64,000 nucleotides of DNA from Solirubrobacterales bacterium (GTDB lineage: Bacteria > Actinomycetota > Thermoleophilia > Solirubrobacterales > 70-9). Made by a program: the position numbers and the translations under genes. The notes under the pieces were generated by a model, which was not told where the DNA came from, did no database searches, and was given only the letters and a program-made list of their open reading frames with translations. How positions within the stretch are numbered: position 1 is the stretch's first letter; each line of letters begins with the position of its first letter. Where the stretch lies: contig JAICSS010000014.1 in assembly GCA_025936755.1 (NCBI GenBank), positions 1-64,000 of the forward strand, read 5' to 3'. This document shows, piece after piece, positions 1 through 64,000 of this stretch.

Positions 1-2468
1 ACGTCGGGCGGCAGCACGTCGATCCCCATCTCCGCGCAGCGGTTGACGAAGAAGGGCACCTTGTCTTTGGTGTTCATCACCGAGGAGATCACCGCCGCCA
101 TGTACTCGGCCGGGTAGTTGGCCTTGAGGTAGGCGGTGCGGTAGGAGATCAGCCCGTAACAGGCGGCGTGGGACTTGTTGAACGAGTAGTCGGCGGCGGC
201 TTCGTTCAGCTTCCAGAGGTCCTGGGCGACCTTGGCGTCGGTGCCGGACTTCGCCAGGCCCTCCATGAACTTGTCCTTCATCGTCGCCATCAGGTCGCGC
301 TTCTTCTTCCCGATCGCCTTGCGCAGGTCGTCCGCCTCGGCGCCGGAGAAGCCGGCCATCTGGCGGGCGATCTGCATCAGCTGCTCCTGGTAGATGACGC
401 AGCCGTGGGTCTCCTTGGTGATCGCTTCCATCCGCGGGTCCGGGTAGCGGACCGTCGAGGGGTCTTTCTTGCCCTTGGCGTAGGTGGGGATGTAGGCCAT
501 CGCCCCGGGCCGGTAGAGAGCGCCGAGGGCGACGATGTCGGCGAACTCGGTGGGCTTCACCCTGCGCAGGGCGTCGCGCATCCCCTCCGACTCGAACTGG
601 AAGACGCCGGTCGAGTCGCCGCCGGCCAGCATCTCGTAGGTCTTGGCGTCGTCGACCGGGATCTGCTCCATGTCGATCCGCTCGCCGCGGGAGCGCTCGA
701 TGATGTCGATCGCGTCCTCGATCACGTCGAGGTTGCGCAGCCCGAGGAAGTCCATCTTCAGCAGCCCGATCTCCTCGATCGGGCCCATCGAGTACTGGGT
801 GACGATCTTGTACTGGCGCTCGGGCTTGCCGGAACCGTTGCCGTTGGCGGCGGCGGGGGCGCTCTTGTCCTCGGCCAGCTGCAGGGGGACGATCTCGTGC
901 AGCGGCCGGTCGGCGATGACGACGGCGGCGGCGTGGATCGAGTTGTTGCGGATGATCCCTTCCAGGCCCTGGGCGACGTCGATGATCTTCTTCGCGTCGG
1001 GTTCGGAGTCGTAGGTCCGTTTCAGCTCCTGCCCGGCCTTCAGGCATTCCTCGAAGGAGGGGCTGCGGCCCATGATCGGCTCCGGGATCTGCTTCGCCAG
1101 GCGGTCGCCGGTGGCGTAGTCGAAGCCGAGCACGCGGGCGGCGTCGCGGGTCGCGGCGCGCGGCGCCATCTTGCCGAAGGTGATGATCTGGGCGACCGAC
1201 TCGCGGCCGTATTTCTCGCCGACGTAGCGGATCATCCGCTCGCGGCCGCGGACCGAGAAGTCGATGTCGATGTCCGGCATCGATTTGCGGCCGGGGTTGA
1301 GGAAGCGCTCGAACATCAATTCGTTCTCGAGCGGGTCGAGGTCAGTGATCTTGAGGCAGTAGGAGACGATCGAGCCGGCGGCCGAACCGCGCCCCGGGCC
1401 GACGGCGATCCCATTCTGCTTCGCGTAGCTGACGAAATCCCAGACGATCAGGAAGTAGGACTCGAACCCCATCTCCTCGATCACCCCGAGCTCGAACTCG
1501 AGCCGCTCGACCGCCTCGGCCGGCGGCGGCTCGCCGTAGCGGGCGCGGAGGCCGTCCATCGCGATCCGCCGCAGCATCGCCCCCGGCTCCTCGCCGTTCT
1601 CGGTCGGGTAGCGCGGCAGCAGCAGCTTGCCGAGCTCGATCTCGATCTCGCAGCGCTCGGCGATCTCCAGCGTCGTCGGCACCGCCTCCGGCCACTCGGC
1701 GAAGGAGTCGGCCATTTCCCGCGAGTCCTTGATGTAGAACTCGTTCGTGTCGAAGCTCATCTTCGGCATCTGCAGGGTCGACTTCGTCTGCACGCAGAGC
1801 AGCGCCGCGTGGTTGTCGAAGTCCTCGCGCCGCAGGTAATGGACGTCGGCGGTCCCGACCAGCGGCCGCCCCAGCTCGCGGGCGAAGCGGACGATCCCCT
1901 CGTTGGCCTTGTCCTGCTCGGGGATTCCGTTCTTCTGCACCTCGAAGTAGACCTGCTCGGGGCCGAAGGCCTGGATCAGGTCGTCGAGGTGGGCGCGGGC
2001 GTCGTCCTCGCGCTCTTCGACGAGGCGGCGGCAGAAGCGGGACTGCAGGCAGCCGGTGAGGACGATGACGCCCTCGGCGTGCTGGGAGAGCAGCTCCATG
2101 TCGACGTTGGCCTTGCCGCGGGAGAAGCCTTCGAGGAAGCCGGCGGAGGTGAGCTTGACCAGGTTGGCGAAGCCCTCGTTCGTCTCGGCCAGCAGGGTCA
2201 GGTGGTTGCGCTCGTAGCGCGTCTGCTCCCTGATCGCCCTGCGATCGTCGACGAGGTAGGCCTCGAGCCCGGCGATCGGCTTGATTCCCTGCTTCTTGCA
2301 GGCCTTGTAGAGGTCGACGGCGCCGTTCATGACGCCGTGGTCGGTGAGGCCGAGGGCCGGCTGGTCGAGCTCGGCGGCCCGTGCCGCCATCGCGTCGATC
2401 TTGCAGGCGCCGTCGAGCAGCGAGTACTCGCTGTGGGCATGGAGGTGTACGGCGGACCCGGCGCTCAT
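1..2468 (-). CDS. dnaE: DNA polymerase III subunit alpha, C-terminal part missing (window edge)
   Basis: Catalytic alpha subunit of the replicative DNA polymerase. The N-terminus, read leftward from an ATG at 2468, begins with a PHP-domain signature (HLHAHSEYSLLDGACKI, residues about 7-23). The frame stays open to position 1, where it reads NTKDKVPFFVNRCAEMGI, a stretch typical of the fingers/palm region. About 822 residues are present out of the 1,150-1,200 usual for the family, so the rest lies beyond the window. The PHP start and the lack of an exonuclease domain point to the DnaE1 type rather than PolC. The gene stands apart from the gene downstream of its start by about 120 bp, which probably holds its promoter. 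Confidence 0.95.
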   Translation of the reverse strand, partial: MSAGSAVHLHAHSEYSLLDGACKIDAMAARAAELDQPALGLTDHGVMNGAVDLYKACKKQGIKPIAGLEAYLVDDRRAIREQTRYERNHLTLLAETNEGFANLVKLTSAGFLEGFSRGKANVDMELLSQHAEGVIVLTGCLQSRFCRRLVEEREDDARAHLDDLIQAFGPEQVYFEVQKNGIPEQDKANEGIVRFARELGRPLVGTADVHYLRREDFDNHAALLCVQTKSTLQMPKMSFDTNEFYIKDSREMADSFAEWPEAVPTTLEIAERCEIEIELGKLLLPRYPTENGEEPGAMLRRIAMDGLRARYGEPPPAEAVERLEFELGVIEEMGFESYFLIVWDFVSYAKQNGIAVGPGRGSAAGSIVSYCLKITDLDPLENELMFERFLNPGRKSMPDIDIDFSVRGRERMIRYVGEKYGRESVAQIITFGKMAPRAATRDAARVLGFDYATGDRLAKQIPEPIMGRSPSFEECLKAGQELKRTYDSEPDAKKIIDVAQGLEGIIRNNSIHAAAVVIADRPLHEIVPLQLAEDKSAPAAANGNGSGKPERQYKIVTQYSMGPIEEIGLLKMDFLGLRNLDVIEDAIDIIERSRGERIDMEQIPVDDAKTYEMLAGGDSTGVFQFESEGMRDALRRVKPTEFADIVALGALYRPGAMAYIPTYAKGKKDPSTVRYPDPRMEAITKETHGCVIYQEQLMQIARQMAGFSGAEADDLRKAIGKKKRDLMATMKDKFMEGLAKSGTDAKVAQDLWKLNEAAADYSFNKSHAACYGLISYRTAYLKANYPAEYMAAVISSVMNTKDKVPFFVNRCAEMGIDVLPPD

Positions 2469-2511
2469 CGAGGTCTTCGATGATGCCAATCCGGGCAGAT
2501 GTAACGGCTGG

Positions 2512-2543
2512 GTTTCGTCCCCTTTTGCGCGACTTACGCGACA
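2512..2543. repeat. possible degenerate copy of the 41-bp palindromic repeat
   Basis: This intergenic stretch upstream of dnaE matches the right two thirds of the 41-bp repeats at 14056-14096 and 20733-20773. It shares TGCGCGACT and GCGACAC in the same order, preceded by a TTC-TCCCC run. By eye about 24 of 31 positions agree with the 14056 copy when one gap is allowed. The left arm is not recognisable. It could be a decayed copy or chance similarity in GC-rich DNA. Confidence 0.4.
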
Positions 2544-2589
2544 CTCGTGCCGGCGGTTTTCGCGGAAGCTCCGCGGTCGGAGCGCGAGG

Positions 2590-3612
2590 CTAGCCGCAGA
2601 CCCAGGCGCTGGGGCCGGAGTCGGCCCAGATTTCGGCGGCGATCCGGTCCTGTTCGGCCTTCGGCGCGTTCTGCGGTTCGCCCTGGCCGCCGTAGAGGTC
2701 CCAGGTCGAGGGCAGGATCTGGTAGGCGCCGCCGGCCCCGCTGGAGGGGTTGAGAGCGCTGTAGTTGCCGCCCGACTCGCACATCACGATGTAGGTCGGG
2801 ATCGAGTAGGGGCCGCCGAGCCAGCGGCCGACCTCTTCTTCGGCTTCGGCTTCCGATTCGGCCAGGCGCGCTTCCTGCAGCTGGCCCACCCAGGAGGAGA
2901 TGTCGGATTTCAGCGTCGCCAGCGAGGCTTCGCGGCTGGCGTCGAGCGACTGCAGGCGGGCGGCCGCGGCCTGGGCGGCTTCGCGGACCGCGGCGATTTC
3001 CTCGCGGGCGGCTTCGAGCCGTTCGTCGTAGGCGATCGCCTCCGCCTTCAGGTCGGCGACGGCCAGCACCTGCCGGTGCACCGCCGCCCGCACCTCGGCG
3101 ACCCGGTCGGCGAGGGCGCTGTCGGCTTCGGAGATCGCCCGCAGGTAGTCGCTCTGGGTGACGAGGTCCTCGTAGTCGCCGGCGCCGAGGACGAGGTCGG
3201 CGGTGCTCGGCATGCCGCTCTCGTAGATCGCGACGAGCCGCCCCGCGAGCACGCGCCGGGAGCGCCGCAGCCGCGCCTTCTCGATCGCCAGCCGGTGCTG
3301 GGTCAGCTCCAGCTTTCGAGCCAGCTCGGCGGCGTGCGCGCGGCCTTCGGCCAGCAGCGCGGTCAGTTCTTCCTCTTCGGCGGCCGCTTCCTTCGCTTCG
3401 GCTTCGGCGCTCGCCAGCTCGGCCGTCGTCGCCTGCAGCTGCGAGGCGAGCGAGCCGGCGTCGTCGCGGGCGGAGGCGAGCTTCGCTTCCAGCTGCCCGG
3501 CTTCGGTCGCGCTGGCCCTGCCGGCGGTGGCTGCGAGGATCGCCAGCAGCGCGCAGAGGCACGCCGCGGCGCAGATCTTCAGCAGATCTTTTCGGACTTC
3601 GAACGGCCGCAC
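2590..3612 (-). CDS. secreted coiled-coil protein with Rpf/transglycosylase-like C-terminal domain
   Basis: Likely cell-wall muralytic protein acting outside the membrane. Residues 1-35 form a signal peptide (basic start, hydrophobic LCALLAILAATAG, ASA before cleavage). Residues about 37-245 are heptad-rich coiled coil like the N-terminal regions of PcsB or CwlO proteins. Residues about 250-340 resemble the resuscitation-promoting-factor fold: MCESGGNYSALNP with the expected catalytic Glu, GGAYQILPSTWDLYGG, and a C-terminal SAWVCG whose Cys could pair with the Cys next to the Glu. Coiled coil and Rpf-like domain in one protein suggest regulated peptidoglycan cleavage, perhaps under an FtsEX-like system; that link is inference. 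Confidence 0.8.
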   Translation of the reverse strand: MRPFEVRKDLLKICAAACLCALLAILAATAGRASATEAGQLEAKLASARDDAGSLASQLQATTAELASAEAEAKEAAAEEEELTALLAEGRAHAAELARKLELTQHRLAIEKARLRRSRRVLAGRLVAIYESGMPSTADLVLGAGDYEDLVTQSDYLRAISEADSALADRVAEVRAAVHRQVLAVADLKAEAIAYDERLEAAREEIAAVREAAQAAAARLQSLDASREASLATLKSDISSWVGQLQEARLAESEAEAEEEVGRWLGGPYSIPTYIVMCESGGNYSALNPSSGAGGAYQILPSTWDLYGGQGEPQNAPKAEQDRIAAEIWADSGPSAWVCG

Positions 3613-3684
3613 AGAGCGGCGAGGCTACCGAGGCGACCCCGAAATCCCTGCAAGTCGACGATAACCCGCAAGCGAAGTTGCGAA

Positions 3685-3840
3685 TCAGCCTTCTGGGGCT
3701 TCGCGCGTCGCCAGGTAGGCGACGGCCGCGACGACGGCGACGCCGAGCGCCCCGAGCGCGATCCGCGACTCGCGCCGGTAGCGGCGGCGCAGGTAGCCGA
3801 TGGCGAACTTGAGCGTGACCCTGCCGATGCGGTTGTACAT
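3685..3840 (-). CDS. 51-residue basic single-helix membrane protein coupled to argG
   Basis: The ATG at 3840 overlaps the argG stop codon in a TGATG arrangement, so translation is probably coupled. The product has a basic N-terminal half (MYNRIGRVTLKFAIGYLRRR) followed by one hydrophobic helix (IALGALGVAVVAAVAYLA) and a short tail. No family is recognised. The positive charge before the helix suggests that the N-terminus stays in the cytoplasm. Its position at the end of the arginine run does not by itself imply a role in arginine synthesis. Confidence 0.6.
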   Translation of the reverse strand: MYNRIGRVTLKFAIGYLRRRYRRESRIALGALGVAVVAAVAYLATREAPEG

Positions 3841-5108
3841 CAGCTCTCCCCCCGCTGGCGCAGGCGGTGCGCCATCCGCGACTGCAGCGACCAGATCTCG
3901 ATGAAGCCGGGCGAGGCGTTCTGGTCGAAGAGGCCGCCGGACTCCGAGAAGGTCGCCAGCTCGGCGTCGTAGACGGCGTTGGCCGAGGAGCGGGTGACGA
4001 CGCGGACGCTGCCCTTGAAGAGACGGAGGCCGATCTCGCCGCTGACCTGGGCGCTGACCGCATTCATGTAGGCGTCGAGGTCCGAGCGCAGCGGCTCCCA
4101 CCAGAGGCCGGCGTAGACGAGGTAGCCCCACTTCTGGTCGAGCGCGGGCTTGAACTGGTTCTGGTGGATCGTCCCGACCAGCCGCTCCAGCTCCTCGTGG
4201 GCGGTGAGGACGATCGCCGCCGCCGGCACCTCGTAGATGTCGCGCACCTTGAGGCCGACGATCCGGTCCTCGATGTGGTCGACGATGCCGACCCCGTGGC
4301 GGCAGCCGATCTCGGCCGCCCTTTCCAGCAGCTCGACCAGGCCCAGGCGCTCGCCGTTCAGCGAGACCGGGACGCCGGCCTCGAAGCCGACCGTCACCGT
4401 CTCCGCCTCGTCGGGCGCCTCCTCGGGGCGCGTCACCAGCTGGAAGACGTCGTCCTCGGGCGCGTGGTCGAGGTCCTCGATCCAGCGGCCCTCCGAGGAG
4501 CGGCCCCAGAGGTTGTCGTCGATCGAGTAGGGCGCGACCTCGGTCCCGCCCTTGACCGGGATCCCGTTTTCGCGGGCGTAGGCGATCTCCTCCTCGCGGC
4601 CCATCTCCCAGGAGCGGACCGGGGCGATCGTCTTCAGCTCCGGCGCCAGGGTGGCGACCGTGGCCTCGATCCGGACCTGGTCGTTGCCCTTGCCGGTGCA
4701 GCCGTGGGCGATCGTGTCGCAGTCGCTCCGGCGCGCGTACTCGACCGCGAGCTGGGCGATCAGCGGCCGGCCGAGGGCGGTGAAGAGCGGGTAGCCGTTG
4801 CCGTAGACGGCATTGGCCTTGATCGCCGGGGCGACGAACTCGGCGGCGAAGCGCTCGCGGGCGTCGACCACGTGGCACTCGACCGCGCCCAGCTGCTTCG
4901 CCTTCGCCTCGATCACCCCGTAGTCCTCGCCCGGCTGGCCGAGGTTGACCGTGAGGCAGACCACCTCGGCTTCGTAGTGGTCCTGGATCCACTTCAGCAT
5001 CACGCTGGTGTCGAGCCCGCCCGAGTAGAGCAGGAGGACCCGGTCGACGCTGGCCGGATCCGCCTCGTAGGTGGCGGTCGGCTGGAAATGAGGTTGATCG
5101 GCGCTCAC
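3840..5108 (-). CDS. argG: argininosuccinate synthase
   Basis: Joins citrulline and aspartate using ATP to give argininosuccinate, the penultimate step of arginine synthesis. The 422-residue length fits the family. The N-terminal PP-loop (LLYSGGLDTSVMLKWIQ, residues about 26-42) binds ATP. AHGCTGKGNDQVRIE and the substrate-binding WGRSSEGRW are also present. It is the last arginine gene of a minus-strand run starting with argC, and is separated from argD by two genes that are not arginine enzymes. No argH follows it here. Confidence 0.96.
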   Translation of the reverse strand: MSADQPHFQPTATYEADPASVDRVLLLYSGGLDTSVMLKWIQDHYEAEVVCLTVNLGQPGEDYGVIEAKAKQLGAVECHVVDARERFAAEFVAPAIKANAVYGNGYPLFTALGRPLIAQLAVEYARRSDCDTIAHGCTGKGNDQVRIEATVATLAPELKTIAPVRSWEMGREEEIAYARENGIPVKGGTEVAPYSIDDNLWGRSSEGRWIEDLDHAPEDDVFQLVTRPEEAPDEAETVTVGFEAGVPVSLNGERLGLVELLERAAEIGCRHGVGIVDHIEDRIVGLKVRDIYEVPAAAIVLTAHEELERLVGTIHQNQFKPALDQKWGYLVYAGLWWEPLRSDLDAYMNAVSAQVSGEIGLRLFKGSVRVVTRSSANAVYDAELATFSESGGLFDQNASPGFIEIWSLQSRMAHRLRQRGES

Positions 5109-5147
5109 GGGGCGGGAAGTCTCGCACGCCGCCCGCGAAGAGGACTT

Positions 5148-5525
5148 CTAGGGGACTTCCACTCCTCCGGAGCCGCCTTCTTCGCCTTCTTCGGGTTCTT
5201 CGGCGGGCGCTTCTTCTTCGGCTTCTTCTTCCGGAGCTTCTTCGTCTTCTTCGAGCGACGGTTCTTCTTCCTCTTCGGGCGTCGTCGATTCCGTCGTCGT
5301 GGTGGTCGAGCTTTCGGTCGTGGTCGAGGATTCGAGCGCCGGCACGGTCGAGGTTTCGCCGCCGCCGTCGTTGCCGGCGATCACGATCACCGCGATCAGC
5401 AGGCCGACGATCACCGCGACGAGGGCGGCGACGAGGAGACGCATGTTGCCGCGGGGGCGGTCGCCGCCGGGCCCGCCGGGCCCACGGTCTTCCGGTCCCA
5501 TCAGGCGAGTCGGGTCCTCGTGCAT
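5148..5525 (-). CDS. single-pass membrane protein with Thr/Ser/Glu-rich tail
   Basis: A 125-residue protein: a Gly/Pro/Asp-rich cytoplasmic start (residues 1-28), one strong transmembrane helix (LLVAALVAVIVGLLIAVIVIAG, about 30-51), then a low-complexity outer region rich in Thr/Ser and then Glu/Pro. The extracellular tail looks disordered and very acidic. No known family is recognised. It starts only 3 nt after the stop of the coiled-coil gene upstream, so the two are very probably co-transcribed and perhaps work together at the envelope. Confidence 0.7.
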   Translation of the reverse strand: MHEDPTRLMGPEDRGPGGPGGDRPRGNMRLLVAALVAVIVGLLIAVIVIAGNDGGGETSTVPALESSTTTESSTTTTTESTTPEEEEEPSLEEDEEAPEEEAEEEAPAEEPEEGEEGGSGGVEVP

Positions 5526-5528
5526 CGT

Positions 5529-6110
5529 CTACCGCTCCTCCGGTCCGAGAATGGCGTCGAGGATCGCATCGGCGTCCTCGATCTCGAACCCGTTTCGAAG
5601 CCGCTCGGCGATCTCCTCTCTGCTGCTGCCGGAAACCGCCATCTGGGTGGCGAGGAGCCGGGCGCCGGGGGCGTCGGGGGATCGCCCGGGGGGATCGGGC
5701 GGCGGGCCCCCCTCGACCGGGACCGCCCGCAGGCGCGGCGTCTCCTCGGGTCCCCCCGGCTCGCGCGGTTCGTCCGGCTCGGGCGGCTCCCCCGGCTCGA
5801 TCCGCTCCCTCGCCGCTTCCAGCGTCACCTGCAGCCGCTCGGCCTCCTGCCGCAGGGAGATCGCCTGGCCGAGCAGGGTCTCGATCAGGTCGCCGAGCTC
5901 GCCGGCCCGCCCCTCGTTCATCCGCTCGGCCTCCGCCCGCGCCTGCGCCAGGTAGCGGCGCGCCTGCGTTTCGGCGTCGTCGATCACGCTCTCGGCGGCG
6001 CGCTCGGCCGCCTCGACGATCGCCTCGAGCCGTTCGGCGGTGTCGGCGCGGAGCGCTTTTTGGGAGCGCTGTCTCTTCGAGATGTCGGTGGGCTTGCCGC
6101 CGCGGCTCAT
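5529..6110 (-). CDS. coiled-coil protein between argD and argG
   Basis: The ATG at 6110 overlaps the argD stop as ATGA, so the two are translationally coupled. The product (193 residues) has a basic N-terminus, a long Ala/Glu/Arg coiled coil (about 20-105, with AERLEAIVEAAERAAESVIDD), a Pro/Glu-rich linker (about 108-145) and a short C-terminal helical segment. The coil resembles DivIVA-like or ATP-synthase-b-like helices but carries no diagnostic motif. With the membrane protein next to it, this may be a small envelope or scaffold pair lodged in the arginine operon. Confidence 0.65.
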   Translation of the reverse strand: MSRGGKPTDISKRQRSQKALRADTAERLEAIVEAAERAAESVIDDAETQARRYLAQARAEAERMNEGRAGELGDLIETLLGQAISLRQEAERLQVTLEAARERIEPGEPPEPDEPREPGGPEETPRLRAVPVEGGPPPDPPGRSPDAPGARLLATQMAVSGSSREEIAERLRNGFEIEDADAILDAILGPEER

Positions 6111-7318
6111 CGCCCGCGGAAGGCTAGAAGGGATTCCTCGATCAGGCCAACCGCGTGGTCGACGTGGTCGGAATCGATCACCAGCGGCGGCAGCAGGCGC
6201 AGCGAGTCGGGCCTCGGCGCGTTGACGACGAGGCCGCGCCCGAGCAGGTCGGCGCCGACGGCGGCGGCGTCGATTCCCTCCTCGAGGCCGACGCCGACCA
6301 TCAGGCCGCGGCCACGGGTCTCCGTGACGCCCGCGAGCGCTTCCAGCTTCTCGCGGAGGTAGGCGCCGAGCTCGCGCACGCGGCGCAGCAGGACCGGGTC
6401 GTCGACGACGTCGAGGACGGCGATCGCGGCGGCGGTGGCGACGGGGCCGCCGGCGAAGGTCGAGCCGTGGTCGCCGGGCGCCAGCACCTCCGCCGCGGCC
6501 GGCCCGGTGACGCAGGCGCCGATCGGATAGCCGCCGCCGAGCGCCTTGGCGCTGGTGATCACGTCCGGGCGGACGGGCGTCTGCTCGTAAGCCCAGAGCG
6601 AGCCGGTGCGGCCGACCCCGGTCTGGATCTCGTCGAAGATCAAGAGCGCCCCCGCCTCGTCGCAGGCCTGCCGCGCCGCCAGCAGCGCCTCGTCGGAGAT
6701 CGGGAAGACGCCGGACTCGCCCTGGATCGGCTCGATCAGGACCGCGGCGGTGCCCTCGCCGACCGCCTCGCGCAGCGCCCCCGCGTCGTTGCGGGGCACC
6801 GCGCGGAAGCCGGCCAGCATCGGTCCCAGGGCCTCGTTCGCCGCCAGGGCCGGGGTCGCCGCCAGGGCGCCGTAGGTGCGGCCGTGGAAGTCGCTCTCGA
6901 AGCTGACGATCTCCGGCGCGCTCACGCCCCGCGCGTGGGCGTGCTTGCGGGCGATCTTGATCGCGCACTCGTTCGCCTCGGTGCCGGAGTTGGAGAAGAA
7001 GACGCGGCCGCCGAGGCTCGACTCCGACAGCCGCTCGGCCAGCCGCGCCATCGGCTCGGTGTAGAAGAGGTTGGAGACGTGCATCAGCCGCTGGGACTGC
7101 TCGTTGACGGCCTCGACCACGTCGGGGTGGCAGTGCCCGACCGAGCAGACCGAGATCCCGGTGAGGAAGTCGAGATAGCGCTTGCCCTCGGCGTCCCAGA
7201 GCAGCGCCCCCTCGCCGCGGACGAAGTCCACCGGCGCCCGCCTGTAGGTCCGCATCAGGTAGCGCTCCTCGAGCGCCCGCGCCTGCTCGAACCCGATCTC
7301 GCGCGTGGCGTCGGTCAA
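6107..7318 (-). CDS. argD: acetylornithine aminotransferase
   Basis: PLP-dependent class III transaminase that makes N-acetylornithine from the semialdehyde released by ArgC. The 403 residues match the family. Visible features are FFSNSGTEANECAIKIARK, the FDEIQTGVGRTG block carrying the PLP-binding Asp, and SAKALGGGYPIG with the Schiff-base Lys. It overlaps argB upstream by 4 nt and the next gene downstream by 4 nt. Confidence 0.95.
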   Translation of the reverse strand: MTDATREIGFEQARALEERYLMRTYRRAPVDFVRGEGALLWDAEGKRYLDFLTGISVCSVGHCHPDVVEAVNEQSQRLMHVSNLFYTEPMARLAERLSESSLGGRVFFSNSGTEANECAIKIARKHAHARGVSAPEIVSFESDFHGRTYGALAATPALAANEALGPMLAGFRAVPRNDAGALREAVGEGTAAVLIEPIQGESGVFPISDEALLAARQACDEAGALLIFDEIQTGVGRTGSLWAYEQTPVRPDVITSAKALGGGYPIGACVTGPAAAEVLAPGDHGSTFAGGPVATAAAIAVLDVVDDPVLLRRVRELGAYLREKLEALAGVTETRGRGLMVGVGLEEGIDAAAVGADLLGRGLVVNAPRPDSLRLLPPLVIDSDHVDHAVGLIEESLLAFRGR

Positions 7319-8199
7319 GGAGTCACCATCGTGCCGATGCCCGCGTCGGTGAAGAGCTCCAGCAGGAGGCTGTGCGGGATCCGGCCGTCGATGATGTGGG
7401 CGGACTGGGCGCCGCCGCGGATCGCGTCGGCGCAGGCCTGCAGCTTCGGCCGCATCCCCCCCTCCAGGCTCGCCAGCCTCGCGTCGACCTCCTCGACGGT
7501 GGCGCGTGAGATCAGCGAGCCCTCGTCGGCGGGATCCTCGAACCAGCCTTCGACGTCGGTGAGGAAGACCGCCTTGTGGGCGCCGATCGCGGCGGCGACC
7601 TTGCCCGCCGCCTCGTCGGCGTTGACGTTGTAGGACTGGCCGCCGCGGTCGGAGGCCGAGGAGGCGATCACCGGGATGTAGTCGGCGGCGATGTGCTGCA
7701 GGACGTCGACGTCCACCCGATCGATCGAGCCGACGAAACCGACCTGCTCGGCGTTCGCCACCGGCGAGACCTCGAACAGGTTCCCGTCCTCGCCGGAGAG
7801 ACCGACGGCGGCCTGGCCGTGCCGGTTCAGCCGCTGGACGATTTCGGAGTTCAGCTTCCCGGCGAGGACCATCTGCGCCACCTCGACGGTCTCGGCGTCG
7901 GAGACCCGCAGGCCCTCGTGGAAGCGGACCGGCAGGTCGAGCTTCTCCATGTAGCGGGTGATCTCCGGGCCGCCGCCGTGGACGATCACCGGGTTGAGGC
8001 CGACGTACTTGAGCAGGACGACGTCGGTGGCGAAGGCGTCGCGCAGCTCGTCCTCGAGCATCGCCGCGCCGCCGTACTTGATCACGATCGTGCGGCCGTG
8101 GAACTCGCGGATGTAGGGGAGCGCCTCCAGCAGGGTGGCGACGCTGCCGCTGTCGTAGCGGGTGTTTTCGGGGCGATTCATGTTGGTGGCGGCGCTCAC
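7315..8199 (-). CDS. argB: acetylglutamate kinase
   Basis: Phosphorylates N-acetylglutamate, the second step of arginine synthesis. The 294-residue amino-acid-kinase fold shows TIVIKYGGAAM (phosphate-binding Lys and glycines) and NPVIVHGGGPEI near the N-terminus, and NVNADEAAGKVAAAIGA in the ATP-binding half. The N-terminal helix before the kinase core (residues 1-30) is of the kind found in arginine-inhibited hexameric enzymes, so feedback inhibition is likely. It overlaps argJ and argD by 4 nt each. Confidence 0.95.
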   Translation of the reverse strand: MSAATNMNRPENTRYDSGSVATLLEALPYIREFHGRTIVIKYGGAAMLEDELRDAFATDVVLLKYVGLNPVIVHGGGPEITRYMEKLDLPVRFHEGLRVSDAETVEVAQMVLAGKLNSEIVQRLNRHGQAAVGLSGEDGNLFEVSPVANAEQVGFVGSIDRVDVDVLQHIAADYIPVIASSASDRGGQSYNVNADEAAGKVAAAIGAHKAVFLTDVEGWFEDPADEGSLISRATVEEVDARLASLEGGMRPKLQACADAIRGGAQSAHIIDGRIPHSLLLELFTDAGIGTMVTP

Positions 8200-9392
8200 G
8201 TCGTGTATTCCGCGTTCAGCTTGACGTAGTCGTAGCCGAGGTCGGAGAACCAGACGTGGGCCCGGTGCCCGCCGCGGCCGAGCCGCAGGCCGATCTCGGC
8301 CTCCTCCACCTCGCCGCCGAGCTCGGCGGCGTCGATGTTCTCGGCGCCGAGCTCCTCCAGGTCCTCGCCGGCCAGGGCGGCGCCGGCGGCCTGGGCGATC
8401 CGGCCCCAGTTGGGGTCGCGGCCGAACAGCGCCGTTTTGACCAGCGGCGAGTTGGCGATCGCCCGGGCGACGCGCTCGGCCTCGGCCTCGGTGGCGGCCT
8501 CGGTGACCTCGATCCGGGCGGTGCGGGCGGCGCCCTCGCCGTCGCGGACGATCTCGATCGCCAGCTGCATCAGCACCGCCTCCAGCAGGCCCTCGGGCAG
8601 CGGCTGGCCGGCTTTGCCGGAGGACTGCAGCAGGACCGTGTCGTTGGTGCTCATCTGGCCGTCGACGGTGATTCGGTTGAAGGAGCCCTCGACGGCGGCG
8701 CGCAGGCGCGCGTCGGCGTCGGGGACGACGGCGTCGGTCTGGACGAAGCAGAGCATCGTCGCCATGTTCGGCTCGATCATCCCCGCCCCCTTCGCCTGGG
8801 CGGAAAGCGTCACGCCGCCGGCGCGCAGGGTGCAGCGCTTTGGCCAGCGGTCGGTGGTGAGGATCGCGTCGGAGAAGGCGGTGCCGCCGTCGGCGGCGAG
8901 CGTCTCCGCGGCCTCGGCGATGCCGGCGAGGACGGCGTCGACCGGCAGCGGCACCCCGATCGTCCCGGTCTCGGCGACGGCTACCTGCGGCTGTTCCAGG
9001 CCAAGCTCTTCGGCGGCGACGGCGGACATCGCCAGCGCGTCGGCGTATCCCTGGGCGCCGGTCTCGGCGTTGGCGTTGCCGCTGTTGACGACGACGGCGC
9101 GGATCCCGCCGGCGTCGCAGCGCTCGCGGCAGACCCGGATCGGCGCCGCGGCCGAGGCGTTGCGCGTCAACAGCAGGGCCGAAGCGACCTCCTCGGCGTC
9201 GCAGGCGAGCAGGCCGACGTCGGTGCGGCCGCCGCCCTTGAGCCCGCAGTGGGCGCCGCCGGCGCGGAAGCCGGGGGCGAGCTGCGCGGGGTCGAGCTCC
9301 TCGACGCCGTCGGGCGCGTCGACCCAGCGCGACCGGAAGAAACCGTCACTCGCCGGAATGCTCCGCTTCGCGTCCGCTTCCGGCGCCTTCAT
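8196..9392 (-). CDS. argJ: bifunctional glutamate N-acetyltransferase / ornithine acetyltransferase
   Basis: Recycles the acetyl group from acetylornithine to glutamate, making the pathway cyclic. The ATG at 9392 overlaps the argC stop (ATGA), which supports this start. The protein has the family's self-cleavage site (NMATMLCFVQTDA, between Ala and Thr) that separates the alpha and beta chains, and VVNSGNANAETG in the alpha part. Length is 398 residues. The recycling route fits the absence of an argE or argA nearby. Confidence 0.94.
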   Translation of the reverse strand: MKAPEADAKRSIPASDGFFRSRWVDAPDGVEELDPAQLAPGFRAGGAHCGLKGGGRTDVGLLACDAEEVASALLLTRNASAAAPIRVCRERCDAGGIRAVVVNSGNANAETGAQGYADALAMSAVAAEELGLEQPQVAVAETGTIGVPLPVDAVLAGIAEAAETLAADGGTAFSDAILTTDRWPKRCTLRAGGVTLSAQAKGAGMIEPNMATMLCFVQTDAVVPDADARLRAAVEGSFNRITVDGQMSTNDTVLLQSSGKAGQPLPEGLLEAVLMQLAIEIVRDGEGAARTARIEVTEAATEAEAERVARAIANSPLVKTALFGRDPNWGRIAQAAGAALAGEDLEELGAENIDAAELGGEVEEAEIGLRLGRGGHRAHVWFSDLGYDYVKLNAEYTT

Positions 9393-10384
9393 TTCAGCCC
9401 CTCCGTCTCCTGGAGCCCCAGCATCAGGTTGAGGTTCTGCACGCCCTGGCCGGAGGCGCCCTTCCAGATGTTGTCGATCGCCGCGAAGGCCGTCACCCGC
9501 CCCCGCTCCTCGACGGTGACGTAGACGTGGCACTCGTTGGTGTCGCGCACGGCGCGCAGGTTCGGCGGGCCGTCGAGGACGTGGACGAAGGGCTCCTCGG
9601 CGTAGCGCCGCTCGTAGAGGTCGCGGATCGCCTCCTTCGAAGTCGCTTCGGAGAGCGTCGCGAAGCAGGTCGCCAGCTCCCCCTGGTCGAGCGGCAGCAG
9701 GTGGGGGACGAAGGTGACCGGGGCCGGGCTGCCGAGCGCGGCCAGCTCCTGCTCGATCTCGGGCCGGTGGCGATGGCCCTCGGTCTTGTAGGGGAAGGCG
9801 TTCTCGGTCATGTTCGAGAAGTGGACGAGGTCGTCGCTGGCGCGGCCGTAGCCGGAGGTGCCCTGCATCGCCGCGACGAAGACCTCCGAGAGCAGCCCCC
9901 GCTCGGCCAGGGGCGCCAGCGCCAATACGCTCGCGGTCGGGTAGCAGCCGGGCGTGGCGACCAGGGTCGCCTCCCGCAGCTGCTCGCGATAGAGCTCGGT
10001 CAGCCCGTAGACGCCGGTGCCGAAGAGGTCGGGCGCGCCGTGCTCGCCGTACCAGCGCTCGTAGGTCTCCGGGTCGCGCAGCCGGAAGTCGGCGGAGAGG
10101 TCGACGACGAGGATCCCCCGCTCCCGCAGGGCGGCGTCGGTCGGGGCGGCCGCCCCGTGGGGATAGGCGACGATCGCCGCGTCGACCTCGGGCAGGTCGT
10201 CGAGGTCGAGCTCGGTCAGCTCGATCGGCGCCCGGTAGCGCGGGTAGAGATCGCAGAGCCGCTTGCCGGCGTCGCTGCGCGAGGTCGCGGCGACCAGGTC
10301 CAGGCTCGGGTGGTCGTGGACGATCTGCGCCGCGAGGGCGCCGGTGAAGCCGGAGGCCCCGGCGACGAGGACGCGCTTATTCAC
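9389..10384 (-). CDS. argC: N-acetyl-gamma-glutamyl-phosphate reductase
   Basis: NADPH-dependent reduction of acetylglutamyl phosphate to the semialdehyde. The 331 residues start with a Rossmann motif (RVLVAGASGFTGALAAQIV). The catalytic Cys sits in ATPGCYPTASVLAL. It overlaps the 3' end of pheT by 8 nt, so the arginine genes appear to share a transcript with phenylalanyl-tRNA synthetase. Confidence 0.95.
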   Translation of the reverse strand: MNKRVLVAGASGFTGALAAQIVHDHPSLDLVAATSRSDAGKRLCDLYPRYRAPIELTELDLDDLPEVDAAIVAYPHGAAAPTDAALRERGILVVDLSADFRLRDPETYERWYGEHGAPDLFGTGVYGLTELYREQLREATLVATPGCYPTASVLALAPLAERGLLSEVFVAAMQGTSGYGRASDDLVHFSNMTENAFPYKTEGHRHRPEIEQELAALGSPAPVTFVPHLLPLDQGELATCFATLSEATSKEAIRDLYERRYAEEPFVHVLDGPPNLRAVRDTNECHVYVTVEERGRVTAFAAIDNIWKGASGQGVQNLNLMLGLQETEGLK

Positions 10385-12809
10385 GCAGCGTCCCCCCGAT
10401 CTCGTCCAGCTTCGCCTTGATCCGATCCCGCAGGCCGGCGACCTCCTCGTCGGTGAGGGTACGGTCGGGGGCGCGGAACTCGAGGTTCAGCGCCAGGCTC
10501 TTGTTTCCCTCCCCCACCTGCTCGCCTTCGTAGAGGTCGAAGACCTCGGCAGCCTGGAGGAGGTCGCCGCCGGCGCCGAGGATCGCCTCGCGAACCGCGC
10601 TCGCCGGCTTCGCCGCCGGCACGACCACGGCCAGGTCCTGGTAGACGGCGGGGAAGGTGGTGACGTCCTCGTAGGTCTCCTCGCCGAGAGTGGCGGCGGC
10701 GGCCAGCGGCGCCAGGTCGAGCTCGAAGGCGGCGGCCGCGTCGAGGTCCCAGGCCCTGCAGACGAGCGGGTGCACCTCGCCGAGCCAGCCGATAGGCGCG
10801 CCGGCGACCGCGACCGCCGCCGAGCGGCCCGGGTGCAGGAACGGCTCCTCGGCTGGTGAGAACGCAACCTCCGCCCCCAGCCCGCGTGCCAGCGCTTCGA
10901 CGATTCCCTTCAGGGCGAAGAAGTCCGCGGCCTCGCCGCCGCCGCGCCACGAGCGTTGCGAAAGAGAGCCGACCCCGATCGCCGCCAACCGGTGCGGCTC
11001 GGCAACCGGCGAAGGTCGATCGCCGGCGAACTCGCCTTCTCCGTCGAGGTAGACGCGGGCCGATTCGAAGAGGGACAGGTCGCCGGCGCCGCGGGCGACG
11101 TTGCGGGCGGCGATGTCGAGGAGGGAGCCGAGCAGGGTCGTCCGCATCGCCGACTGCTCCTCCGAGAGCGGGTTGGCGAGCAGGACCGGGGTTGCCCGCG
11201 CGTCCCCGGCGGGAATCCGCAGCCGCTCTGCCTCCCCGGGGTCGGTGAAGCTCCAGCCGACGACCTGGTCGAAGCCGAGGTCGCGGAGGCCGTCCTCGGC
11301 CCGGCGGCGCAGGCGCTGCTCGCGGCTGAGGCCGCCGACGGCCTCGCCGGTCGCGGGCAGCGTCGTCGGCAGGTGCTCGTCGATCCCGTGGACCCGCGCC
11401 ACCTCCTCGATCAGGTCGACCTCGCGGGCGACGTCGTAGTGGCGGTCGGGCGGGACCGTCACCCGCAGGTCCTCGCCCTCGGGCTCGGCCGCGAAGCCGA
11501 GCCGCTCCAGGTAGGTCCTCTGCTCGTCCTGGGAGATCGTCATCCCCAGCAGGCCCCCGACGCGCGCCGCGCGCAGGGTGAGCCGCCGCGGCTCCGGCGC
11601 CTCGGCGGCGACGTCGATCGTGCCGGGCACCATCCTCGCGCCGCAGAGCTCGACCAGGAGCCGCGAGGCGATCCGCTGCGCCCGCAGGCACAGCTCCGGG
11701 TGCAGCTGCTTCTCGAAGCGGGCCGAGGCCTCCGAGCGCAGCCCCAGCATCCGCGAGGTGCGAAGGATGTTGGTGCCGTTCCAGCAGGCGACCTCGAGCA
11801 GGACCCGGGTCGTCTTCGCGGAGACCTCGGAGACCTGGCCGCCCATGATCCCGGCGATTCCGGAGGGGCCGTTGCGGTCGCAGACGAGGACGGTCTCGGC
11901 GTCGAAGCTGCGCTCGACGCCGTCGAGGGTGGTCATCTTCTCCCCCGCGCCGGCGGTGCGCACGATCAGCTCGCCGCCGGGAACCTCGTCGAGGTCGAAG
12001 GCGTGCAGCGGCTGCGCCGTCAGCAGCATCACGTAGTTGGTGATGTCGACGACGTTGTTGATCGGCCGCTGGCCGGCGGCGGCGAGCCGCGCCTGCAGCC
12101 AGAGCGGCGAGGGACCGATCTCCACGTCGGTGAAGACGCGGGCGGTGAAGCGCGGGCAGAGCTCGGGGACCTCGACGGCGACCGAGGCGTAGTCGGATGC
12201 CTCGCCGTCGCCATCGGCCGGCGCGTCCTCGGCCCAGGGGTCGTCGGCCAGCGGCGCGCCGCTGATCGCGTGGACCTCGCGGGCGACGCCGTGGACGCCG
12301 AAGCAGTCGCTGCGGTTCGGCGTCACCTCGATCTCCAGGACCGCCTCGCCCAGCGGCATCACCTCTCCCAGCGGCGTTCCGGCGGCGAGCTGGTCGTCCA
12401 GCACCATGATCCCGTCGTGGTCCTCGCCGACCTCGAGCTCGTCGGCGGCGAGGATCATCCCTTCGGAAGGCAGGCCCCGCAGCTTCGCCTTGCGCAGCTT
12501 CATCCCGTTCGGCATCGTCGCCCCGGGCAGCGCCACCGCCACCGTCTGCCCGGCGGCGACGTTGGGGGCGCCGCAGACGATCGGGCGCTCGCCGTCGCCG
12601 GTGTCGACGGTGCAGGCACTGAGCCGGTCGGCCTTCGGGTGCTTCTCGCAGGCGACGACCTTGCCGACGACGAAGCCCTCGGCCGAGGGCGGCCCCACGG
12701 TCTCGATCCGCTCGACCTCGGTCCCGGTCATCACCAGGCGGTCGGCCAGCGCCGCCGGCTCCATTCCCGGGTCGCAGTACTCGCGCAGCCAGCTGTACGG
12801 GACCCTCAT
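10377..12809 (-). CDS. pheT: phenylalanyl-tRNA synthetase beta subunit
   Basis: Beta chain of the heterotetrameric enzyme, with editing and tRNA-binding domains. The ATG at 12809 overlaps the pheS stop (ATGA). Domains in order over 810 residues: short N-terminal segment (MRVPYSWLREYCD), tRNA-binding OB domain (about 40-150, VVGKVVACEKHPKADRLS), B3/B4 editing domain (about 210-380), B5 (about 400-470, EARFEKQLHP-type region before it), catalytic-like core, and a C-terminal FDX-ACB domain (FPAVYQDLAVVVP). Confidence 0.95.
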   Translation of the reverse strand: MRVPYSWLREYCDPGMEPAALADRLVMTGTEVERIETVGPPSAEGFVVGKVVACEKHPKADRLSACTVDTGDGERPIVCGAPNVAAGQTVAVALPGATMPNGMKLRKAKLRGLPSEGMILAADELEVGEDHDGIMVLDDQLAAGTPLGEVMPLGEAVLEIEVTPNRSDCFGVHGVAREVHAISGAPLADDPWAEDAPADGDGEASDYASVAVEVPELCPRFTARVFTDVEIGPSPLWLQARLAAAGQRPINNVVDITNYVMLLTAQPLHAFDLDEVPGGELIVRTAGAGEKMTTLDGVERSFDAETVLVCDRNGPSGIAGIMGGQVSEVSAKTTRVLLEVACWNGTNILRTSRMLGLRSEASARFEKQLHPELCLRAQRIASRLLVELCGARMVPGTIDVAAEAPEPRRLTLRAARVGGLLGMTISQDEQRTYLERLGFAAEPEGEDLRVTVPPDRHYDVAREVDLIEEVARVHGIDEHLPTTLPATGEAVGGLSREQRLRRRAEDGLRDLGFDQVVGWSFTDPGEAERLRIPAGDARATPVLLANPLSEEQSAMRTTLLGSLLDIAARNVARGAGDLSLFESARVYLDGEGEFAGDRPSPVAEPHRLAAIGVGSLSQRSWRGGGEAADFFALKGIVEALARGLGAEVAFSPAEEPFLHPGRSAAVAVAGAPIGWLGEVHPLVCRAWDLDAAAAFELDLAPLAAAATLGEETYEDVTTFPAVYQDLAVVVPAAKPASAVREAILGAGGDLLQAAEVFDLYEGEQVGEGNKSLALNLEFRAPDRTLTDEEVAGLRDRIKAKLDEIGGTLRE

Positions 12810-13864
12810 GAGAACTGCTCCAGCATCCGCACGTCGTTGTCGAAGAAGCGTCGCAGGTCGGGGACGCCGTGGCGCAGCATCGCCACCCGCTCGACCCCGA
12901 TCCCGAAGGCGAAGCCCTGGACCTGCTCGGGGTCGTACCCGTGCGGTTCGACGAAGCCGAGGACGTTGGGGTCGACCATGCCGGCGCCGAGGATCTCGAT
13001 CCAGCCCTGGCCCTTGCAGAGGTTGCAGCGCTCGCCGCCCTCCAGCTCGCCGCTGCCGCCGCACTGGAAGCAGGAGACGTCGACCTCGACGCTGGGCTCG
13101 GTGAAGGGGAAGAAGTGCGGCCGCAGGCGCAGCTCGCGGTCGCCGCCGAAGAGCGCCCGGCACATCGCCAGCAGCGTCCCCTGCAGGTCGGCGAGGGTGA
13201 GGCCGGCGGCGATCGCCAGCCCCTCGACCTGGTGGAACATCGGGCTGTGGGTGGCGTCGGAGTCGCGCCGGTAGACCTTGCCCGGGACGACGACGAAGAT
13301 CGGCGGCGGCTTCGCCTCCATCGAGCGCACCTGCATCGGCGAGGTGTGGGTGCGCAGCAGCACGTCGGGGTGCGACTGCACGTAGAAGGTGTCCTGGAGC
13401 ATCCGCGCCGGGTGGCCGGGGGGATGGTTCAGGGCCGTGAAGTTGTAGTAGTCGTGCTCGATCTCCGGCCCTTCGGCGACGTGGTAGCCGAGGCCGACCA
13501 TCGTGTCCTCGATCAGCCGCGTGGTGCGGGCGATCAGGTGCGGGTGGCCGACCGGCCGCGGCGGCGCCCCGGGCAGGGTGACGTCGACGCGGTCGGTGAC
13601 CAGCTGGGACTCCAGCTCGGAGGCGCCGAGCCGCTCGGCGCTTGCCTCCAGCAGCGCTTCCAGCTCCGTGCGGGCGCGGTTGGCGGCGCCGCCGACCGGC
13701 CCCCGTTCCTCCTGGGGCAGCTCGGCGATCCCGCGCAGGACGCTCGTCAGCTCGGCTTTGCGGCCGAGGTAGCGGACCCGCAGCTCCTCCAGCTCGGCGG
13801 AGCCGCCGGCGCCCTCGACCGCGCCGGCCGCCTCGGCCCTGATCGCCTCAATCCGCTCAAGCAT
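12806..13864 (-). CDS. pheS: phenylalanyl-tRNA synthetase alpha subunit
   Basis: Catalytic alpha chain, 352 residues. The start chosen is the ATG at 13864 (MLERIEAIRAEA), which gives the usual N-terminal coiled-coil arm. Longer starts would run far into the methyltransferase gene. Class II motifs are visible: HPARMLQDTFYV, RTHTSPMQ, and GIGVERVAMLRHGVPDLRRF at the C-terminus. The first codons overlap the end of the methyltransferase gene by 8 nt. Confidence 0.95.
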   Translation of the reverse strand: MLERIEAIRAEAAGAVEGAGGSAELEELRVRYLGRKAELTSVLRGIAELPQEERGPVGGAANRARTELEALLEASAERLGASELESQLVTDRVDVTLPGAPPRPVGHPHLIARTTRLIEDTMVGLGYHVAEGPEIEHDYYNFTALNHPPGHPARMLQDTFYVQSHPDVLLRTHTSPMQVRSMEAKPPPIFVVVPGKVYRRDSDATHSPMFHQVEGLAIAAGLTLADLQGTLLAMCRALFGGDRELRLRPHFFPFTEPSVEVDVSCFQCGGSGELEGGERCNLCKGQGWIEILGAGMVDPNVLGFVEPHGYDPEQVQGFAFGIGVERVAMLRHGVPDLRRFFDNDVRMLEQFS

Positions 13865-14576
13865 CCGCCTCCACCTCCCGCATGGCGAGCGAAGATAGCC
13901 GCTGGGCGGCGATCGCAGCCGCCGCGGCGACGTTGAGGGACTCGGCGCCGCCGGGCCGCAGCGGGATCGTGACCTTGCGCTCGCACCGGGCGAGGACCGC
14001 GTCGGGCAGCCCCTCACGCTCCGCGCCGAGGCAGACCGTCGCGGCGCCGGCGAGCGTGTCGACTTCTTCCCCCCCGTGCGCGACTAAAGCGACACGCGGC
14101 TCTGGCGTCGCGTCGAGACCAGCTTGCACGGGCGGCGAGGAGAAGATCGACCCCATGCTGGCGCGTACCGCCTTCGGCGAGAAGGGGTCGGCGCAGCCGG
14201 GGCCGAGGACGACCGAGGTGCCGACGAGGGCGTCCGCGGTCCGAACGATCGTGCCGACGTTTCCGGGATCGCCGACGCCGTGGAGGTAGAAGGACGGCGC
14301 CTCAGGCCGCTGCGCCCACCGCAGGGGCCAAACCGCGATCACGCGCGTGCCGGAGCCGAGGGACGAGACGTCGGCCAGGAGCGCCGGCTCGACCTCCTCG
14401 CCTTCGAGGCTCGAGTCCGCGGCGACGAGGACGAACCTCGGCTGCGCGCCCGACGCCAACCCCGCCTCGAGCAGGTCCTCGCCCTCGGTGACGAACGCGG
14501 CCTCGCCCTCGCGGTGCCTGCGGTCGCGCAGCTTGCGGACCAGCTTCAGCTTCTCGTTGTGGGGGCTCTCGATCAT
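13857..14576 (-). CDS. TrmH/SpoU-family RNA 2'-O-methyltransferase
   Basis: SAM-dependent methyltransferase of the SPOUT class that probably modifies ribose in 23S rRNA or a tRNA. The ATG at 14576 (MIESPHNEKLKLVRKLRDR) matches normal family N-termini. Conserved blocks are LHGVGDPGNVGTIVRTADA, VCLGAEREGLPDAV and PLRPGGAESLNVAAAAAI, which form the knotted SAM site. Residues about 155-168 (RVALVAHGGEEVDT) are encoded by the 41-bp palindromic repeat at 14056-14096. The gene sits between rplT and pheS, where such a gene is often found. Confidence 0.9.
   Translation of the reverse strand: MIESPHNEKLKLVRKLRDRRHREGEAAFVTEGEDLLEAGLASGAQPRFVLVAADSSLEGEEVEPALLADVSSLGSGTRVIAVWPLRWAQRPEAPSFYLHGVGDPGNVGTIVRTADALVGTSVVLGPGCADPFSPKAVRASMGSIFSSPPVQAGLDATPEPRVALVAHGGEEVDTLAGAATVCLGAEREGLPDAVLARCERKVTIPLRPGGAESLNVAAAAAIAAQRLSSLAMREVEADA
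14056..14096. repeat. 41-bp palindromic repeat, copy inside the methyltransferase gene
   Basis: Ends are near-inverted: GTGTCG at the left and AAAGCGACACG at the right, around a run of seven C. The copy at 20733-20773 agrees at about 35 of 41 positions by eye. Both lie in the same orientation and the same reading frame relative to the host gene, so both encode RVAL-x-x-HGGEE-x-DT. The host proteins are otherwise unrelated. Confidence 0.75.
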
Positions 14577-14628
14577 CTGGTTCTGATGGTGGTCGGTTCT
14601 TCTTCTCGGCGGTTTCTTCTCCTGGAAC

Positions 14629-14655
14629 GAAAAAGCGGGCCGATAAACGGCCCGC
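14629..14655 (-). terminator. rho-independent terminator after rplT
   Basis: On the minus strand, GCGGGCCG and CGGCCCGC pair perfectly across a 5-nt loop and are followed by six T. It lies 28 bp beyond the rplT stop and 53 bp before the methyltransferase start, so it separates the ribosomal transcript from the pheST-arg run or attenuates read-through. Confidence 0.88.
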
Positions 14656-14682
14656 CCGGGAGAAAGGAATGTCGGTGCGACC

Positions 14683-15042
14683 TCAGGCGGCCGCACCCTC
14701 CCGGGCTAGCTCGACGAATCGGCGGAAGGCGTCGCGGTCGTGCACGGCGATATCGGCCAGCATCTTGCGGTTGACCTCGACCTCGGCTTTGCCCAGTCCG
14801 TGCATCAGTTCCGAGTAGCTCATGCCCTCGAGCCGCGCGGCGGCGTTGATGCGGGTGATCCAGAGACGGCGGAAGGTCCGCTTTTTGTTGCGCCGGTCGC
14901 GGTAGGCGTACATCCCCGACCGCTGCACCTGCTCTTTGGCGAAACGGTAGGAGGAGTGCTTGCGGCCGAAGTAGCCCTTCGCTTCCTTCAGCACCTTGCG
15001 GCGCTTCTTGCGCGCGTGAACGGAACGCTTGACGCGGCTCAC
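14683..15042 (-). CDS. rplT: 50S ribosomal protein L20
   Basis: The 119-residue length and the start [19 protein letters not shown] are typical. [18 protein letters not shown] and [20 protein letters not shown] are the family's rRNA-binding segments. The start overlaps the rpmI stop by 4 nt. L20 often represses its own operon by binding the leader mRNA; no such leader can be confirmed here. Confidence 0.97.
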
Positions 15043-15239
15043 TTGCCGCCTCCGAGCAGGGTCCGCACTTTCCTCTGGTCGCTGGGCGCGATATCGACCG
15101 GTTTCGCCATCTTCCGCTTCCGCTTCGGCGACTTTTTCTCCAGGATGTGGCTGGAGTAGGCGCGACGGCCGCGCAGCTTGCCGCTGGCGGTCTTCTTGAA
15201 GCGCTTCTTGGCGCCCGAATGGGTTTTCATCTTCGGCAT
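15039..15239 (-). CDS. rpmI: 50S ribosomal protein L35
   Basis: A 66-residue protein starting [20 protein letters not shown], the family signature, with [15 protein letters not shown] further on. It is the first gene of a two-gene unit with rplT. In most bacteria infC lies directly upstream. Here 1.1 kb of opposite-strand wecB separates them, so rpmI-rplT need their own promoter, probably in or beyond the 51-bp gap at 15240-15290. Confidence 0.96.
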
Positions 15240-15290
15240 CGGGTCCGCTATTGAAGCAGACGCCTGGCTCACGAGTACGCTGGCGCCGCG

Positions 15291-16361
15291 ATGCGGATCC
15301 TCTACGTCGTCGGAACGCGACCGAATTTCGTCAAGACCGCGCCGGTGATCGGCGCCCTGCGCGAGCGCCACCCCGAGGGCCGCCACGCGATCGTCCACAC
15401 CGGGCAGCACTACGACCGCCTGATGTCCGAGGTCTTCCTCGAGGAGCTGGGGGTGCCGGCGCCCGACTACATGCTCGAGGTCGGGTCCGGCAGCCACGCG
15501 GCGCAGACGGCGCGGACGATGGAGCGGCTGGAGCCGGTGCTGGCCGACGAGCGGCCGGACCTGGTGATGGTCCCCGGCGACGTCAACTCCACCCTGGCGG
15601 CGGCGCTGACGGCGGTGAAGATGGGGATCCCGGTCGCCCACATCGAGTCCGGCCTGCGCAGCTTCGACCTGACGATGCCCGAGGAGGTGAACCGGATCGT
15701 CGCCGACCGCTTCTCCGAGTGGCTCTTCCTCCACAGCCCCGAGGCGGTGACGAACCTGCGCGGCGAAGGCATCCCCGAGGAGCGGATGCACATGGTCGGC
15801 AACACGATGATCGACACCCTGGTGGCGCTGGAAGACCGCTTCCGCGCCGCCGGCTCGGCGGCGCGCCTCGGCGCCGAGCCCGGCTCCTACCTCCTGGTCA
15901 CCCTCCATCGCCCCGCCCTGGTCGACGGGCCGCTGCTGGGCGAGACCGTCGCCCGGCTCGCCGCCCTGGCGCGCGAGATCCCGGTCGTCTTCCCGGTCCA
16001 CCCGCGCACCCGCAAGATGATGGAGGGGCTCGAGCCCGACCACCCGGGCCTCCTCCTCACCGACCCGCTCGGCTACCTCGACTTCGTCTCCCTGATCGCC
16101 GACGCCCGCGCCGTCCTCACCGACTCCGGCGGGATCCAGGAGGAGACGACCTACCTCGGCGTCCCCTGCTTCACGCTCCGCGACAACACCGAGCGGCCGG
16201 TCACCGTCACCTCCGGCACCAACACCCTGCTGGGCCTGGACCCCGCGGCGATCGCCCGCATCCCCGGCCTGCTCGCCGAGGGGCGTCAGGCCCCGCCGGG
16301 ACCGCCGCCGCTCTGGGACGGCCGCGCCGCGCAGCGGATCGCCGAGGCGATCCTCAGCTAG
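15291..16361 (+). CDS. wecB: UDP-N-acetylglucosamine 2-epimerase (non-hydrolysing)
   Basis: Interconverts UDP-GlcNAc and UDP-ManNAc for surface polysaccharide or teichoic-acid-like polymers. The 356-residue GT-B fold shows [16 protein letters not shown] and the following HTGQHYD at the N-terminus, [26 protein letters not shown] and [18 protein letters not shown]. It lies on the strand opposite to all neighbours, between rpmI and infC, and its 3' end overlaps the infC 3' end by 8 bp. The gene looks intact. Confidence 0.93.
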
Positions 16362-17025
16362 CGTCGGCCGCGGCGTCGTCGACAGCGGCCGCGTCGACAG
16401 CCGCGGTGTCGACAGCGGCGGTGTCGTCGGCAGCGGCCGCGGCGTCGTCGGCCTCCTCGGCGCCGAGAAGCTTGTCGACCTCTTTGCTGGGGCCGAGCAG
16501 CATGCTCATGTTGCGCCCTTCCTGCAGCGGCGCCGACTCGATCGTGGCGAGGCCGTCGAGGTCCTCGAAGAGCTTCTGCAGGAGGTCGCGGCCGCGCTCG
16601 GGGTGGGCCTGCTCGCGGCCGCGGAACATGATCGTCACCTTGACCTTGTCGCGGTGCTTGAGGAAGCGTTCGACGTGGCCCTTCTTGGTCTCGTAGTCGT
16701 GGGTCGCGATCTTCGGCCGCAGCTTGATTTCGCGGATGTTGACCTGCTGCTGGTGCTTGCGCGCCTGCTTCTGCTTCTGCTCCTGCTCGTACTTGTACTT
16801 CGAGTAGTCGAGCAGGCGGGTCACCGGCGGCTTCGAGCCGGGGGCGACCTCGACCAGGTCCAGTTCGGCCTCCTGGGCGCGCTTGAGGGCGTCGTTGATG
16901 TCGACGATCCCCAGCTGCTCCCCGTCGGCGCCGATCAGGCGCACCTGCGGGACCCGGATCCGCTCGTTGATCCGGGTGGTGTCGCGCTCTGGCGGGCGCC
17001 GATCGAACCTGCGCGGGACCGGCAC
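16354..17025 (-). CDS. infC: translation initiation factor IF-3
   Basis: Prevents premature joining of ribosomal subunits and proofreads start-codon choice. The N-domain ([22 protein letters not shown]), the lysine-rich linker and the C-domain ([20 protein letters not shown]) are all present. The start is taken as GTG at 17025 with no clear Shine-Dalgarno sequence; an ATA codon lies just before it in frame, and infC genes often use rare starts. The protein (223 residues) is longer than usual because of an Ala/Asp-rich tail (about 190-223) encoded by a GTCGAC-containing tandem repeat. Confidence 0.94.
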
Positions 17026-17121
17026 TATCGGAGGCGGGACTTCAAGAGGACGAGACGGTAGGCAGGCACGGGGCGTTCAGCGGCGGCGGTTTTTGTTCGT
17101 GCCAGCGATCAAGTTCGGCGC

Positions 17122-17150
17122 AGTATAGAGACAGAAGGCCCGTTCGTGAA
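17122..17150 (-). promoter_or_regulatory. infC: predicted promoter of infC
   Basis: Read on the minus strand, TTCACG (17145-17150) and TATACT (17122-17127) are separated by 17 nt, a good fit to a housekeeping -35/-10 pair. It lies in the 134-bp gap between the thrS stop and the infC start and would give an untranslated leader of about 90 nt. Confidence 0.55.
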
Positions 17151-17159
17151 CCCGGTCGG

Positions 17160-19103
17160 CTAGCGCTCCGCCGTCTCGGCCTCGACCCGGGCGCCGAACT
17201 CGGCCAGCGACATCTCCCCCAGGTCGCCGTCGGAACGGGAGCGGACGGCGACGGCGCCGTTCTCCTCCTCGCGGTCGCCGACCACCAGCATGTAGGGATA
17301 GAGGCCGATCGTCGAGGCGTCGCGGATCTTCTTCCCGACCGACTCGGAGCGGTCGTCGAGGGCGACGCGGACGCCGAGTTCGCGCAGCTCGGCGAAGGCG
17401 CGGCGGCCGTAGTCGTTGTGGCGGTCGGAGATCGGCAGGACGATCGCCTGCACCGGCGCCAGCCAGGTCGGGAAGCGGCCGGCGTAGTGCTCGATCAGGA
17501 TCCCGGCGAAGCGCTCCATCGAGCCGAGCAGGGCGCGGTGGATCATCACCGGCCGGTGGGCGGCGTCGTCGGCGCCGGTGTAGTAGAGCTCGAAGCGCTC
17601 GGGCATCTGGAAGTCGAGCTGGCAGGTGCCGCATTGCCAGGAGCGGCCGAGCGCGTCGGTGATGTGGAAGTCGATCTTCGGTCCGTAGAAAGCGCCGTCG
17701 CCGGGGTTGAGCGTGTACTCGCGGCCCTGGCTGTCGAGCGCCTCGGCCAGCGCCGCCTCCGCCTTGGTCCACTGCTCCTCGCTCCCCATCGACTTCTCCG
17801 GCCGGGTCGAGAGCTCGACGTGGACGTCGGTGAAGCCGAAGCGGCCGTAGAGCTCGTCGATCGCCTCGCAGATCGAGGCGACCTCCTCGCCGATCTGCTC
17901 CTCGGTGCAGTAGACGTGGGCGTCGTCCTGGGTGAAGGCGCGGACGCGGAGCAGGCCGTGCAGGACGCCCTCGCGCTCGTTGCGGGAGACGCGGCCGAAC
18001 TCGGCCAGCCGCAGCGGCAGCTCCCGGTAGGAGTGGCGGTCGGCGGAGTAGACGAGGCAGGCGCCGGGGCAGTTCATCGGCCGCAGCGCGTAGCGGCGGT
18101 CGTCGTCCTCCATGAAGTACATGTCGTCCTTGTAGTTGTCCCAGTGGCCGGAGCGGTGCCAGAGGCTCTCGTCCATCACCTGCGGGGTGGCGATCTCCTG
18201 GTAGCCGCGCTTGCGCAGCTGGTCGCGGACCTCTGTCTCGATCGTCCGCAGCATCGTCGTCCCGTTCGGCAGCCAGAACGGCATCCCCGGCGCCTCCTTG
18301 CGCAGCATGAAGAGGCCGAGCTGGGGCCCGAGGCGGCGGTGGTCGCGTTCCCTGGCCTGCTCGAGGCGCTCCAGGTGCTCCTCCAGGTCCTTCTTCGAGA
18401 AGAAGGCGGTGCCGTAGATGCGGGTGAGGCTCTCGCGCTGCTCGTCGCCGCGCCAGTAGGCGCCGGCGACCGAGCTCAACTTGATCGCCTTGATGCGGCC
18501 GGTCGAAGGGCCGTGGGGGCCGCGGCAGAGGTCCTCGAAGGGACCGTTGCGGTAGAGCGAGACGGTCTCGACGCCCTCGTCGCGGACCAGGTCCTCGATC
18601 AGCTCGACCTTGAAGCCCTGGTCCTGGGAGCGGAAGATCTCGATCGCCTCGGCGACGGGGACCTCGCGGCGGGTGAACTCCTCGTCGGCGCCGATGTGGT
18701 CCCGCATCGCTGCCTCGATCTTCGGCAGCTCCTCCTCGGTGATCTTCGTCCCCGGCGGGAACTCGAAGTCGTAGTAGAAGCCGGACTCGATCGGCGGCCC
18801 GATCGTCACCTTCGTGCCCGGGTAGAGGTCCATCACCGCCTCGGCCATCACGTGGGCGGCGTCGTGGCGGATCAGCTCCAGGGCATCGGCGTCGCGGTCG
18901 GTGAGGATCGCGACCTCACCCCCGCCCTCGGGCAGCGGCGCGGAGAGGTCGCGGAGGTCGCCATCGATCTTGATCGCCAGCGCCGCCTTGGCGAGCCCGG
19001 GGCCGATCGCGGCCGCCGCGTCGGCGCCCGTCGCCCCCGCCGGCAGCTCCAGAGGCTTGCCGTCGGGCAGGGTGAAGGTGGTCTTCTCGGTCGCGGCCTC
19101 CAT
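17160..19103 (-). CDS. thrS: threonyl-tRNA synthetase
   Basis: Charges tRNA-Thr and edits mis-charged serine. The ATG at 19103 puts the TGS domain (residues about 5-65, FTLPDGKPLELPAGATG) at the N-terminus. The editing domain follows (LIRHDAAHVMAEAV with its His residues, about 75-240). The class II core has MNCPGACLVY with the zinc-binding Cys, and the C-terminus has an anticodon-binding domain (QAIVLPISDRHNDYG). It is 647 residues long. thrS-infC is a common gene order. Confidence 0.96.
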   Translation of the reverse strand: MEAATEKTTFTLPDGKPLELPAGATGADAAAAIGPGLAKAALAIKIDGDLRDLSAPLPEGGGEVAILTDRDADALELIRHDAAHVMAEAVMDLYPGTKVTIGPPIESGFYYDFEFPPGTKITEEELPKIEAAMRDHIGADEEFTRREVPVAEAIEIFRSQDQGFKVELIEDLVRDEGVETVSLYRNGPFEDLCRGPHGPSTGRIKAIKLSSVAGAYWRGDEQRESLTRIYGTAFFSKKDLEEHLERLEQARERDHRRLGPQLGLFMLRKEAPGMPFWLPNGTTMLRTIETEVRDQLRKRGYQEIATPQVMDESLWHRSGHWDNYKDDMYFMEDDDRRYALRPMNCPGACLVYSADRHSYRELPLRLAEFGRVSRNEREGVLHGLLRVRAFTQDDAHVYCTEEQIGEEVASICEAIDELYGRFGFTDVHVELSTRPEKSMGSEEQWTKAEAALAEALDSQGREYTLNPGDGAFYGPKIDFHITDALGRSWQCGTCQLDFQMPERFELYYTGADDAAHRPVMIHRALLGSMERFAGILIEHYAGRFPTWLAPVQAIVLPISDRHNDYGRRAFAELRELGVRVALDDRSESVGKKIRDASTIGLYPYMLVVGDREEENGAVAVRSRSDGDLGEMSLAEFGARVEAETAER

Positions 19104-19174
19104 GGCGGGCAATGGTACGGGGAAGCCGACTAGTGGTCGGGCTTCCCTCGGTGGACACGAATCCACCAACGCCG

Positions 19175-20995
19175 CTAGCGCGCCGGCCCCTGTCGCGCCT
19201 GCCGTTCGGCGACCAGCGGGCACGGGCTCTTGCCGAGGTGGTGTGCCGGCGTGCGCTGCAGCACCCACCCGCCGTCGGTATCGGCGATTACAAAGCGAAC
19301 CCCCGGCACGGCCCTAATGTCCTCGGTCGAGCGGATGCAGACCCTCCCCCCACGCAGTTCCCAGGCAAGGAAGGGTTCGCCGTGTTCCTCTTCGAGGAAG
19401 TGGGGCGAGGCGAAGACAACGGTCGGCCCTTCCCCCACCACCTGGCGATACTCGCTCAACTTCGAGGAGTAGGAGGACGGCCCGACGGGGGCGTTGGCGA
19501 GGGCGAGGAGGGAGCAGGCGCCCGCTGCGAGGACGAAGAGCACGGCCACCAGGGGCCTCGCAAGCCGCCGCGGGGCGCCTTTGTCAACCATGGGTTGACT
19601 CTCGCGCCCCGTCGGCGCGAGCAGCGGCAGGAGGATCGTCAGCGCGACGAGCGGCGAGGCGATCTCGATCGCCTTCGCGGCCGTGTAGGGGGTGCCGCCG
19701 AGGCGGCCGGCGGCGTAGGCGAGGGCGGCGGCGGCGAGGCCGGCGAGGATCGCGGTCTCGCGGCGGCGCCAGAGCTGGACGAGGCCGTAGAGGAAGAGCG
19801 CGAGCGCGAAGGCGATGCCGAGGTGGTAGCCGGCGGCCGGCACCGCCCCGTCTCCGGGGGCGAGGCGGAAGTCGCCGGAGGGCCAGATGCCGAGGGTCTC
19901 GAAGGGGGAGATCTGGCCGAAGAGGTTGCCGAGGCCGGGGCCGTTGGGGTCGAAGGTCTCGAAGCTGTGGAAGTCGAGCATGCGGCCTAGCTCGGGGAGA
20001 ACCAGGACGGCGAAGACAACAGCGGCGAGCCCGAGCGCTCGGGCTGCGGGTCCTGTCACGGCAGGGGACCACCCATGTCTTCCGGTAGCTGAAGCTTCCT
20101 CAGACATGGTCCCCCCTACCGTGCCACCCGCAGCAGTGAGGATTAGGAACAAGACGGCGACGGGACCGAGCCAGACGAGGCTCGGGAAGCTGTAGGTGTA
20201 GACGGCGCCTACTGCGATGAGGGCTGCTGGGACGAAGCGCAGTTGCAGGCCCGCCCAGTCTCGTTGGGACTCGCGCAGCGCCAAGACGAAAGCCAAGAGG
20301 AATAGCGCCTGCATCGTCTCCTTGAAGGCGCCTTGGGCGAAGTAGGAGGCGACTACATAGGTGAAGGCGACCAGGAGGGCGCCGGCGGTGCGGGGGATCG
20401 CCGGGAGGTCGCGGAAGGCGGCGAGGGCGGTGAGGGAGGCGAGGACGGCGACCGCGACAGTGAGGCCGCTGAAACCCTGGACGAGACCGACGCCGAGGCC
20501 CTTGCTCAGGGCGACGACGATCGAGTGCGGCCCCAGGGGATAGCCCTGGTTCAGCAGCTGCGAGGAGTGGCCTTCGGCGAGCCGGTCGGCCGCCAGCAGG
20601 TGTTGGGACATGTCGGGGTTGAAGCTGGTGCCGAGGATCCCGAAATGGCCTTCGACCGCGAACGGGAGCGAGGCGGCGAGGAGAGCGCCGAGAGCCACCG
20701 GCCAGCCGATGCGGAGCGCCTGTTTCGGAGAGGTGTCGCTTTCCTCCCCCCCGTGCGGGAGCAAAGCGACACGCCACGCAACCGAAGCGATCGTCAGCAC
20801 CAGGACGACGACCGCCGAGACCGCTCCGCCGCCCGGCAGCCGCACCGTCCCCCAGCAGACCGCGCAGAGCAGCGCCAGGCCGACCGCCGGCGCCAGCCAC
20901 GACCAGCCCCGGCCACCGCAGAGCCCGATCGCCGCCTGCCCGATCGCCAGCGACGAGACACAGACCGCCAGCACCGCTGCGTAGGTCCCGATCAC
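19175..20995 (-). CDS. large polytopic membrane protein, possibly GT-C glycosyltransferase-like
   Basis: A 606-residue protein from a GTG start with a dozen or so hydrophobic helices spread along its length. An outer loop after the early helices contains GTSFNPDMSQHLLAADRLAEG, whose Asp/His pattern recalls the first periplasmic loop of GT-C enzymes that use lipid-linked sugars. The C-terminal 130 residues are soluble. A role in cell-surface sugar transfer is an inference; no clear family signature was found. A loop around residues 75-90 (RVALLPHGGEESDTS) is encoded by the 41-bp palindromic repeat. Confidence 0.7.
   Translation of the reverse strand: MIGTYAAVLAVCVSSLAIGQAAIGLCGGRGWSWLAPAVGLALLCAVCWGTVRLPGGGAVSAVVVLVLTIASVAWRVALLPHGGEESDTSPKQALRIGWPVALGALLAASLPFAVEGHFGILGTSFNPDMSQHLLAADRLAEGHSSQLLNQGYPLGPHSIVVALSKGLGVGLVQGFSGLTVAVAVLASLTALAAFRDLPAIPRTAGALLVAFTYVVASYFAQGAFKETMQALFLLAFVLALRESQRDWAGLQLRFVPAALIAVGAVYTYSFPSLVWLGPVAVLFLILTAAGGTVGGTMSEEASATGRHGWSPAVTGPAARALGLAAVVFAVLVLPELGRMLDFHSFETFDPNGPGLGNLFGQISPFETLGIWPSGDFRLAPGDGAVPAAGYHLGIAFALALFLYGLVQLWRRRETAILAGLAAAALAYAAGRLGGTPYTAAKAIEIASPLVALTILLPLLAPTGRESQPMVDKGAPRRLARPLVAVLFVLAAGACSLLALANAPVGPSSYSSKLSEYRQVVGEGPTVVFASPHFLEEEHGEPFLAWELRGGRVCIRSTEDIRAVPGVRFVIADTDGGWVLQRTPAHHLGKSPCPLVAERQARQGPAR
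20733..20773. repeat. 41-bp palindromic repeat, copy inside the membrane protein gene
   Basis: Near-perfect inverted ends (GTGTCGCTTT and AAAGCGACAC, followed by G) around CCTCCCCCCCGTGCGGGAGC. It matches the copy at 14056-14096 at about 35 of 41 positions. It is read in the same frame in both genes and sits in a loop between two transmembrane helices here. Confidence 0.78.
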
Positions 20996-21021
20996 GAGAC
21001 CCGCGAGCCTAGACTGCGACG

Positions 21022-21456
21022 GTGGCCTTCGTACCTCCCGCTCGGCATCTGCTCAAGGCCAGGGACCTGGCCGACGCGCGCTACGCGGAGCCGATCGCGG
21101 TCGAGGACATGGCCGCGGCCGCGGGGCTCTCGAAGGCGCACTTCAGCCGCGAGTTCCGCCGCACCTTCGGCGAGTCCCCCTACGTCTACCTGATGACCAG
21201 GCGCCTGGAGCGGGCAGCGGCGCTGCTCCGCAACACCGACCACTCGGTGGCCGAGATCTGCCTCGAGGTCGGGCTGCAGGGCGTCGGCTCCTTCACCACC
21301 AGCTTCAAGCGCACGTACGGACAGACGCCGACCGAGTACCGGGACGCCGCCCCGCCGGCCTCCGCCCACGCCCGCGTTCCCGCCTGCATCGTCCGCGCCT
21401 ACGCCCGCCCCCAACACCGCACGTTTCGAGAAGACAGGCCGCCGGCCCGGACCTAG
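21022..21456 (+). CDS. AraC-family transcriptional regulator, HTH domain only
   Basis: A 144-residue protein consisting mainly of the two-helix-turn-helix AraC DNA-binding domain. The first HTH is IAVEDMAAAAGLSKAHFSREF and the second includes VAEICLEVGLQGVGSFTTSF, followed by the conserved F-K-R-x-Y-G-x-T-P-x-x-Y block. No ligand-binding domain is present. It starts with GTG and lies 26 bp from the divergent membrane protein. It runs 36 bp ahead of a VOC protein, a common AraC-VOC pair, and probably regulates that gene. Confidence 0.88.
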   Translation: MAFVPPARHLLKARDLADARYAEPIAVEDMAAAAGLSKAHFSREFRRTFGESPYVYLMTRRLERAAALLRNTDHSVAEICLEVGLQGVGSFTTSFKRTYGQTPTEYRDAAPPASAHARVPACIVRAYARPQHRTFREDRPPART

Positions 21457-21492
21457 CATCGCTCCCATGCCGATTTCGACCAGGAGGAAACG

Positions 21493-21918
21493 ATGAAGAT
21501 CGCAAACGCACAGCTGTGGGTTCACGACCAGGAGGAGGCGCTCGCCTTCTATACCGGGAAGCTCGGCTTCGAGGTCCGCGCCGACGTCACCCTGCCGGAG
21601 ATGGGCGACTTCCGCTGGCTGACGGTGAGCCCTCCCGGCCAGGAGGACGTCGCCGTCGTCCTGATGGCGATCCCCGGCCCGCCGATGATGGACGAGGACA
21701 CCACCCGGCAGGTCGAGACCCTGATGGCCAAGGGCTTCGCCGGCACCGTCTTCCTCACCACCGACGACTGCCGCGCCGAGTACGAGCAGCTCAAGTCCCG
21801 CGGCGTCGAGTTCACCGAGACCCCGGAAGAGCGCCCCTACGGGATCGACTGCGGCTTCCGCGACCCCTCCGGCAACAGCATCCGCCTCACCGAGGTGAAG
21901 CTGCCGGCCCTGACCTGA
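21493..21918 (+). CDS. VOC-family (glyoxalase-fold) protein
   Basis: A 141-residue protein with the paired beta-alpha-beta-beta-beta modules of the vicinal-oxygen-chelate superfamily: NAQLWVHDQEEALAFYTGKLGF at the start, and FRDPSGNSIRLTEVK at the end with the Glu that often binds metal. It is preceded by a strong ribosome-binding site (AGGAGGAAACG). The substrate is unknown. Pairing with an AraC-like regulator suggests a stress or resistance role. Confidence 0.85.
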   Translation: MKIANAQLWVHDQEEALAFYTGKLGFEVRADVTLPEMGDFRWLTVSPPGQEDVAVVLMAIPGPPMMDEDTTRQVETLMAKGFAGTVFLTTDDCRAEYEQLKSRGVEFTETPEERPYGIDCGFRDPSGNSIRLTEVKLPALT

Positions 21919-21949
21919 GGCCGAGGGCGGATTTGCCCGGCTGGGACCG

Positions 21950-22555
21950 CTAGCGCCGGAGCTCGGCGAGCCCGCGGGCGCCCCGGGCGACGGCGCGGTC
22001 CCAGTAACCGCCGGCCCAGTCGGCAAGGAGGTCGACCCTCCTGCGCAGCGGCTCCGCCCACAGGGCCAGCGCCGCAGCGCTGCCGAGGGCGGCTCCGCAG
22101 ATGACGTCAGAGGGGTAGTGGACCCCGAGGGCGACGCGGCCGACCGAGAGGACCGCCGCGGCCACGAGCATCGCGATCCCCCAGCCCCGCTTGCGCAGGA
22201 GGATCGCGACGGCGATCGCGAAGGCCGCGGTGGCGTGGTCGCTGGGGAAGCCGGGGTCGGCGGCGTGGCTGGAGAAGAGGTGGACCCCGTGGGGGTCGGC
22301 GACGAAGGGCCGCGCCCGGTCCACCAGTTCGGAGATCACCTTGGCCACCGCCAGCCCGAGGCCGGCGCTGAGGACGGCGGCGACCGCGGCGCGCCGCCAG
22401 GCCGCGAGCGCGGGTCCGCGAGCCGCCAGGAAGACGATCGCGAGCGTCGCCGCGAACAGCGCCTCGGAGATGCTCACGTAGAAGAGGAGGGGGTCCTCGA
22501 CGGCGTCGTGGCGAAAGAGGAAGTCGTTGAGCGTGTGCAGCAGGGACGAGTCCAC
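21950..22555 (-). CDS. PAP2-family membrane phosphatase
   Basis: Likely lipid phosphate phosphatase, for example undecaprenyl pyrophosphate or phosphatidic acid. The 201 residues contain five or six helices and the three-part phosphatase signature: KVISELVDRARP, PSDHATA (Asp where Gly is usual in the S-G-H motif), and RVALGVHYPSDV. It follows the VOC gene on the opposite strand. Confidence 0.87.
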   Translation of the reverse strand: MDSSLLHTLNDFLFRHDAVEDPLLFYVSISEALFAATLAIVFLAARGPALAAWRRAAVAAVLSAGLGLAVAKVISELVDRARPFVADPHGVHLFSSHAADPGFPSDHATAAFAIAVAILLRKRGWGIAMLVAAAVLSVGRVALGVHYPSDVICGAALGSAAALALWAEPLRRRVDLLADWAGGYWDRAVARGARGLAELRR

Positions 22556-22610
22556 CGCCCCTACGTTTTCACTTCTTCTTTACGTTTGCCTAAAGGCCCG
22601 ACCCCGACGA

Positions 22611-22683
22611 TGGGCGTTACTGGGCTCGAACCAGTGACCTCCAGCTTGTCGAGCTGGCGCTCTCCCAACTGAGCTAAACGCCC
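22611..22683 (-). tRNA. tRNA-Val (anticodon GAC), with C at position 33
   Basis: Read on the minus strand, a full cloverleaf of 73 nt forms: acceptor GGGCGTT/AACGCCC, D arm GCTC/GAGC, anticodon stem CCAGC/GCTGG, T arm ACTGG-TTCGAGC-CCAGT. The anticodon loop is TCGACAA, giving GAC (22648-22650) for valine. Position 33 is C instead of the nearly universal U. The CCA end is not encoded. Confidence 0.92.
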
Positions 22684-22866
22684 GGGAGCCCGGAATCTAG
22701 CAATGGGCAGGAGAAAGACGGGTGGTGGCTAAAGGAATGCTTGCAACGGTCGATGCAAGGGGTGCAACCTTCCTGGACCTTCGGTGTTTAGGGAGAGAAC
22801 TTCAAAAGCTTGAGGACCGACGAGCCAGGGGGTCAGGGACTTTCTGGAGGTACGTCCTTCGGAGAC

Positions 22867-22891
22867 AAAGGGCCCCATTTGGGGCCCTTTT
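22867..22891. terminator. bidirectional terminator hairpin below zwf
   Basis: AAAGGGCCCC and GGGGCCCTTT form a perfect 10-bp stem with an ATTT loop, with T tracts at both ends. It lies 11 bp past the zwf stop. The rest of the gap (22684-22866) shows no convincing gene; it contains short direct repeats of TGCAA at about 22740-22770. Confidence 0.85.
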
Positions 22892-22902
22892 CCGTTCCGG
22901 AG

Positions 22903-24351
22903 CTAGACGTGGTCGTTGGGCAGGTGCCAGCGGCGCGGGGCGATCAGCCGGTCGATCTCCGGCGGGCCCCAGGAGCCGGAGGCGTAGGGGATCGCCGGCG
23001 GCGGGGTCCCGAGCACGGGCTGGGAGATCTCCCAGAGGCGCTCGATCGCCTCGGAGCTGGTGAAGAGGGTGCGGTCGCCGAGCATGACGTCGTGGATCAG
23101 CCGCTCGTAGGGATCGAGGGCGGCTTCGGGGCCGCCGAAGGTCTCGGCGTAGCTGAAGCGCATGTGGGCCTCGCCGAGCTGGATCCGCGGCCCCGGCACC
23201 TTGGCGAGGAAGGAGGCGGAGATGCTGCCGGGGTCGCCGAGCTCGAAGGTGAGGTGGTCGTGGCCGAAGGACTCGGCGATCTGGTCGCAGTCGAGCGGGA
23301 ACATCCGCCGCGGCGGCCGCTTGAAGGCGATCGTCAGCAGGTGCCGGCTCTCCCCCAGCCGCTTGCCGGAGCGCAGGTAGAACGGCACCCCCTCCCAGCG
23401 CCAGTTGTCAACGAAGGCCTTGATGGCGACGAAGGTCTCGGTGTCGGAGCCCGCGGCGACGCCGTCCTCGTCGCGGTAGCCCTCGTACTGGCCGCGGACG
23501 ACGTCCTCCGGGCGCAGGGCCGGCATCGCTTCGAAGACCTTCTCGCGCTCGATCCCCAGCGGTCTCGGCTCCAGCGAGACCGGCGGCTCCATCGCGACGA
23601 AGCCGAGGACCTGGAAGAGGTGGGTGACGACCATGTCGCGGAAGGCGCCGGTTTCCTCGTAGAAGGAGCCGCGCATCTCGATCGAGAGCGTCTCCGGGAC
23701 GTCGATCTGGACGTGGTCGATGTGGTTGCGGTTCCAGACCGGCTCGAACATCCCGTTGGCGAAGCGCAGCGCCAGCAGGTTCTGCACCGCCTCCCGGCCG
23801 AGGTAGTGGTCGATGCGGAAGATGCAGTGCTCGGCGAAGGAGGCGTGCAGGCGGCGGTTCAGCTCGCGGGCCGATCCGAGGTCGGTGCCGAAGGGCTTCT
23901 CGGTGATGACGCGGGCGCCGGGCTCGAGGCCCATCTCCCGCAGGCCGTCGACGGTGCCGGCGGCGGCCTGCGGCGGCAGCGAGAGGTAGAAGAGCAGCTC
24001 GGGCCCTCCCCCCAGCTCCTCGCGTGCGGCGTCGATCTGCCGTTGGAGGTCGCCGAGCCCCTCCCCCACCCCGGCGAAGCGGAGCGACCCGCTGAACCGC
24101 TCCCAGGCCTCGGGGTCCTCGGGCTTGCGGTCGGAGCCGAAGATCGAGTCCCGCGCCAGCGCCCGGAACTCCTCGTCGCCGAGCGGCTTGCGGGCGGCGC
24201 CGAGGATCCGGAACCGCTCCGGCATCAGCCCCACCTGCGCCAGGTGGAACATCCCCGGCAGGAGCTTGCGCTTCGCCAGGTCGCCGGTCGCGCCGAAGAG
24301 GACGATCACCTGGTCGTCGGGGACCGCGCCGGCGCCTCGGGCCTCGTTCAT
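22903..24351 (-). CDS. zwf: glucose-6-phosphate 1-dehydrogenase
   Basis: First step of the oxidative pentose phosphate pathway, supplying NADPH. The 482-residue protein has the dinucleotide-binding LFGATGDLAKRKLLP near the N-terminus and the active-site RIDHYLGREAVQN, both invariant in the family. It stands alone between a terminator and a divergent acetyltransferase gene, whose start lies only 11 bp away. Confidence 0.95.
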   Translation of the reverse strand: MNEARGAGAVPDDQVIVLFGATGDLAKRKLLPGMFHLAQVGLMPERFRILGAARKPLGDEEFRALARDSIFGSDRKPEDPEAWERFSGSLRFAGVGEGLGDLQRQIDAAREELGGGPELLFYLSLPPQAAAGTVDGLREMGLEPGARVITEKPFGTDLGSARELNRRLHASFAEHCIFRIDHYLGREAVQNLLALRFANGMFEPVWNRNHIDHVQIDVPETLSIEMRGSFYEETGAFRDMVVTHLFQVLGFVAMEPPVSLEPRPLGIEREKVFEAMPALRPEDVVRGQYEGYRDEDGVAAGSDTETFVAIKAFVDNWRWEGVPFYLRSGKRLGESRHLLTIAFKRPPRRMFPLDCDQIAESFGHDHLTFELGDPGSISASFLAKVPGPRIQLGEAHMRFSYAETFGGPEAALDPYERLIHDVMLGDRTLFTSSEAIERLWEISQPVLGTPPPAIPYASGSWGPPEIDRLIAPRRWHLPNDHV

Positions 24352-24362
24352 CGCCGCAGCCT

Positions 24363-25205
24363 ATGCTGCCACCGATGCCGATCCGCACCACCAGCGACGG
24401 GGCGAGCTACGACCCGGTCGAGCTCGACCGGGTCGAGCGCCGGTTCTGGGGGGACATCTGGGACTCGGTCCCGGCCGAGGTGGCGCGGGAGCACGGGATC
24501 GAGCGGCGGGACTTCGGGGCGATCCAGGCCGGCGTCGTCCGCGACCTCGGCCAGGTCGGGATGATGAACCTGCTGCTGGGAGCGGGCGAGGCCTCCACCG
24601 GCGAGCTCGCCGCGGCGGTTTCGTGGGCCGAGGAGCGCGGCGCCCGTCCCTACGTCCCCCTTTCCCCCGGCCTCCCCGGCTCCGGCGCGGCCGAGGACTG
24701 GCTGCAGGCCAATGGCTTCGGGGACGCCTACGCCTGGATGAAGTTCGTCCGCGACCCGCACCCGCCCCGCTTCCCCGCCCCCGACGGAATCGAGGTGGTG
24801 GAGCTGGGGTCGCCCGACGAGGAGCCGTTCGGGACGATCGCCGCCCTCGGCTTCGGCATGCCGGCCTGGGGCGCCGAGTTCTTCGCCCACCTGCCCGGCC
24901 GCGAGGGCTGGCGCTGCTACGTCGCCAGGATCGACGGCGAAGCCCAGGCCTGCGGGGCGATGGTGATCGAGGACGGGATCGCCGAGCTCGGGATCGGCGC
25001 CACCCTCGAGGCGGCCCGGGGACGCGGCTGCCAGACCGCCCTCCTGCGCCGCCGCATCGGCGACGCCGCCGCGGCCGGTTGCCGGACCCTCTTCGTCGAG
25101 ACGGGAGAGCGGGTTCCGGACCGGCCGTCGGCGAGCTATCGCAACATCCTCAAGGCGGGCTTCGAAGAGGCCTACCTGCGGCCGAACTGGCAGCGGCCGG
25201 CCTAA
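24363..25205 (+). CDS. GNAT-family N-acetyltransferase
   Basis: The C-terminal third shows the acetyl-CoA-binding GNAT core (EAARGRGCQTALLRRRIGDA, then ASYRNILKAGFEEAY, where Y follows the last strand). The N-terminal 130 residues form a separate region with a Trp-rich start (RRFWGDIWDSV), as in two-domain GNATs. Two ATG codons, at 24363 and 24375, are possible starts. The substrate is unknown. Confidence 0.82.
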   Translation: MLPPMPIRTTSDGASYDPVELDRVERRFWGDIWDSVPAEVAREHGIERRDFGAIQAGVVRDLGQVGMMNLLLGAGEASTGELAAAVSWAEERGARPYVPLSPGLPGSGAAEDWLQANGFGDAYAWMKFVRDPHPPRFPAPDGIEVVELGSPDEEPFGTIAALGFGMPAWGAEFFAHLPGREGWRCYVARIDGEAQACGAMVIEDGIAELGIGATLEAARGRGCQTALLRRRIGDAAAAGCRTLFVETGERVPDRPSASYRNILKAGFEEAYLRPNWQRPA

Positions 25206-25876
25206 GCGGCCGCCGTCCGCCGGCTTTCGCCCTCCCGCGGTTCGAAGCCGGCGCGGTCGACCTTGCGGTGGTAGCGCTCCCCCACCTTGCCGCCGGAGAT
25301 CGCCGCCAGCAGCGTCGCCAGGAGGACGAGGACGAGCGCGATCGCCGCCCCGCCCGCGAGCGAGCCTTCGTCGATCGGGATCCGCGGCAGGTTGAGCTGC
25401 GAGAACAGGTTGTATTCGGAGCCGGCGATGGCGCCGAGGATCGCCAGCGCCACCGTCGCCAGCAGCCCGAACAGCCAGACGCCGAGGCCCTGGCGGCCGC
25501 CGTCGAAGCGCGACATCCGCCCGGCCACGTAGCCGCCGGCGTAGTAGCTGATCGCGAGCACGACGATGAGGAGGATGCCGCCGACGATGCTGATCGTCTC
25601 GGCGTTGGACTTCGCTTCCCCTTCGCTCAGTTCGGTCAGCCCGATCGCCGCGCCGGCCGCGCTCAACAGCGCCGTCAGCAGAACCGCGACTCCGACGGCG
25701 ACCAGCCAGCCGAAGAAGGCGGCCCCGAGGTTGAAGCCCCCGTATTCGTCGCGCTGGCGCTCGCGGACGACGGCCGGGCCGGCCGCGCCTTCGCGCCTTT
25801 CGCGGATCTCGCCGCGGTCGCGGACGCCGTCGCCGTCGCGATCCGTGAGCGTTCGTTCTCCGGTCCTCTCGGCCAT
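25202..25876 (-). CDS. four-helix membrane protein with charged N-terminus
   Basis: The ATG at 25876 has a GAGGAAGAG ribosome-binding sequence just ahead. The 224-residue product begins with a very charged cytoplasmic segment that contains DRDGDGVRD, a calcium-loop-like pattern (D-x-D-x-D-G-x-x-D type). Four hydrophobic helices follow: about 50-75, 87-112, 123-146 and 165-187. It resembles YrzE/TIGR04086-like small membrane proteins, but no firm assignment is possible. The 3' end overlaps the GNAT 3' end by 4 bp. Confidence 0.68.
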   Translation of the reverse strand: MAERTGERTLTDRDGDGVRDRGEIRERREGAAGPAVVRERQRDEYGGFNLGAAFFGWLVAVGVAVLLTALLSAAGAAIGLTELSEGEAKSNAETISIVGGILLIVVLAISYYAGGYVAGRMSRFDGGRQGLGVWLFGLLATVALAILGAIAGSEYNLFSQLNLPRIPIDEGSLAGGAAIALVLVLLATLLAAISGGKVGERYHRKVDRAGFEPREGESRRTAAA

Positions 25877-26025
25877 CTCTTCCTCCTCAGTTCCCTGGTC
25901 TTGCGGATGCACTGCGACTGGTCGACAGACCCCGAGTACCCGGGAGAGCAGGGAATAACCGGTCTGAACCCGGAGAACCGGGCGTTCGTATGCCGGTGAC
26001 GACCCACTCCGAAAGGCAGGGAAGG

Positions 26026-26308
26026 ATGAACAGCAGACGATTGGCCCTACTCGCGACGACGGCGCTGGCCGTGGCGCTGGCCGTGGGCGTGCTCGCGCTA
26101 CCGGCCCAGGCGGCGCTGCGCCACATCGACGGCACCGTCGCCTCCAAGAGCTCCGACGACCACAGCTTCCGCCTCACCACCCAGAGCGGCAACCGGATCC
26201 GGATCGAGGTCAACGGCACGACCCGCTTCGAGCGGATCGCCGGGTTCGGGGCCCTCCACAAGGGGATGCGGATCGAGGTCGAAGCCCGGCGCACCGACGG
26301 CGGCCTAG
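26026..26308 (+). pseudogene. 5' part of a secreted DUF5666-like gene, split by the insertion element
   Basis: From ATG 26026 (after GGGAAGG) the product has a signal peptide ending ALPAQA and a small beta-rich domain: IDGTVASKSSDDHSFRLTTQ, then a segment ending GMRIEVEARRTDGG. This is the pattern of DUF5666-type OB-like secreted domains. The frame then runs into the insertion element and stops at 26362-26364 with a foreign tail. The original 3' end lies at 28980-29059. Joined through one CTAG, the frame reads RRTDGGLVAKHVEPRGGG without a break. Confidence 0.8.
26305..26308. repeat. left CTAG target-site duplication
   Basis: CTAG occurs directly outside the left inverted end of the element, and again at 28976-28979 outside the right end. 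Keeping one copy restores the coding frame of the interrupted gene. Confidence 0.85.
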
Positions 26309-26325
26309 GAGGGATTGGCGAAACT
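26309..26325. repeat. left terminal inverted repeat
   Basis: GAGGGATTGGCGAAACT. The inner 11 bases (TTGGCGAAACT) are identical to those of the right end in inverted orientation, and so are the outer GAG. Confidence 0.85.
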
Positions 26326-26670
26326 CGCAGGCTCAATAGCCATGCGGGTTCGCAGGGTCGGTGATTTCATGGATACCTCCGGTTCGGGCTGGTTCTACCC
26401 CAGCGATTTATCGTTGAGAACGTGCCGCTCCTGAGGGGCGTCCGGTCTCTGTCGGGACTGCGAGCGCTTTTGAGCGCTTTGGGGTCGGCCCGCGTGCTAC
26501 ACCCCACGGGCTACAAGGGCTTACAGGCCACTTTGCTCGTGACACAAGCGGCGGAATCTCGCTTGCAGAGCCAAATGCAGTGTGGACACATTCCGTCCGG
26601 TCTCAATGTAACCCTGCCCCTTGCGTTGAGTTCGCTGATGGCGTGCTGAACAACTGAATAGCGGTGAGGG

Positions 26671-26698
26671 ACGACCCCCGATGGCAACCGGGGGTCGT
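26671..26698 (+). terminator. hairpin/terminator 1 in the element
   Basis: ACGACCCCCG pairs perfectly with CGGGGGTCGT over an 8-nt loop, followed by TC rather than a long T run, so termination would be weak. The stem core GACCCCCG/CGGGGGTC is the same as in the hairpin at 27413-27443. Confidence 0.6.
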
Positions 26699-26925
26699 TC
26701 TGCGTCTGAAGGCATCCGACCCTTGCTGTAGACCATCTGCCAGCCGACCTCGGTCGGTGTTGCCGCAGTACCGCCACCCAGCCATCAGGAAGTGAGTGAA
26801 GCTGAAATGACGATCACCTACTCACGAGAACTCAAATGCTCCCAGTCTTTCCGCCACGTGCCGTAATCCCGTCGAACACTTGCTTCGCGGAATGCTGCTC
26901 TGGCAGCAGCGATAGCCCCTTCCTG

Positions 26926-26950
26926 AAAGCGCCCCGTCGGGCGCTTTTTT
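26926..26950 (+). terminator. strong terminator 2 in the element
   Basis: AAAGCGCCC pairs with GGGCGCTTT across a CGTC loop and ends in six T. This is a textbook plus-strand intrinsic terminator with no protein gene upstream of it inside the element, which implies a transcribed non-coding RNA. Confidence 0.85.
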
Positions 26951-27043
26951 CGTTCTGGGCCGCAACGTCTTCCGAATCTTGCCCGCGACCGGATAGTCGG
27001 GCGCGACGACAAAAGGAGTTGGTGATGTCCAGGAGGTGAGAGT

Positions 27044-27081
27044 GCGGGCCGGGCTTCCGCTTGACAGAGACCCCGGCCCGC
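27044..27081 (+). other. GC-rich 10-bp hairpin in the element
   Basis: GCGGGCCGGG and CCCGGCCCGC form a perfect stem with an 18-nt loop. It stands 9 nt before the terminator at 27091-27132 and may be part of the same structured RNA. Confidence 0.6.
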
Positions 27082-27090
27082 CATCCCAAC

Positions 27091-27132
27091 GGCGGGGGCG
27101 GAGCGTTTGCCCGCTCCGCTTCCCGCCCTTTT
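27091..27132 (+). terminator. terminator 3, directly ahead of the tRNA-like gene
   Basis: GGCGGG-G-GCGGAGCG and CGCTCCGC-TT-CCCGCC form a 14-bp stem with one small internal loop and a 6-nt apical loop, followed by CTTTT. It ends 3 nt before the tRNA-like gene, so that gene is unlikely to be read from the upstream transcript. Confidence 0.7.
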
Positions 27133-27135
27133 CAC

Positions 27136-27226
27136 GCCCCCATAGCTCAATGGAAAAACGGCCCACAGGCCACAGAGCAGCGCCCTTTCGAAGCGCCATG
27201 TCCCGGTTCGAATCCGGGTGGGGGCC
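27136..27226 (+). tRNA. tRNA-Glu(TTC)-like gene with an 18-nt insertion in the D loop
   Basis: The acceptor (GCCCCCA/TGGGGGC), T arm (CCCGG-TTCGAAT-CCGGG), D stem (GCTC/GAGC) and anticodon arm (GCGCC-CTTTCGA-AGCGC) all form. The last anticodon-stem pair is a C-A mismatch. The anticodon would be TTC (27187-27189) with U33, and the acceptor and loop resemble actinobacterial tRNA-Glu. The D loop is 26 nt instead of about 8 and contains its own small hairpin (GGCC-CACA-GGCC, 27160-27171). Removing 18 nt leaves an ordinary D loop (AATGGACA). CCA is not encoded. It may be a working tRNA, a tRNA mimic or a decayed copy. Confidence 0.65.
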
Positions 27227-27352
27227 TTTCAACCTTATTCGTCTCGCCGTGTCGGCGGTTAACGAGTTGTCGCCATATTCGGCGTTTAATCGAGGAGCCC
27301 TGCACCGGAGAAATGCCGAAAACTGGGGTGCGAGAAAGGCAATTTTTGGCTT

Positions 27353-27399
27353 TCTGATGCGGTTTGCCGTCCGATTCAGGCGGTAGATTCCGCATCAGA
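27353..27399. repeat. 10-bp inverted repeat in the element
   Basis: TCTGATGCGG (27353-27362) and CCGCATCAGA (27390-27399) are perfect inverted copies 27 bp apart. They lie between the tRNA-like gene and the transposase and may be a transposase-binding or regulatory site. Confidence 0.6.
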
Positions 27400-27412
27400 T
27401 TCCTACAAAAGC

Positions 27413-27443
27413 GACCCCCGCGAAGTTGGAGCTTCCGGGGGTC
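27413..27443 (+). promoter_or_regulatory. leader hairpin ahead of the transposase
   Basis: GACCCCCG-C-GAAG pairs with CTTC-CGGGGGTC around a 6-nt loop: 12 base pairs with one bulged C. It sits 23 nt before the transposase start. A second perfect hairpin (GGTACCGC-TG-GCGGTACC, 27482-27499) covers codons 6-11. Such structures in insertion elements often block translation from read-through transcripts; that role here is inferred. Confidence 0.55.
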
Positions 27444-27466
27444 AGGCCAAACGAGGTGCAACTCGC

Positions 27467-28597
27467 GTGGCAGTTCCCGATGGTACCGCTGGCGGTACCG
27501 GCCAACTTGCAGTTCTGCTCGACTCCCCGGAGATTGGGCGGCTGATCCGCGAGCTTGAGGCGACCCGCTGGACCGGGCGTCCCGGCTTCCCGGTTCGGAC
27601 GATGGTCGGGCTGGCGCTGGTGAAGTCGATCTACGCGCTGCCGACGTGGACGAAGGTCGTCGCCCTGGTGGCCGAGCACTGGAGGCTCCAGCGCGTCCTT
27701 GGCTGCGAGGGAAACCCGCCGTCGAAGTGGTCGGCCTATCGCTTCGCCGCCAAGCTGCGAGAGAACTCCGGGTCGGTCGAGCGTTGCATCGACTCGGTTG
27801 TCGAAGGGCTGAAAGCGAAGCTGCCGACCTACGGACGCGACCTCGCCATCGACGCGAGCGACATGCCCGCCTACGCGAACGGCCAGCGCTTCGTCTCCAA
27901 GGACAGCGAGGTCGAACGCAACTGGCACACCGATCCCGATGCTTCGTGGGGCCACCGCTCGGCGGTCTCGACCCGACGCGGCGGCGGGTTCTTCGGCTAT
28001 CGCCTCCATGCTGCGGTCTGCACCGCCACCGACCTCCCCGTCGCATGGTCGGTCGAGACTGCGAAGGCCAACGAAACCCGGTTCGCCGCCGACCTGATCG
28101 ACACGGCGCAGCGCCGCGGCTGCATGGCGGCAACGGCGGCGATGGACAAGGGCTACGACCAGCGCCCGGTCTACGAGCAATGCGCCGAGCGCGATTGCCT
28201 GCCGCTGATCCCGCTGCGCCAGACGCCGGACGTGAAGCGTGGCGACCATCGCCCGCCGGAATGCCAACACGGGGTCTGGACCTTCGCCGGGTCTGACCGC
28301 AAGCGGGGGGCGACGAAGTGGCGCTGCCCCACCGGGGAGTGCAAGCCCGCCTCAACGTGGGTTGCCGCCGACCGGCTGCATCCGTTGATCCCCCGAGAGA
28401 CCAAGCGGTTCAAGGCGGGTTACCGCAAGCGGGCGGCAGTCGAGCGCGAGTTCGGCCGCTTGAAGAATCAGTGGGGGTTGAAGCCCCTACGGGTCCGTGG
28501 CTTGGATCGCGTTCGACTGCACGCCGACCTGACGGTGTTGACGAAGCTCGCCTGCGCGCTGTCGCGCGCTCGGGGTCAGGCGTTGAATAGCTCGTAG
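27467..28597 (+). CDS. DDE transposase of the IS4/IS5/IS1182 superfamily
   Basis: A 376-residue transposase. An N-terminal DUF772-like part (FPVRTMVGLALVKSIYALPTW) precedes the catalytic core. The triad is Asp129 (LAIDASD), Asp227 (AAMDKGYD) and Glu326 (VEREFGRLK). The C-terminal signature Y319-R322-E326-K333 has the Y(2)R(3)E(6)K spacing of this superfamily. A Cys-rich segment (CQHGV and CPTGEC, about 266-293) may bind zinc. The GTG at 27467 is taken as start. No frameshift is seen, so the enzyme is probably active. Its 3' end overlaps the convergent gene by 22 bp. Confidence 0.9.
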   Translation: MAVPDGTAGGTGQLAVLLDSPEIGRLIRELEATRWTGRPGFPVRTMVGLALVKSIYALPTWTKVVALVAEHWRLQRVLGCEGNPPSKWSAYRFAAKLRENSGSVERCIDSVVEGLKAKLPTYGRDLAIDASDMPAYANGQRFVSKDSEVERNWHTDPDASWGHRSAVSTRRGGGFFGYRLHAAVCTATDLPVAWSVETAKANETRFAADLIDTAQRRGCMAATAAMDKGYDQRPVYEQCAERDCLPLIPLRQTPDVKRGDHRPPECQHGVWTFAGSDRKRGATKWRCPTGECKPASTWVAADRLHPLIPRETKRFKAGYRKRAAVEREFGRLKNQWGLKPLRVRGLDRVRLHADLTVLTKLACALSRARGQALNSS

Positions 28598-28842
28598 GCG
28601 CGGAGGGCGCAGCGGGTCGGCAGCACCGCTCCCTCGCAGCGGAAAAGCAAGCCGAACTGGGTCAGGTCGCGGACGGCTCTTTCGATCCCGTCGCGCTTCT
28701 GGAAGTCATCGCCTCCCAATTCGCGGATCAGGTCTGAGAGGCGCAGCGTGGCGGGCTGGGCCTCGATGACGTGGAGCAGGATCGCTTCTTCGATCTGACG
28801 ATCCTCGGCGGCGTTGGAACCTGCCTTAGGCTGGTCGTGCAT
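28576..28842 (-). CDS. small winged-helix-like protein carried by the element
   Basis: An 88-residue protein with predicted helix-helix-wing layout: ILLHVIEAQPATLRLSDLI, RDGIERAVRDLTQFGLLFR, then EGAVLPTRCALRAYELF. It has the look of winged-helix DNA-binding proteins but no named family is certain. A strong ribosome-binding site (AGGAGGT) lies just ahead. Further upstream TTGACG and TCCTAA with 18-nt spacing may form its promoter (about 28895-28935). It may regulate the element or be a captured host gene. Confidence 0.72.
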   Translation of the reverse strand: MHDQPKAGSNAAEDRQIEEAILLHVIEAQPATLRLSDLIRELGGDDFQKRDGIERAVRDLTQFGLLFRCEGAVLPTRCALRAYELFNA

Positions 28843-28958
28843 CAGGACTTACCTCCTGGTGTCACGCCCCCGGCCGTTAGCGCGGTGCGGGGGCACTTGT
28901 TGTTAGGACCCGGCGAACCTAGAGTCCGTCAACAATGCAGCGCAAGGGAATCGCCAAT

Positions 28959-28975
28959 AGTTTCGCCAAGGTCTC
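28959..28975. repeat. right terminal inverted repeat
   Basis: AGTTTCGCCAAGGTCTC, the inverted partner of the left end with three central mismatches. Confidence 0.85.
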
Positions 28976-28979
28976 CTAG
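28976..28979. repeat. right CTAG target-site duplication
   Basis: Second copy of CTAG, directly outside the right inverted end. CTAG targets are typical of IS5-group elements. Confidence 0.85.
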
Positions 28980-29059
28980 TCGCCAAGCACGTTGAGCCGC
29001 GCGGCGGCGGGGAAAACGGCGGTGGCGGTGGCGCCGACGACGGCCCGAATCACACCTGA
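28980..29059 (+). pseudogene. 3' part of the interrupted DUF5666-like gene
   Basis: After the right CTAG the frame continues GTC (using the G of CTAG), then AKHVEPRGGG, a glycine-rich linker and DDGPNHT before TGA at 29057-29059. The Gly-rich tail is plausible for a small secreted protein and continues exactly the frame lost at 26308. It has no start of its own. Confidence 0.75.
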
Positions 29060-29742
29060 GGGCCGAGCAGCCGTTCGGGCAGCGCCTCGAAGCTCTGGAC
29101 CAGCGTCCCCCCGTCGATTCGGGGGGACGCCGCCTCGCCGCCGATCAGCAGCCCGAGCCCCGGGCGAGCCTGCCTGAGCTCGGCGGCGACGGCCTCGAGC
29201 CGCGGCGCCAGCGTCGGCATCGTCGCCGCCAGGGCGACCAGGTCGGGGGATAAAGACTCGACCGCCCGCAGGAGGGCATCGGTCGGGACGTCAGCCCCGA
29301 GGTAGACGGCCTCGTAGCCGGCGTCTTCGAGGATGTCGGCGGCCATCCGCAGCCCGAGGGCGTGCTGCTCCCCTTCCACCGCGGCGAGCAGCGCCCGGCC
29401 TACCCTTGGCGCGGCCGCGTCGCCGGGCGTCGGTCGCAGCGCCGTCAGGACCCGGTTCGTCAGGGCCGTCGCCAGGTGCTCGTCGGCGACGGTGATCGCG
29501 CCTCGCTCCCAGAGCGCCCCGATGCGGTGCATCGCCGGCGCAACCACCTGCTGGTAGAGCGCGGGCATGGTCATCCCCTCTCGCAAGGCTCCCGCGGCGA
29601 CGCGGTAGGCCCCGGGACCGTCGGCGGCTCGCAGCGCATCCAGGTAGAGGCGCGAGAGACGCGCCGCGCCGCGGTCCGCCCCCTGCCCCGTTGAGTTATC
29701 AGCCCCCGCCGACTTCTCAGTCACCTCGCTAAGGCTACGCAC
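29050..29742 (-). CDS. stand-alone CarH-like cobalamin-binding sensor domain
   Basis: About 230 residues with a helical cap and a B12-binding Rossmann domain, and no MerR-type HTH. The cap carries W-x9-E-H (WERGAITVADEH), the pattern that holds adenosylcobalamin in CarH photoreceptors. The Rossmann part has E-x-H-x-x-G (EGEQHALG), the form that offers the lower-ligand His, then ILEDAGYEAVYLGADVP. The start is uncertain between GTG 29742 and GTG 29724. It lies just 14 bp downstream of a diguanylate cyclase on the same strand, so it may feed a light or B12 signal into c-di-GMP turnover; that link is inferred. Confidence 0.82.
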   Translation of the reverse strand: MRSLSEVTEKSAGADNSTGQGADRGAARLSRLYLDALRAADGPGAYRVAAGALREGMTMPALYQQVVAPAMHRIGALWERGAITVADEHLATALTNRVLTALRPTPGDAAAPRVGRALLAAVEGEQHALGLRMAADILEDAGYEAVYLGADVPTDALLRAVESLSPDLVALAATMPTLAPRLEAVAAELRQARPGLGLLIGGEAASPRIDGGTLVQSFEALPERLLGPQV

Positions 29743-29756
29743 GTACCTATTCGGAC

Positions 29757-30770
29757 TCAAGGCGCGGGCGGCCCCACCCCCGGCGGCCGGACCAGCTTCT
29801 GCTGGTAGAGAGCGCTGTCGGCGGTGCGATAAAGATGGTCGAAGCTCGCCCCCTCGCCGGGAGCGGTGGCGATGCCGAGACAGTGGGGCGCCCGCTCGGC
29901 CAGCGCCCCGGAGAGGCGGTCGAGGACGGGCTTCGCCGCCGCGGGCGAGGTGTCCGGCAGCAGCACCGCGAACTCGTCGCCGCCGAGGCGGGCGACCGAG
30001 TCGCCGGCGCGGACCGAGGCCGCGAGCCGCTCCCCCACCCAGCAGAGCAGCTCGTCGCCGGCCTGGTGGCCGTTCTCGTCGTTGTAGGCCTTGAGGTGGT
30101 CGAGGTCGATCACCGCCAGGGTCACCGGCCGGCCGTAGCGGGCGAGCGCGGTGAAGGCGCGCTCGGAGGCCATCGCGAAGCCGCGCCGGTTGAGCAGCTG
30201 CGTCAGCGGGTCGATCGTCGAGCTGCGGGCCAGCTCCCGGCGCCAGCTGTCGTGGTTCTTCGCCTGCCACAGCGCCATCACCGCGGTGCCGGCGAGGACC
30301 GAGCCGTAGACGAGGACGTAGCCGCCGCTGACGCCGCCCGCCGCCGCCAGGGCGAGGAAGGCGACGAGGGCGGCGAGCCCGGTGGCGACGACATAGCGGA
30401 CCGGGAAGGAGAGGGAAGCGAAGACCAGCGGCAGGAAGAGCGCGACCCGGAGCGGGCTTTCGGAGCCGCCGTCGACCATCGCCAGCACCCAGATCATCGC
30501 CACCGTGAGGAGCCCCCAGCAGAGGAAGGCGCGCTCACGCCACGAGGAGGCGACGATCCGCCGCCAGGGCACGACGAACTGCGCCAGCAGCCCCGAGACC
30601 GCGAGCACCCCCAGCATCAGCCCCAGCCCGGCCCGGTGCTCGGCCGCCGCGAAGAAGGCCAGATAGGCGAACCCCGCCAGCGACATCAGGATCGTCACCC
30701 AGCTCCCGGCCGCCGCGGTCCGCAGCCAGTACTGGGTCTCGAAGTCGTCGTGTGAACCGGCCGCTCGCAC
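29757..30770 (-). CDS. membrane diguanylate cyclase (GGDEF)
   Basis: Makes c-di-GMP from GTP. The N-terminal 160 residues contain about six transmembrane helices. A coiled linker leads to the GGDEF domain (STIDPLTQLLNRRGF, then IDLDHLKAYND, then RLGGDEFAVLLP). The active-site GGDEF is intact. An inhibitory site R-x-x-D lies five residues ahead (RAGD-SVARL-GGDEF), so product inhibition is expected. It starts with GTG at 30770. The B12-sensor gene follows in the same direction. Confidence 0.93.
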   Translation of the reverse strand: MRAAGSHDDFETQYWLRTAAAGSWVTILMSLAGFAYLAFFAAAEHRAGLGLMLGVLAVSGLLAQFVVPWRRIVASSWRERAFLCWGLLTVAMIWVLAMVDGGSESPLRVALFLPLVFASLSFPVRYVVATGLAALVAFLALAAAGGVSGGYVLVYGSVLAGTAVMALWQAKNHDSWRRELARSSTIDPLTQLLNRRGFAMASERAFTALARYGRPVTLAVIDLDHLKAYNDENGHQAGDELLCWVGERLAASVRAGDSVARLGGDEFAVLLPDTSPAAAKPVLDRLSGALAERAPHCLGIATAPGEGASFDHLYRTADSALYQQKLVRPPGVGPPAP

Positions 30771-30900
30771 TTGCCCGCGGATCTACCCAGCCCGCGCTCA
30801 CTTATGCCGCACGAGCTGCTGCGGGGAGATCGTGAAGTTTGACCGTCAGCCCTGCGGGGGAAGATGCTGCGGAACCCGATTCCTGACCCGGAGGAGAACA

Positions 30901-30975
30901 ATGAGCATCGTCACGATCCTGATCATCATCATCCTCATCCTGCTGGCGATCTACCTGTTCCGGCGCGTCTTCTAG
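30901..30975 (+). CDS. 24-residue hydrophobic micro-membrane protein
   Basis: Starts at ATG 30901 behind a near-ideal GGAGGAG ribosome-binding site with 4-nt spacing. The product is one hydrophobic helix (MSIVTILIIIILILLAIYLF) ending RRVF, so the positive end should stay in the cytoplasm. It resembles regulatory single-helix microproteins. It lies just before tRNA-Cys on the other strand. Confidence 0.65.
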   Translation: MSIVTILIIIILILLAIYLFRRVF

Positions 30976-30978
30976 GAG

Positions 30979-31049
30979 AGGCGCCTACCAGAATCGAACT
31001 GGTGTAAACGGCTTTGCAGGCCGCTGCGTAGCCACTCCGCCAAGGCGCC
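30979..31049 (-). tRNA. tRNA-Cys (anticodon GCA)
   Basis: On the minus strand: acceptor GGCGCCT/AGGCGCC, anticodon arm GCGGC-CTGCAAA-GCCGT, T arm ACCAG-TTCGATT-CTGGT. The 71-nt molecule has no encoded CCA and a normal U33. Confidence 0.95.
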
Positions 31050-31108
31050 GGGAAGCCGTTGAAGGGTAGCGGCGGCCGGGTCGTCGTGAGCGGCCGGGCG
31101 GAGGGCGG

Positions 31109-31351
31109 TTACTGCTCGTAGTCCTCGACGGTGCCGCCGTCGCGGATGCTGGCCTCGTCGGGGTCGTCGCCGGCGCGGCGGAGGGCGCGGCGCTGGCGCA
31201 GGTAGTCCCAGGCCTTGTCGAGCTGGACCTTCAGCTCTTCGAGGCGGGCGTGCTCGTCGTCGCCGAGGCCCTCGCCCTCGTGGCGGTGGAGGAGGTCCTC
31301 CTCTTCCTGGACCAGCTCGTCGATGCGCTCGAGTACCTGTCGATCGTCCAT
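31109..31351 (-). CDS. DUF2630 family protein
   Basis: An 80-residue acidic helical protein. The start MDDRQVLERIDELVQEEEDL and the later LDKAWDYLRQRRALRRAG match this actinobacterial family, whose role is unknown. It starts 9 nt after the stop of the reductase-like gene upstream and is probably co-transcribed with it. Confidence 0.85.
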   Translation of the reverse strand: MDDRQVLERIDELVQEEEDLLHRHEGEGLGDDEHARLEELKVQLDKAWDYLRQRRALRRAGDDPDEASIRDGGTVEDYEQ

Positions 31352-31360
31352 GGCCGCTCC

Positions 31361-32548
31361 TTACCCCGTCTCCGAGGTTTCGACAACGCGGAACTCGATC
31401 CCGGCCTTCTGCACTCGCTCGAGCAGGGGATCGCCCATCGCCGCGGCGGTGGTGAGCTGGCCGGACTTGGCGGGAAGGTCGTCGAAGGCGAGGCAGAGGC
31501 CGGCCTCGGCGAGCATCTTCGAGGTCTCGCTGTAGCCGGGGTCGCCGCCCTTGACCTCGGTGACCACCCGCCTGCCGCCGCCCTCGCCGACGAAGACGAT
31601 CTTGAACCAGCTCTTCTCGCGTTTCTCCGCGCTCGGTCCCTCCCCGGGCGCTTTCATCTTCAGCAGCAGCTTCCGGGTCGGCGGCAGCTGCGCGAGCGCG
31701 AACCCGGTCCCGACCCCGGCGGCGATGGCGCCTACCGTGGTCAGGTGCCTGGCGACCATGTTGTGGCCGTAGGTGAAGTTCGGCCCATAGCGATCGAGCG
31801 CGGCGGCGGAGCGGCGGACGATCGCGCCGTCGATCGTCGGCAGCGGCACCGACCAGCCTCCGAGCCACTCCTCGCGGCGGACCCGCGCCGGCGCCGAGTG
31901 GACCTCGCGGCCGGCCGGGCGGGGCTCGGCCGCGCGCCGTTCCTTTGCCGCGCTCAACGTCTGCCGGGCCCGGCCGAAGCCGTTGATCGCCGAGTGGTAG
32001 GTGCCGCCGGAGAAGCTGGCGTTGCTGCGGACGTAGCCGTTGACGGTCAGGGGCACGCCCTCGGGCAGCTGCTTGACGGTGAAGTAGGCGCCGAGGTCGT
32101 GCGGGATCGAGTCGAAGCCGCAGCAGTGGACGAGGCGGGCGCCGCTGCGCTCTGCCTCGGCCTGGTGCTCGACCCAGACCCGGTCGACGAACTCGGGCTC
32201 GCCGGTGAGGTCGCAGTAGTCGGTTCCGGCGGCCGCGCAGGCCGCCGCCAGCGGCTCGCCGTAGAGGGCGTAGGGACCGACCGTGGTGATCACGACCCGG
32301 GTGGCCTCGGCCACCCCGCGCAGCGCCTCGCGGTCGGCCGCATCGGCCTCGATCAGCTCGGGGGCCGGCGCTTCCGGCGACGACGCCGCCAGCCGCTCCT
32401 TCACCGCCTCCAGCTTGGCGCGGTTGCGGCCGACGAGCGCCCAGCGCATCTCGGCCGGCCCGTGGGCGGCGAGGTAGCCGGCCGTGAGCCCGCCGGTGAA
32501 GCCGGTCGCCCCGAAGAGAACGACGTCGAAGGGGCGCGAAGACTCCAT
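31361..32548 (-). CDS. saccharopine-dehydrogenase-like / trans-acting enoyl-reductase-like protein
   Basis: A 395-residue NAD(P)-dependent oxidoreductase with an N-terminal Rossmann motif (VVLFGATGFTGGLTAGYLA). LTGEPEFVDRVWVEHQAEAE and CGFDSIPHDLGAYF follow, as in the mycobacterial trans-acting enoyl reductases of phthiocerol lipid synthesis (Rv2953, Rv2449c type). It is divergent from the ligase-carrier-thioesterase gene, with a shared palindromic control region. An attractive idea is that it reduces an acyl chain bound to that protein's carrier domain; this is inference. Confidence 0.82.
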   Translation of the reverse strand: MESSRPFDVVLFGATGFTGGLTAGYLAAHGPAEMRWALVGRNRAKLEAVKERLAASSPEAPAPELIEADAADREALRGVAEATRVVITTVGPYALYGEPLAAACAAAGTDYCDLTGEPEFVDRVWVEHQAEAERSGARLVHCCGFDSIPHDLGAYFTVKQLPEGVPLTVNGYVRSNASFSGGTYHSAINGFGRARQTLSAAKERRAAEPRPAGREVHSAPARVRREEWLGGWSVPLPTIDGAIVRRSAAALDRYGPNFTYGHNMVARHLTTVGAIAAGVGTGFALAQLPPTRKLLLKMKAPGEGPSAEKREKSWFKIVFVGEGGGRRVVTEVKGGDPGYSETSKMLAEAGLCLAFDDLPAKSGQLTTAAAMGDPLLERVQKAGIEFRVVETSETG

Positions 32549-32583
32549 CTGCGCAATTCTCTCAGGCTTGCGGTCCTGTTGCA

Positions 32584-32642
32584 GCACGTGCAACGGGCGC
32601 CGCAGACGACCAGTCAGCGACCACGACGCCCGTTGCACGTGC
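32584..32642. promoter_or_regulatory. large palindromic operator candidate between divergent genes
   Basis: GCACGTGCAACGGGCG (32584-32599) recurs perfectly inverted at 32627-32642. Each arm also contains the small palindrome GCACGTGC, and the two palindrome centres are 51 bp apart, close to five helical turns. It fills the middle of the 148-bp gap between the divergent starts at 32548 and 32697. This suits a dimeric repressor that binds both sites cooperatively and controls both genes. Confidence 0.7.
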
Positions 32643-32696
32643 AGGACTTCAACGCCGCCCGTTTACAAATGTCAGGCCAAAGTCAAAGAACCAGAT

Positions 32697-35600
32697 ATGC
32701 GTAGCGGCACCGGGGTCCCCGCAAATTCGGAGATAACGCAGATACGGGAGTTCGCCGAGCTATGCGAAGAGCGCTCCGGCAGGGCCTTGGCGACGCCCCA
32801 GGAGCTCCACGCCTTCTCGGTCGAGAGCTTCCGCGAGTTCTGGCGCCTCTTCCTCGAGTGGGCGGATCCGCTCCGCTCCGGAAGCGCCGACCCGGTCTGC
32901 GAGGGCGACGCCCTCGAGACCGCCGCCTTCTTCCCGAACCTGGAGCTGAACTACGCCGAGAACCTGCTCGAGCCGCGAACGCCCGAGGACGACGAGCGGA
33001 TCGCCCTCCTCGCCCGCCACGGCGACGGCGGCCGCGAGGAGCTGACCCGGCGCGAGCTGCGCGAGCGGGTCCGGCGCCTCGCCGCGCACCTGCGCGCGCT
33101 CGGGATCGGCAGCGGCGACCGCGTGGCGGCGATCGCCGCCAACGACCCGGAGGCGATCGTCGCCGCTCTCGCGGCCGCCACCCTCGGCGCCACCTTTTCC
33201 AGCGCCGCTCCGGAGATGGGGGCACCGGCAATCCTCAGCCGCTTCCAGCAGCTCTCGCCGAAGCTGCTCTTCGCCACCACTCGCGGCGACGCCCTCGGCG
33301 AGGTCGTCGCCTCGCTGCCGTCGCTGGAGGCGGTGATCGCGCTCGACGACGCCACCGCCCCCGACACCGTCGGCGTCCCCCTCCACCGGATCTCCGACCT
33401 GCTCGCCTCTCCCCCGCCCGCACCTCTGCCAGGCGGCTGGGAGCGGTTCCCCTTCAACCACCCGCTCTTCATCCTCTTCACCTCCGGCACCACCGGGGCA
33501 CCGAAGTGCATCGTCCACGGCGCCGGCGGAACCCTGCTCGAGCACCTGAAGGAGCACCGCCTGCACGGCGACCTGCGCCCCGCGGACACCCTCTTCTTCC
33601 AGACCAGCGCCGCCTGGATGATGTGGAACTGGCAGCTCTCGGCGCTCGCCTGCGGCGCCCGCGTCGTCGTCTACGACGGCCCCCTCGCCGGCCCGGAGAC
33701 GCTGTGGAGGATCGTCGCCGAGGAGGAGGCGACGGTCTTCGGCACCAGCCCTCCCTACCTGCAGCTCTGCCAGGACAGCGGCTACTCGCCGCGCCGCGAG
33801 GACCCGCCGCGGGCGCTGCGCTCGGTCCTCTCCACCGGCTCGGTCCTGCGCGACTGGCAGTTCGACTGGGTAGCCGCCGAGGTCGGCCCGGTGAAGCTGC
33901 AGTCGATCTCGGGCGGGACCGACATCATCGGCTGCTTCCTCCTCGGCCACCCGGAGCTGCCGGTTCGCCGCGGGATGCTTCAATGCCGCAGCCTCGGCCT
34001 CGACGTGCAGGCCCTTGCGACCGAGTCGACGCCGTCGGACACGGGCGTGGGCGAGCTCGTCTGCCGCAACCCCTTCCCCTCGCGGCCGCTCGGACTGCTC
34101 GGCGACGAGGACGGCAGCCGCTTCCACGACGCCTATTTCGCCGCCAACGAGGGGGTGTGGACGCACGGCGACCTGATCGAGTTCGACGTCGACGGCCAGG
34201 CGCGAATCCACGGCCGCTCCGACGGGGTGCTCAACATCCAGGGCGTCCGCATCGGCCCCAGCGAGATCTACCAGGCGCTGACCGAGGTCCCGGAGGTGCG
34301 GGAGGCGATGGCGGTCGAACAGCGCCGGGACGGCGGCGCCCGTCTCGTCCTCCTCGTCGTCCTCCGCGAGGGAGCCCGGCTCGACACCGGCCTGACGCTG
34401 CGGATCCGCAGGGAGATCGGGGAGCAGACGACCGCCCTGCACGTGCCCGAGCTGGTGGTCGCGGTCGAGGAGCTGCCGGTGACCCACAGCGGCAAGCGCT
34501 CCGAGCGGGCCGGGCGGGACGCGGTCGAGGGGCGCGCGGCGGCGAACCGGAAGGCGCTGGCGAACCCGGGCTCGCTGGGGCGGATCGAGCGAGCGGTGGC
34601 CGGGGTCGAGGCGGAGCTGGCGGAGCGCGAGGCCATCTCGCTGACCGGCGCCGGCGGCACCGTCGAGAAGATGCGGGCGATCTGGGAAGCGGTCCTCGGC
34701 GTCCGGGGCCTCGGCGAGGACGACGACTTCTTCGCCCTCGGCGGCACCTCGCTGCAGGCGGTCCGGGTCTTCACCGCGATCCGCGACCGGCTGGGCGTCG
34801 ACCTGCCGCTCTCGGTCCTGATCGAGGCGCCGACCGTGGCCGAGCTGGCCGCCGTGGTCGACGAGCCCGGCAAGCACTTCGACCCGCTGGTGCCGATGCG
34901 CTCCGGCGGCGGCGGCCCGCCGCTCTTCCTCGTCCACTCGATCTGGGGGGACGTGCTGGGGATGCGGCAGATCGCGGTGGCGATGGAAAGCGACGTCCCC
35001 GTCTACGGGCTGCGGGCGCGCGGGCTGCGGGGCGAAGAGCCGCAGCGCAGCGTCGAGGAGATGGCGGCGAGCTACGCCGAGGTGATCCGCGGCCTGCAGC
35101 CGCAGGGCCCCTACCGCGTCGCCGGCCACTCCTTCGGCGGCCTGCTCGCCTTCGAGATCGCGCGGCTGTTGAGCGAGCAGGGCGAGGAGATCGGCTGGCT
35201 GGGGATCGTCGACGCCGAGCTCAGTGCCGAAGCCCACACGCCGGTCCGCCGCCTCGGCCACCGCCTCGCCCTCCCCTTCCACTTCGCCCGAGCCGCCCTG
35301 CGCAGTCCCGGCGCCGCCGCCCGAGCCGGGCTGCGGGTGATCCCCAGCCTCCTGCGCCGCGGCTTCTCCCACTTCCACCGCGATGCCGCCCTGGCCGAAT
35401 CGGAGGCGACCTGGATGGAAGGCGCCTCGCCCCAGCACCAGCGCCTCGCCGCCCACTTCCTCGAGCTCGCCGCCGCCTACCGCCCCCGCCCCTACCGCGG
35501 CTCGATGACCTACTTCCTCCCCACCGTCCGCCGCTTCCACCTCTTCGCCGACCCGCTCCCGGTCTGGCGGCGGGTCACCGCGGGGACGATCGAGATCGAG

Positions 35601-35720
35601 CGCGTGCCGGGACCCCACGTGGGGATGGTCTCCGGCGACTCGGCGCCGGTGGTTGCGGAGATCGTCGACCGGCACCTGCGGGCGCAGGCGAGCCGGCCGG
35701 CGCCGCCGGCCGGCGGCTAA
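32697..35720 (+). CDS. acetoacetyl-CoA-synthetase-like ligase fused to carrier protein and thioesterase
   Basis: 1,007 residues in three parts. Residues about 1-650 resemble acetoacetyl-CoA synthetase: N-terminal cap (SVESFREFWRLFLEWADPL), AMP-binding FTSGTTGAPKCIVHG (about 261), HGRSDGVLNIQGVRIG, and the catalytic Lys in VTHSGKRSE. Residues about 655-725 form a phosphopantetheine carrier domain with Ser in LGGTSLQAV (about 685). Residues about 735-1,000 form an NRPS/PKS-type thioesterase with the nucleophile in GHSFGG (about 811) and a late His (GPHVGM). This A-T-TE layout with an acyl-CoA-synthetase-type ligase suggests loading, modification and release of a short oxo or hydroxy acid. The product is unknown. 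Confidence 0.88.
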   Translation: MRSGTGVPANSEITQIREFAELCEERSGRALATPQELHAFSVESFREFWRLFLEWADPLRSGSADPVCEGDALETAAFFPNLELNYAENLLEPRTPEDDERIALLARHGDGGREELTRRELRERVRRLAAHLRALGIGSGDRVAAIAANDPEAIVAALAAATLGATFSSAAPEMGAPAILSRFQQLSPKLLFATTRGDALGEVVASLPSLEAVIALDDATAPDTVGVPLHRISDLLASPPPAPLPGGWERFPFNHPLFILFTSGTTGAPKCIVHGAGGTLLEHLKEHRLHGDLRPADTLFFQTSAAWMMWNWQLSALACGARVVVYDGPLAGPETLWRIVAEEEATVFGTSPPYLQLCQDSGYSPRREDPPRALRSVLSTGSVLRDWQFDWVAAEVGPVKLQSISGGTDIIGCFLLGHPELPVRRGMLQCRSLGLDVQALATESTPSDTGVGELVCRNPFPSRPLGLLGDEDGSRFHDAYFAANEGVWTHGDLIEFDVDGQARIHGRSDGVLNIQGVRIGPSEIYQALTEVPEVREAMAVEQRRDGGARLVLLVVLREGARLDTGLTLRIRREIGEQTTALHVPELVVAVEELPVTHSGKRSERAGRDAVEGRAAANRKALANPGSLGRIERAVAGVEAELAEREAISLTGAGGTVEKMRAIWEAVLGVRGLGEDDDFFALGGTSLQAVRVFTAIRDRLGVDLPLSVLIEAPTVAELAAVVDEPGKHFDPLVPMRSGGGGPPLFLVHSIWGDVLGMRQIAVAMESDVPVYGLRARGLRGEEPQRSVEEMAASYAEVIRGLQPQGPYRVAGHSFGGLLAFEIARLLSEQGEEIGWLGIVDAELSAEAHTPVRRLGHRLALPFHFARAALRSPGAAARAGLRVIPSLLRRGFSHFHRDAALAESEATWMEGASPQHQRLAAHFLELAAAYRPRPYRGSMTYFLPTVRRFHLFADPLPVWRRVTAGTIEIERVPGPHVGMVSGDSAPVVAEIVDRHLRAQASRPAPPAGG

Positions 35721-37114
35721 TAGGTCGAGGCGGGCGCCGGAGCGCCGCTCTGCACCGGGTGTCCGCCGTCTCGCCACACCCCGACGCCCTTGCCGACGTG
35801 GGTGACCTCGAAGCCGGCGCGCTGGAGGATCGAGGCGGCGAGCCCGCTGCGCTTGCCGCCGCGGCAGATCGTCGCGATCGGGCGGTCGCGGGGGAGCTCG
35901 TCGAGGCGGCCGGCGAGGTCGCCGTAGGGGATGTGGAGGGAGCCGGGGATGTGCTCGCCGGCGTACTCGGAGGCGTTGCGGACGTCGAGGACGAGCGGGC
36001 CGCCGTCGCCGTCGACGCGGCGGGCGAGCTCGTCGGGGTCGATCAGCTCGATCCGGTGGACGGGCCGCTCCTCGGTGCGCCAGGCGGTCATCCCGCCCTC
36101 GAGGTAGCCGCGGACCGCGAGGCCGACCGAGGCCAGCAGCTGCGCCGCGTGGCGCTCGTCCCCGTCGGAAGCGGCGACGACGACGATGTCGCTGCCCGCG
36201 GGCGCGACGCGGGAGACCTTGGTCGCGAAGCCGGTGTCGTAGGAGGAGGCGCTGAGGGCGCCCTCGATGTGGGCCTCGTCGAACTGGTCGTTCGTGCGCC
36301 CGTCGATGACGACGGCGCCCTCCTCGACCAGCTCCTCGACCTCGTAGGGACTGAGCGGCGCCGGCGTCCCGAAGTCCTCGACCAGCGGGCCGCGGTTGAG
36401 GCCGACGATGCGCTCGACGTTCGGCGGTTTGTCGCCGAGCGAGCCCACCTGCTCCTCGACGAACTCGGCCTCGCCAGCGATCAGCAGGGCGCGGTTGTGG
36501 CGGCGCTCGAAGCCGATCGTCGAGGAGGACTTGAGGTCGAGCCCGGAGCCGCCGCAGAGCGAGCCGCCGAGGTGCGCGGGCCAGACCTCGACCTCGTCGG
36601 GCAGCGACAGCAGCCGCTGGTGCAGGGAGCGGAACATGTCGGCGGCGCCCTCCCGCGGCTCGACCGCGAGATCCGGCCGGGCGACGTCGCCGATGAAGAG
36701 CGAGTCGCCGGTCAGGAGCGCCCAGGGCGCCCCGTCGCGCCCCGCGTCGCTGAGGAGGAAGCAGGTGTGCTCGGGCCGGTGGCCGGGCGTGTGGATCGCC
36801 TCGACCACCAGATCGCCCAGCTCCAGCTTCCAGCCGTCGCCGAACGGCTCGTGCGGGTACTCGGCCGCGGCCAGCCTGTGCACGTGGACCGTCGCCCCGG
36901 TGCTGCGGCAGAGCCGCCCGTGACCGGAGACGTGGTCGGCGTGGTTGTGGGTCTCGAGCACGTGCCCGATCCGCACCCCGTGCAGCCCCGCCAGCCGCCG
37001 GTAGGGGTCGGTGTCCCACTGGGGATCGACCACCACCGCCGTCCCCGATTCGCGATCGGCGACGAAGTAGGAGGCGCAGCCCAGGTCCTCGTGGATGATC
37101 TGGCGGAAAAGCAT
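35717..37114 (-). CDS. metallo-beta-lactamase-fold hydrolase with two rhodanese domains
   Basis: A 465-residue protein. Residues about 1-240 are an MBL fold of the persulfide-dioxygenase/glyoxalase II group with THNHADHVSGH, TPGHRPEHT and LLTGDSLFIGDVARPDL. Two rhodanese domains follow (about 262-360 and 370-460). The second has the active-site Cys (ICRGGKRSG). The first has no Cys at the equivalent point (VVVAASDGDERH) and is likely structural. The family handles sulfane sulfur such as glutathione or low-molecular-weight persulfides. It overlaps the 3' end of the ligase fusion by 4 bp. Confidence 0.9.
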   Translation of the reverse strand: MLFRQIIHEDLGCASYFVADRESGTAVVVDPQWDTDPYRRLAGLHGVRIGHVLETHNHADHVSGHGRLCRSTGATVHVHRLAAAEYPHEPFGDGWKLELGDLVVEAIHTPGHRPEHTCFLLSDAGRDGAPWALLTGDSLFIGDVARPDLAVEPREGAADMFRSLHQRLLSLPDEVEVWPAHLGGSLCGGSGLDLKSSSTIGFERRHNRALLIAGEAEFVEEQVGSLGDKPPNVERIVGLNRGPLVEDFGTPAPLSPYEVEELVEEGAVVIDGRTNDQFDEAHIEGALSASSYDTGFATKVSRVAPAGSDIVVVAASDGDERHAAQLLASVGLAVRGYLEGGMTAWRTEERPVHRIELIDPDELARRVDGDGGPLVLDVRNASEYAGEHIPGSLHIPYGDLAGRLDELPRDRPIATICRGGKRSGLAASILQRAGFEVTHVGKGVGVWRDGGHPVQSGAPAPASTY

Positions 37115-37176
37115 CTTCTCCCTCCCCGCCCAGGCTAGCGCGCCGCCCCCGCCGCCACAGCTAGAATGCCCCCGAT

Positions 37177-37250
37177 GCGGCTGTAGCTCAGCTGGCTAGA
37201 GCGTCTGCTTGCCATGCAGAAGGTCGAGGGTTCGAATCCCTTCAGCCGCT
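37177..37250 (+). tRNA. tRNA-Gly (anticodon GCC)
   Basis: Acceptor GCGGCTG/CAGCCGC, D arm GCTC/GAGC, anticodon arm TCTGC-TTGCCAT-GCAGA, T arm GAGGG-TTCGAAT-CCCTT. It is 74 nt long with normal U33 and no encoded CCA. Confidence 0.96.
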
Positions 37251-37257
37251 TCGCACG

Positions 37258-37281
37258 AAGCCCCGCTCCGGCGGGGCTTTT
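37258..37281 (+). terminator. terminator of tRNA-Gly
   Basis: AAGCCCCGC and GCGGGGCTT form a perfect stem with a 4-nt loop and end in TT, 8 nt past the tRNA. Confidence 0.9.
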
Positions 37282-37305
37282 CCCTGGCCGGGTCGTTCTC
37301 CAACC

Positions 37306-37348
37306 GCGGTAGAGGTTATGACCTCATAGGGCGCATAAGCTCTACCGC
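37306..37348. repeat. long imperfect palindrome between tRNA-Gly and helicase
   Basis: GCGGTAGAG-G-TTATG (37306-37320) is mirrored by CATAA-G-CTCTACCGC (37334-37348) across 13 nt, with only the central G-G unpaired. It lies 8 bp past the helicase stop. No T run follows on the minus strand, so it may be an RNA-stabilising hairpin or a binding site rather than a terminator. Confidence 0.6.
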
Positions 37349-37355
37349 TTCTGCT

Positions 37356-39017
37356 TTACCTCCAGAGTTCGCGGCGCAGCATCTCGTTGCCGCGCTCGAG
37401 CTGGCCGATGGTGGCGCGGGAGACCGAGGGCGCCCTGGTGGCGCGGTTGATGCGGGCCTGGATCTCCCGGTGGGACTTGCCGGTGCGACGGGAGACGTCG
37501 GCGACGAGGCGGTTGCGCTCGGCGCGCAGTCGCTCTCGGGTCGCGTAGGCGGACTCCCGCTCGGGCTCGAGCCGCCCTGGAGAGGCTTTGGCTTTCGCGG
37601 CGGCGGTCGCCTTCTGCGGCTTGGGATCATCGGTGGGGAAGAGCTGGAGGGTCGTTTCGCTCATGATCGCTTCGTCCAGCTCGGCACCGCCTGAGCTGAG
37701 GGCGGCAAAGCCCTCTCCCGGCTCGCCCCGCTCCGGCTCGGCCATCTCTTCGCCCTCTTCCTCCTCGGCGCCCGGCGAGAGGTCGAGCGCGTGGCGGCGC
37801 TCCAGCTCGATCTCGTGGGCGAGCGCCTTCAGCCGCGGGTCGGCCGGCATCAGGAGAAAGCTCATCTGCCGGCGCGGCCGCGGGGTGGCGCGGATGAAGC
37901 GGCCGACCACCTGGCGGAAGAAGAGCTCGGTCCGGGCCGCCGTCGCGTAGACGCCGACCCGCAGCCGGGGGATGTCGACGCCCTCGGAGACCATCAGGAC
38001 CGAGACCAGCCAGCGCCGGCCGGAGGAGGCGAAGCCGGCGATGCGGCGGCTGGCGTCGGGCTCGTCGCTCATCACCAGCTCGGGCCTCTCTCCCGAGATC
38101 GGCCCGAGCCGCGCCGCGATCGCCCGCGCGTGCTCCTGGTCGGAGGCGATGACCAGGCCGCCCGCGTCGGGGTGCCCGCCGGCGCGCACCTCGCTCAACC
38201 TGGCATCGGCGTCGCGCAGCACCTCGCCCATCCACTCGCCTTCGGGCTCGAGCGCCGTGCGCAGCCGCCGGGCCGACTCCGCCGCCGGCAGGAGGAGATC
38301 GAAGTCGGCGCTGCGCAGCCGCCCGTCCGAGAGCCACTCCATCTCGCCGTCGTAGGGCAGGAAGGCGATCGGGCGGCACACCCGGTCGACCAGCGCCTGC
38401 GGATATCCGTAGACGTAATCGGCCCGGCTGAGGCCCTCGTCGTCATAGGCGACCCAGGGAATGGCCGAGTTGTCGGAGCGGAAGGGCGTGCCCGAGAGGA
38501 GCAGCCGGAAGCGGGCGCCGTCGAAGGCGCTGCGGGTCCGCAGGCCCCAGGCGGCCTGGTCGCCCATGTGGTGGGGCTCGTCGGCGATCAGCAGGGTCGG
38601 CCGCCGGGCGGCGGCCCGCCGGTGGGTCTCCGGCCCGGCCGCGATCGTCTGGTAGGTGACGGCGACGCCGTGGAAGTCGGCCGGCTCCGGCCCGTCGGAG
38701 TTCGGCCTGTTCGGCTCCAGGTCGATCCCGTAACGGCCCGCGTCCGCAGCCCACTGGCGGCAGATGTGGGTGGTGGGACCGGCGACGACGACGCGTGAGA
38801 CGAAGCCGGCGCTCAACATCCGGTGGGCGATGTGGAGGCCGAAGGTGGTCTTGCCCGCCGCCGGCGTCGCCGAGGCCAGGAAGCTGGCGCCCGAGTGAGC
38901 CCGCACCGCCGCGGTCGCCTCCTTCTGCCAGGAACGAAGGGGTCGGTCCTCCGGCCAATCGGGAAGCGGGCGAGCGCGCGCTGCGTCCGCAGCCAGGTGC
39001 TGAGAGGCGTCGTACAA
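37356..39017 (-). CDS. DEAD/DEAH-box superfamily 2 helicase
   Basis: A 553-residue protein. The first RecA-like domain has a Q-motif-like LRSWQKEATAAV, Walker A TPAAGKTTFG (about residue 52) and DEPHH as the Walker B variant of D-E-x-H. SGTPFRSD is motif III. The second domain has VSEGVDIPRLRVGVY and QVVGRFIRATPR (motif VI). The C-terminal 130 residues are charged and may bind nucleic acid. It resembles the type III restriction/UvrB-like helicase group. The start is TTG at 39017 with no clear ribosome-binding site. Confidence 0.85.
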   Translation of the reverse strand: MYDASQHLAADAARARPLPDWPEDRPLRSWQKEATAAVRAHSGASFLASATPAAGKTTFGLHIAHRMLSAGFVSRVVVAGPTTHICRQWAADAGRYGIDLEPNRPNSDGPEPADFHGVAVTYQTIAAGPETHRRAAARRPTLLIADEPHHMGDQAAWGLRTRSAFDGARFRLLLSGTPFRSDNSAIPWVAYDDEGLSRADYVYGYPQALVDRVCRPIAFLPYDGEMEWLSDGRLRSADFDLLLPAAESARRLRTALEPEGEWMGEVLRDADARLSEVRAGGHPDAGGLVIASDQEHARAIAARLGPISGERPELVMSDEPDASRRIAGFASSGRRWLVSVLMVSEGVDIPRLRVGVYATAARTELFFRQVVGRFIRATPRPRRQMSFLLMPADPRLKALAHEIELERRHALDLSPGAEEEEGEEMAEPERGEPGEGFAALSSGGAELDEAIMSETTLQLFPTDDPKPQKATAAAKAKASPGRLEPERESAYATRERLRAERNRLVADVSRRTGKSHREIQARINRATRAPSVSRATIGQLERGNEMLRRELWR

Positions 39018-39097
39018 GGGCGCGCCACAATAGGGCCGCCCGCGGTCGGAGGACGGCCGGCCGCGATCGTGCTTTCAGGCACGTTTACGATCAGCTC

Positions 39098-39334
39098 GTG
39101 GCGGAGCAGGTTCCAGCGGTGGGAAACGTGCTCTCGGTGATCGAGCGACAGGATTGGGAGCGACTGGAACGGCTGCTCGATCCCCAAGTCCACTGGACGA
39201 CGGCCGTCGAGGAGCATCTGCACGGGCCACAGCAGGTAATCGAGTGCCTGAGGGACGACCCGCCGCCGGCGGCGCCGGCCTACCACGAGGTTCGGGGTGG
39301 GCTAATCACGCGCTGGATCGATGCCCCTGGCTGA
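39098..39334 (+). CDS. small NTF2/SnoaL-like protein
   Basis: A 78-residue product from a GTG at 39098. ERQDWERLERLLDPQVHW and the ending YHEVRGGLITRWIDAPG match the SnoaL-like NTF2 fold, whose members are usually 110-140 residues. This one is short in the middle, so it may be a compact version or a decayed gene. The start has no good ribosome-binding site. It is divergent from the helicase. Confidence 0.5.
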   Translation: MAEQVPAVGNVLSVIERQDWERLERLLDPQVHWTTAVEEHLHGPQQVIECLRDDPPPAAPAYHEVRGGLITRWIDAPG

Positions 39335-39435
39335 GGTTGCCAGTGCGACAAGAATTCGAGTGCGGATGGGAGCGTTTCTGTTTCTCCTACCGATTATTGG
39401 GTATCTTGCCGCCATCCCACAAGATCCATTCCCCG

Positions 39436-39527
39436 CCGGCGCGACGCGGGAGGATGAAAATCATCATTACGGCACCGTCGTTCCCTGGCCACGGTTGCCC
39501 TGAGGTTTCCTCCCCGCGTCGCGCCGG
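39436..39527. repeat. inverted repeat pair in a gene-poor gap
   Basis: CCGGCGCGACGCGGGAGGA (39436-39454) is matched in inverted form at 39508-39527 with one extra base, leaving 53 bp between. It lies in the 209-bp gap before the VOC gene. It may be a remnant of a small mobile element or a strong RNA structure. A possible 45-codon frame at 39366-39503 runs through one arm and is not credited. Confidence 0.55.
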
Positions 39528-39543
39528 TCCCTTTCGGGCCGGG

Positions 39544-40035
39544 TCAGTCGCGCAGCTCTGCGATCAGGTCGTCGAGGTCGAGCGGAGCGGTGCCCATCTC
39601 GACGCCCTTGCCGTCGGGGGCCATCGGCCACCGGTCGCGGGGACGATCCCAGTAGAGCTCGACGCCGTTGCGGTCGGGGTCGGCGAGGTAGAGGGCCTCG
39701 CTGACGCCGTGGTCGGAGGCGCCTTCGAGCGGCCAGCCCGCCTCGCTGATGCGGCGCAGGGCGTCGGCGAGCGCGCGGCGGGTGGGGTAGCGGATCGCCG
39801 TGTGGAAGAGGCCGGTGGCGCCGGGCGGCGGCGGCGAGCCGCCTTTGGAGCTCCAGGAGTTGAGGCCGATGTGGTGGTGGTATCCGCCGGCGGAGATGAA
39901 GGCCGCGTCGACGCCCCAGCGCTGCATCAGCTCGAACCCGAGAATGCCGCAGTAGAACCCCAGCGCCCGATCGACGTCGGCGACCTTGAGGTGGACGTGG
40001 CCGACGTCAACGCCGGGATCGATCGGCTCAACCAT
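39544..40035 (-). CDS. VOC-family protein, catechol-2,3-dioxygenase-like
   Basis: A 163-residue protein with VDVGHVHLKVADVDRALGFY at the start, FHTAIRYPTRRALADAL in the middle, and LADPDRNGVELYWDRP near the end. The two His and the final Glu match the metal triad of CatE-like VOC enzymes. Its substrate is unknown. It overlaps the end of the RNase H gene by 8 bp, so the two are co-transcribed with the sigma factor run. Confidence 0.87.
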   Translation of the reverse strand: MVEPIDPGVDVGHVHLKVADVDRALGFYCGILGFELMQRWGVDAAFISAGGYHHHIGLNSWSSKGGSPPPPGATGLFHTAIRYPTRRALADALRRISEAGWPLEGASDHGVSEALYLADPDRNGVELYWDRPRDRWPMAPDGKGVEMGTAPLDLDDLIAELRD

Positions 40036-40435
40036 CGAGCGCTCCGTCCAGGGCCTGGTTGACGAGGCGGTCGGCGTCGGCGTTCTCGGCCCGGCGCACG
40101 TGGCGAATCGACCAGGAGTCGAACTCCCGCAGCGCCCGCTTCACCTCTTCGTGCAGTTCCTTCATCCCGGCGTTTTTCACCTTGTAGCGGCCTTCCACCT
40201 GCCGCACCACCAGCTCCGAGTCGCCGACCAGGTCCAGCTCGCTGGCGCCGTGCTCGGCGGCCAGCTCGATCCCCCGCAGCAGCGCCCGGTACTCGGCGAC
40301 GTTGTTGGTCGCCTCGCCGATCGTCTCCCCCACTTCCTCCAGCACCTCGCCCCCGCCGCGGAGGACGACTCCGATCGCCGCCGGGCCCGGGTTGCCGCGG
40401 GCGCCGCCGTCGACGTTGACCGTGAACCGGCTCAC
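40028..40435 (-). CDS. RNase HI-type ribonuclease
   Basis: Cleaves RNA in RNA-DNA hybrids. From GTG 40435 (overlapping the upstream stop as GTGA) the 135-residue product has all the catalytic acids: Asp in FTVNVDGGARGNPGPA, Glu in NNVAEYRALLRGIELA, Asp in LVGDSELVV, and a last Asp in NADADRLVNQ. It is the single-domain bacterial form with no hybrid-binding domain. Confidence 0.9.
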   Translation of the reverse strand: MSRFTVNVDGGARGNPGPAAIGVVLRGGGEVLEEVGETIGEATNNVAEYRALLRGIELAAEHGASELDLVGDSELVVRQVEGRYKVKNAGMKELHEEVKRALREFDSWSIRHVRRAENADADRLVNQALDGALDG

Positions 40436-41064
40436 CGGCTCGGCGCCCGCTCCCCGGCCAGGTGCAGCCTGCCGTCCTCGTCGACGCCGGCGTTCCACTG
40501 CCGCGCCGCGGCGTCGAGCTGGTCGACCTCGCCGCCCTTGTCGAGCTCGGCGACCGGGCTCAACTCGTCGGCGATGTCGACGCGCCACTGGTACCAGGAG
40601 AGCTCCCAGGCGACCGTGATCCGGACCTCGTCGGGCGCGCCGGCCGAGGCCCCGACCGAGGCGCGCGGGACGCCGAGGGTGCGGGTGAGGCCGGCGACGG
40701 TCCGGCCGGCCTCGCTGGAGTTGAAGCGGGCGACCGCGCGCTCGAAGGGGGTGAAGCCGAGCTCGTCGACCGGCGGCGCGACGGGACGCCGCGGCCGAGC
40801 CGGAGCCGGAGCGGGAGCGGGTCCGAGGACAGGCGCCGGGACGCCCGGACGCCGGTCGCGGCGGTAAAAGAGCCGGCGCAGACGGCCCTCGTGGCCGCGC
40901 CCCTCCGGCTCGGGCTCGGGCTCTCCCCCGGGCCGCCAGCCGAGCCGCTCGGCGCGGGCGACGCATAGCTCGCAGACGGACTTCTCCTCGCGACCCTCGA
41001 CGAAGCCGTGGACGCGCTCGCCGGCGAGGATCGTCCGGCCGCAGATCGAGCAGGTAGCTCCCAT
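40432..41064 (-). CDS. zinc-ribbon protein of unknown function
   Basis: A 210-residue protein. The N-terminus has two Cys pairs (CSICGRTI and CELCVARAE, residues about 5-37) that should bind zinc. A Pro/Arg-rich linker (about 45-95) follows, then a folded part with FTPFERAVARFNSSEAGRTV and WELSWYQWRVD. No named family is certain. It overlaps the sigma factor by one base (start 41064, end 41064) and RNase HI by 4 nt. Confidence 0.75.
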   Translation of the reverse strand: MGATCSICGRTILAGERVHGFVEGREEKSVCELCVARAERLGWRPGGEPEPEPEGRGHEGRLRRLFYRRDRRPGVPAPVLGPAPAPAPARPRRPVAPPVDELGFTPFERAVARFNSSEAGRTVAGLTRTLGVPRASVGASAGAPDEVRITVAWELSWYQWRVDIADELSPVAELDKGGEVDQLDAAARQWNAGVDEDGRLHLAGERAPSR

Positions 41065-41837
41065 CACCCCTGCTGCAGGTGCGATTTGAGCCGCATCACG
41101 GCCTTGGTGTGCAGCTGCGAGACCCGCGACTCGGTGACGCCGAGGACCTCGCCGATCTCGCGCAGGGTGAGGTTCTCGTAGTAGTAGAGGGCGACGACGA
41201 GCTGCTCGCGCTCGGGCAGCGAGCCGATCGCCTCGGTCAGCAGGTCCTTGACCTCGGTCGAGGCGAGCGCCTCCTGTGGATCGGCGGCGCTGTCGTCGGC
41301 GATCGTGTCGAGCAGCGAGACCTGGTCGCCGGAGGAGTCGGAGACCGTCCAGAGCTCGTCCAGCGCGTAGACGGAGGAGTTGGCGATCTCCAGCAGCGCG
41401 CTCTGGAGTTCTTCCTCGGTCAGGTTCAGCTTGGAGGCGAGCTCGGCCTCGGTCGGCGCCCGCTGCAGCTCGTGCTCGAGCTTCGCCTGCGCGGTTTCGA
41501 TTTCGCGGGCGCGCGAGCGGACCGAGCGCGGCACCCAGTCGAGCGAGCGCAGTTCGTCGATGATCGCGCCGCGGATGCGGGTCATCGCGAAGGTCTCGAA
41601 TTTGATCCCCCGCTCCGGCTCGAAGCGCTGGATCGCGCCGATCAGGCCGACGAGCCCGTAGGAGATCAGGTCGGCGTCTTCGACGTGGGAGGGCAGGCCG
41701 GCGCCGAGACGGCCGGCGACGAACTTGACCATCGGCGAGTAGGCGACAACGAGGCGCTCGCGGGCGCCGTCGTCCCCCTCCTCCTTGTAGCGTCGCCACA
41801 GGTCGCGGAGCTCTACCTCTTTCACGCCCGTTTCCAC
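41064..41837 (-). CDS. RNA polymerase sigma factor, FliA/WhiG type
   Basis: A 257-residue group 3 sigma-70 factor. Region 2 shows DADLISYGLVGLIGAIQRF and FETFAMTRIRGAIIDELR. Region 3 follows (VRSRAREIETAQAKLEHEL), and region 4 ends with LTLREIGEVLGVTESRVSQL. No flagellar or sporulation genes and no anti-sigma gene lie nearby, so its regulon cannot be read from context. Confidence 0.92.
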   Translation of the reverse strand: METGVKEVELRDLWRRYKEEGDDGARERLVVAYSPMVKFVAGRLGAGLPSHVEDADLISYGLVGLIGAIQRFEPERGIKFETFAMTRIRGAIIDELRSLDWVPRSVRSRAREIETAQAKLEHELQRAPTEAELASKLNLTEEELQSALLEIANSSVYALDELWTVSDSSGDQVSLLDTIADDSAADPQEALASTEVKDLLTEAIGSLPEREQLVVALYYYENLTLREIGEVLGVTESRVSQLHTKAVMRLKSHLQQG

Positions 41838-41871
41838 TAGGCAATCCTACGGTCGTTTGCGGGGATTTGGC

Positions 41872-42759
41872 TCATGCGCGGGGATGGCTTGCAGCGTAAG
41901 TGTCACGCAGGCGGGCGGCGTCGACTCGGGTGTAGACCTGGGTGGTCGAGATCGATGCGTGACCTAGTAACTCCTGAATCGTACGCAGATCGGCGCCGCC
42001 CTCGAGCAAATGCGTTGCGAAGGAATGTCTAAGTGAATGTGGCGACACCCCGGCGGCGAGGGCGGCTTCGCGGGTCCAGAGGCCGAGGCGGCGAGTGACG
42101 TCGGAGTTGGAGAGGCGGCGGCCGCTCTTGGAGAGGAAGAGCGCCCGCTCGCGCGGGTCGACGGCGAGGGCGCGGCGGCCCTTCTCGAGGTAGCGCCGCA
42201 ACGCCCGCTGCGCCGGCTCCCCCACCGGCAGCAGCCGCTCCTTGTTGCCCTTGCCGAGGACCCGCAGCTGCTCGGTCTCGAAGTCGAGCGAATCCTCGTC
42301 GAGGTTGACGATCTCCTCGCAGCGCAGGCCGCAGGAGTAGGCGAGCTCCAGCATCGCCCGGTCGCGCAGCTCCAGCGGCGTCCTCGCCGGGATCCGCTCC
42401 AGCAGGGAGCGCATCTGCTCGGTGGTGAGGACCTGGGGCAGCTTCTCGGCCCGCTTCGGGCTGGAGACGAGCTCGGCCGGGTTGGCGCCGGCCTTTTCGG
42501 TGCGGACGAGGTACCCATAGAGGCCGCGGATCGCCGCCAGCTTGCGGGCGACCGTCGCCGGCGCCGCGCCGGCGTTGGAAAGCCCGGCGCCGTAGCGGCG
42601 CACGTCGCGATGGCGGATGCCCCCGGGCCCGAGCCCCTGCTCCCCCGCCCACTCGGCAAAGCCGCCGAGGTCGACGCCGTAGGCGCGGCGCGTGCGCTCG
42701 GCCGAGCCGCGAGCACGCAGGTCGCGGTCGTATGCGGCGAGTGCTTCCTCCCAGTTCAT
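41872..42759 (-). CDS. xerC: Xer-type tyrosine recombinase
   Basis: A 295-residue site-specific recombinase that likely resolves chromosome dimers. The N-terminal SAM-like DNA-binding domain is followed by the catalytic domain with Arg in SCGLRCEEIVNL, H-x-x-R in SPHSLRHSFATHLLEGG, a second His in LLGHASISTTQ, and the nucleophile Tyr in VYTRV. Length and the absence of other phage genes support a housekeeping Xer rather than an integrase. Whether it is XerC or XerD cannot be settled. Confidence 0.88.
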   Translation of the reverse strand: MNWEEALAAYDRDLRARGSAERTRRAYGVDLGGFAEWAGEQGLGPGGIRHRDVRRYGAGLSNAGAAPATVARKLAAIRGLYGYLVRTEKAGANPAELVSSPKRAEKLPQVLTTEQMRSLLERIPARTPLELRDRAMLELAYSCGLRCEEIVNLDEDSLDFETEQLRVLGKGNKERLLPVGEPAQRALRRYLEKGRRALAVDPRERALFLSKSGRRLSNSDVTRRLGLWTREAALAAGVSPHSLRHSFATHLLEGGADLRTIQELLGHASISTTQVYTRVDAARLRDTYAASHPRA

Positions 42760-42805
42760 CGGAGCTTGATTCGCCCCGATGCCGCCGCGTCCTTTCGCAA
42801 CGGCG

Positions 42806-43843
42806 CTAACCGATGAATATCGGCGTGCCTACTTCTACTTCGTCGTACAGTTCTTCGACGTCGGGAATCGCCATCCGGATGCAGCCGTGGGAGGCGGCGT
42901 GGCCGAGCGAGTAGGTCTCTTCGGTGCCGTGGATGCCGGCGCCTTCGAAGATGCCCATCCAGCGGGCCTTGATCGGGTTCGAGGGGCCGGGCGGGATCGT
43001 CTGCCCGGCGAGGGAGCCGGCCCAGGCGGAGTTCGGCACGTGCCAGACCGGGTTTTCTTCCTTTTCCTGGATCGCGTACAGGCCTTCCGGCGTTTCCAGC
43101 CCTTCCATGCCGACGGCGACGGTGTAGGTCTTGGCCAGCTTCAGGTGCTTCCAGAGCCGCAGGGTGAAGGTCGAGCGGTCGAGCGTGAGGTAGGACGGGT
43201 ACTCGGCCGCGACTTCCCGCTTGGTGATTTCCGGCGCGACCGAGTGGACGCGGGCCTTGATCGTGTGGGGGGCGTTGGCGTTGAGGACCGCCGCCTTCAG
43301 GTCTTTCTCGAGCAGGTTGTCGCGCAGCTTCCGCCCGGGTTCGCCGGCGACGACTTCGAGCGAGTCGCCGCTCGGTTCGACGTCGGCGTTCTTCGGTTCC
43401 CGGTTGACCTCGTCGGCGACGTGGCGGACGAAGCGGTTCACCGCCGGCACCGAGTAGGCGACCTGCGGGGTGATGCTTTCGTCGACTTCGCCGCCGCTGA
43501 CGTAGCGGACCAGGCGCCCGGGCAGGCCCCCCTGGCGGCTGTCTTCGACCGCCTCCTCTACCGCCGCGTCGACGCCGGCGCGGATCTTCAGCTTCTTGCC
43601 GGAGAGCCTCCAGGTATCGCCGTCGAAGCGGACCTTCAGCGAGTGCTGCAGCGACGCCAGCAACTTGCGGCGGACCTTCGCCGCGGCCTCTTCTTCGTTC
43701 AGGCCGCTGACGTCGACGCCGCCGATCGTCACCCCGTCGGCGATCTGGTCCTTCTGGGAGCTGTCGTAGGCGTAGGCGCCGCCGGCTACGAGAACCAGCA
43801 GGAGAGCGGCGATCAGCGCCGCTATCGAAGTCTTCGTTCGCAT
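42806..43843 (-). CDS. L,D-transpeptidase with peptidoglycan-binding domain
   Basis: Forms 3-3 cross-links in peptidoglycan. The 345-residue protein begins with a signal anchor (IAALIAALLLVLVAGGAYAY). A PF12229-like substrate-binding region follows (about 35-220, with TIGGVDVSGLNEEEA). The YkuD catalytic domain ends the protein, with the Cys in HAASHGCIRM and an earlier GIHGTEETYSLG. It stands alone. Confidence 0.92.
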   Translation of the reverse strand: MRTKTSIAALIAALLLVLVAGGAYAYDSSQKDQIADGVTIGGVDVSGLNEEEAAAKVRRKLLASLQHSLKVRFDGDTWRLSGKKLKIRAGVDAAVEEAVEDSRQGGLPGRLVRYVSGGEVDESITPQVAYSVPAVNRFVRHVADEVNREPKNADVEPSGDSLEVVAGEPGRKLRDNLLEKDLKAAVLNANAPHTIKARVHSVAPEITKREVAAEYPSYLTLDRSTFTLRLWKHLKLAKTYTVAVGMEGLETPEGLYAIQEKEENPVWHVPNSAWAGSLAGQTIPPGPSNPIKARWMGIFEGAGIHGTEETYSLGHAASHGCIRMAIPDVEELYDEVEVGTPIFIG

Positions 43844-43986
43844 CTGGACTGGGTAACCCTTGCTACGTCGATTTGCCGGTTCGTAAAAGTCTAGGCATTG
43901 GGCAGGTTCGGCCCGCCGGGCACTCTTCCCTGCAATTTCGCATGTCCCCCGGACTTATCGGCAGCCCCGGCGGATATCTTTCGCCG

Positions 43987-44700
43987 ATGCGCACGAAGGA
44001 CGAGGTCCGGGCCGAGGTCTGGAAGGCGATGGAACGGGAGGGCGTCTCCCGCTTCCCCGGGGCCGAGGGGCGGATCCCGAACTTCGCCGGCGCCAAGCTG
44101 GCGGCCGAGAAGCTGGCCGGGCACCGGCTCTGGAAGCGGGCGCGGGTGATCAAGGCCAACCCGGACTCGCCGCAGACGCACGCGCGGCGGATCGCCCTCG
44201 AAGAGGGCAAGACGATGATCATGGCGGTGCCGCGGCTGCGCGACCCCCACCCCTTCCGCGTGCTGGAGCCGAAGCGGCTCTCGAAGGCGGCGATGAAAGA
44301 GGCGGCGACGATCAAGGGCGCGCTCAAGCACGGCCGCGTGGTCGCCCTCGACGACCTGCCGGAGATCGACTTCGTCCTCTGCGGCTCGGTCGCGGTCAAC
44401 CTCAGCGGCGCCCGGGTCGGCAAAGGCGGCGGCTACCACGACCTCGAGTACGGGATCCTCACCGACGCCGGCAAGATCGACGCCCACACCACAGTCGCCA
44501 CCACCGTCCACCCGATCCAGATCCTCCGCCAGCACCTGATGGTCACCGACCACGACCTTCCCTGCGACCTGATCGCGACGCCGCGGGCGGTGATCGAGAT
44601 CGACCGCCAGTACGACCGGCCGCGCGGGATCCTCTGGGATCACCTGCAACCGCCGCAGATCCGCGAGATCCCGGTCCTGGAAAGGATGGGCTATGCCTGA
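43987..44700 (+). CDS. 5-formyltetrahydrofolate cyclo-ligase-like protein
   Basis: The ATG at 43987 (MRTKDEVRAEVWKAME) gives a 237-residue protein of the MTHFS-like family. RARVIKANPDSPQTHARRIALEEGKTM and KGGGYHDLEYGIL (with the phosphate-binding glycines) are present. It differs from canonical ligases in length and may be the MTHFSD-type relative with another substrate. It overlaps the alpha/beta hydrolase gene by 8 bp. Confidence 0.83.
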   Translation: MRTKDEVRAEVWKAMEREGVSRFPGAEGRIPNFAGAKLAAEKLAGHRLWKRARVIKANPDSPQTHARRIALEEGKTMIMAVPRLRDPHPFRVLEPKRLSKAAMKEAATIKGALKHGRVVALDDLPEIDFVLCGSVAVNLSGARVGKGGGYHDLEYGILTDAGKIDAHTTVATTVHPIQILRQHLMVTDHDLPCDLIATPRAVIEIDRQYDRPRGILWDHLQPPQIREIPVLERMGYA

Positions 44701-45646
44701 GCCGGAGCGCCAACCGCCGCCCGCCTTCCCCGGCGGCGACTACGGGAATCCGGATCCCGAGTGGCTGAAGATCGACTGGCGGCAGCGCCTGCACCGGGTC
44801 GACCTGCCGGGGGCGCCGCAAGTCAACTACGCCGAGATCGGCGAGGGCGAGCCGATCGTCTTCATCCACGGGATCGCCGGCTGCTGGCGCAACTGGCTCG
44901 AGAACCTCCCCTACTTCGGCCGCACGCACCGGGCGATCGCGATCGACCTGCCGGGCTTCGGCGACAGCCCGATGCCTTCCTGGGAGATCTCGATGGCCAA
45001 CTACGGCCGGCTTGTGCACGACTTCTGCGAGCGACTGGGGATCGACCGCGCCGCGGCGCTGGTCGGCAACTCGATGGGCGGCTTCATCGGCACCGAGGCG
45101 GTGATCGAGGAGCCCGAGCGCTTCGACCGCCTCGTCCTCATCTCCGCCGCCGGAATCAGCTTCGCCGAGTGGCAGGGACGCACGTTCGACGCCGCCGCCC
45201 GCATCTTCAAAGCGGCGATCCCGATGTTGAGCGGCGACCGGCGCGTCTACTGGACGACGCCGCGGGGCCGCAAGATCGCCTTCGGCCGCCTCTTCCGCAA
45301 TCCCAACAAACTGCGGCCGGAGCTGCTGGCCGAGCAGGTGCGCCCGGGGCTGCAGGCGCCGGCCTTCACCGAGGCCCTGACGAAGATCTGGGGCTACGAC
45401 ACCCGCGAGCGGCTGCCGGAAATCGAGATCCCGACGATGGTGGTCTGGGGCCTGAACGACCAGATCGTCCCGGTCGAGGGTGCGCTCGGGTACCACCGCC
45501 TGATCCCGAGGTCGCGGCTGGAGATCTTCGAGCGCACCGGCCACCTGCCGATGCTCGAGCGCCCGCAGCGGTTCAACCCTCTGCTCGAAGAATTCATCAA
45601 GTCCTCGCAGCCGTTGCGCGCGGCGCAGGACACCGCGGTCGGCTAG
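44693..45646 (+). CDS. alpha/beta hydrolase
   Basis: A 317-residue hydrolase. The oxyanion block IVFIHGIAGCWRNW, the nucleophile Ser in GNSMGGFIG, the acid in VVWGLNDQIVP and the His in RTGHLPMLERP make a complete triad. The substrate is unknown; epoxide, ester or C-C hydrolase activity is possible. It is probably translationally coupled to the folate-ligase-like gene upstream. Confidence 0.9.
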   Translation: MPEPERQPPPAFPGGDYGNPDPEWLKIDWRQRLHRVDLPGAPQVNYAEIGEGEPIVFIHGIAGCWRNWLENLPYFGRTHRAIAIDLPGFGDSPMPSWEISMANYGRLVHDFCERLGIDRAAALVGNSMGGFIGTEAVIEEPERFDRLVLISAAGISFAEWQGRTFDAAARIFKAAIPMLSGDRRVYWTTPRGRKIAFGRLFRNPNKLRPELLAEQVRPGLQAPAFTEALTKIWGYDTRERLPEIEIPTMVVWGLNDQIVPVEGALGYHRLIPRSRLEIFERTGHLPMLERPQRFNPLLEEFIKSSQPLRAAQDTAVG

Positions 45647-45650
45647 CCCT

Positions 45651-45688
45651 CGCTGATTAAAGGGCGCCATAGCGCCCAGAACTCAGCG
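45651..45688. terminator. two-tier hairpin between convergent genes
   Basis: GGGCGC-CATA-GCGCCC (45662-45677) is nested in an outer pair CGCTGA/TCAGCG (45651-45656, 45683-45688). It lies between the hydrolase and ilvD, which converge, and could stop transcription from both sides, though T runs are short. Confidence 0.55.
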
Positions 45689-45696
45689 AACGCGGC

Positions 45697-47388
45697 TCAG
45701 GTGATCGCGCCCTTGGAGGCCGAGGAGACCGTCGCGGCGTACTTGGCCATGACGCCGCGGGTGTAGAGCGGCTCGGGCTGCTCGTATTCCTCGACGCGCT
45801 TGGCGATCTCCTCCTCGGAGAGGGCGACGCTGAGGTTGCGGTTGTCGATGTCGACGGTGATCTCGTCGCCCTCGCGGATCGCCGCGATCGGGCCGCCCTT
45901 CGCCGCCTCGGGGGCGACGTGGCCGATCATCAGGCCGCGGGTGGCGCCGGAGAAGCGGCCGTCGGTGACCATTGCCACGCTCTCGCCCAGCCCCTCGCCG
46001 ACGATCGCCGCGGTCACCTGCAGCATCTCCCGCATTCCCGGGCCGCCGACCGGGCCCTCGTTGCGGATGACGACGACGTCGCCGGGGTTGATCTGCTGGT
46101 CCTTGACGGCGCGGAAGCAGTCCTCTTCGGACTCGAAGACGCGGGCGGGTCCGGTCTGCTGCCGGCGCTCGGTGCCGGCGACCTTGACCACGGAGCCTTC
46201 CGGGGCGAGGTTGCCGCGGAGGATCGCGAGGCCGCCTTCGGGCTTGAGCGGGTTCTCGACCTGGCGCACGACCTCCTGGTCCGGCGCCTCGGTCGCGGCG
46301 GCGGCCTCCTCGCCGATCGTCCTGCCGGTGACGGTGATCGCCTCGCCGTGCAGGATCCCGGCTTTGGCCAGCCGCTTGAGGATCACCGGCACGCCGCCGG
46401 CGGCGTAGAGATCGGTGGCGACGAAGCGACCGCCCGGCTTGAGGTCGGCGAAGAGCGGCGTCTGCCGCGAGATCCGCTCGAAGTCGTCCATCGTCAGCTC
46501 GATCCCGAGCTCGTGGGCGAGGGCGATCATGTGCAGGACCGCGTTGGTGGAGCCGCCCGAGGCGCAGATGCAGGCGATCGCGTTCTCCAGCGAATCGCGG
46601 GTGATGATCCTGCTCGGCCGCAGGTCGTCGACCAGCACGTTGATCACCAGCTCGCCGACCTTCTCCGCCACCGTCTGCTTGTCGTCGTCTTCGGCCGGGA
46701 CCATCGCCGAGCCGCCGGCGCTGATCCCCAGCGCCTCGAAAGCGCAGGCCATCGTGTTGGCGGTGAACTGGCCGCCGCAGGCGCCGGCGCCGGGGCTGGC
46801 GACGCCCTCCAGCTCATGCAATTCCTCGTCGCTCATGTCGCCGGCGTTGTGGGCGCCGATCGCCTCGAAGATGTCGAGGATGGTGACGTCGCGGCCGTGC
46901 CAGTGGCCGGGGGCGATCGAGCCGCCGTAGAGCAGCACCGAGGGCACGTCGAGCCGGGCCAGCGCCATCGCGCAGCCCGGGATCGTCTTGTCGCAGGCGC
47001 AGAGGGCGACGATCGCGTCGAACTGGTACCCGCGGGCCATCAGCTCGATCGAGTCGGCGATCACCTCGCGGCTGACCAGCGAGGCCTTCATCCCCTGGGT
47101 GCCCATCGTCACCCCGTCGGAGACGGCGACGGTGTTGAACTCCATCGGCGTCCCGCCGGCGGCTCGCACCCCCTCTTTGACGTGCTCGGCCAGCGCCCGC
47201 AGGTGGAAGTTGCACGGCATCGCCTCGGTCCAGGTGTTGGCGATCCCGATCGTCGGCCGGCTCAGAGCGTCGTCGTCGAACCCGATCCCCTTCATGTAGG
47301 CGCGCGAGTGGGCGCGGTCGGGACCGTCGAAGACGGTCGCCGAGCGGGGACGGGGCAGCTCGGTCGCGGTGTCGCCGTTGGTGCTCAT
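45697..47388 (-). CDS. ilvD: dihydroxy-acid dehydratase
   Basis: Third step of valine and isoleucine synthesis, using an iron-sulfur cluster. The ATG at 47388 ([17 protein letters not shown]) gives 563 residues. Conserved blocks are [20 protein letters not shown] with a cluster Cys, [20 protein letters not shown], and [22 protein letters not shown]. Its start is 70 bp from the end of thiD. Confidence 0.95.
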
Positions 47389-47458
47389 GGCAGGAAAATC
47401 TACTGAGGGGGCAGCTGCCGCGACCGCCCCGGTTCGGAGCCCGGGCTGGCCAAACTGG

Positions 47459-48247
47459 TCATCGCAGCCCGAGCGCGTTGACCGGGCCGGGCCCTTTGCC
47501 GATCCCGCGGAGCCCGGCGCCGACGGCCTCGGAGGCGATCTCGCGAGCCCTCCGAGCCGCCTCCAGCGGCTCGGAGCCACGCGCCAGATAAGCGGCCAGC
47601 GCCGAGGAGTGGGTGCAGCCGGACCCGTGCGCCGCCCCGTCGGGATGGCGCTCGCCGGTGATCTCGGCCACCCGGCCCCCGTCGAAGAAGAGGTCGACCA
47701 GCCCCTCGCTGTGGCCGCCGGTGACGACCACCGCCCTGGGGCCGAGCGCCAGCACCGCCCGCGCCAGCTCCTCCTGGCTCGCCCCCTCCCCCAGCCCGGT
47801 CAGCACCCGCGCCTCGGGGATGTTCGGCGTGGCCACCGAGGTCAGCGGCAGCAACCGCTCGACCAGCGCCGCCCGCGCGTCCTCGTCGAGCAGCACCGCG
47901 CCGCTCTCGGAAACCATCACCGGGTCGATCACCACCGGCGCCTCCCCGACGTGAGCGAGCGCCGCCGTCACGGCCGCCGCGGTCTCCGCCGTCCCCAGCA
48001 TCCCGATCTTCACCGCGTCGACGCCGATGTCCTCGGCCACCGCCTTCACCTGCGCGACGATCACCCGCGGCGAGATCGCCTCCACCGCCTCGACCCCGAC
48101 CGTGTTCTGCGCCGTGATCGCGGTGATCGCGGTCATCCCGTGCACCCCGACCCGCGCGAAAGCCTTCAGGTCCGCCTGGATGCCCGCGCCGCCGCCAGAA
48201 TCGGAGCCGGCGATGGAGAGGACCGATCGGAGGTGCCCGGAATCCAC
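47459..48247 (-). CDS. thiD: hydroxymethylpyrimidine/phosphomethylpyrimidine kinase
   Basis: Phosphorylates HMP in thiamine synthesis. The 262-residue ribokinase-fold protein shows [20 protein letters not shown] near the start, the DPVMVSESG block and the catalytic [19 protein letters not shown] near the end. No TPP riboswitch was recognised upstream. Confidence 0.94.
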
Positions 48248-48292
48248 TGCCGGCAGCCTAATGAGGCGGTTCCTTCGACCGCGACGGGCCCC

Positions 48293-49165
48293 CTACTTCA
48301 GGATCCCGCTGCTGTCCCATTCCTCCGGCGCCGCCCAGTCCTGCTCCAGGTGCTCCCGGACGGCCTGGAAGAAATCCAGGACCGCGGGCACGTGGAGCGG
48401 CTCGAGCGGAATGCCATCGCGCCGCCGGGTCTTGCGATCGATGTTCCGGGCCCGGCGCCAGACGTAGGCGCGATCGATCTGGGACCCGAACACGTTCACC
48501 TGGTTCAGGTTCAGCTTCAGGTACTCGGATACGACGATGTAGAGGCAGCGCGGGAATCCGCGCTTGATGTTCGCGGCAAGGATTTCCGACTCTATGTACC
48601 TCGGCCGGTCGAGGTAGGTCTTGCACTCGACGGCGACCGCCGGCACGACGATCTTCTGTCCCTGCGACCGCGACTCGGCGGTCAGCTCGCTCTCGATCTC
48701 CTTGCCGATGACGAAGTCCAGGTTCCCCGTCGGGTACTGAGGAGTGGGCATCTTGCTGAACTCCTCGAAGTTCTTCGCCGTGAAGTAGAGGCTCTGGTAG
48801 ACGAGGTGATGACCGATGGCTATCTCGCCTTCGTACCGGGCGAGAAGCGGCGCGAAGAGAAACCCGCAGAACTCCTCGAGTGCCGAGGGCTGCAATGCCC
48901 CGCGGCTGTCGAACACGTCGACGCGGTCCTCGTCCAGCAGGTCCCTGTGCGCCGAGTAGAGGGCGGTCTGAGCCTCGACATAGGCCCTCTCGTCGTCGGG
49001 ATCTATTTCCAGCCCCTCGGCTGCCGACCGCCATTGGAGGTAGCTCTTGGCGACGTCTTCGATCACCCCCGCATGAGTGGTGGCGTCCTTGAGCTTCTTG
49101 CAGATGTTGGACCCGTGCGGGTGGCGTGCGTCGAGGACGCACTCGACGTCGAGGATCTTAGGCAA
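48293..49165 (-). CDS. Bpu10I-family type II restriction endonuclease (predicted)
   Basis: A 290-residue protein encoded directly after a DNA methyltransferase and overlapping it by 8 bp. A PD-(D/E)XK nuclease core is visible as LDFVIGKE followed by VAVECKTYLD. The overall layout resembles the Bpu10I family, whose members cut CCTNAGC; the target here is not known. One subunit gene is seen, whereas Bpu10I itself is a heterodimer. Confidence 0.75.
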   Translation of the reverse strand: MPKILDVECVLDARHPHGSNICKKLKDATTHAGVIEDVAKSYLQWRSAAEGLEIDPDDERAYVEAQTALYSAHRDLLDEDRVDVFDSRGALQPSALEEFCGFLFAPLLARYEGEIAIGHHLVYQSLYFTAKNFEEFSKMPTPQYPTGNLDFVIGKEIESELTAESRSQGQKIVVPAVAVECKTYLDRPRYIESEILAANIKRGFPRCLYIVVSEYLKLNLNQVNVFGSQIDRAYVWRRARNIDRKTRRRDGIPLEPLHVPAVLDFFQAVREHLEQDWAAPEEWDSSGILK

Positions 49166-50366
49166 GCGAACCCTGCGCCAAGTCGAAGCTCTCGGACCCT
49201 GCGCCTGAGACCGCCTCCAGCAGGGCCTGCCCGAGGAGCGGCGGGACGGCGTTGCCGATCTGGTTGTACTGACACAGGTGCTGCTCGGCGTGCCGCCCCT
49301 CCCGACTCAGCAGCTTGGCGCTCACCACGGTCGGCTTGCCCGCGAAGACATAGCGGTCGGGAAAGGTCTGGATCCTGGCGCCCTCGCGAGCCGTGAAGTT
49401 GCGATGGAGCTCGGGGTGCACGAAGTTCGCGTAGAAGCTGGCGGCAAGGGTGTGGCACGGACGATCCCAGTGCATGCGGCGGTTGTTCTGGTCATAGGTG
49501 CCGGCCGAAGAGCCGGGCGGGCGGACCCGCCGGCGGGGGGCCAGGGCCTCGTCGGTCACATGGCTTTGAGACTGGCCGGGGCCGATCTCCCTGAATCGCT
49601 GCACGGTCCTCGCCGAATGCCGCATCGGCACGTGGTTGAACAACTCGGGAGAGGCCCCCTCGCGCATCTGCTCCTGGAAAGGGTTCTCCGGCGGGCCCAC
49701 GTATTCGACGGAATCGGCGCGGTGCCCGACGTCGACGAGGGGAAGATCCGAGATCGCGTCGCGAACGGTCAATACGGGGTCCAGCCCCGTCGAGGGCCCC
49801 GGGTCCTCGCCGTGGGTGGCGGCGATCTCCTCCGGCAGGTCGAGCTTCTCGGCGCCGACGAAGAAGACCCTTCGCCTGCTCTGCGGAATCCCGAAGCGCT
49901 CTGCCTCCAGCACGTAGCGGCGGACCTCGTAACCGAGGCCACGTAACTCGTCTTCGACGATCTCGGCCACCGAGTCCCCGTCGCTGGTCTTCGCCCGAAG
50001 AATGCCAGGCACGTTCTCCATGACCAAGAGCTTCGGCTCCAGCAGCCGGGCCACCCGGACGAACTCCCTGAAGAGGCTGTTGCGAGGGTCCTTCGGGTCC
50101 TTCCGCGAGGGGCCGGCGTGGGAGAAGCCCTGGCAGGGAGGCCCGCCGATGAGCAGATCCGGAGACCGCTCCAGCCGCCGCATCACCCACTCGTCCGACA
50201 GCTCTCGAAGATCGGCCTGATGCACGGCCGTCTCCGGATGGTTCCGAGTCAGCGTTTCGCAGGCCCAGGCATCGATCTCGACTGCCTGCGCCACGTCGTA
50301 GCCGGCGTACTCTGCGCCAAGGGAGAAGCCCCCGGCACCGGCAAAGAGGTCGACGGCGACGGGCAT
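49158..50366 (-). CDS. DNA (cytosine-5-)-methyltransferase
   Basis: Protects the host from the neighbouring nuclease by methylating cytosine. The 402 residues carry the ordered motifs: I (DLFAGAGGFSLGAEYAGY), IV with catalytic Cys (GGPPCQGFSHAG), VI (MENVPG), VIII (FGIPQSRRRVFFVG), and X (QYNQIGNAVPPLLG). The target-recognition region lies between VIII and IX. The R-M pair has been placed between thiD and dprA in an otherwise conserved neighbourhood, as mobile defence modules often are. Confidence 0.95.
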   Translation of the reverse strand: MPVAVDLFAGAGGFSLGAEYAGYDVAQAVEIDAWACETLTRNHPETAVHQADLRELSDEWVMRRLERSPDLLIGGPPCQGFSHAGPSRKDPKDPRNSLFREFVRVARLLEPKLLVMENVPGILRAKTSDGDSVAEIVEDELRGLGYEVRRYVLEAERFGIPQSRRRVFFVGAEKLDLPEEIAATHGEDPGPSTGLDPVLTVRDAISDLPLVDVGHRADSVEYVGPPENPFQEQMREGASPELFNHVPMRHSARTVQRFREIGPGQSQSHVTDEALAPRRRVRPPGSSAGTYDQNNRRMHWDRPCHTLAASFYANFVHPELHRNFTAREGARIQTFPDRYVFAGKPTVVSAKLLSREGRHAEQHLCQYNQIGNAVPPLLGQALLEAVSGAGSESFDLAQGSLA

Positions 50367-50445
50367 CGGCGAAACCTACAAGCCAGCGCAGATGCGAAGC
50401 TCGGGTGCGGCGCCCGCTCGCGGCGGCGCCCGGATCTCCGCCCCG

Positions 50446-51562
50446 TCAGCGCGCCGGACCCCTGAGCAGCGTCCGCGAGTAGGTCCCGACGCTCGAGCAG
50501 GTGAGGTAGCCGAGGAGCTCGAGCCGGGCGAGCGCTGCGGCGGCGGCGACCGCCGGCAGACCGGTTGCGGAGGCAATCGCGTCGCAGGTGCGGTTGCCTG
50601 CCTCGACCGCGGCGAGAGCGGTCCCGAGCTGAGGGTCCAGCGCCGGACCGCTGCGGTCGACAGGCCGCCGGCCGGGACCGAGCATGGCGTCGAGGACGTC
50701 CTGGGCGTCGCGGATGACGTGGGCGCCGCTGGCGATGAGGGCGTTGGGGCCGGCGGAGGCCCGGGGAGGTGACGGGGCCGGGGACGGCGCCGAGGTCGCG
50801 GCCGAGGTCGGCGGCCAGGTCCATGGTTATGAGGGATCCGGAGCGTGTGGCGGCCTCGACGACGACGGTCATGCCGGCGAGGGCGGCCATGATCCGGTTG
50901 CGGGCTGGAAACGTCCAGCGCCAGGGGGTGGCCCCGGGCGGCAGCTCGGAGATCGCCAGGCCGACTTCGCAGACGCGGCGCCAGAGGGTGCGGTGGCTGG
51001 CCGGGTAGGCGACGTCGGGGCCGCAGCCGAGGACGGCGACGGTGCGGCCGGCGTCGAGGGCGCCGCGGTGGGCGCAGCCGTCGATCCCGAAGGCGAGGCC
51101 GCTGACGACGGTCATCCCCGCGGCGGCCAGCTCACGCCCCAGCTCGCGGGCGATCTCGCGGCCGTAGGAGGTGGCGCGGCGGGCGCCGACGATCGTCACC
51201 GTTTCGAACGGCTCCAGCCCCTCGAGCAGCTCCGTATTTCCGCGGCCGACCAGCGCCCAGGGAGCATCGGCGGCGTCCCGCAGCGAGCGCGGGTAGAGGT
51301 CGCCGTGGCGGCAGCAGGCCCAGCACCCGGCCATCGACAGCTCTTCGTTCAGCCTTTCCTCGGCCAGCGCGGCATTCCGTGCCAGCAGCTGCCGCGCCGC
51401 CTTCGGGGCCGCGACCTCGACCAGCTCCTCGCTGGAGAGACGCAGCAGTTCCGGCGAGCGGGAGCCGGCCTCGCCGGTCGCGATCCGCTCGACGTATGGA
51501 CCGAGGTCCGCCAGCAGCCAGGACCGCCGCAGGCACTCGAGGCAGGCGCGCGGCTCAAGCAT
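50446..51562 (-). pseudogene. dprA: DNA processing protein DprA, with a frameshift near its C-terminus
   Basis: Loads RecA on incoming single-stranded DNA in transformation. From ATG 51562 the Rossmann core is intact through VVSGLAFGIDGCAHRGALD, PARNRIMAAL and TRSGSLITMDLAADLG. At a CCCC run (50763-50766) the frame changes after VPGPVTSP. The proper continuation (RASAGPNALIASGAHVI, then a winged-helix end finishing LLRGPAR) is one frame over and ends at 50446. The unshifted frame instead gives an Arg/Pro-rich tail to 50249. A real mutation or a sequence error can explain it. Confidence 0.82.
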
Positions 51563-53069
51563 GCTCCCGCCTCCGCATCTGCAGGGCCTGCGCCATCTGC
51601 TCCTCGCCGATCTCGGCGAGCCCCGCCAGGTCGGTGAGGGTCTGCGCCAGCCGCAGCGCCCGGTCGTGGGCGCGGCCGCTGAGACGCTGGCGGGCGTAGA
51701 GGTCGGCGAGCAGCGTCGCCGCGCTTTCGCCCAGCGGGCACGCTCGCGCCTCCGCCGGGGTCATCTCCGCGTTGCAGCGCCCGCTGCCGAGGCGCTGCTC
51801 CTGGCGCTCCCGCGCCGCGCGGACCCGCTCCCGCACCGCCGCCGAAGCCTCCCCCGGCGGACCGCCGATCTCAGCGGCGCTGGGCTGCCGCACCGCGGCG
51901 AGGATGTCGATCCGGTCGGCCAGCGCCCCGCTCAACTTGCCCTGGTAGCGCTGGACCTCGTACGGCGAGCAGGCGCAGTCGGGGTCGGTTTCGCCGCGCC
52001 CGCAGGGGCAGGGGTTGGCGGCCGCCACCAGCATGAAACGGCAGGGAAGGACGCGCTGGCCGCCGACCCGGGCGATCGCGACCTCCCCCGTCTCCAGCGG
52101 CGCCCGCAGCGCCTCCAGGGCGTCCCGCCTGAACTCGCAGAGCTCGTCGAGAAAAAGCACACCCCGATGGGCAATGGTCACCTCGCCTGCCCGCGGCGGG
52201 CTGCCGCCGCCGACGAGGCCGGCGGCGCTGACCGTGTGGTGCGGCGCCCGGAACGGCCTCCCGCCCGGGAGCGAGTCGAGCCTGCCGCAGGCGCTGGCGA
52301 TCCGCGCCACCTCCAGCGCGTCGCCCACGGCAAGCGGCGGCAGAATCGACGGCAGGCGGCTGGCGGAAAGCGACTTGCCGGCCCCCGGCGGTCCGACCAT
52401 GAGCAGGCTGTGACCCCCTGCCGCCGCCACCTCCAGCGCGTGGCGCAGGTGGGGCTGGCCGCGCAAATCGGCCAGGTCCGGCGCGCCCGGCGGAGGATCG
52501 AGCCGGAGCGGCATCGGCTCGGGCCGCGGCGGGTCCCACGCGCCCGCGACCAGCGCCGTCAGCTGCCCCAGCGCCTCGACCGGAATCACCTCGATCCCCT
52601 CCGCCAGCGCCGCCTCCGCCCCGTTCTCCGCCGGCAGCAAGATCGCCTCCGCCCCGCTCTCCCGCGCCGCCTCGGCTATCGCCAGCGCCCCCTGCACCGG
52701 TCGCAGCGAGCCGTCCAGCGCAAGCTCGCCGGCCAATGCCACCCGCACCAGCCTCTCCCACTCCAGCTCCCCCGAGGCGCTCAACAACGCCGCGGCAATC
52801 GCCAGGTCCATGCCCGGCCCCGCCTTGCGCAGGCTCGCAGGCGCCAGGTTGACGACGATCCGGCGCAGCGGGAACTCGAAGCCGCAGTTGACCAGCGCCG
52901 CCCGCACCCGCTCCCGCGCCTCGCGAACGGCGGCGTCGGGCAGGCCGACGATGGTGAAGTTCGGCAGCCCGCGGTGGACGTCGACCTCGACCCGGACCGG
53001 GCGAGCGGAGATGCCGTCGAGGGTGAAGGTGCGAGCGGTGGCGAGCACGGCAGCCACGCTAGGAGGCAT
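51555..53069 (-). CDS. comM: YifB/ComM-type Mg-chelatase-like AAA+ helicase
   Basis: Promotes branch migration during natural transformation in ComM-type proteins. The ATG at 53069 (MPPSVAAVLATARTF) is preferred over an upstream TTG. The N-terminal Lon-protease-like fold (residues 1-165) is followed by the AAA+ core with Walker A GPPGAGKSLSASRL and Walker B HRGVLFLDELCEF. A zinc-like segment (NPCPCGRGETDPDCACS) comes next, then a C-terminal helical domain. It overlaps dprA by 8 bp, as is common for yifB-dprA. Confidence 0.92.
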   Translation of the reverse strand: MPPSVAAVLATARTFTLDGISARPVRVEVDVHRGLPNFTIVGLPDAAVREARERVRAALVNCGFEFPLRRIVVNLAPASLRKAGPGMDLAIAAALLSASGELEWERLVRVALAGELALDGSLRPVQGALAIAEAARESGAEAILLPAENGAEAALAEGIEVIPVEALGQLTALVAGAWDPPRPEPMPLRLDPPPGAPDLADLRGQPHLRHALEVAAAGGHSLLMVGPPGAGKSLSASRLPSILPPLAVGDALEVARIASACGRLDSLPGGRPFRAPHHTVSAAGLVGGGSPPRAGEVTIAHRGVLFLDELCEFRRDALEALRAPLETGEVAIARVGGQRVLPCRFMLVAAANPCPCGRGETDPDCACSPYEVQRYQGKLSGALADRIDILAAVRQPSAAEIGGPPGEASAAVRERVRAARERQEQRLGSGRCNAEMTPAEARACPLGESAATLLADLYARQRLSGRAHDRALRLAQTLTDLAGLAEIGEEQMAQALQMRRREHA

Positions 53070-53151
53070 CGATTCACGCGTGGTGCGCAAAAAGCAAAAT
53101 GTTCGTGTCGGAGGTGGGGAGAGTTCGTCACCCCCGGGCCCTTATCCCTCC

Positions 53152-53529
53152 ATGACCGACCGCCGCCGCCGCACCGGCGAGATCGCCGAGGACCTCGTCG
53201 CCCGCCGCCTCGCCGCCCGCGGCTGGGAGATCGTCGAGCGCAACGCCCGCACCCGCTATGGCGAGCTCGACGTCGTCGCCCGCGACGGCTCCACCCTGGT
53301 CTTCGTCGAGGTGAAGAGCGCACGCGAGGGGACCTCTTTCGGCCCCGAGAAGCCGATCCTCGCGATCGACGCCCGCAAGCAGCGCCGCGTCCGCCGCCTC
53401 GCCACCGCCTGGATGTCCGAACGGCCCGGCCAGGCGCCCTATGCCGAGATCCGCTTCGACGCCGTCGGCGTCACCCTCGACCGCCACGGCCGCGCCGTCG
53501 ACGTCGACTACGTCAAGGGTGCGTTCTAA
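53152..53529 (+). CDS. yraN: YraN/UPF0102 family nuclease-like protein
   Basis: A 125-residue protein with the PD-(D/E)XK-like pattern of the family: TGEIAEDLVARRLAARGWEI, then RYGELDVVARDG and LVFVEVKSA (E-x-K). In many bacteria it lies in line with rnhB, yifB and dprA. Here it is on the opposite strand and divergent from comM. Confidence 0.9.
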   Translation: MTDRRRRTGEIAEDLVARRLAARGWEIVERNARTRYGELDVVARDGSTLVFVEVKSAREGTSFGPEKPILAIDARKQRRVRRLATAWMSERPGQAPYAEIRFDAVGVTLDRHGRAVDVDYVKGAF

Positions 53530-53613
53530 CGCCGTCCTGATCGAGCAGATCAAGGACGCAGGAAGCGTGGCGTGCTCTGCACGCGAGCGACCGAGGACGC
53601 CGATATGCGCCGG

Positions 53614-54327
53614 TCAGGACAGCTCTAGCTGGGAGTAGGCAACCGACTGGAACGACCGCCGGTGCAGCGGCGAGATCCCGATTTCCTCGATCGCCTGGCG
53701 GTGCTCCGGGGTCGAGTAGCCGACGTGTTCCTCGAAGCCCCAGCCCGGGTGCCTCGGCGCGACCGCTCGCATGTAGCGGTCGCGGGTCACCTTTGCGACG
53801 ACCGAGGCGGCGGCGATCGCGGCGCTCGTCGCGTCCCCCTTGACCACTCGCCGGTGCGGCACCGCGCAGCGCGGCAACCGGAAGCCGTCGACGAGGCAGA
53901 TCGCCTCCTCGCCCGGCGCCAGCCGCTCCAGCGCCAGCGAGAGCGCTTCGATGTTGGTCACGTGCAGGCCGCGGCGGTCGATCCCCGCGGCGGAGCGAAC
54001 CACGACGCTGACCCGCTCGGCCGCCCGCAGCACGCACGGGAACATCTCCAGCCGCCGCTGCTCGGTCATCTGCTTGGAGTCGTGCAGGCCGCTGAGGGCG
54101 CGGCGGTCCGAGTGCGAGAGGCGCTCGTAGTCGATCAGGACCGCGGCGGCGACCAGCGGCCCTGCCAGGCACCCGCGCCCGGCCTCGTCGGTGCCGGCGA
54201 CGAAACGGCTCTGCAACCCGCGGTCGAAGGCGAACAGGCGGCGGCTGCGGGCGAGCCGGCGCCGGTGGGTCTTCGGCTGCGAGCCCTTAGAGCCCGCCGA
54301 TGCGGTTCGGGGGCCAGTAGGTGGCAA
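53614..54327 (-). CDS. rnhB: ribonuclease HII
   Basis: Removes ribonucleotides from DNA. The catalytic block AGTDEAGRGCLAGPLVAAAV carries the first two acids; VDGFRLP and VVKGDATSAAIAAASVVAKVTRD complete the site. The start is uncertain: TTG 54327 has GGAG six nucleotides ahead but overlaps lepB by 41 bp. TTG 54216 would leave off the FAFDRGL segment just before the core that looks conserved. Length is about 237 residues with the first choice. Confidence 0.9.
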   Translation of the reverse strand: MPPTGPRTASAGSKGSQPKTHRRRLARSRRLFAFDRGLQSRFVAGTDEAGRGCLAGPLVAAAVLIDYERLSHSDRRALSGLHDSKQMTEQRRLEMFPCVLRAAERVSVVVRSAAGIDRRGLHVTNIEALSLALERLAPGEEAICLVDGFRLPRCAVPHRRVVKGDATSAAIAAASVVAKVTRDRYMRAVAPRHPGWGFEEHVGYSTPEHRQAIEEIGISPLHRRSFQSVAYSQLELS

Positions 54328-54838
54328 AGGCCTCTCCGATGATCCAGGCTCGGGGGATCGGGCCCCATTCGCGGCTGTCGTCGCTGGCCCCACGGTTGTC
54401 CCCCATCATGAAGTAGTGACCGGGTGGAACCGTGATCGCTTTCGGCAAATTGCAGGAAAGGCAGGGGTTGATGTAGGGCTCGTCGCTGACCATCTTGCCG
54501 TTGACGACGGGATGCCCTTCCCTGACCGAGATCTTGTCGCCGGGGCCGGCGACGATCCGCTTGATGAAGTTGTCGCTCGCCTCCTTTTCGGTCGCGGTCG
54601 GGCAGGGTTCGGTCTGGTTGCGGTTGACGCCGCACTGTTCGCCCGGCCCGCCTTCGGCGCCCTCGGGCGGATGGAAGACGACGATGTCGCCGATCTTCGG
54701 GTCCTTGAAGTGGTAGAGGAAGCGGTTGACCAGCACCCGCTGGCCGACGTCCAGGGTCGGTTCCATCGAGCCCGAGGGGATCTGGTAGGGCTTCACGATC
54801 CAGGCCTGGATCGCCAGCGCCAGCCCGAGCGCGAGCAC
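54287..54838 (-). CDS. lepB: signal peptidase I
   Basis: Cleaves signal peptides outside the membrane. The Ser nucleophile is in PYQIPSGSMEPTL and the Lys base in NFIKRIVAGPGD; YFMMGDNRGASDDSREWG is box E. The only standard start is GTG 54838, which leaves a short 13-residue membrane helix. Upstream codons in the same frame (LIELVVIIV) would complete a normal helix, so an unusual start such as CTG a few codons earlier is possible. It follows rplS. Confidence 0.9.
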   Translation of the reverse strand: MLALGLALAIQAWIVKPYQIPSGSMEPTLDVGQRVLVNRFLYHFKDPKIGDIVVFHPPEGAEGGPGEQCGVNRNQTEPCPTATEKEASDNFIKRIVAGPGDKISVREGHPVVNGKMVSDEPYINPCLSCNLPKAITVPPGHYFMMGDNRGASDDSREWGPIPRAWIIGEAFATYWPPNRIGGL

Positions 54839-54900
54839 GATGATGACGACCAGCTCGATCAGGCCGCCAGCTTTGGATTCCGGCTTCGGGATCCTGGGGG

Positions 54901-55632
54901 TCAGGCTGCCGAGTCCTCGTCGGAGTCGCCGTCCTCCGACGGCGCCTCGTCCTCGGCGTCCTCAGGCGCTGCAGTGTCCTCGGTCTCCCCCGCCTCGGGC
55001 GCTTCCGCGTCCGTCTCCGCCGCCGTCTCAGCCTCCGCTGCCGGCTCGGCCTCGTGCTGGGCCTCGCCCTCCGGCTGCGGCTCGGCACCTTCGTTCTGTC
55101 CCTCGCTGCCGGTGTCGGTCTCCGGCGCCGTCTCGGCCTCAGCCTCCGGTGCCTCCTCGGCTGGCGCCTCAGCCGCCTGCGCGGTCTCGACCGGGACGAC
55201 CTCCTCCTGGCTGACGCCGTCGGCGTCGACCGCGGTGGACTCGCCATCGGCCGCGCCGGCGACCGCGACGACGTCGTCGTCGATCCCCCAGCGCCGCTCG
55301 GCGACGCGCGCGGCCTTGCCGATGCGGCCGCGCAGGTAGTAGAGCTTCGCCCGGCGCACGTCGCCGCGCGCCGCCACCTCGAGCTTCTCGATCTTCGGCG
55401 AGTGCAGCGGGAACGTCCGCTCGACGCCGACGCCGAAGGACTGCTTGCGCACCGTGAAGGTCTCGCGCACGCCCGAGCCCTGGCGCTTGAGGACGACGCC
55501 CTCGAAGACCTGGGTCCGCTTGCGGTTGCCCTCGATCACCTGGAAGTGGACGCGGACACGGTCACCAGGGTCGAATTTGGGCAGGCCCTTCTTCAGCTGG
55601 GCGCGCTCGATGCTGTCGATTACGGAGCTCAT
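54901..55632 (-). CDS. rplS: 50S ribosomal protein L19 with long acidic C-terminal extension
   Basis: The first 115 or so residues are normal L19 ([20 protein letters not shown] and [22 protein letters not shown]). About 125 further residues, made almost wholly of Ala, Glu, Asp, Pro and Thr, follow, giving 243 in all. The tail should be disordered and strongly negative, unlike any ribosomal RNA-binding segment. The ATG at 55632 is preferred over a longer frame. Confidence 0.92.
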
Positions 55633-55663
55633 GTGATGTGTGTTGCTGAGGATTTGCTGCGAG

Positions 55664-55700
55664 AAAAAACCGCCGGGACCCAAGGGTGGGAACCGCGCGG
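55664..55700 (-). terminator. possible attenuator or terminator between trmD and rplS
   Basis: On the minus strand a six-T run follows a GC-rich stretch that can pair weakly (CCGC/GCGG outside, ACCC/GGGT inside). A second inverted repeat (CGCGGAAT/ATTCCGCG, 55702-55724) overlaps the trmD stop. Together they may tune rplS expression. Confidence 0.35.
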
Positions 55701-55714
55701 TCGCGGAATGGTAG

Positions 55715-56392
55715 CTATTCCGCGTCCTTTTCGAACTGCTCGGCTCGCAACCTGCTCTGTTCCAGCCTCCACTCCCGCACCTTTCCGTGGTCGCCGGAGA
55801 GCAGGATCTCGGGGACCTCCCAGCCGCGGTAGCTCGGCGGGCGGGTGAAGTGGGGGTACTCGGGCATGCCCTCGAGGGCGTGGCTGAAGGACTCCTCGAC
55901 GGCCGAGTCCTCGTGGCCGAGGGCGCCGGGGAGCTTGCGCATGAGGACGTCGGCGACGACCATCGCCGGCAGCTCGCCGCCCGCCAACACGTAGCGGCCG
56001 ATCGAGAGCTCCTCGTCGGCGAGGTGGCGGTGGACGCGGTCGTCGAAACCCTCGTAGCGGCCGCAGAGGAGGGCGACGTGGGGCTCGGCGGCCAGCTCGT
56101 CGGCGATCGGGTCGTCGAGCAGCGGCCCGGTCGGCGAGAGGAGGACGATCCGCGGCCGCGGTCCCTCGCCGTAGGCGGCCCGAAGGGCCGCGTCGACGAC
56201 GTCGACCCGCAGCACCATCCCGGCGCCGCCGCCGTAGGGCGAGTCGTCGACCTGGCCCGCCGTCAGCGGCGTGGTGTCGCGGTAGTCGAAGAGGTTGAGC
56301 TCGTTGCCTTCGCGGATCGCGTTCTGAACCGAGCGCTGGCCCTGGAACCAGTCGAAGGCCTCGGGAAAGAGGGTGAAGACGTCGAGCTTCAA
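55715..56392 (-). CDS. trmD: tRNA (guanine-37-N1)-methyltransferase
   Basis: Methylates G37 of tRNAs and so prevents frameshifting. The 225-residue SPOUT protein has [14 protein letters not shown] at the start, [28 protein letters not shown] and [15 protein letters not shown]. The start is TTG 56392, overlapping the khpA stop. rimM, which usually precedes trmD, is missing. Confidence 0.96.
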
Positions 56393-56619
56393 TCCAGGAT
56401 GTCGACGATGACGCGGCGGTCGATCCGCACCGCGGCCGCCTTGGCGATCGTCCGGATCGCGTTGGCGATCCGCCCGCCCTTGCCGATCACCCGGCCGAGG
56501 TCGCCCTCGGCGACGCTGATCTCGTAGACGAGGTCGCCGTCCTCCTCCAGCTCCTCGACCGTGACCGCCTCCGGGTCCTCGACGAGGGCCTTGACGAGAA
56601 ACTCGAGCAGCTCGGTCAT
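56389..56619 (-). CDS. khpA: KH-domain RNA-binding protein KhpA
   Basis: A 76-residue single KH domain: MTELLEFLVKALVEDPEAV, then GRVIGKGGRIANAIRTIAKA with the G-K-G-G RNA-binding loop. It sits between rpsP and trmD as in many Gram-positive genomes. Confidence 0.94.
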   Translation of the reverse strand: MTELLEFLVKALVEDPEAVTVEELEEDGDLVYEISVAEGDLGRVIGKGGRIANAIRTIAKAAAVRIDRRVIVDILD

Positions 56620-56632
56620 CGGCCGGATCCGG

Positions 56633-56887
56633 CTAGCTGCCGGTGGCTTTGATGCCCTTGGTCCGCAGCAGGGTCGCCACCGTCTCCGACGGCTGGGCGC
56701 CGTGCTCGAGCCAGTGCTTCGCGCGCTCCTCGTCAATGTTGATCGTCGAGGGCTCGGTCTGCGGGTTGTACTGGCCGATCGTCTCGATCGTCCGCCCGTC
56801 GCGCGGAGAGCGTTTGTCGGCGACGACGATGCGCCAGATCGGGTTCTTCTTCGAACCCACGCGTCTAAGTCTGATTCGGACTGCCAT
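56633..56887 (-). CDS. rpsP: 30S ribosomal protein S16
   Basis: An 84-residue protein starting [20 protein letters not shown], with [19 protein letters not shown] further on; both are family hallmarks. Confidence 0.97.
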
Positions 56888-56900
56888 AGGGTCGGGCAGA

Positions 56901-58274
<1,374 letters not shown>

Positions 58275-58294
58275 GTCCGAGCAGCTTAGAGGGG

Positions 58295-59296
58295 CTACTC
58301 GGCCAGCAGCGCGTTCGCGTAGTCGCTCGGGTCGAAGGGCCGCAGGTCCTCGAGCGTCTCCCCGACGCCGATCAGCTTCACCGGGATGCCGAGGTCGGAG
58401 GCGATCGCGAGGGCGATGCCGCCGCGGGCGGTGCCGTCGAGCTTGGTGAGGACGACGCCGTCGACCTCGACCGCCTCGGAGAAGACCTTGGCCTGGCGGA
58501 GGCCGTTCTGGCCGGTGGTGGCGTCGATCGAGATCAGGGTCTCGTGCGGGGCCTCTGGGATCTGCTTCTGGATCACCCGCCGCACCTTCGCCAGCTCCTC
58601 CATCAGGTTGCTCTGGGTGTGGAGGCGGCCGGCGGTGTCGACGATGACGACGTCGGCGCCGCGGGCGCGGGCGGCGTTGATCGCGTCGTAGGCGACGGCG
58701 CCGGGGTCGGCCCCCTCTTCGCCGCGGACCAGCTCGGCGCCGGCGCGCTCGGCCCAGGTTTCGAGCTGCTCGGCGGCGGCGGCGCGGTAGGTGTCGGCGG
58801 CGGCCATGACCACGCTCAGGCCCATCTCCCGGCTCAAATGCCAGGCGATCTTGCCGATCGTCGTCGTCTTGCCGGTGCCGTTGACCCCGACCATCATCAG
58901 AATCGCCGGCTCGGCGCTGAGGTCGATCGGGGCCCTCGCGGTGCCCGCGACCTCGGCGAGGATCTCGATCAGGCGGTCGCGAACGGCGACCCCGTCGGCC
59001 GGGACCGCGCCGGACTCGACCTCGTGCTCCAAGCGCTCGACCACGGCGGCCGTCGTCGGCGCCCCGACGTCGGCGAGGATCAGCGCCTCCTCCAGCAGCT
59101 CCCAGGTCTCGCCGTCGATCCGGTCGAAGAGGCTGGAGGAGATCTCCTCGGTCAGCGCCTGGCGGCTTTTCGAGAGGCTCTCGCGCAGCCGCTTGAAGAC
59201 CCCTCTCCTCTCCTCAGGCGCCTCCGCCTCGGCGGTGGCCACCGCGCTCGGGCTGCGCGACCCGAGGTCGACGATCTCCTGCCAGCTCGTAGCCAT
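58295..59296 (-). CDS. ftsY: signal recognition particle receptor FtsY
   Basis: A 333-residue NG-domain GTPase with a short N-terminal extension. GVNGTGKTTTIGKIAWHL, IVDTAGRLHTQSNLMEEL and TKLDGTARGGIALAI are the GTPase motifs. There is no long acidic A-domain. Confidence 0.96.
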   Translation of the reverse strand: MATSWQEIVDLGSRSPSAVATAEAEAPEERRGVFKRLRESLSKSRQALTEEISSSLFDRIDGETWELLEEALILADVGAPTTAAVVERLEHEVESGAVPADGVAVRDRLIEILAEVAGTARAPIDLSAEPAILMMVGVNGTGKTTTIGKIAWHLSREMGLSVVMAAADTYRAAAAEQLETWAERAGAELVRGEEGADPGAVAYDAINAARARGADVVIVDTAGRLHTQSNLMEELAKVRRVIQKQIPEAPHETLISIDATTGQNGLRQAKVFSEAVEVDGVVLTKLDGTARGGIALAIASDLGIPVKLIGVGETLEDLRPFDPSDYANALLAE

Positions 59297-59317
59297 GGCG
59301 AGGAAAGGTAGCGAGCG

Positions 59318-61681
59318 CTAGGCGACGGCGGAGAGGCCCGGGGCTTCGCCCTCGTCCTCTTCGTCCTCGGCGACTTCGCGCGGCAGCTTCCGCGAGACGA
59401 CCTTGGTGACGCCGTCGCCGCCCATGCTGACGCCGTAGAGGACGTCGGCGGCGTCCATCGTCCGTTTCTGGTGGGTGACGATGACGAACTGGGCGCGGTC
59501 GGAGAAGCGGCGGATCAGCTGCAGGAAGCGGTCGATGTTGGCGTCGTCGAGAGCGGCCTCGACCTCGTCGAGGATGTAGAAGGGGCACGGCCGGGCGAGG
59601 AAGACGGCGAAGACGAAGGCCAGCGCGACCAGGGACTTCTCGCCGCCGGAGAGCAGCTGCAGCTTCCGCGTCGACTTGCCGGCGGGGGTGACCTCGATCT
59701 CGACCCCGAGCTCGTCGCGCTCCTCTTCTTCCTCCTCGAGCTCGGGCTCGGCGTCGGTCGGAGCCTCCTGCTCGCCGGCGGGCCGTTCGTCGTCGCGGAC
59801 CGGCCGCAGGCTGACCCGCCGCAGGCGCCCCCGCCCGCCGGGGAAGAGGTGCTCGACCATCTCCTCGAAGTTCTTCGCGGTGGCGTCGAAGGTCTGCTCG
59901 AAGGCGCGCTCGATCTCGTCGTCGATGTCGCGGATCAGCGACTCCAGCTCCCGCATCGATCTCTCGATGTCCTCGCGCTGGACCTGCAGGCTCTCGACGT
60001 GCTCGCGGGCCTCGTCGTATTCCTGCTCGGCCAGCGGGTTGACCGGCCCGATCTGCGCCCGCCGCCGCTCCAGCCTCTGCAGCCGCCGGTCGATCTCGGC
60101 CCGGGCCTCGTCGGTCAGGGCCTCCTCGGCGGGCGGGATCTCCTCCCCCAGCCGCTCGGCGATCGCCCCCAGCTCGCGCTCGGCCTCGGCCCGGCGGTCG
60201 CCGAGGTGGGCGGCCTCGACCTCGGCCCGGGTCAGCTCCTCGGAGGTCTCCTTCATCTGCCCCTGCAGCTCGAACTCCCGCTGGGAGCAGGCGCGCAGCT
60301 CCTCGGCGATCTCGTCGCCGTCGTCCTGGCCGCCGACGACCTTGCGCTCGATCGCTCCGACCCGCTCGCGGATCGCGGTCCCGGCGGCCTCGGCGGCGGC
60401 GCGGGCGCCGCGGACGTCGTCGAGCAGCTCCTCGCCGGCGGCGACGCGGGCGCGCAAGGCCTCGCGCGCGCGTTCGCCGAGCAGGCCCTCGGCGCGGCGG
60501 GCGTGGCGGGAGGCGCGCTCGGCGCCGGCGCGGACGTCGCCGAGAGCCGCCTCGCGCGCCGCCTCGGCGGCGTCCGCGGAACGGGCGACTCCAAGTCCGT
60601 CGTTCGCGGTCCGCAGGCCGGCGTCGATCTCCCCCAGCTCCTCTTCCAGCTTCCGCGCCCGTTCGCCGGGCGCCGCGCCCGACCCCACGTCCAGCGTCAG
60701 CGGCCCCAGCTCGGTCCGCAGCCGCTCCAGCCCCGCCTCCAGCTCCGTCTCGCGGCTCGCGAGGCTGTTGACACGTACCGCGACCCGCTCCTGCTCGCCG
60801 CGCAGCTTCGTCAGCAGCCCCCAGGCCTGGGTGCGCTCGCGGTCGCGGGCGGCGAAGCGCTCCTCCGCCGCGGCGCGGCGTTTCGCCACCTCGGCCAGCC
60901 GCTCCTCGAGCTCGTCGCGGACGCCGCGCGCCTTCGCCGCCGCCTTCTCCGCCGCCGCCGCCCGGTCGGCGCCGAAGCGCAGTTCCTCGGAGACCAGCTG
61001 CGCCCGCAGGCCCAGCTCGTCGCGCTCGATCCGCGCCCCCAGCTCGGCCGCCTGCGCCTGCCGCTTCAGCGGCCGCAGCCGCGCCCGCGCCTCGCGCTCG
61101 ACGTCGAGGGCGCGGTCGAGGTTGTCGCGCGCCGAGCGCAGCTTCAGCTCGGCCCGGCGCCGGCGCTTGCGGTGCTTGCCGAGGCCGGCCGCCTCCTCGA
61201 CCAGGAGCCGCCGCTCGCGCGGCTTCGAGTGGACGATCGTCTCGACCCGCCCCTGGCTGATCACCGAGTGCATCTCGCGGCCGAGGTTGGTGTCGGAGAG
61301 GACGTCGGTGACGTCGGCGAGGCGGCAGCGGGCGCCGTTCAGGCGGTAGCCGCTGTCGCCGGAGCGGTCGAGCCGGCGCTCGACCGCGATCTCGGAGAAC
61401 TCGGTGGCGGCGCGGCCGTCGGAGTTGTCGATCGTCACCTCGACCTCGGCCGCCCTGCGCTGGGCGATCCCCTTGCCGCCGGCGGAGATCACGTCCTGCA
61501 TCGAGGCGCCGCGGATCGCCCCCGGGCTCTGCTCGCCGAGCGCCCAGAGGACGGCGTCGGTGATGTTGCTCTTGCCCGAGCCGTTGGGGCCGACGATGAC
61601 GCTGACGCCCGGGGAGAACTCCAGCGTCGTGCGCTCGGGGAAGGACTTGAAGCCCTTCATCGAGATCGACCTCAGGTACAT
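59318..61681 (-). CDS. smc: short SMC-family chromosome segregation ATPase, no hinge seen
   Basis: Head domains are canonical: Walker A GPNGSGKSNITDAV (about 32), then MHSVISQGRVETIVHSKP, the signature LLSGGEKSLVALAF (about 677) and Walker B FYILDEVEAALD (about 705). The total is 787 residues instead of about 1,150-1,200. Between the heads (about 170-620) lies only Ala/Glu/Arg-rich coiled coil broken by small Gly-containing links; the globular hinge with its conserved glycines was not found. The frame is continuous, with no sign of a frameshift. An acidic insert lies before the signature. The position between rnc and ftsY is the normal one for smc. Confidence 0.85.
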   Translation of the reverse strand: MYLRSISMKGFKSFPERTTLEFSPGVSVIVGPNGSGKSNITDAVLWALGEQSPGAIRGASMQDVISAGGKGIAQRRAAEVEVTIDNSDGRAATEFSEIAVERRLDRSGDSGYRLNGARCRLADVTDVLSDTNLGREMHSVISQGRVETIVHSKPRERRLLVEEAAGLGKHRKRRRRAELKLRSARDNLDRALDVEREARARLRPLKRQAQAAELGARIERDELGLRAQLVSEELRFGADRAAAAEKAAAKARGVRDELEERLAEVAKRRAAAEERFAARDRERTQAWGLLTKLRGEQERVAVRVNSLASRETELEAGLERLRTELGPLTLDVGSGAAPGERARKLEEELGEIDAGLRTANDGLGVARSADAAEAAREAALGDVRAGAERASRHARRAEGLLGERAREALRARVAAGEELLDDVRGARAAAEAAGTAIRERVGAIERKVVGGQDDGDEIAEELRACSQREFELQGQMKETSEELTRAEVEAAHLGDRRAEAERELGAIAERLGEEIPPAEEALTDEARAEIDRRLQRLERRRAQIGPVNPLAEQEYDEAREHVESLQVQREDIERSMRELESLIRDIDDEIERAFEQTFDATAKNFEEMVEHLFPGGRGRLRRVSLRPVRDDERPAGEQEAPTDAEPELEEEEEERDELGVEIEVTPAGKSTRKLQLLSGGEKSLVALAFVFAVFLARPCPFYILDEVEAALDDANIDRFLQLIRRFSDRAQFVIVTHQKRTMDAADVLYGVSMGGDGVTKVVSRKLPREVAEDEEDEGEAPGLSAVA

Positions 61682-61741
61682 GCGCGGGCACCTCGCATCG
61701 CCCAGATGCTCCCGGTCTGCCCGGACGCGACTGCCGCTGGA

Positions 61742-62437
61742 TTAACCCCCAAGATGCGCCAATGCCTCCTCGGCGGCAAGCTGCTCGGCCGCCTTCTTGC
61801 TCCGCCCTTTCCCCGTCCCGACCCGCTCGGAGCCGACGATCGCGGCCACCTCGAAGGTTCGCCGGTGCGGGGGGCCCGTCGCCGCGGTCACCTCGTAGGT
61901 TACGCGCGCTCCGCGCTGGGCCAAAAGCTCCTGCAAAGCGGACTTGAAATCGATCCGGGTCTCGGAGGCGAGCTCGATCCGCGGCTCGAACGCCTCGGCC
62001 ACCGCCGCCGCGGTCCGCTCGAAGCCGAAGGCGACGTAGCAGGCGCCGATCAGGGCCTCGGTCGCCTCCGGCAGCGGCCGGCCGCCGTCGAGCAGGACCT
62101 CGGCCGGGATCGCCGCCACCACCCCCTCGGGCTCGTTGGCCCGCAGCATCTCCGGCACCCCCAGCGCCGTCCCCACCTCGGCGCAGGAGACGCCGCTGAC
62201 CGCCTGGTTGTGGACCTTGGTCAGGCCGCCGGCCGCCAGCTTCTCGAAGCTCTCGTAGACCCGGGTGGCGACGGCGAGGCCGAGGACGCTGTCGCCGAGG
62301 AAGGCGAGCCGCTCGAAGGAGTCGACCCGGCGCTCGGTCCAGGAGGAGTGGGTCAGCGCCTGCCTGCGGAGGTCCTCGGGCAGCTCTTCGACCAGGGCTG
62401 CCAGCGCCGCGACGGGAGAGTCGGGGTCCGGCGCCAC
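61742..62437 (-). CDS. rnc: ribonuclease III with altered metal-ligand residues
   Basis: A 231-residue RNase III with an endonuclease domain (1-150) and a double-stranded-RNA-binding domain (about 160-230, KGRSKKAAEQLAAEEAL). The signature reads FERLAFLGDSVLGL; the usual sequence has Glu where this has Ala (E. coli Glu41). The second acid pair reads PEATEALIGA, with Glu at the usual Asp (Asp114) and Glu117 kept. So one metal ligand is lost and another changed. Confidence 0.9.
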   Translation of the reverse strand: MAPDPDSPVAALAALVEELPEDLRRQALTHSSWTERRVDSFERLAFLGDSVLGLAVATRVYESFEKLAAGGLTKVHNQAVSGVSCAEVGTALGVPEMLRANEPEGVVAAIPAEVLLDGGRPLPEATEALIGACYVAFGFERTAAAVAEAFEPRIELASETRIDFKSALQELLAQRGARVTYEVTAATGPPHRRTFEVAAIVGSERVGTGKGRSKKAAEQLAAEEALAHLGG

Positions 62438-62441
62438 CGGC

Positions 62442-62687
62442 TCAGGCTGGCGCCTGCTCCAGCACGAACCCGACCGCGTCGCCGACGGTCTTGATCTGGG
62501 CCGCCTGCTGCTCGGAGACGGCGACCCCGTAGCGGTCCTCCAGCTCCATCACCAGCTCGTAGAGGTCGAGCGAGTCGGCGTCGAGGTCCTCCTTGAAGCG
62601 GGTTCCCTCCTCGACCCGCTCGAGCGGGACTTCGAGCTCCTCGGCGAGGTGCTCGCGGACCAGGGTCAATACCTCGTCGCGGTTCAT
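62442..62687 (-). CDS. acpP: acyl carrier protein
   Basis: An 81-residue helical protein with the phosphopantetheine Ser in DLDADSLDLYELVMELED. It starts with ATG 62687 and ends 4 nt before the rnc start. Confidence 0.95.
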   Translation of the reverse strand: MNRDEVLTLVREHLAEELEVPLERVEEGTRFKEDLDADSLDLYELVMELEDRYGVAVSEQQAAQIKTVGDAVGFVLEQAPA

Positions 62688-62712
62688 CTACCGGAGTTGT
62701 TTATCACGGTGG

Positions 62713-63741
62713 TCAGGCGTCGCCGCCGGCCGCAAGGGCGCCGCGGCCGGCGCCGCCCTCGGCCAGGAGCGCGGCGGTGCGGCCGACCGCATCGACCTCG
62801 GCGCAGCGGGCGGCGAGGCCGACGGCGTTGGCGATCCCCTCGGCGCCGGAGCTGCCGTGGCCGACGACGGCGATCCCCCGCAGGCCGAGCAGGATCGCGC
62901 CGCCGGTGGTGTCGGGGTGGAGCTCTCGCCGCAGCCCGTCGAGGGCGGGCCTCAGCAGCAGGCCGCCGACCGCGGCGACGGGGTTGGAGCGGGCGGCGTC
63001 GCCGACCGCGGCGGCGACGGTCTTCGCGGTCCCCTCCAGGAGCTTCAGGGAGACGTTGCCGGTGAAGCCGTCGGTGACGACGACGTCGACCCTGGCGGCG
63101 GGCAGGTCACGGCCCTCGACGTTGCCCGCGAAGCGGATCCCGGGGGCGGCGGCGAGCAGGCGGTGCGCCTCGACAACCTCCTCGCGCCCCTTGCCGGACT
63201 CCTCGCCGACCGTGAGCAGGCCGACCGATGGATCCTCGACCTCGAGCACGGCGGCGCTGAAGGCGGCGCCGAGGAAGGCGAACTGGACCAGGTGCTGGGC
63301 GCGGACCTCGACGTTGGCGCCGACGTCGAGGAAGAGCACCGGTTTGCCGGGGACCGGCACCTGCGCCGCGAGCGCCGGGCGCTGCACGCCCTTGAGGCGG
63401 CGCAGGCCGAAGGTGGCGGCGGCCATCGTCGCCCCGGTCGAGCCGCAGCTGACCAGGGCGGCCGAGCTCCCTGCGGCGACGTCGCCGGCGGCGCGGACGA
63501 CCGAGGCCTCCTTCTTGGCGCGGACCGCCGCGACCGGGTCCTCCTCGTTGCCGATGCGCTCCGCCGTCTCGACGACTTCGATTCCATCGACGCCGTCGAG
63601 CCCGAGCGCGCGCCGCGGCCCGAAGACGCGAACGCCGATGCCGTCGGCGGCGGCCAGCCGCGCGCCCTGCGCGAGCACCCCGAAGCCCTGCTCGGTCCCG
63701 TAGCCGTCGAGGGCCACGGTCACCGCGCGGTCCCGCGCCAC
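62713..63741 (-). CDS. plsX: phosphate acyltransferase PlsX
   Basis: Makes acyl-phosphate from acyl-ACP for phospholipid synthesis. The 342 residues show VTVALDGYGTEQG near the start, SCGSTGATMAAATFGLRRL, FLDVGANVEV and VVTDGFTGNVSLKLLEG. It is next to acpP and rpmF as usual. Confidence 0.94.
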   Translation of the reverse strand: MARDRAVTVALDGYGTEQGFGVLAQGARLAAADGIGVRVFGPRRALGLDGVDGIEVVETAERIGNEEDPVAAVRAKKEASVVRAAGDVAAGSSAALVSCGSTGATMAAATFGLRRLKGVQRPALAAQVPVPGKPVLFLDVGANVEVRAQHLVQFAFLGAAFSAAVLEVEDPSVGLLTVGEESGKGREEVVEAHRLLAAAPGIRFAGNVEGRDLPAARVDVVVTDGFTGNVSLKLLEGTAKTVAAAVGDAARSNPVAAVGGLLLRPALDGLRRELHPDTTGGAILLGLRGIAVVGHGSSGAEGIANAVGLAARCAEVDAVGRTAALLAEGGAGRGALAAGGDA

Positions 63742-63743
63742 GG

Positions 63744-63953
63744 CTACTCGTGGGTGTGGGGCGCCGAGGGGTCGGCGATCCGCTGGGCGACGACCTCGCG
63801 ACCGGCGTAGGTGCCGCAGGTCGGGCAGACGCGATGCGGCAGCCGCGGGCTGTGGCAGCGCGGGCAGCTGTTCAGGTTCGGCTTCCCAGCCTTGTGCTGC
63901 GCCCGCCGCTTGTCGCGCCGCGCGCTCGAAGTTCTCTTCTTGGGGACGGCCAT
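63744..63953 (-). CDS. rpmF: 50S ribosomal protein L32
   Basis: A 69-residue protein starting MAVPKKRTSSARRDKRRAQH, with the four zinc-binding Cys in CPRCHSPRLPHRVCPTCG. The zinc-binding form suggests that, as in other actinobacteria, a Cys-free paralogue could replace it under zinc limitation; none is seen here. Confidence 0.97.
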   Translation of the reverse strand: MAVPKKRTSSARRDKRRAQHKAGKPNLNSCPRCHSPRLPHRVCPTCGTYAGREVVAQRIADPSAPHTHE

Positions 63954-63966
63954 GAGTCGCGGAATG

Positions 63967-64000
63967 CTAGCGGGTGCAGGCCTTCAGTACGTCGCCCGCA
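63967..64000 (-). CDS. C-terminal end of an upstream gene, cut by the window edge
   Basis: One frame ends AGDVLKACTR before TAG at 63967-63969, 13 bp ahead of rpmF. A DUF177/YceD gene usually stands here, but ten residues are too few to identify it. Confidence 0.35.
   Translation of the reverse strand, partial: AGDVLKACTR

Follow-up and report, generated by a model that had tools for sequence, protein, structure and literature searches.

Structure of the insertion element and its target gene

An insertion element of 2667 bp occupies positions 26309-28975 of the window (the whole 64,000-nucleotide stretch of DNA that was analysed). It carries a transposase gene, a small gene on the opposite strand and a long non-coding region on its left side, and it splits a DUF5666 gene. 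The following features define its borders:

26026-26308, + strand: interrupted DUF5666 gene, 5' part; the remainder lies at 28980-29060
26305-26308: target-site duplication, left copy, CTAG
26309-26325, + strand: left terminal inverted repeat
26309-26402, + strand: conserved left end, about 94 bp
28951-28969: subterminal repeat TCGCCAA, present twice with a spacing of 12 bp, at the right terminal repeat
28959-28975, - strand: right terminal inverted repeat
28976-28979: target-site duplication, right copy, CTAG (CTAG or CTAA in relatives)

The terminal inverted repeats (GAGGGATTGGCGAAACT and GAGACCTTGGCGAAACT) are 17 bp long and identical at 14 of the 17 positions. Such defined ends, already recognised in a preliminary description of this DNA together with the CTAG duplication, are of the same kind in 15 further copies of the element. 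When the flanks are joined over a single CTAG they form one open frame, with MNSRR...DGGL continuing into VAKHVEP...NHT and the stop codon (junction region TDGGLVAKHVEP). The split gene matches DUF5666 with an E-value of 1.9e-5 and 25.3 bits, slightly under the cut-off of 27. Uninterrupted homologues from the same genus extend across the junction (70% identity over residues 3-120 in G044, 61% in G047). Because the flanks rejoin in frame and the relatives are uninterrupted, the element is a genuine insertion into the DUF5666 gene.

The first 93 bp of the conserved left end are 87% identical to those of copy L003; the other copies were compared by eye. This end contains the direct repeats TACCTC (26374-26379) and TACCCC (26396-26401), spaced by 22 bp, which are probably protein-binding DNA. 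Most right ends of the copies bear a double repeat of the TTTCGCCAATCGTTTCGCCAA type. The genome search found one full-length copy in the source genome, which, like many of the relatives' genomes, is a draft assembly. A MITE of 165 bp elsewhere in the genome (L062, 3771-3939) has the same left repeat, the same kind of ends and CTAG sites.

Transposase and accessory gene

Two protein genes are present in the element:

27467-28597, + strand: transposase, 376 aa, GTG start at 27467
28576-28842, - strand: accessory winged-helix protein, 88 aa, with a strong Shine-Dalgarno sequence

The transposase matches DDE_Tnp_1 at 82.2 bits (E 5.4e-23, cutoff 23). The nearest NCBIfam model, IS1182 (NF033551), scores 144.4 bits, under its curated cutoff of 270, and none of the curated NCBIfam family cut-offs is reached. 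Nearly all plasmid transposases matched are 23-30% identical to it, while one from Iamia reaches 70% in a partial match. Among 232 genomes of the order, 14 contain relatives, as do 7 further genomes from other parts of the class and 1 from a sample of the wider phylum; 2 copies were found in a MAG named Thermoleophilia bacterium. A 4-bp YTAR target duplication is typical of the IS5 group. Judged from its sequence, the element belongs to a divergent IS5/IS1182-like family of mainly Thermoleophilia.

Sixteen copies could be delimited by their repeats and YTAR duplications, the ends of the relatives' elements being located by pattern and by eye. The duplication is CTAG on both sides in 14 of them, CTAA in L003 and CTAG/CTAA in L032. 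All 16 share the ends and the transposase, and a recognisable transposase leader is present in all but the shortened L034.

The 88-aa gene was missed in the preliminary description. Similar open reading frames occur in L003, L026, L027 and L036. Its structure model (pLDDT 87.5) has the element order of a winged helix, and the top fold matches in the PDB include many winged-helix regulators, MepR among them, at a TM-score of 0.66 and a weak best E-value of 0.012. The protein is likely a regulator of the element.

A passenger slot of variable content

Comparison of the copies reveals a slot, 0 to about 2.6 kb in size, that follows the left end of about 94 bp and precedes the transposase leader (from about 27330). 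The distance from the left end to the transposase ranges from 169 bp in L034, a minimal element of 1573 bp, to 2775 bp in L030. In L028 the left slot is empty and extra genes lie on the right side. What the slot contains changes between copies: protein genes of various kinds, or nothing. The passengers are:

L027: PIN protein
L029: DUF3800 protein; the locus also has a DUF3800-VI RNA
L030: N6/N4 methylase with an Mrr domain
L031: PAPS-reductase-like protein
L032: HTH protein
L036: apparent nested IS66-type transposase, identified by eye
L003, L025 and L026: proteins without known identity
Studied copy, 26403-27330: copy-specific non-coding DNA of about 930 bp, with no counterpart in the other copies

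Among the traits of a transporter IS, complete ends, an own transposase, and passengers that are unrelated to transposition and differ between related copies are found. Movement as a unit is a prediction, for which the insertion into the DUF5666 gene with its duplication is what was observed. By this comparison of sequences, the element is probably a transporter IS, a known kind of element with an unusual cargo, and not a new kind of RNA-guided transposon.

The comparison also redraws the 1.1 kb of structured, non-coding cargo that had been proposed for the element. Positions 26403-27330 are indeed non-coding. The proposed stretch is no single unit: it includes about 94 bp of left end and about 135 bp of leader, which leaves about 930 bp of extra DNA. 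It is this part that the relatives lack, having protein genes or nothing in its place, an observation that the preliminary description had itself named as contrary to its proposal. A guide-RNA role, including a bridge-RNA reading, was rejected: the non-coding part is not common to the copies, only the leader hairpins are shared, and the same YTAR sites are used.

The transposase leader contains a covarying hairpin

The conserved portion of the leader is about 135 bp long (27330-27466). The features of this region are:

27361-27391, + strand: promoter-like block (T)TTNCGTCCGAT...GTAGNTT preceding the leader, in nearly all copies, with a putative function
27413-27443, + strand: leader hairpin 1, with covariation across 23 family members
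27446-27471, + strand: leader hairpin 2, present in the MFE folds of about 21 of 23 leaders

In the alignment of 23 leaders, 96% of the cells of hairpin 1 are paired, against 33-59% in slid versions. Changes on both sides are observed in 6 of its 12 pairs, with 32 such cells, and none of 500 shuffles reached as high a value. Column pair 17/27 appears as AU, GC, UA and CG with no exception, and RNAalifold recovers the stem unaided. The hairpin has a conserved one-base bulge, which favours an RNA over a DNA dyad; G-U pairs are nearly absent, and given this scarcity the inverted repeat may act as DNA. In hairpin 2 the Shine-Dalgarno sequence GAGG (27453-27456) is base-paired, and the GTG start lies within the 3' arm.

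The covarying transposase leader is without an Rfam match. Clear selection on RNA structure is seen in this leader, in its strongly covarying hairpin 1, and the predicted folds support a role of its hairpins in limiting the transposase. The earlier idea that RNAs of the element limit transposition is therefore retained, as a predicted effect, for the conserved leader at 27413-27471; it finds no such support in the cargo, which is found in no other copy.

Non-coding cargo of the studied copy

Within the passenger DNA, four features stand out:

26673-26696, + strand: perfect stem GACCCCCG...CGGGGGTC, with arms identical to those of leader hairpin 1
26925-26953, + strand: intrinsic terminator GAAAGCGCCCCGTCGGGCGCTTTTTTCG, 10 pairs followed by TTTTTT, with no gene ahead
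27038-27130, + strand: two long G+C-rich stems directly before the tRNA-like gene (fold of -60.7 kcal/mol for 100 nt; z -4.0)
27136-27226, + strand: tRNA-like gene with a tRNA-Arg-like body (Rfam RF00005, 49.6 bits, E 5.7e-9, threshold 29)

A codon signal is absent from 26403-27330. Those open frames of the cargo that were searched gave no match to Pfam or PHROG, and neither plasmids nor the order's 232 genomes yielded one; the DNA itself likewise had no homologue in these genomes beyond tRNA and short matches. An alignment to decayed protein genes, the other observation that would have spoken against the preliminary description, was likewise not found. A phage, plasmid or viral origin was rejected, the matches being confined to a stretch of 23-34 nt (at most 23 bp in phages). 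Other Rfam families gave only far sub-threshold matches in the cargo, such as PhotoRC-I at 18 bits; Glutamine-II, at 16.5 bits, matched inside the transposase gene.

Four windows of the left part (26660-26779, 26840-26959, 27020-27139 and 27320-27499) are more structured than their shuffles, with z-scores of -2.4 to -4.0, while 40 control windows spanned -2.9 to 2.1. The extra DNA is thus structured in several windows, as had been described. The textbook terminator without a gene ahead was confirmed, but the 4 terminator-like sites of the element do not exceed what shuffling yields (3.2 +- 1.8). The stem at 26673-26696 lacks a U-run and is no terminator. No sigma-70 promoter was found in the element, by a search that is uninformative for this phylum.

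The 8+8-nt arms of this stem have two matches in the window, both within the element. Among 368 kb of loci they otherwise occur solely in transposase leaders, a shared motif that was picked out after the fact. This cargo was encountered once, in the studied copy.

tRNA-like genes in five copies

The tRNA-like gene reported in the preliminary description is well supported by its RF00005 match. Its stems are paired at 7/7 positions in the acceptor, 5/5 in the T, 4/4 in the D and 4/5 in the anticodon arm, where the fifth pair is C.A. The D loop has an insert of about 19 nt (about 27155-27173) that folds as its own hairpin. Over 52 nt, the 3' half of the gene shares about 80% identity with the order's tRNA-Arg(TCT) genes. 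The gene reaches the cloverleaf threshold of a canonical tRNA, without the 5-bp anticodon stem and the normal D loop, and ARAGORN made no call for it. Antisense pairing of this tRNA-like RNA with the rest of the element is not above that of shuffles.

Four of the other 15 copies also contain such a gene, giving 5 of the 16 copies from the order, of different types and from at least four separate gains:

L030: class II, GTT anticodon, 59 bits
L033: 46 bits, resembling the gene of L039 (Cys-like)
L039: 39 bits, nearest to tRNA-Cys
L032: six-base anticodon loop, 38 bits

In most of these genes the anticodon loop is abnormal or an insert is present, and their scores of 38-59 bits lie at or under the low end of those of the host tRNA matches listed (55.6 to 78 bits). 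Since most combine these abnormalities with low scores, it is doubtful that the element genes are charged and used in decoding.

Four of these genomes gave a tRNA density of one per 65 kb. At this density 0.47 genes are expected in the 30.5 kb of non-transposase element DNA, where 5 are observed, about ten times the density (P 1e-4). Leaving out the studied copy and counting L033 and L039 once, the enrichment has a P of 0.01-0.03, in a sample of 16 copies that is too small. An occurrence of tRNA-like genes above the genomic rate is therefore suggestive, not proven. None was found in 11 loci outside the order.

A tRNA-Cys gene 75 bp away from the L026 element has the same orientation as the tRNA-Cys-like genes within the left ends of L033 and L039. 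Insertion at tRNA hot spots was rejected as a general cause: host tRNA genes are found in the retrieved flanks of 3 of 16 copies, which we judged unremarkable given the genomic density.

Origin and role of the cargo

We consider it probable that the element as a whole is a transporter IS that combines one transposase gene and a small gene for a winged-helix protein with a passenger slot. Working at the terminal and subterminal repeats, the transposase would insert the whole unit at YTAR sites, and the content of the slot would travel along with it. Its output would be kept low by the two-hairpin leader, with hairpin 2 masking the ribosome site and the start codon. Passengers probably enter when the element acquires a new end, or has one moved, beyond a neighbouring gene, a route that is plausible because the tRNA-Cys gene beside L026 matches the orientation seen within L033 and L039. 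The cargo of the studied copy would then be a captured non-coding stretch, most likely from a neighbouring RNA-gene region, and most likely dispensable for transposition. Two observations sit uneasily with a mere passenger. Plain random capture leaves the tenfold density of tRNA-like genes unexplained, and the stems of the studied gene, intact but for one anticodon pair, are unlike those expected after long neglect.

The same density supports the idea that tRNA passengers are selected, the recurrent pickup benefiting the element or the host through codon supply or through replacement of nuclease-cut tRNAs. Phage tRNA genes have been proposed to act in both ways, the second against tRNAs cut in defence. 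The 5 carriers among 16 copies, arisen through four or more separate gains and with a P of 1e-4 or, more strictly, 0.01-0.03, speak for such selection; the empty loci outside the order, the abnormal anticodon loops or inserts and the low scores make it unlikely. Decay of one or more protein genes, leaving remains and terminators, would fit a 75-aa frame (26422-26649) that ends 23 bp before the perfect stem. With the codon signal absent and the frames unmatched in Pfam, PHROG, plasmids and the 232 genomes, we regard this origin as quite unlikely.

Alternatively, the cargo may encode regulatory RNAs, with transcripts of 26403-27226 pairing with the leader or titrating its factors and thereby tuning transposition. 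The leader arms repeated in the stem at 26673-26696, the structured cargo windows and the precedents of IS10 (PMC5006887) and ISPpu9 (PMC8450116) are consistent with this role. However, the family transposes without the cargo, which other copies lack, the arm motif was noted post hoc, and the tRNA-like RNA is not notably complementary to other parts of the element; we find such a function very improbable. We give equally little credence to a broader version, in which a DDE IS family would capture tRNA genes time and again and convert them to structured non-coding passengers acting on translation or on the transposase leader. The stem sharing the leader hairpin arms would be a possible route for such action.

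Comparison with known systems

Transporter IS (tIS) are insertion sequences with passenger genes that are unrelated to transposition (PMC3129680). The element resembles them in its IS ends and transposase and in extra genes that vary between copies, and differs in that the passenger of the studied copy is non-coding save for the tRNA-like gene. In a limited search of the literature we found no description of an IS with a tRNA passenger. The preliminary statement that no DDE element with such a cargo is known nevertheless went too far in view of the tIS (PMC3129680), IS10 (PMC5006887) and ISPpu9 (PMC8450116). With IS5 and IS1182 the element shares the DDE_Tnp_1 domain, IS1182 as the best model and the 4-bp YTAR duplication, while its scores stay below the curated NCBIfam family cutoffs and it adds the winged-helix gene and the passenger slot.

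Our results add a Thermoleophilia lineage of transporter IS with a defined slot, a covarying leader and tRNA-like genes that appear above the genomic rate. The family offers a tractable case of how IS capture passengers, and of why tRNA genes are among them.

The leader has parallels in other elements. In IS10, the antisense RNA-OUT covers the start region and limits translation of the transposase (PMC5006887). Here, too, an RNA at the ribosome site would limit translation, but it is the folded leader itself that is predicted to mask this site, where IS10 uses an antisense RNA. In ISPpu9 of Pseudomonas putida, a long 5' leader folds over the ribosome site and two sRNAs act as regulators (PMC8450116). 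The long folded 5' leader over the transposase ribosome site is common to both, whereas the two sRNAs belong to ISPpu9 and the present element is known by its folded leader alone. The transposase of ISPpu9 is of another type.

Host-like tRNA genes are also carried by the mobile DNA of phages and plasmids. In contrast, the genes described here are single, structurally odd and tRNA-like, and reside in elements of IS size. The element is unusual in that its passenger, mostly non-coding, includes a tRNA-like gene, and in that such genes recur in four other copies.

A complementary segment downstream of tRNA-Cys-like genes

Two family copies, at the loci L033 and L039, carry a tRNA-like gene that is nearest to tRNA-Cys and is followed by a segment, a hairpin and a terminator:

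L033, 3746-3990: tRNA-like gene with downstream segment, hairpin and terminator
L039, 4785-4924: tRNA-like gene with downstream segment, hairpin and terminator

In both copies, the segment lies 3' of the tRNA-like gene on the same strand, and its sequence complements the anticodon and D arms of that gene. The hairpin sits between the two pairing partners, and a strong terminator comes after. In L039, the partners GGGTCCCTTGCA and TGCAAGGGACCC are complementary at 12 of 12 positions. The sequences of both partners differ between L033 and L039, with the complementarity kept in each copy. Its score was equalled by none of 60 local shuffles for L039 and by 3 of 60 for L033, and is also reached by some host tRNAs.

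A further tRNA in the family has a long variable arm:

L030, 1811-1894, minus strand: tRNA with a GTT (Asn) anticodon

The IS that holds it also has a methyltransferase-Mrr gene. If this tRNA were charged as Ser or Leu, Asn codons would be misread.

Genomic surroundings and non-autonomous copies

The element under study and the L026 element both adjoin a tRNA-Val(GAC)/tRNA-Cys(GCA) neighbourhood, in hosts from different families of the order. At L029, an Rfam-matched RNA shares the locus with an element that has a DUF3800 passenger.

Window, 22611-31049: element under study with tRNA neighbourhood
L026, 2476-4790: element with tRNA neighbourhood
L029, 3263-3316: DUF3800-VI RNA (RF02915, 49.6 bits)
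L062, 3771-3939: 165-bp MITE with terminal repeats of this IS family, in the window's own genome

An 87% identical copy of the MITE is nested within the L032 element (genome G065), at its right end. Genome G363 has terminal-repeat matches at 44 sites against four reported transposase matches, a large excess that points to many non-autonomous copies.

Follow-up and report, generated by a model that had tools for sequence, protein, structure and literature searches.

The 64,000-nucleotide stretch of Solirubrobacterales DNA analyzed here (the window) contains a gene for a protein of 1,007 amino acids in which an adenylation (A) domain of the acetoacetyl-CoA synthetase (AACS) type is followed by a carrier, or thiolation (T), domain and a thioesterase (TE). 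Judging by its sequence, it is fairly probable that this A-T-TE protein is a self-contained NRPS-like enzyme that loads its own carrier and moves the acyl group from the carrier in place of CoA, the divergent reductase gene beside it being unrelated. In such an enzyme, a small carboxylic acid with a beta-oxo or beta-hydroxy group would be adenylated by the A domain and then handed on in cis, not to CoA but to the phosphopantetheine carried by the T domain. A PPTase gene located elsewhere in the genome would supply the enzyme that arms the carrier, and in the last step the TE would hydrolyze or cyclize the acyl group or transfer it to an alcohol, an amine, or a sugar as acceptor. The clade to which the protein belongs is a real, coherent, and widespread enzyme family, most likely an offshoot of AACS that loads carriers. 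The family name that A-T-TE proteins carry in databases is probably wrong, and metabolic reconstructions that rely on the label "acetoacetate--CoA ligase" would be led astray. Should the clade indeed load carriers, a ligase of primary metabolism has been turned into a modular acyl donor whose acceptor enzyme was swapped repeatedly.

Domain structure of the A-T-TE protein

The A-T-TE gene occupies positions 32697–35720 of the forward strand, as delimited by profile matches and by homologues sharing its start. ATG 32697 is the likely start codon and was favored over GTG 32484, because the frame opened by the latter would cross an inverted repeat and homologues align from the ATG. Comparison with one relative supports the coding nature of the gene: the proteins share 67% amino acid identity over 998 codons, and the differences by codon position (0.22/0.21/0.42) are concentrated at position 3.

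The first-pass annotation, made from the sequence of the window, had proposed a fusion of an acetoacetyl-CoA-synthetase-type ligase with a carrier and a thioesterase. The domain search bore this out: Pfam recognized AMP-binding (residues 100–459), AMP-binding_C (524–600), PP-binding (658–720), and Thioesterase (742–992), which gives the order A, T, TE, and the signature residues were intact. The A domain (approximately residues 1–634; 32697–34600, forward strand) contained Lys600 and the other A-domain signature residues, a shortened CoA-phosphate loop, and the AACS motifs WMMWN and SGGTD. Since the protein scored above the cutoffs of both TIGR01217, an NCBIfam equivalog (590 versus 521 bits), and PRK03584 (650 versus 639), its first domain is of the AACS type, as had been claimed. 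The nearest solved structure to this domain is the acetoacetate-CoA ligase of S. lividans (PDB 4wd1).

The carrier domain (residues 658–720; 34668–34857, forward strand) carried the attachment residue Ser685 within a GGTSL motif. The type I thioesterase domain (residues 742–992; 34920–35673, forward strand) was identified by Pfam, alignment, and an AlphaFold model, and contained a likely catalytic triad of Ser812, Asp839, and His974, with the positions assigned by alignment. The model of this domain had a pLDDT of 88, and its PDB matches were NRPS, PKS, and FAS thioesterases. Enzymes of this type are capable of hydrolysis, cyclization, or transfer. A Sfp-type PPTase is encoded on another contig of the same genome (G000:C25:43708-44106), and no PPTase gene adjoins the A-T-TE copy in the window.

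Probable carrier loading instead of CoA use

In a phylogeny built from 107 A domains, 59 carrier-linked sequences were separated from 47 canonical AACS by a branch with an SH-aLRT value of 99; the single ACS row formed a long branch, and its placement was not used. The CoA phosphates are contacted in ACS by Arg191 and Arg584, and substitutions of these residues impair the use of CoA (PMC10455477). The residue set with which a canonical AACS would bind the CoA phosphates was not found in the window protein, in which the loop is shortened and Gly575 occupies the position of Arg584. Arginine is kept at the latter position in 34 of 43 A-T-TE proteins, and its replacement is therefore not a clade-wide loss. 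A different pattern was observed at the position of ACS Arg194, which also contacts CoA: in an alignment that is gappy in the CoA loop, and in which canonical AACS themselves have Tyr rather than Arg at the Arg191 position, R or K was present in 46 of 47 canonical AACS versus 0 of 59 carrier-linked sequences. The essential adenylation residues Trp307, Asp492, Arg507, Arg518, and Lys600 (equivalents of ACS Trp309, Asp500, Arg515, Arg526, and Lys609) were invariant in both sets.

The carrier Ser was present in all 42 TE-bearing proteins, including that of the window. Among the same proteins, the Asp of the TE triad was found in 42/42, and Ser and His in 39/42 each, the nucleophile Ser being missing, as aligned, in the other three. 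Taken together, the lost basic residue of the CoA loop, the conserved carrier Ser, and the mostly conserved TE triads support loading of the fused carrier. The window enzyme probably no longer uses CoA, but loads its own carrier, and its product would be released by the built-in TE. The WMM and SGGTD motifs are common to AACS and the A-T-TE clade and thus do not predict the substrate; group-specific differences between the two were found as well.

The protein is very unlikely to be an acetoacetyl-CoA synthetase of the usual kind whose C-terminal extension serves no purpose. With AACS, such as S. lividans AacS, it shares the AACS motifs, the catalytic residues, and a score above the equivalog cutoff of TIGR01217, and relatives are annotated as "acetoacetate--CoA ligase", but it differs by the fusion with T and TE (1,007 residues versus about 650 in a free-standing AACS), by the lost basic residue of the CoA-phosphate loop, and by its position in a separate clade. 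The conservation of the carrier Ser and of most TE triads, as well as the linked PPTase genes, argues against a useless extension. Moreover, a canonical AACS (41% identical) is encoded by a separate gene elsewhere in the genome (C6:138585-140480).

Exchange of the last domain within the clade

Several members of the clade end in a domain other than TE. One Blastococcus protein (L086) had a hexapeptide transferase domain after the carrier, as found by Pfam, and in another (L091), placed beside it in the tree, the match also ended after the carrier. Bradyrhizobium members had a GNAT-like C-terminal domain, in which Acetyltransf_9 (PF13527) was recognized in five of seven proteins with a best E-value of 2.1e-6, single members scanned apart scoring below the curated cutoff; the fold model of this domain (pLDDT 41) was too poor and was not used. 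An A-T protein of Bradyrhizobium iriomotense (L097, 10143-11252) ended in a domain of the aminoglycoside-3-N-acetyltransferase type (PF02522, E 1.8e-34). In Myxococcota (L102, L103, L105, and L116), the A domains stood alone, with no fusion. The neighbors of L105 were a small carrier gene and a gene with a weak GDSL-like match (E 0.0036), while L103 had an MBOAT gene nearby, and neighbor gene clusters of these kinds recurred in three to four of the Myxococcota loci.

Since the swapped last domains all move acyl groups, the clade appears to make an acyl donor for different acceptors. It is possible, if somewhat short of probable, that the AACS-type ligases of this clade as a whole exchanged CoA for a carrier and became an acyl-donor module, combined in several phyla with TE, hexapeptide, GNAT, AAC(3)-type, or MBOAT enzymes that attach one conserved short acyl group to different acceptors.

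The exchange of TE for N- or O-acyltransferase domains in relatives fits transfer better than self-condensation, and it weighs against a stand-alone small-molecule synthetase, in which the TE would join two loaded acyl units or cyclize one (Claisen or ester) into a furanone, pyrone, or quinone-like product, with no sugar or lipid acceptor. We consider this rather unlikely, although the gene stands alone both in the window and in the Burkholderiales replicons of Caballeronia and Cupriavidus, and one gene therefore seems enough. The modeled TE fold also resembles the release domains of NRPS and PKS. A similar architecture is known in fungal NRPS-like A-T-TE quinone and furanone synthetases, which, according to published work (PMC9047271), have the same domain order, contain a carrier needing phosphopantetheinylation, and condense two aromatic alpha-keto acids. 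The window protein differs from them in its A domain, which is of the AACS type.

Distribution and genomic context of A-T-TE relatives

When 84,980 species genomes were scanned, 79 loci were obtained, and the analysis covered the first 58 of them (L060–L117). The usual partner of A-T-TE in actinobacterial relatives is a Sfp-type PPTase gene. All five relatives from the same order (G047, G202, G220, G142, and G141) have it immediately upstream and in the same orientation as A-T-TE. In 38 of the 58 loci, which include the five order relatives again, it lies upstream on the A-T-TE strand and ends 27–263 bp ahead of the point where the A-T-TE match begins; since many of these loci are close kin within Geodermatophilaceae, the 38 cases should not be taken as independent. 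In the class to which the window belongs, the family is distributed patchily, being present in 6 of the 399 genomes sampled. Near full-length A-T-TE copies with 44.6–47.8% identity were found in seven Burkholderiales replicons. No PPTase gene was found within 14 kb of A-T-TE in the four replicons examined, and in two replicons the protein was annotated as "acetoacetate--CoA ligase". The search for phage copies gave a single weak partial match. No paper joining AACS, carrier protein, thioesterase domain, and nonribosomal peptide was found in the literature, and the combination of AACS, thioesterase, and NRPS-like gave an incidental match.

In four Geodermatophilaceae loci (L084, L088, L100, and L117), the gene divergent from A-T-TE and next to it encoded another protein, about 25% identical to A-T-TE. 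In L084, this protein contained AMP-binding, PP-binding, and Thioesterase domains according to Pfam.

Several relatives from Geodermatophilaceae and Pseudonocardia were located among genes for Polysacc_synt_2, UDP-glucose dehydrogenase, Wzz, glycosyltransferases, and LytR-CpsA-Psr proteins. Together with the carrier, MBOAT, and GDSL-like genes accompanying Myxococcota members, this context would agree with a role in the decoration of cell-surface polysaccharides, where a carrier-bound acyl group, perhaps 3-hydroxybutyryl or acetoacetyl, would be put on sugars by analogy with the addition of D-alanine to teichoic acid by the Dlt system. The latter consists of the ligase DltA, the carrier DltC, and the MBOAT protein DltB. 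It resembles the clade in that a ligase loads a carrier for acyl transfer, and Myxococcota members likewise group ligase, carrier, MBOAT, and GDSL-like genes. On the other hand, the ligases of the clade are of the AACS rather than the D-alanine type, the window protein is a TE fusion, and no MBOAT acyltransferase was recognized by eye among the ORFs surrounding it. No polysaccharide genes were recognized beside A-T-TE in the window, in the two Burkholderiales replicons with annotation, or in the order relative G047. The neighbors of canonical AACS, used as a control, were catabolic in look; of their 46 families, 25 were listed, and none of these was a glycosyltransferase. Polysaccharide loci are also common insertion hot spots. 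Because the loci scanned were hand-picked, the control list covered 25 of 46 families, and no such genes were recognized beside the window gene, we keep the link to polysaccharides as an unlikely rival explanation and not as a finding.

The divergent reductase and the inverted repeat

The product of the gene next to A-T-TE (31366–32548, reverse strand) is an NAD(P)-binding protein of the saccharopine dehydrogenase type (PF03435, E 2.8e-11). Its resemblance to trans-enoyl reductases, suggested in the first-pass annotation, is a candidate assignment: neither an NCBIfam match nor a PDB relative was found for the protein. The first-pass annotation regarded this reductase as a pathway partner of A-T-TE, a proposal contradicted by comparison of genomes. 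The same-genus genome G033 has the reductase gene, the core of the inverted repeat, and an MBL-rhodanese gene in succession, with no A-T-TE between them. Therefore, the A-T-TE segment of about 3 kb was either gained in the genome of the window or lost in G033. In the window, the MBL-rhodanese gene (35717–37114, reverse strand) is the right flank and marks the other border of this extra segment. The reductase gene was found in 11 of 50 family genomes (E<=1e-80) and A-T-TE in 2 of 50, both genes being present together only in the genome of the window. The reductase was absent near A-T-TE in all other relative loci examined, in a search whose query contained both proteins (only residues 1–394 being the reductase). 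In most other family genomes tested, orthologues of the reductase gene had a different context, and an MBL-rhodanese gene was close by only in G040.

A lack of conservation of the pair in other genomes had been named beforehand as an observation that would refute the proposal; the fusion is conserved, and the pair is not. On this comparative evidence, the divergent reductase is an unrelated neighbor of A-T-TE, outside the proposed system. The two genes are neighbors that diverge from a strong inverted repeat, but that they constitute one co-regulated pathway with a shared palindrome is very improbable given the reductase and repeat core of G033, the single co-occurrence among 50 family genomes, and the lack of any relative locus with the reductase near A-T-TE.

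Elsewhere in the window, a segment at approximately 26306–29017 with a transposase-like ORF (27467–28597) remained unmatched when the syntenic region of G033 was compared by blastn.

The inverted repeat (32573–32647) lies between the reductase and A-T-TE genes and has arms of 19 nt, 95% complementary to each other (32584–32602 and 32624–32642). Its folding z-scores were -6.4 on the forward strand and -7.3 on the reverse strand. The palindrome described in the first-pass annotation is thus real, but its interpretation as a shared control region did not stand, since the core of the repeat is kept in G033 (52 identical bases in the alignment) despite the absence of A-T-TE. Even when one mismatch was allowed, the 12-mer GTTGCACGTGCA had no further occurrence in the genome, no matching repeat was found upstream of reductase orthologues in other members of the genus, and Rfam gave no match of note for the window repeat. 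We considered the palindrome as an operator of a regulon and rejected this candidate, because GTTGCACGTGCA is unique in the genome and the repeat core exists without A-T-TE. An unrelated long near-perfect hairpin was located directly upstream of the reductase orthologue in G042 (L162, ~2790–2850).

The 20-nt loop sequence CAGACGACCAGTCAGCGACC recurs once in the genome (C6:135269), inside a different long stem (G000:C6:135249-135309; L006, ~1480–1540). A search of four sister genomes for the surroundings of this second hairpin recovered no more than the loop itself, in G033, where CAGACGACCAGTCAGCGACC is also the loop of an imperfect hairpin (L011, ~1480–1540).

What the first reader, a model, noticed from the sequence alone, without database searches (positions are those of the whole stretch)
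59318..61681. SMC protein of 787 residues without a visible hinge
Both ATPase head halves have intact motifs and the gene is in the normal smc place, yet about 400 residues, including the hinge, are missing and only coiled coil joins the heads. Hinge-mediated dimerisation is central to condensin action, so this protein must dimerise otherwise or work as a RecN/SbcC-like machine.
Basis: partly seen in the sequence, partly recalled or inferred. Interest (0 to 1): 0.7.

Follow-up and report, generated by a model that had tools for sequence, protein, structure and literature searches.

The report
A natural condensin lacking its hinge
In a group of soil and water bacteria the chromosome-folding protein SMC has lost the hinge domain that normally joins its two copies, yet its usual partners are still encoded, so nature appears to have made, more than once, a condensin without a part long considered essential.

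Summary
The 787-aa protein is the orthologous smc (TIGR02168 621.6 bits, over cut-off; plsX-rnc-smc-ftsY-ffh order). It has intact ATPase motifs and no hinge by Pfam, by a family-specific hinge HMM, or in the AlphaFold model, where only a helical hairpin joins the heads. No hinge is encoded elsewhere in the genome.

It is not an assembly fault. Intact smc genes of this genus and seven other genera of the family, one in a single-contig genome, lack the hinge. Their coil span stays at 379-383 residues in 25 sequences, under purifying selection. Sister genera keep a hinge (~1,075 aa).

ScpA, ScpB and ParB genes are kept, no CxxC hook exists, and one smc is found. The likeliest reading is a hinge-free Smc-ScpAB condensin, not a RecN/SbcC-like machine, with protomers joined at the head end by ScpA and ATP-driven head engagement. 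Arm or apex contacts are unproven.

Similar losses appear elsewhere in Actinomycetota; a tree of heads needs about 9 changes. A marine hinge-less actinobacterial SMC cluster was published in 2025 (PMC12153180), so the kind is known. Recurrence, kept partners and the fixed arm span appear new.

The parts
59318..61681 (-). smc, hinge-free, 787 aa (whole ORF with stop)
   Evidence: TIGR02168 621.6 bits over cut-off
61187..61681 (-). N-terminal ATPase head half, residues 1-165, with Walker A GPNGSGKS (31-38) and Q143
   Evidence: read from the translation; SMC_N match; high conservation
60698..61180 (-). N-arm helix, residues 168-328; aligns without a gap to hinge-bearing relatives
   Evidence: AlphaFold; hhalign with L159
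60581..60670 (-). distal N-arm helix, residues 338-367, after a loop at 329-337
   Evidence: AlphaFold of the apex fragment, mean pLDDT 89; the loop itself is low confidence
60566..60580 (-). apex turn, residues 368-372, near where the hinge is missing
   Evidence: alignment to hinge-bearing relatives
59846..60565 (-). C-arm, residues 373-612, including the joint at about 512-550 and GPVNP at 545-549
   Evidence: AlphaFold; conserved motif
59387..59713 (-). C-terminal ATPase head half, residues 657-765, with LSGGE (677-681) and Walker B FYILDE (701-706)
   Evidence: read from the translation; the most conserved part
58295..59296 (-). ftsY (context)
   Evidence: TIGR00064 over cut-off
56901..58274 (-). 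ffh (context)
   Evidence: TIGR00959 over cut-off
61742..62437 (-). rnc, RNase III (context)
   Evidence: TIGR02191 153.6 bits, just under its cut-off of 166.25
62713..63741 (-). plsX (context)
   Evidence: TIGR00182 over cut-off

Best explanation
This is the cell's ordinary SMC, descended by deletion of the hinge and of part of both arms, and it most likely still works as the ATPase of a Smc-ScpAB condensin. Shown: no hinge in the gene or genome; one SMC locus found; scpA, scpB and parB genes kept; head motifs intact; the arm span fixed and under purifying selection; an apex predicted as a bare helical turn. Inferred: each protomer is a head with a hairpin arm of about 200 residues (about 30 nm); two protomers are joined at the head end, by ScpA bridging (with ScpB) and by ATP-dependent head engagement, and are loaded with the help of ParB; at the far end the arms are free or touch only weakly. 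The space between the two SMC arms would then not be a permanently closed ring, and DNA would be held by the kleisin and heads.
For: Hinge absent by Pfam, by family HMM and in models. TIGR02168 over cut-off and synteny. ScpA in 60/61, ScpB in 59/61 and ParB in 60/61 relatives, the own genome included; own scpA and scpB adjacent. One SMC locus per genome in the own and single-contig genomes. Span 379-383 in 25 sequences against 665-707 in 32 hinge-bearing ones. dN/dS below 0.32 in all regions tested. Best Foldseek matches are Smc heads with coiled coil, some with bound ScpA. Hinge-bearing sisters in the same family.
Against: No biochemical evidence of complex formation. In B. subtilis loss of hinge dimerisation inactivates Smc (PMC5344682). 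Presence of scpAB and parB genes does not prove that they act with this SMC; ScpAB could be kept for another reason. MksB- or JetC-type SMCs were not searched for, so another condensin is not excluded. The full-length model has modest confidence (pLDDT 69, pTM 0.42).
Confidence: 0.6

Rival explanations
1. The apex hairpin or the outer arms form a new homodimer contact (a four-helix bundle or a side-by-side rod) that replaces the hinge, so the complex is still a closed ring with a different clasp.
For: Dimerisation at the apex is needed in B. subtilis but its fold is not critical, since a Rad50 zinc hook works there (PMC5344682; PMC6969161). A segment close to the apex, residues 386-408, is well conserved. 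In one close pair (L054/L058) the apex evolves more slowly than the arms. The arm span is almost invariant.
Against: No CxxC hook. No globular apex domain, and the two arms balance, leaving no spare helix (my count). The conserved segment aligns with a similar motif in hinge-bearing relatives, so it need not be a new clasp. Residues 327-376 as such are not unusually conserved.
Confidence: 0.28
2. The protein has left the condensin role and acts as a hinge-free RecN- or SbcC-like repair ATPase.
For: A head-plus-hairpin outline without a hinge resembles RecN or a hookless SbcC.
Against: TIGR02168 621.6 bits against RecN 45.4 (cut-off 407.85) and SbcC 29.9 (cut-off 478.5). Orthologous gene place. 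scpA, scpB and parB kept in hingeless genomes. No zinc hook.
Confidence: 0.06
3. The hinge is present but too divergent for profiles, or is supplied in trans by another gene.
For: Pfam misses the hinge in 2 of 12 long control SMCs, so profiles can fail.
Against: There is no room for a ~150-residue globular domain: predicted helix throughout, with only a short loop and a 5-residue turn. The family-specific HMM finds nothing. No PF06470 elsewhere in the genome.
Confidence: 0.04
4. Assembly deletion or a decaying pseudogene.
For: The window comes from an assembly in 45 contigs.
Against: The same architecture with the same span in 25 distinct sequences from many assemblies, one of them a single-contig 3.4-Mb genome. 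Open frames, with dN/dS below 0.32.
Confidence: 0.01

Closest known systems
Marine 'hinge-less' SMC cluster of Actinobacteria (PMC12153180, 2025)
   Same: SMC by family, no hinge, no CxxC, not found beside a regular SMC; actinobacterial
   Different: Known there only as ocean metagenome sequences without named genomes; 'ScpA' does not occur in the text; treated as one monophyletic marine clade. Whether it coincides with families f13, f16, f33 or f40 seen here could not be tested (the genomes here are unnamed). The window's family is Thermoleophilia and has hinge-bearing sisters.
Bacterial Smc of Smc-ScpAB (B. subtilis type)
   Same: Orthologous head, joint and proximal arms; gene place; scpA, scpB and parB in the genome
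   Different: No hinge; shorter arms (about 200 residues per arm by count)
Engineered B. subtilis Smc with the Rad50 zinc hook in place of the hinge (PMC5344682)
   Same: An SMC without a hinge that is functional
   Different: Engineered and dimerised by a zinc hook; the present protein has no CxxC
Rad50/SbcC and archaeal ASRPs (coalescin/Sph)
   Same: Head plus hairpin arm without an SMC hinge
   Different: These have a zinc hook (ASRPs mostly, PMC9389158), absent here; HMM scores far below their cut-offs
RecN
   Same: Heads joined by a hinge-free hairpin
   Different: Different family by HMM (45 bits against 621); works without a kleisin (general knowledge)

Membership tests
Bacterial SMC, TIGR02168 orthologue | Curated model above cut-off | tested here: met
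   621.6 bits, cut-off 567.35
Bacterial SMC, TIGR02168 orthologue | Split ABC ATPase head with Walker A, signature and Walker B | tested here: met
   Motifs read from the sequence; SMC_N match
Bacterial SMC, TIGR02168 orthologue | SMC hinge domain at the apex (canonical SMC) | tested here: not met
Bacterial SMC, TIGR02168 orthologue | Orthologous gene place | tested here: met
   plsX-rnc-smc-ftsY-ffh
Smc-ScpAB condensin | scpA and scpB in the genome | tested here: met
Smc-ScpAB condensin | Physical Smc-ScpA-ScpB complex with head bridging | not testable with these tools
   No complex prediction or biochemistry available
Smc-ScpAB condensin | Homodimerisation of SMC | not testable with these tools
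   Only monomer models available
Rad50/SbcC | CxxC zinc hook at the apex | tested here: not met
   No CxxC in the window protein or the other hingeless proteins examined
Rad50/SbcC | TIGR00618 above cut-off | tested here: not met
   29.9 bits against 478.5
RecN | TIGR00634 above cut-off | tested here: not met
   45.4 bits against 407.85
Archaea-specific SMC-related protein | NF045487 above cut-off | tested here: not met
   78.5 bits against 300

The most novel reading that the evidence does not exclude
A natural condensin with no SMC-SMC dimerisation at the apex at all: two SMC arms held together only by kleisin and heads, organising the chromosome without a closed SMC ring, and evolved several times independently in Actinomycetota.
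Probability: 0.35. Interest if true: 0.9.

Novelty: new variant of a known kind. Interest (0 to 1): 0.68.

Why it matters
Models of SMC action give the hinge a central part as dimeriser, ring closure or gate, and in B. subtilis abolishing hinge dimerisation abolishes function. A vertically inherited, selectively constrained smc without a hinge, in genomes that keep scpA, scpB and parB and show no other TIGR02168 SMC, is a natural experiment: either the hinge is dispensable for condensin work, or a different clasp has replaced it. Repeated losses give independent replicates. The nearly invariant arm span suggests that arm geometry, rather than the hinge, is what selection keeps.

Tried and rejected
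Assembly artefact and pseudogene: rejected. Hinge too divergent for Pfam: tested with an HMM from 31 relatives and by AlphaFold; rejected for this protein. The caution is real, though: Pfam missed 2 of 12 long control SMCs, and the family HMM gave no hit in L182 and L184, which have full length and non-coil stretches that I read as degenerate hinges. Hinge from another gene: none in the genome. Zinc hook: none. Two separate losses inside the family: the trees place hinge-bearing L159-L161 inside the hingeless group, but one hingeless clade is not rejected (AU p 0.146), and the shared span of 379-383 favours one event. G244 (L170) looked hingeless by its model match but carries a hinge. Two whole-protein genome searches failed and were replaced by TIGR02168. 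A dimer model was not possible with a monomer predictor. My reading that L154/L155 keep about 13 residues of the last hinge hairpin rests on alignment only and is not seen by the HMM.

Full report
What is there. The minus-strand ORF 59318-61681 encodes 787 residues. It is the orthologous smc: TIGR02168 621.6 bits, above the 567.35 cut-off, in the order plsX-rnc-smc-ftsY-ffh. The motifs GPNGSGKS, Q143, LSGGE and FYILDE are intact. Pfam finds no SMC_hinge at E<=10, and PF06470 has no match in the whole 2.4-Mb genome.

Is the absence real? None of the 20 members of family alignment A1 shows the Pfam hinge among its listed matches, while 10 of 12 long control SMCs have it. An HMM built from the hinges of 31 relatives hits 38 other SMC proteins but none of 46 hingeless ones, and nothing above noise in six frames of the window. 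AlphaFold predicts helix 168-329, a loop, helix 338-366, a short turn, then helix 373-449 and on to the joint, with no strands between the heads (overall confidence modest). The apex fragment alone gives mean pLDDT 89 with the turn at 368-372. By my count the N arm (168-367) and the C arm (373-612, less about 39 residues of joint) balance at about 200 residues each, so no helix is left over for an extra apex domain. This count is inference.

What was lost. Against the hinge-bearing sister L159 (1,075 aa; 58% identity over aligned columns by hhalign), residues 1-351 align without a gap. The alignment resumes firmly at about 411, with short uncertain blocks between. The Pfam hinge of L159 lies at 447-544. 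So the hinge and distal parts of both arms are gone, about 285 residues in all.

Distribution. One hingeless genome is a single 3.4-Mb contig (G014, L158). Some genomes have smc split over contigs and say nothing either way. Across 25 hingeless proteins the span from EEAAG to GPVNP is 379-383 residues (sd 0.96); in 32 hinge-bearing relatives it is 665-707 (sd 9.1). dN/dS (Nei-Gojobori, four pairs) is below 0.32 in every region, 0.01-0.29 in the apex.

Partners. ScpA matches in 60/61 genomes, ScpB in 59/61 and ParB in 60/61. In the own genome scpA (250 aa) and scpB (190 aa) are adjacent and match NCBIfam ScpA and ScpB models, ScpA below the whole-protein cut-offs of those models but above the Pfam one. 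One SMC locus is found in the own genome. MksB- or JetC-type proteins were not searched for.

Recurrence. In other Actinomycetota families, SMC frames skip the hinge part of the model: f13 (1,017-1,041 aa in the complete ones, near full-length arms, head-to-signature span 762 in six of six), f16 (736-773 aa), f33 (885 aa) and f40 (916 aa). In Thermoleophilia there are single-genome cases: L183/L069, L086, L154 and L155 (the last two in a genus whose other members L156 and L157 keep the hinge). SMC_hinge is not among the listed Pfam matches of these 20 proteins, and the family HMM hits none of them. A tree of head sequences needs 9 changes between hinge and no hinge, at least 7 forced by starred branches (quick tree with some long branches). 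A careful Thermoleophilia-only tree needs 6, with the same number in the bootstraps, although well-supported branches force only 3. The single-genome cases rest on one assembly each; the multi-species cases (f1, f13, f16) are the firm ones. In a sample of 398 genomes of the phylum, 349 score above the SMC cut-off.

How it may work. ScpA normally bridges two Smc heads, and ATP brings the heads together (established for B. subtilis). Nothing in this protein obviously removes those two contacts: the heads are the most conserved part, and the best structural matches include Smc heads bound to ScpA. I therefore think that it acts as a condensin, with protomers joined at the head end. Whether the far ends touch is open. 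For a clasp: apex dimerisation is needed in B. subtilis and the fold of the dimeriser does not matter (PMC5344682; PMC6969161), and the segment at 386-408 is well conserved. Against: there is no hook, no globular domain, and the conserved segment has a counterpart in hinge-bearing relatives. Membership and mechanism are kept apart: the protein fails the hinge criterion of canonical SMC, but it is an SMC orthologue that probably works like one.

Prior work. A 2025 study of ocean gene catalogues described a hinge-less actinobacterial SMC cluster, without named genomes and with no mention of ScpA in the text, and left its origin open (PMC12153180). Two phrase searches of the held library found no other report of a natural hinge-less SMC; subscription papers are not covered. 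The kind is therefore known. The separate losses, kept scpAB/parB, hinge-bearing sisters and fixed arm span are, as far as I could see, not described.

Noticed in passing
L168, L169, L171, L172, L175, L185 (family f13, another class of the phylum): SMC proteins of about 1,020 aa in which the hinge alone seems deleted and near full-length arms remain; the head-to-signature span is 762 residues in all six.
   Followed up: partly
L154 (3724-6516) and L155 (3385-6060): Two SMCs shorter than those of their own genus (L156, L157); an alignment suggests that they keep about 13 residues of the last hinge hairpin (GRVWFASWGEVRQ against GSVWSVTWLEVRR), a possible remnant.
   Followed up: partly
genomes of Thermoleophilia family f7 (for example G078, G145, G220): Many PF06470 matches cover only about positions 9-63 of the 116-position hinge model, as if half the hinge were divergent or lost.
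   Followed up: no
L182 and L184 (1,115-1,117 aa): Full-length SMCs on very long branches in which the family hinge HMM finds no hinge, with non-coil stretches in mid-protein that look like degenerate hinges.
   Followed up: partly
G242, contigs C27 and C109: Two SMC loci, both with a hinge, in one genome bin; a duplication or contamination.
   Followed up: no
window 59471-62494 (+): A 1,007-aa open frame runs antisense across smc and rnc; taken as an effect of high G+C, not as a gene.
   Followed up: no
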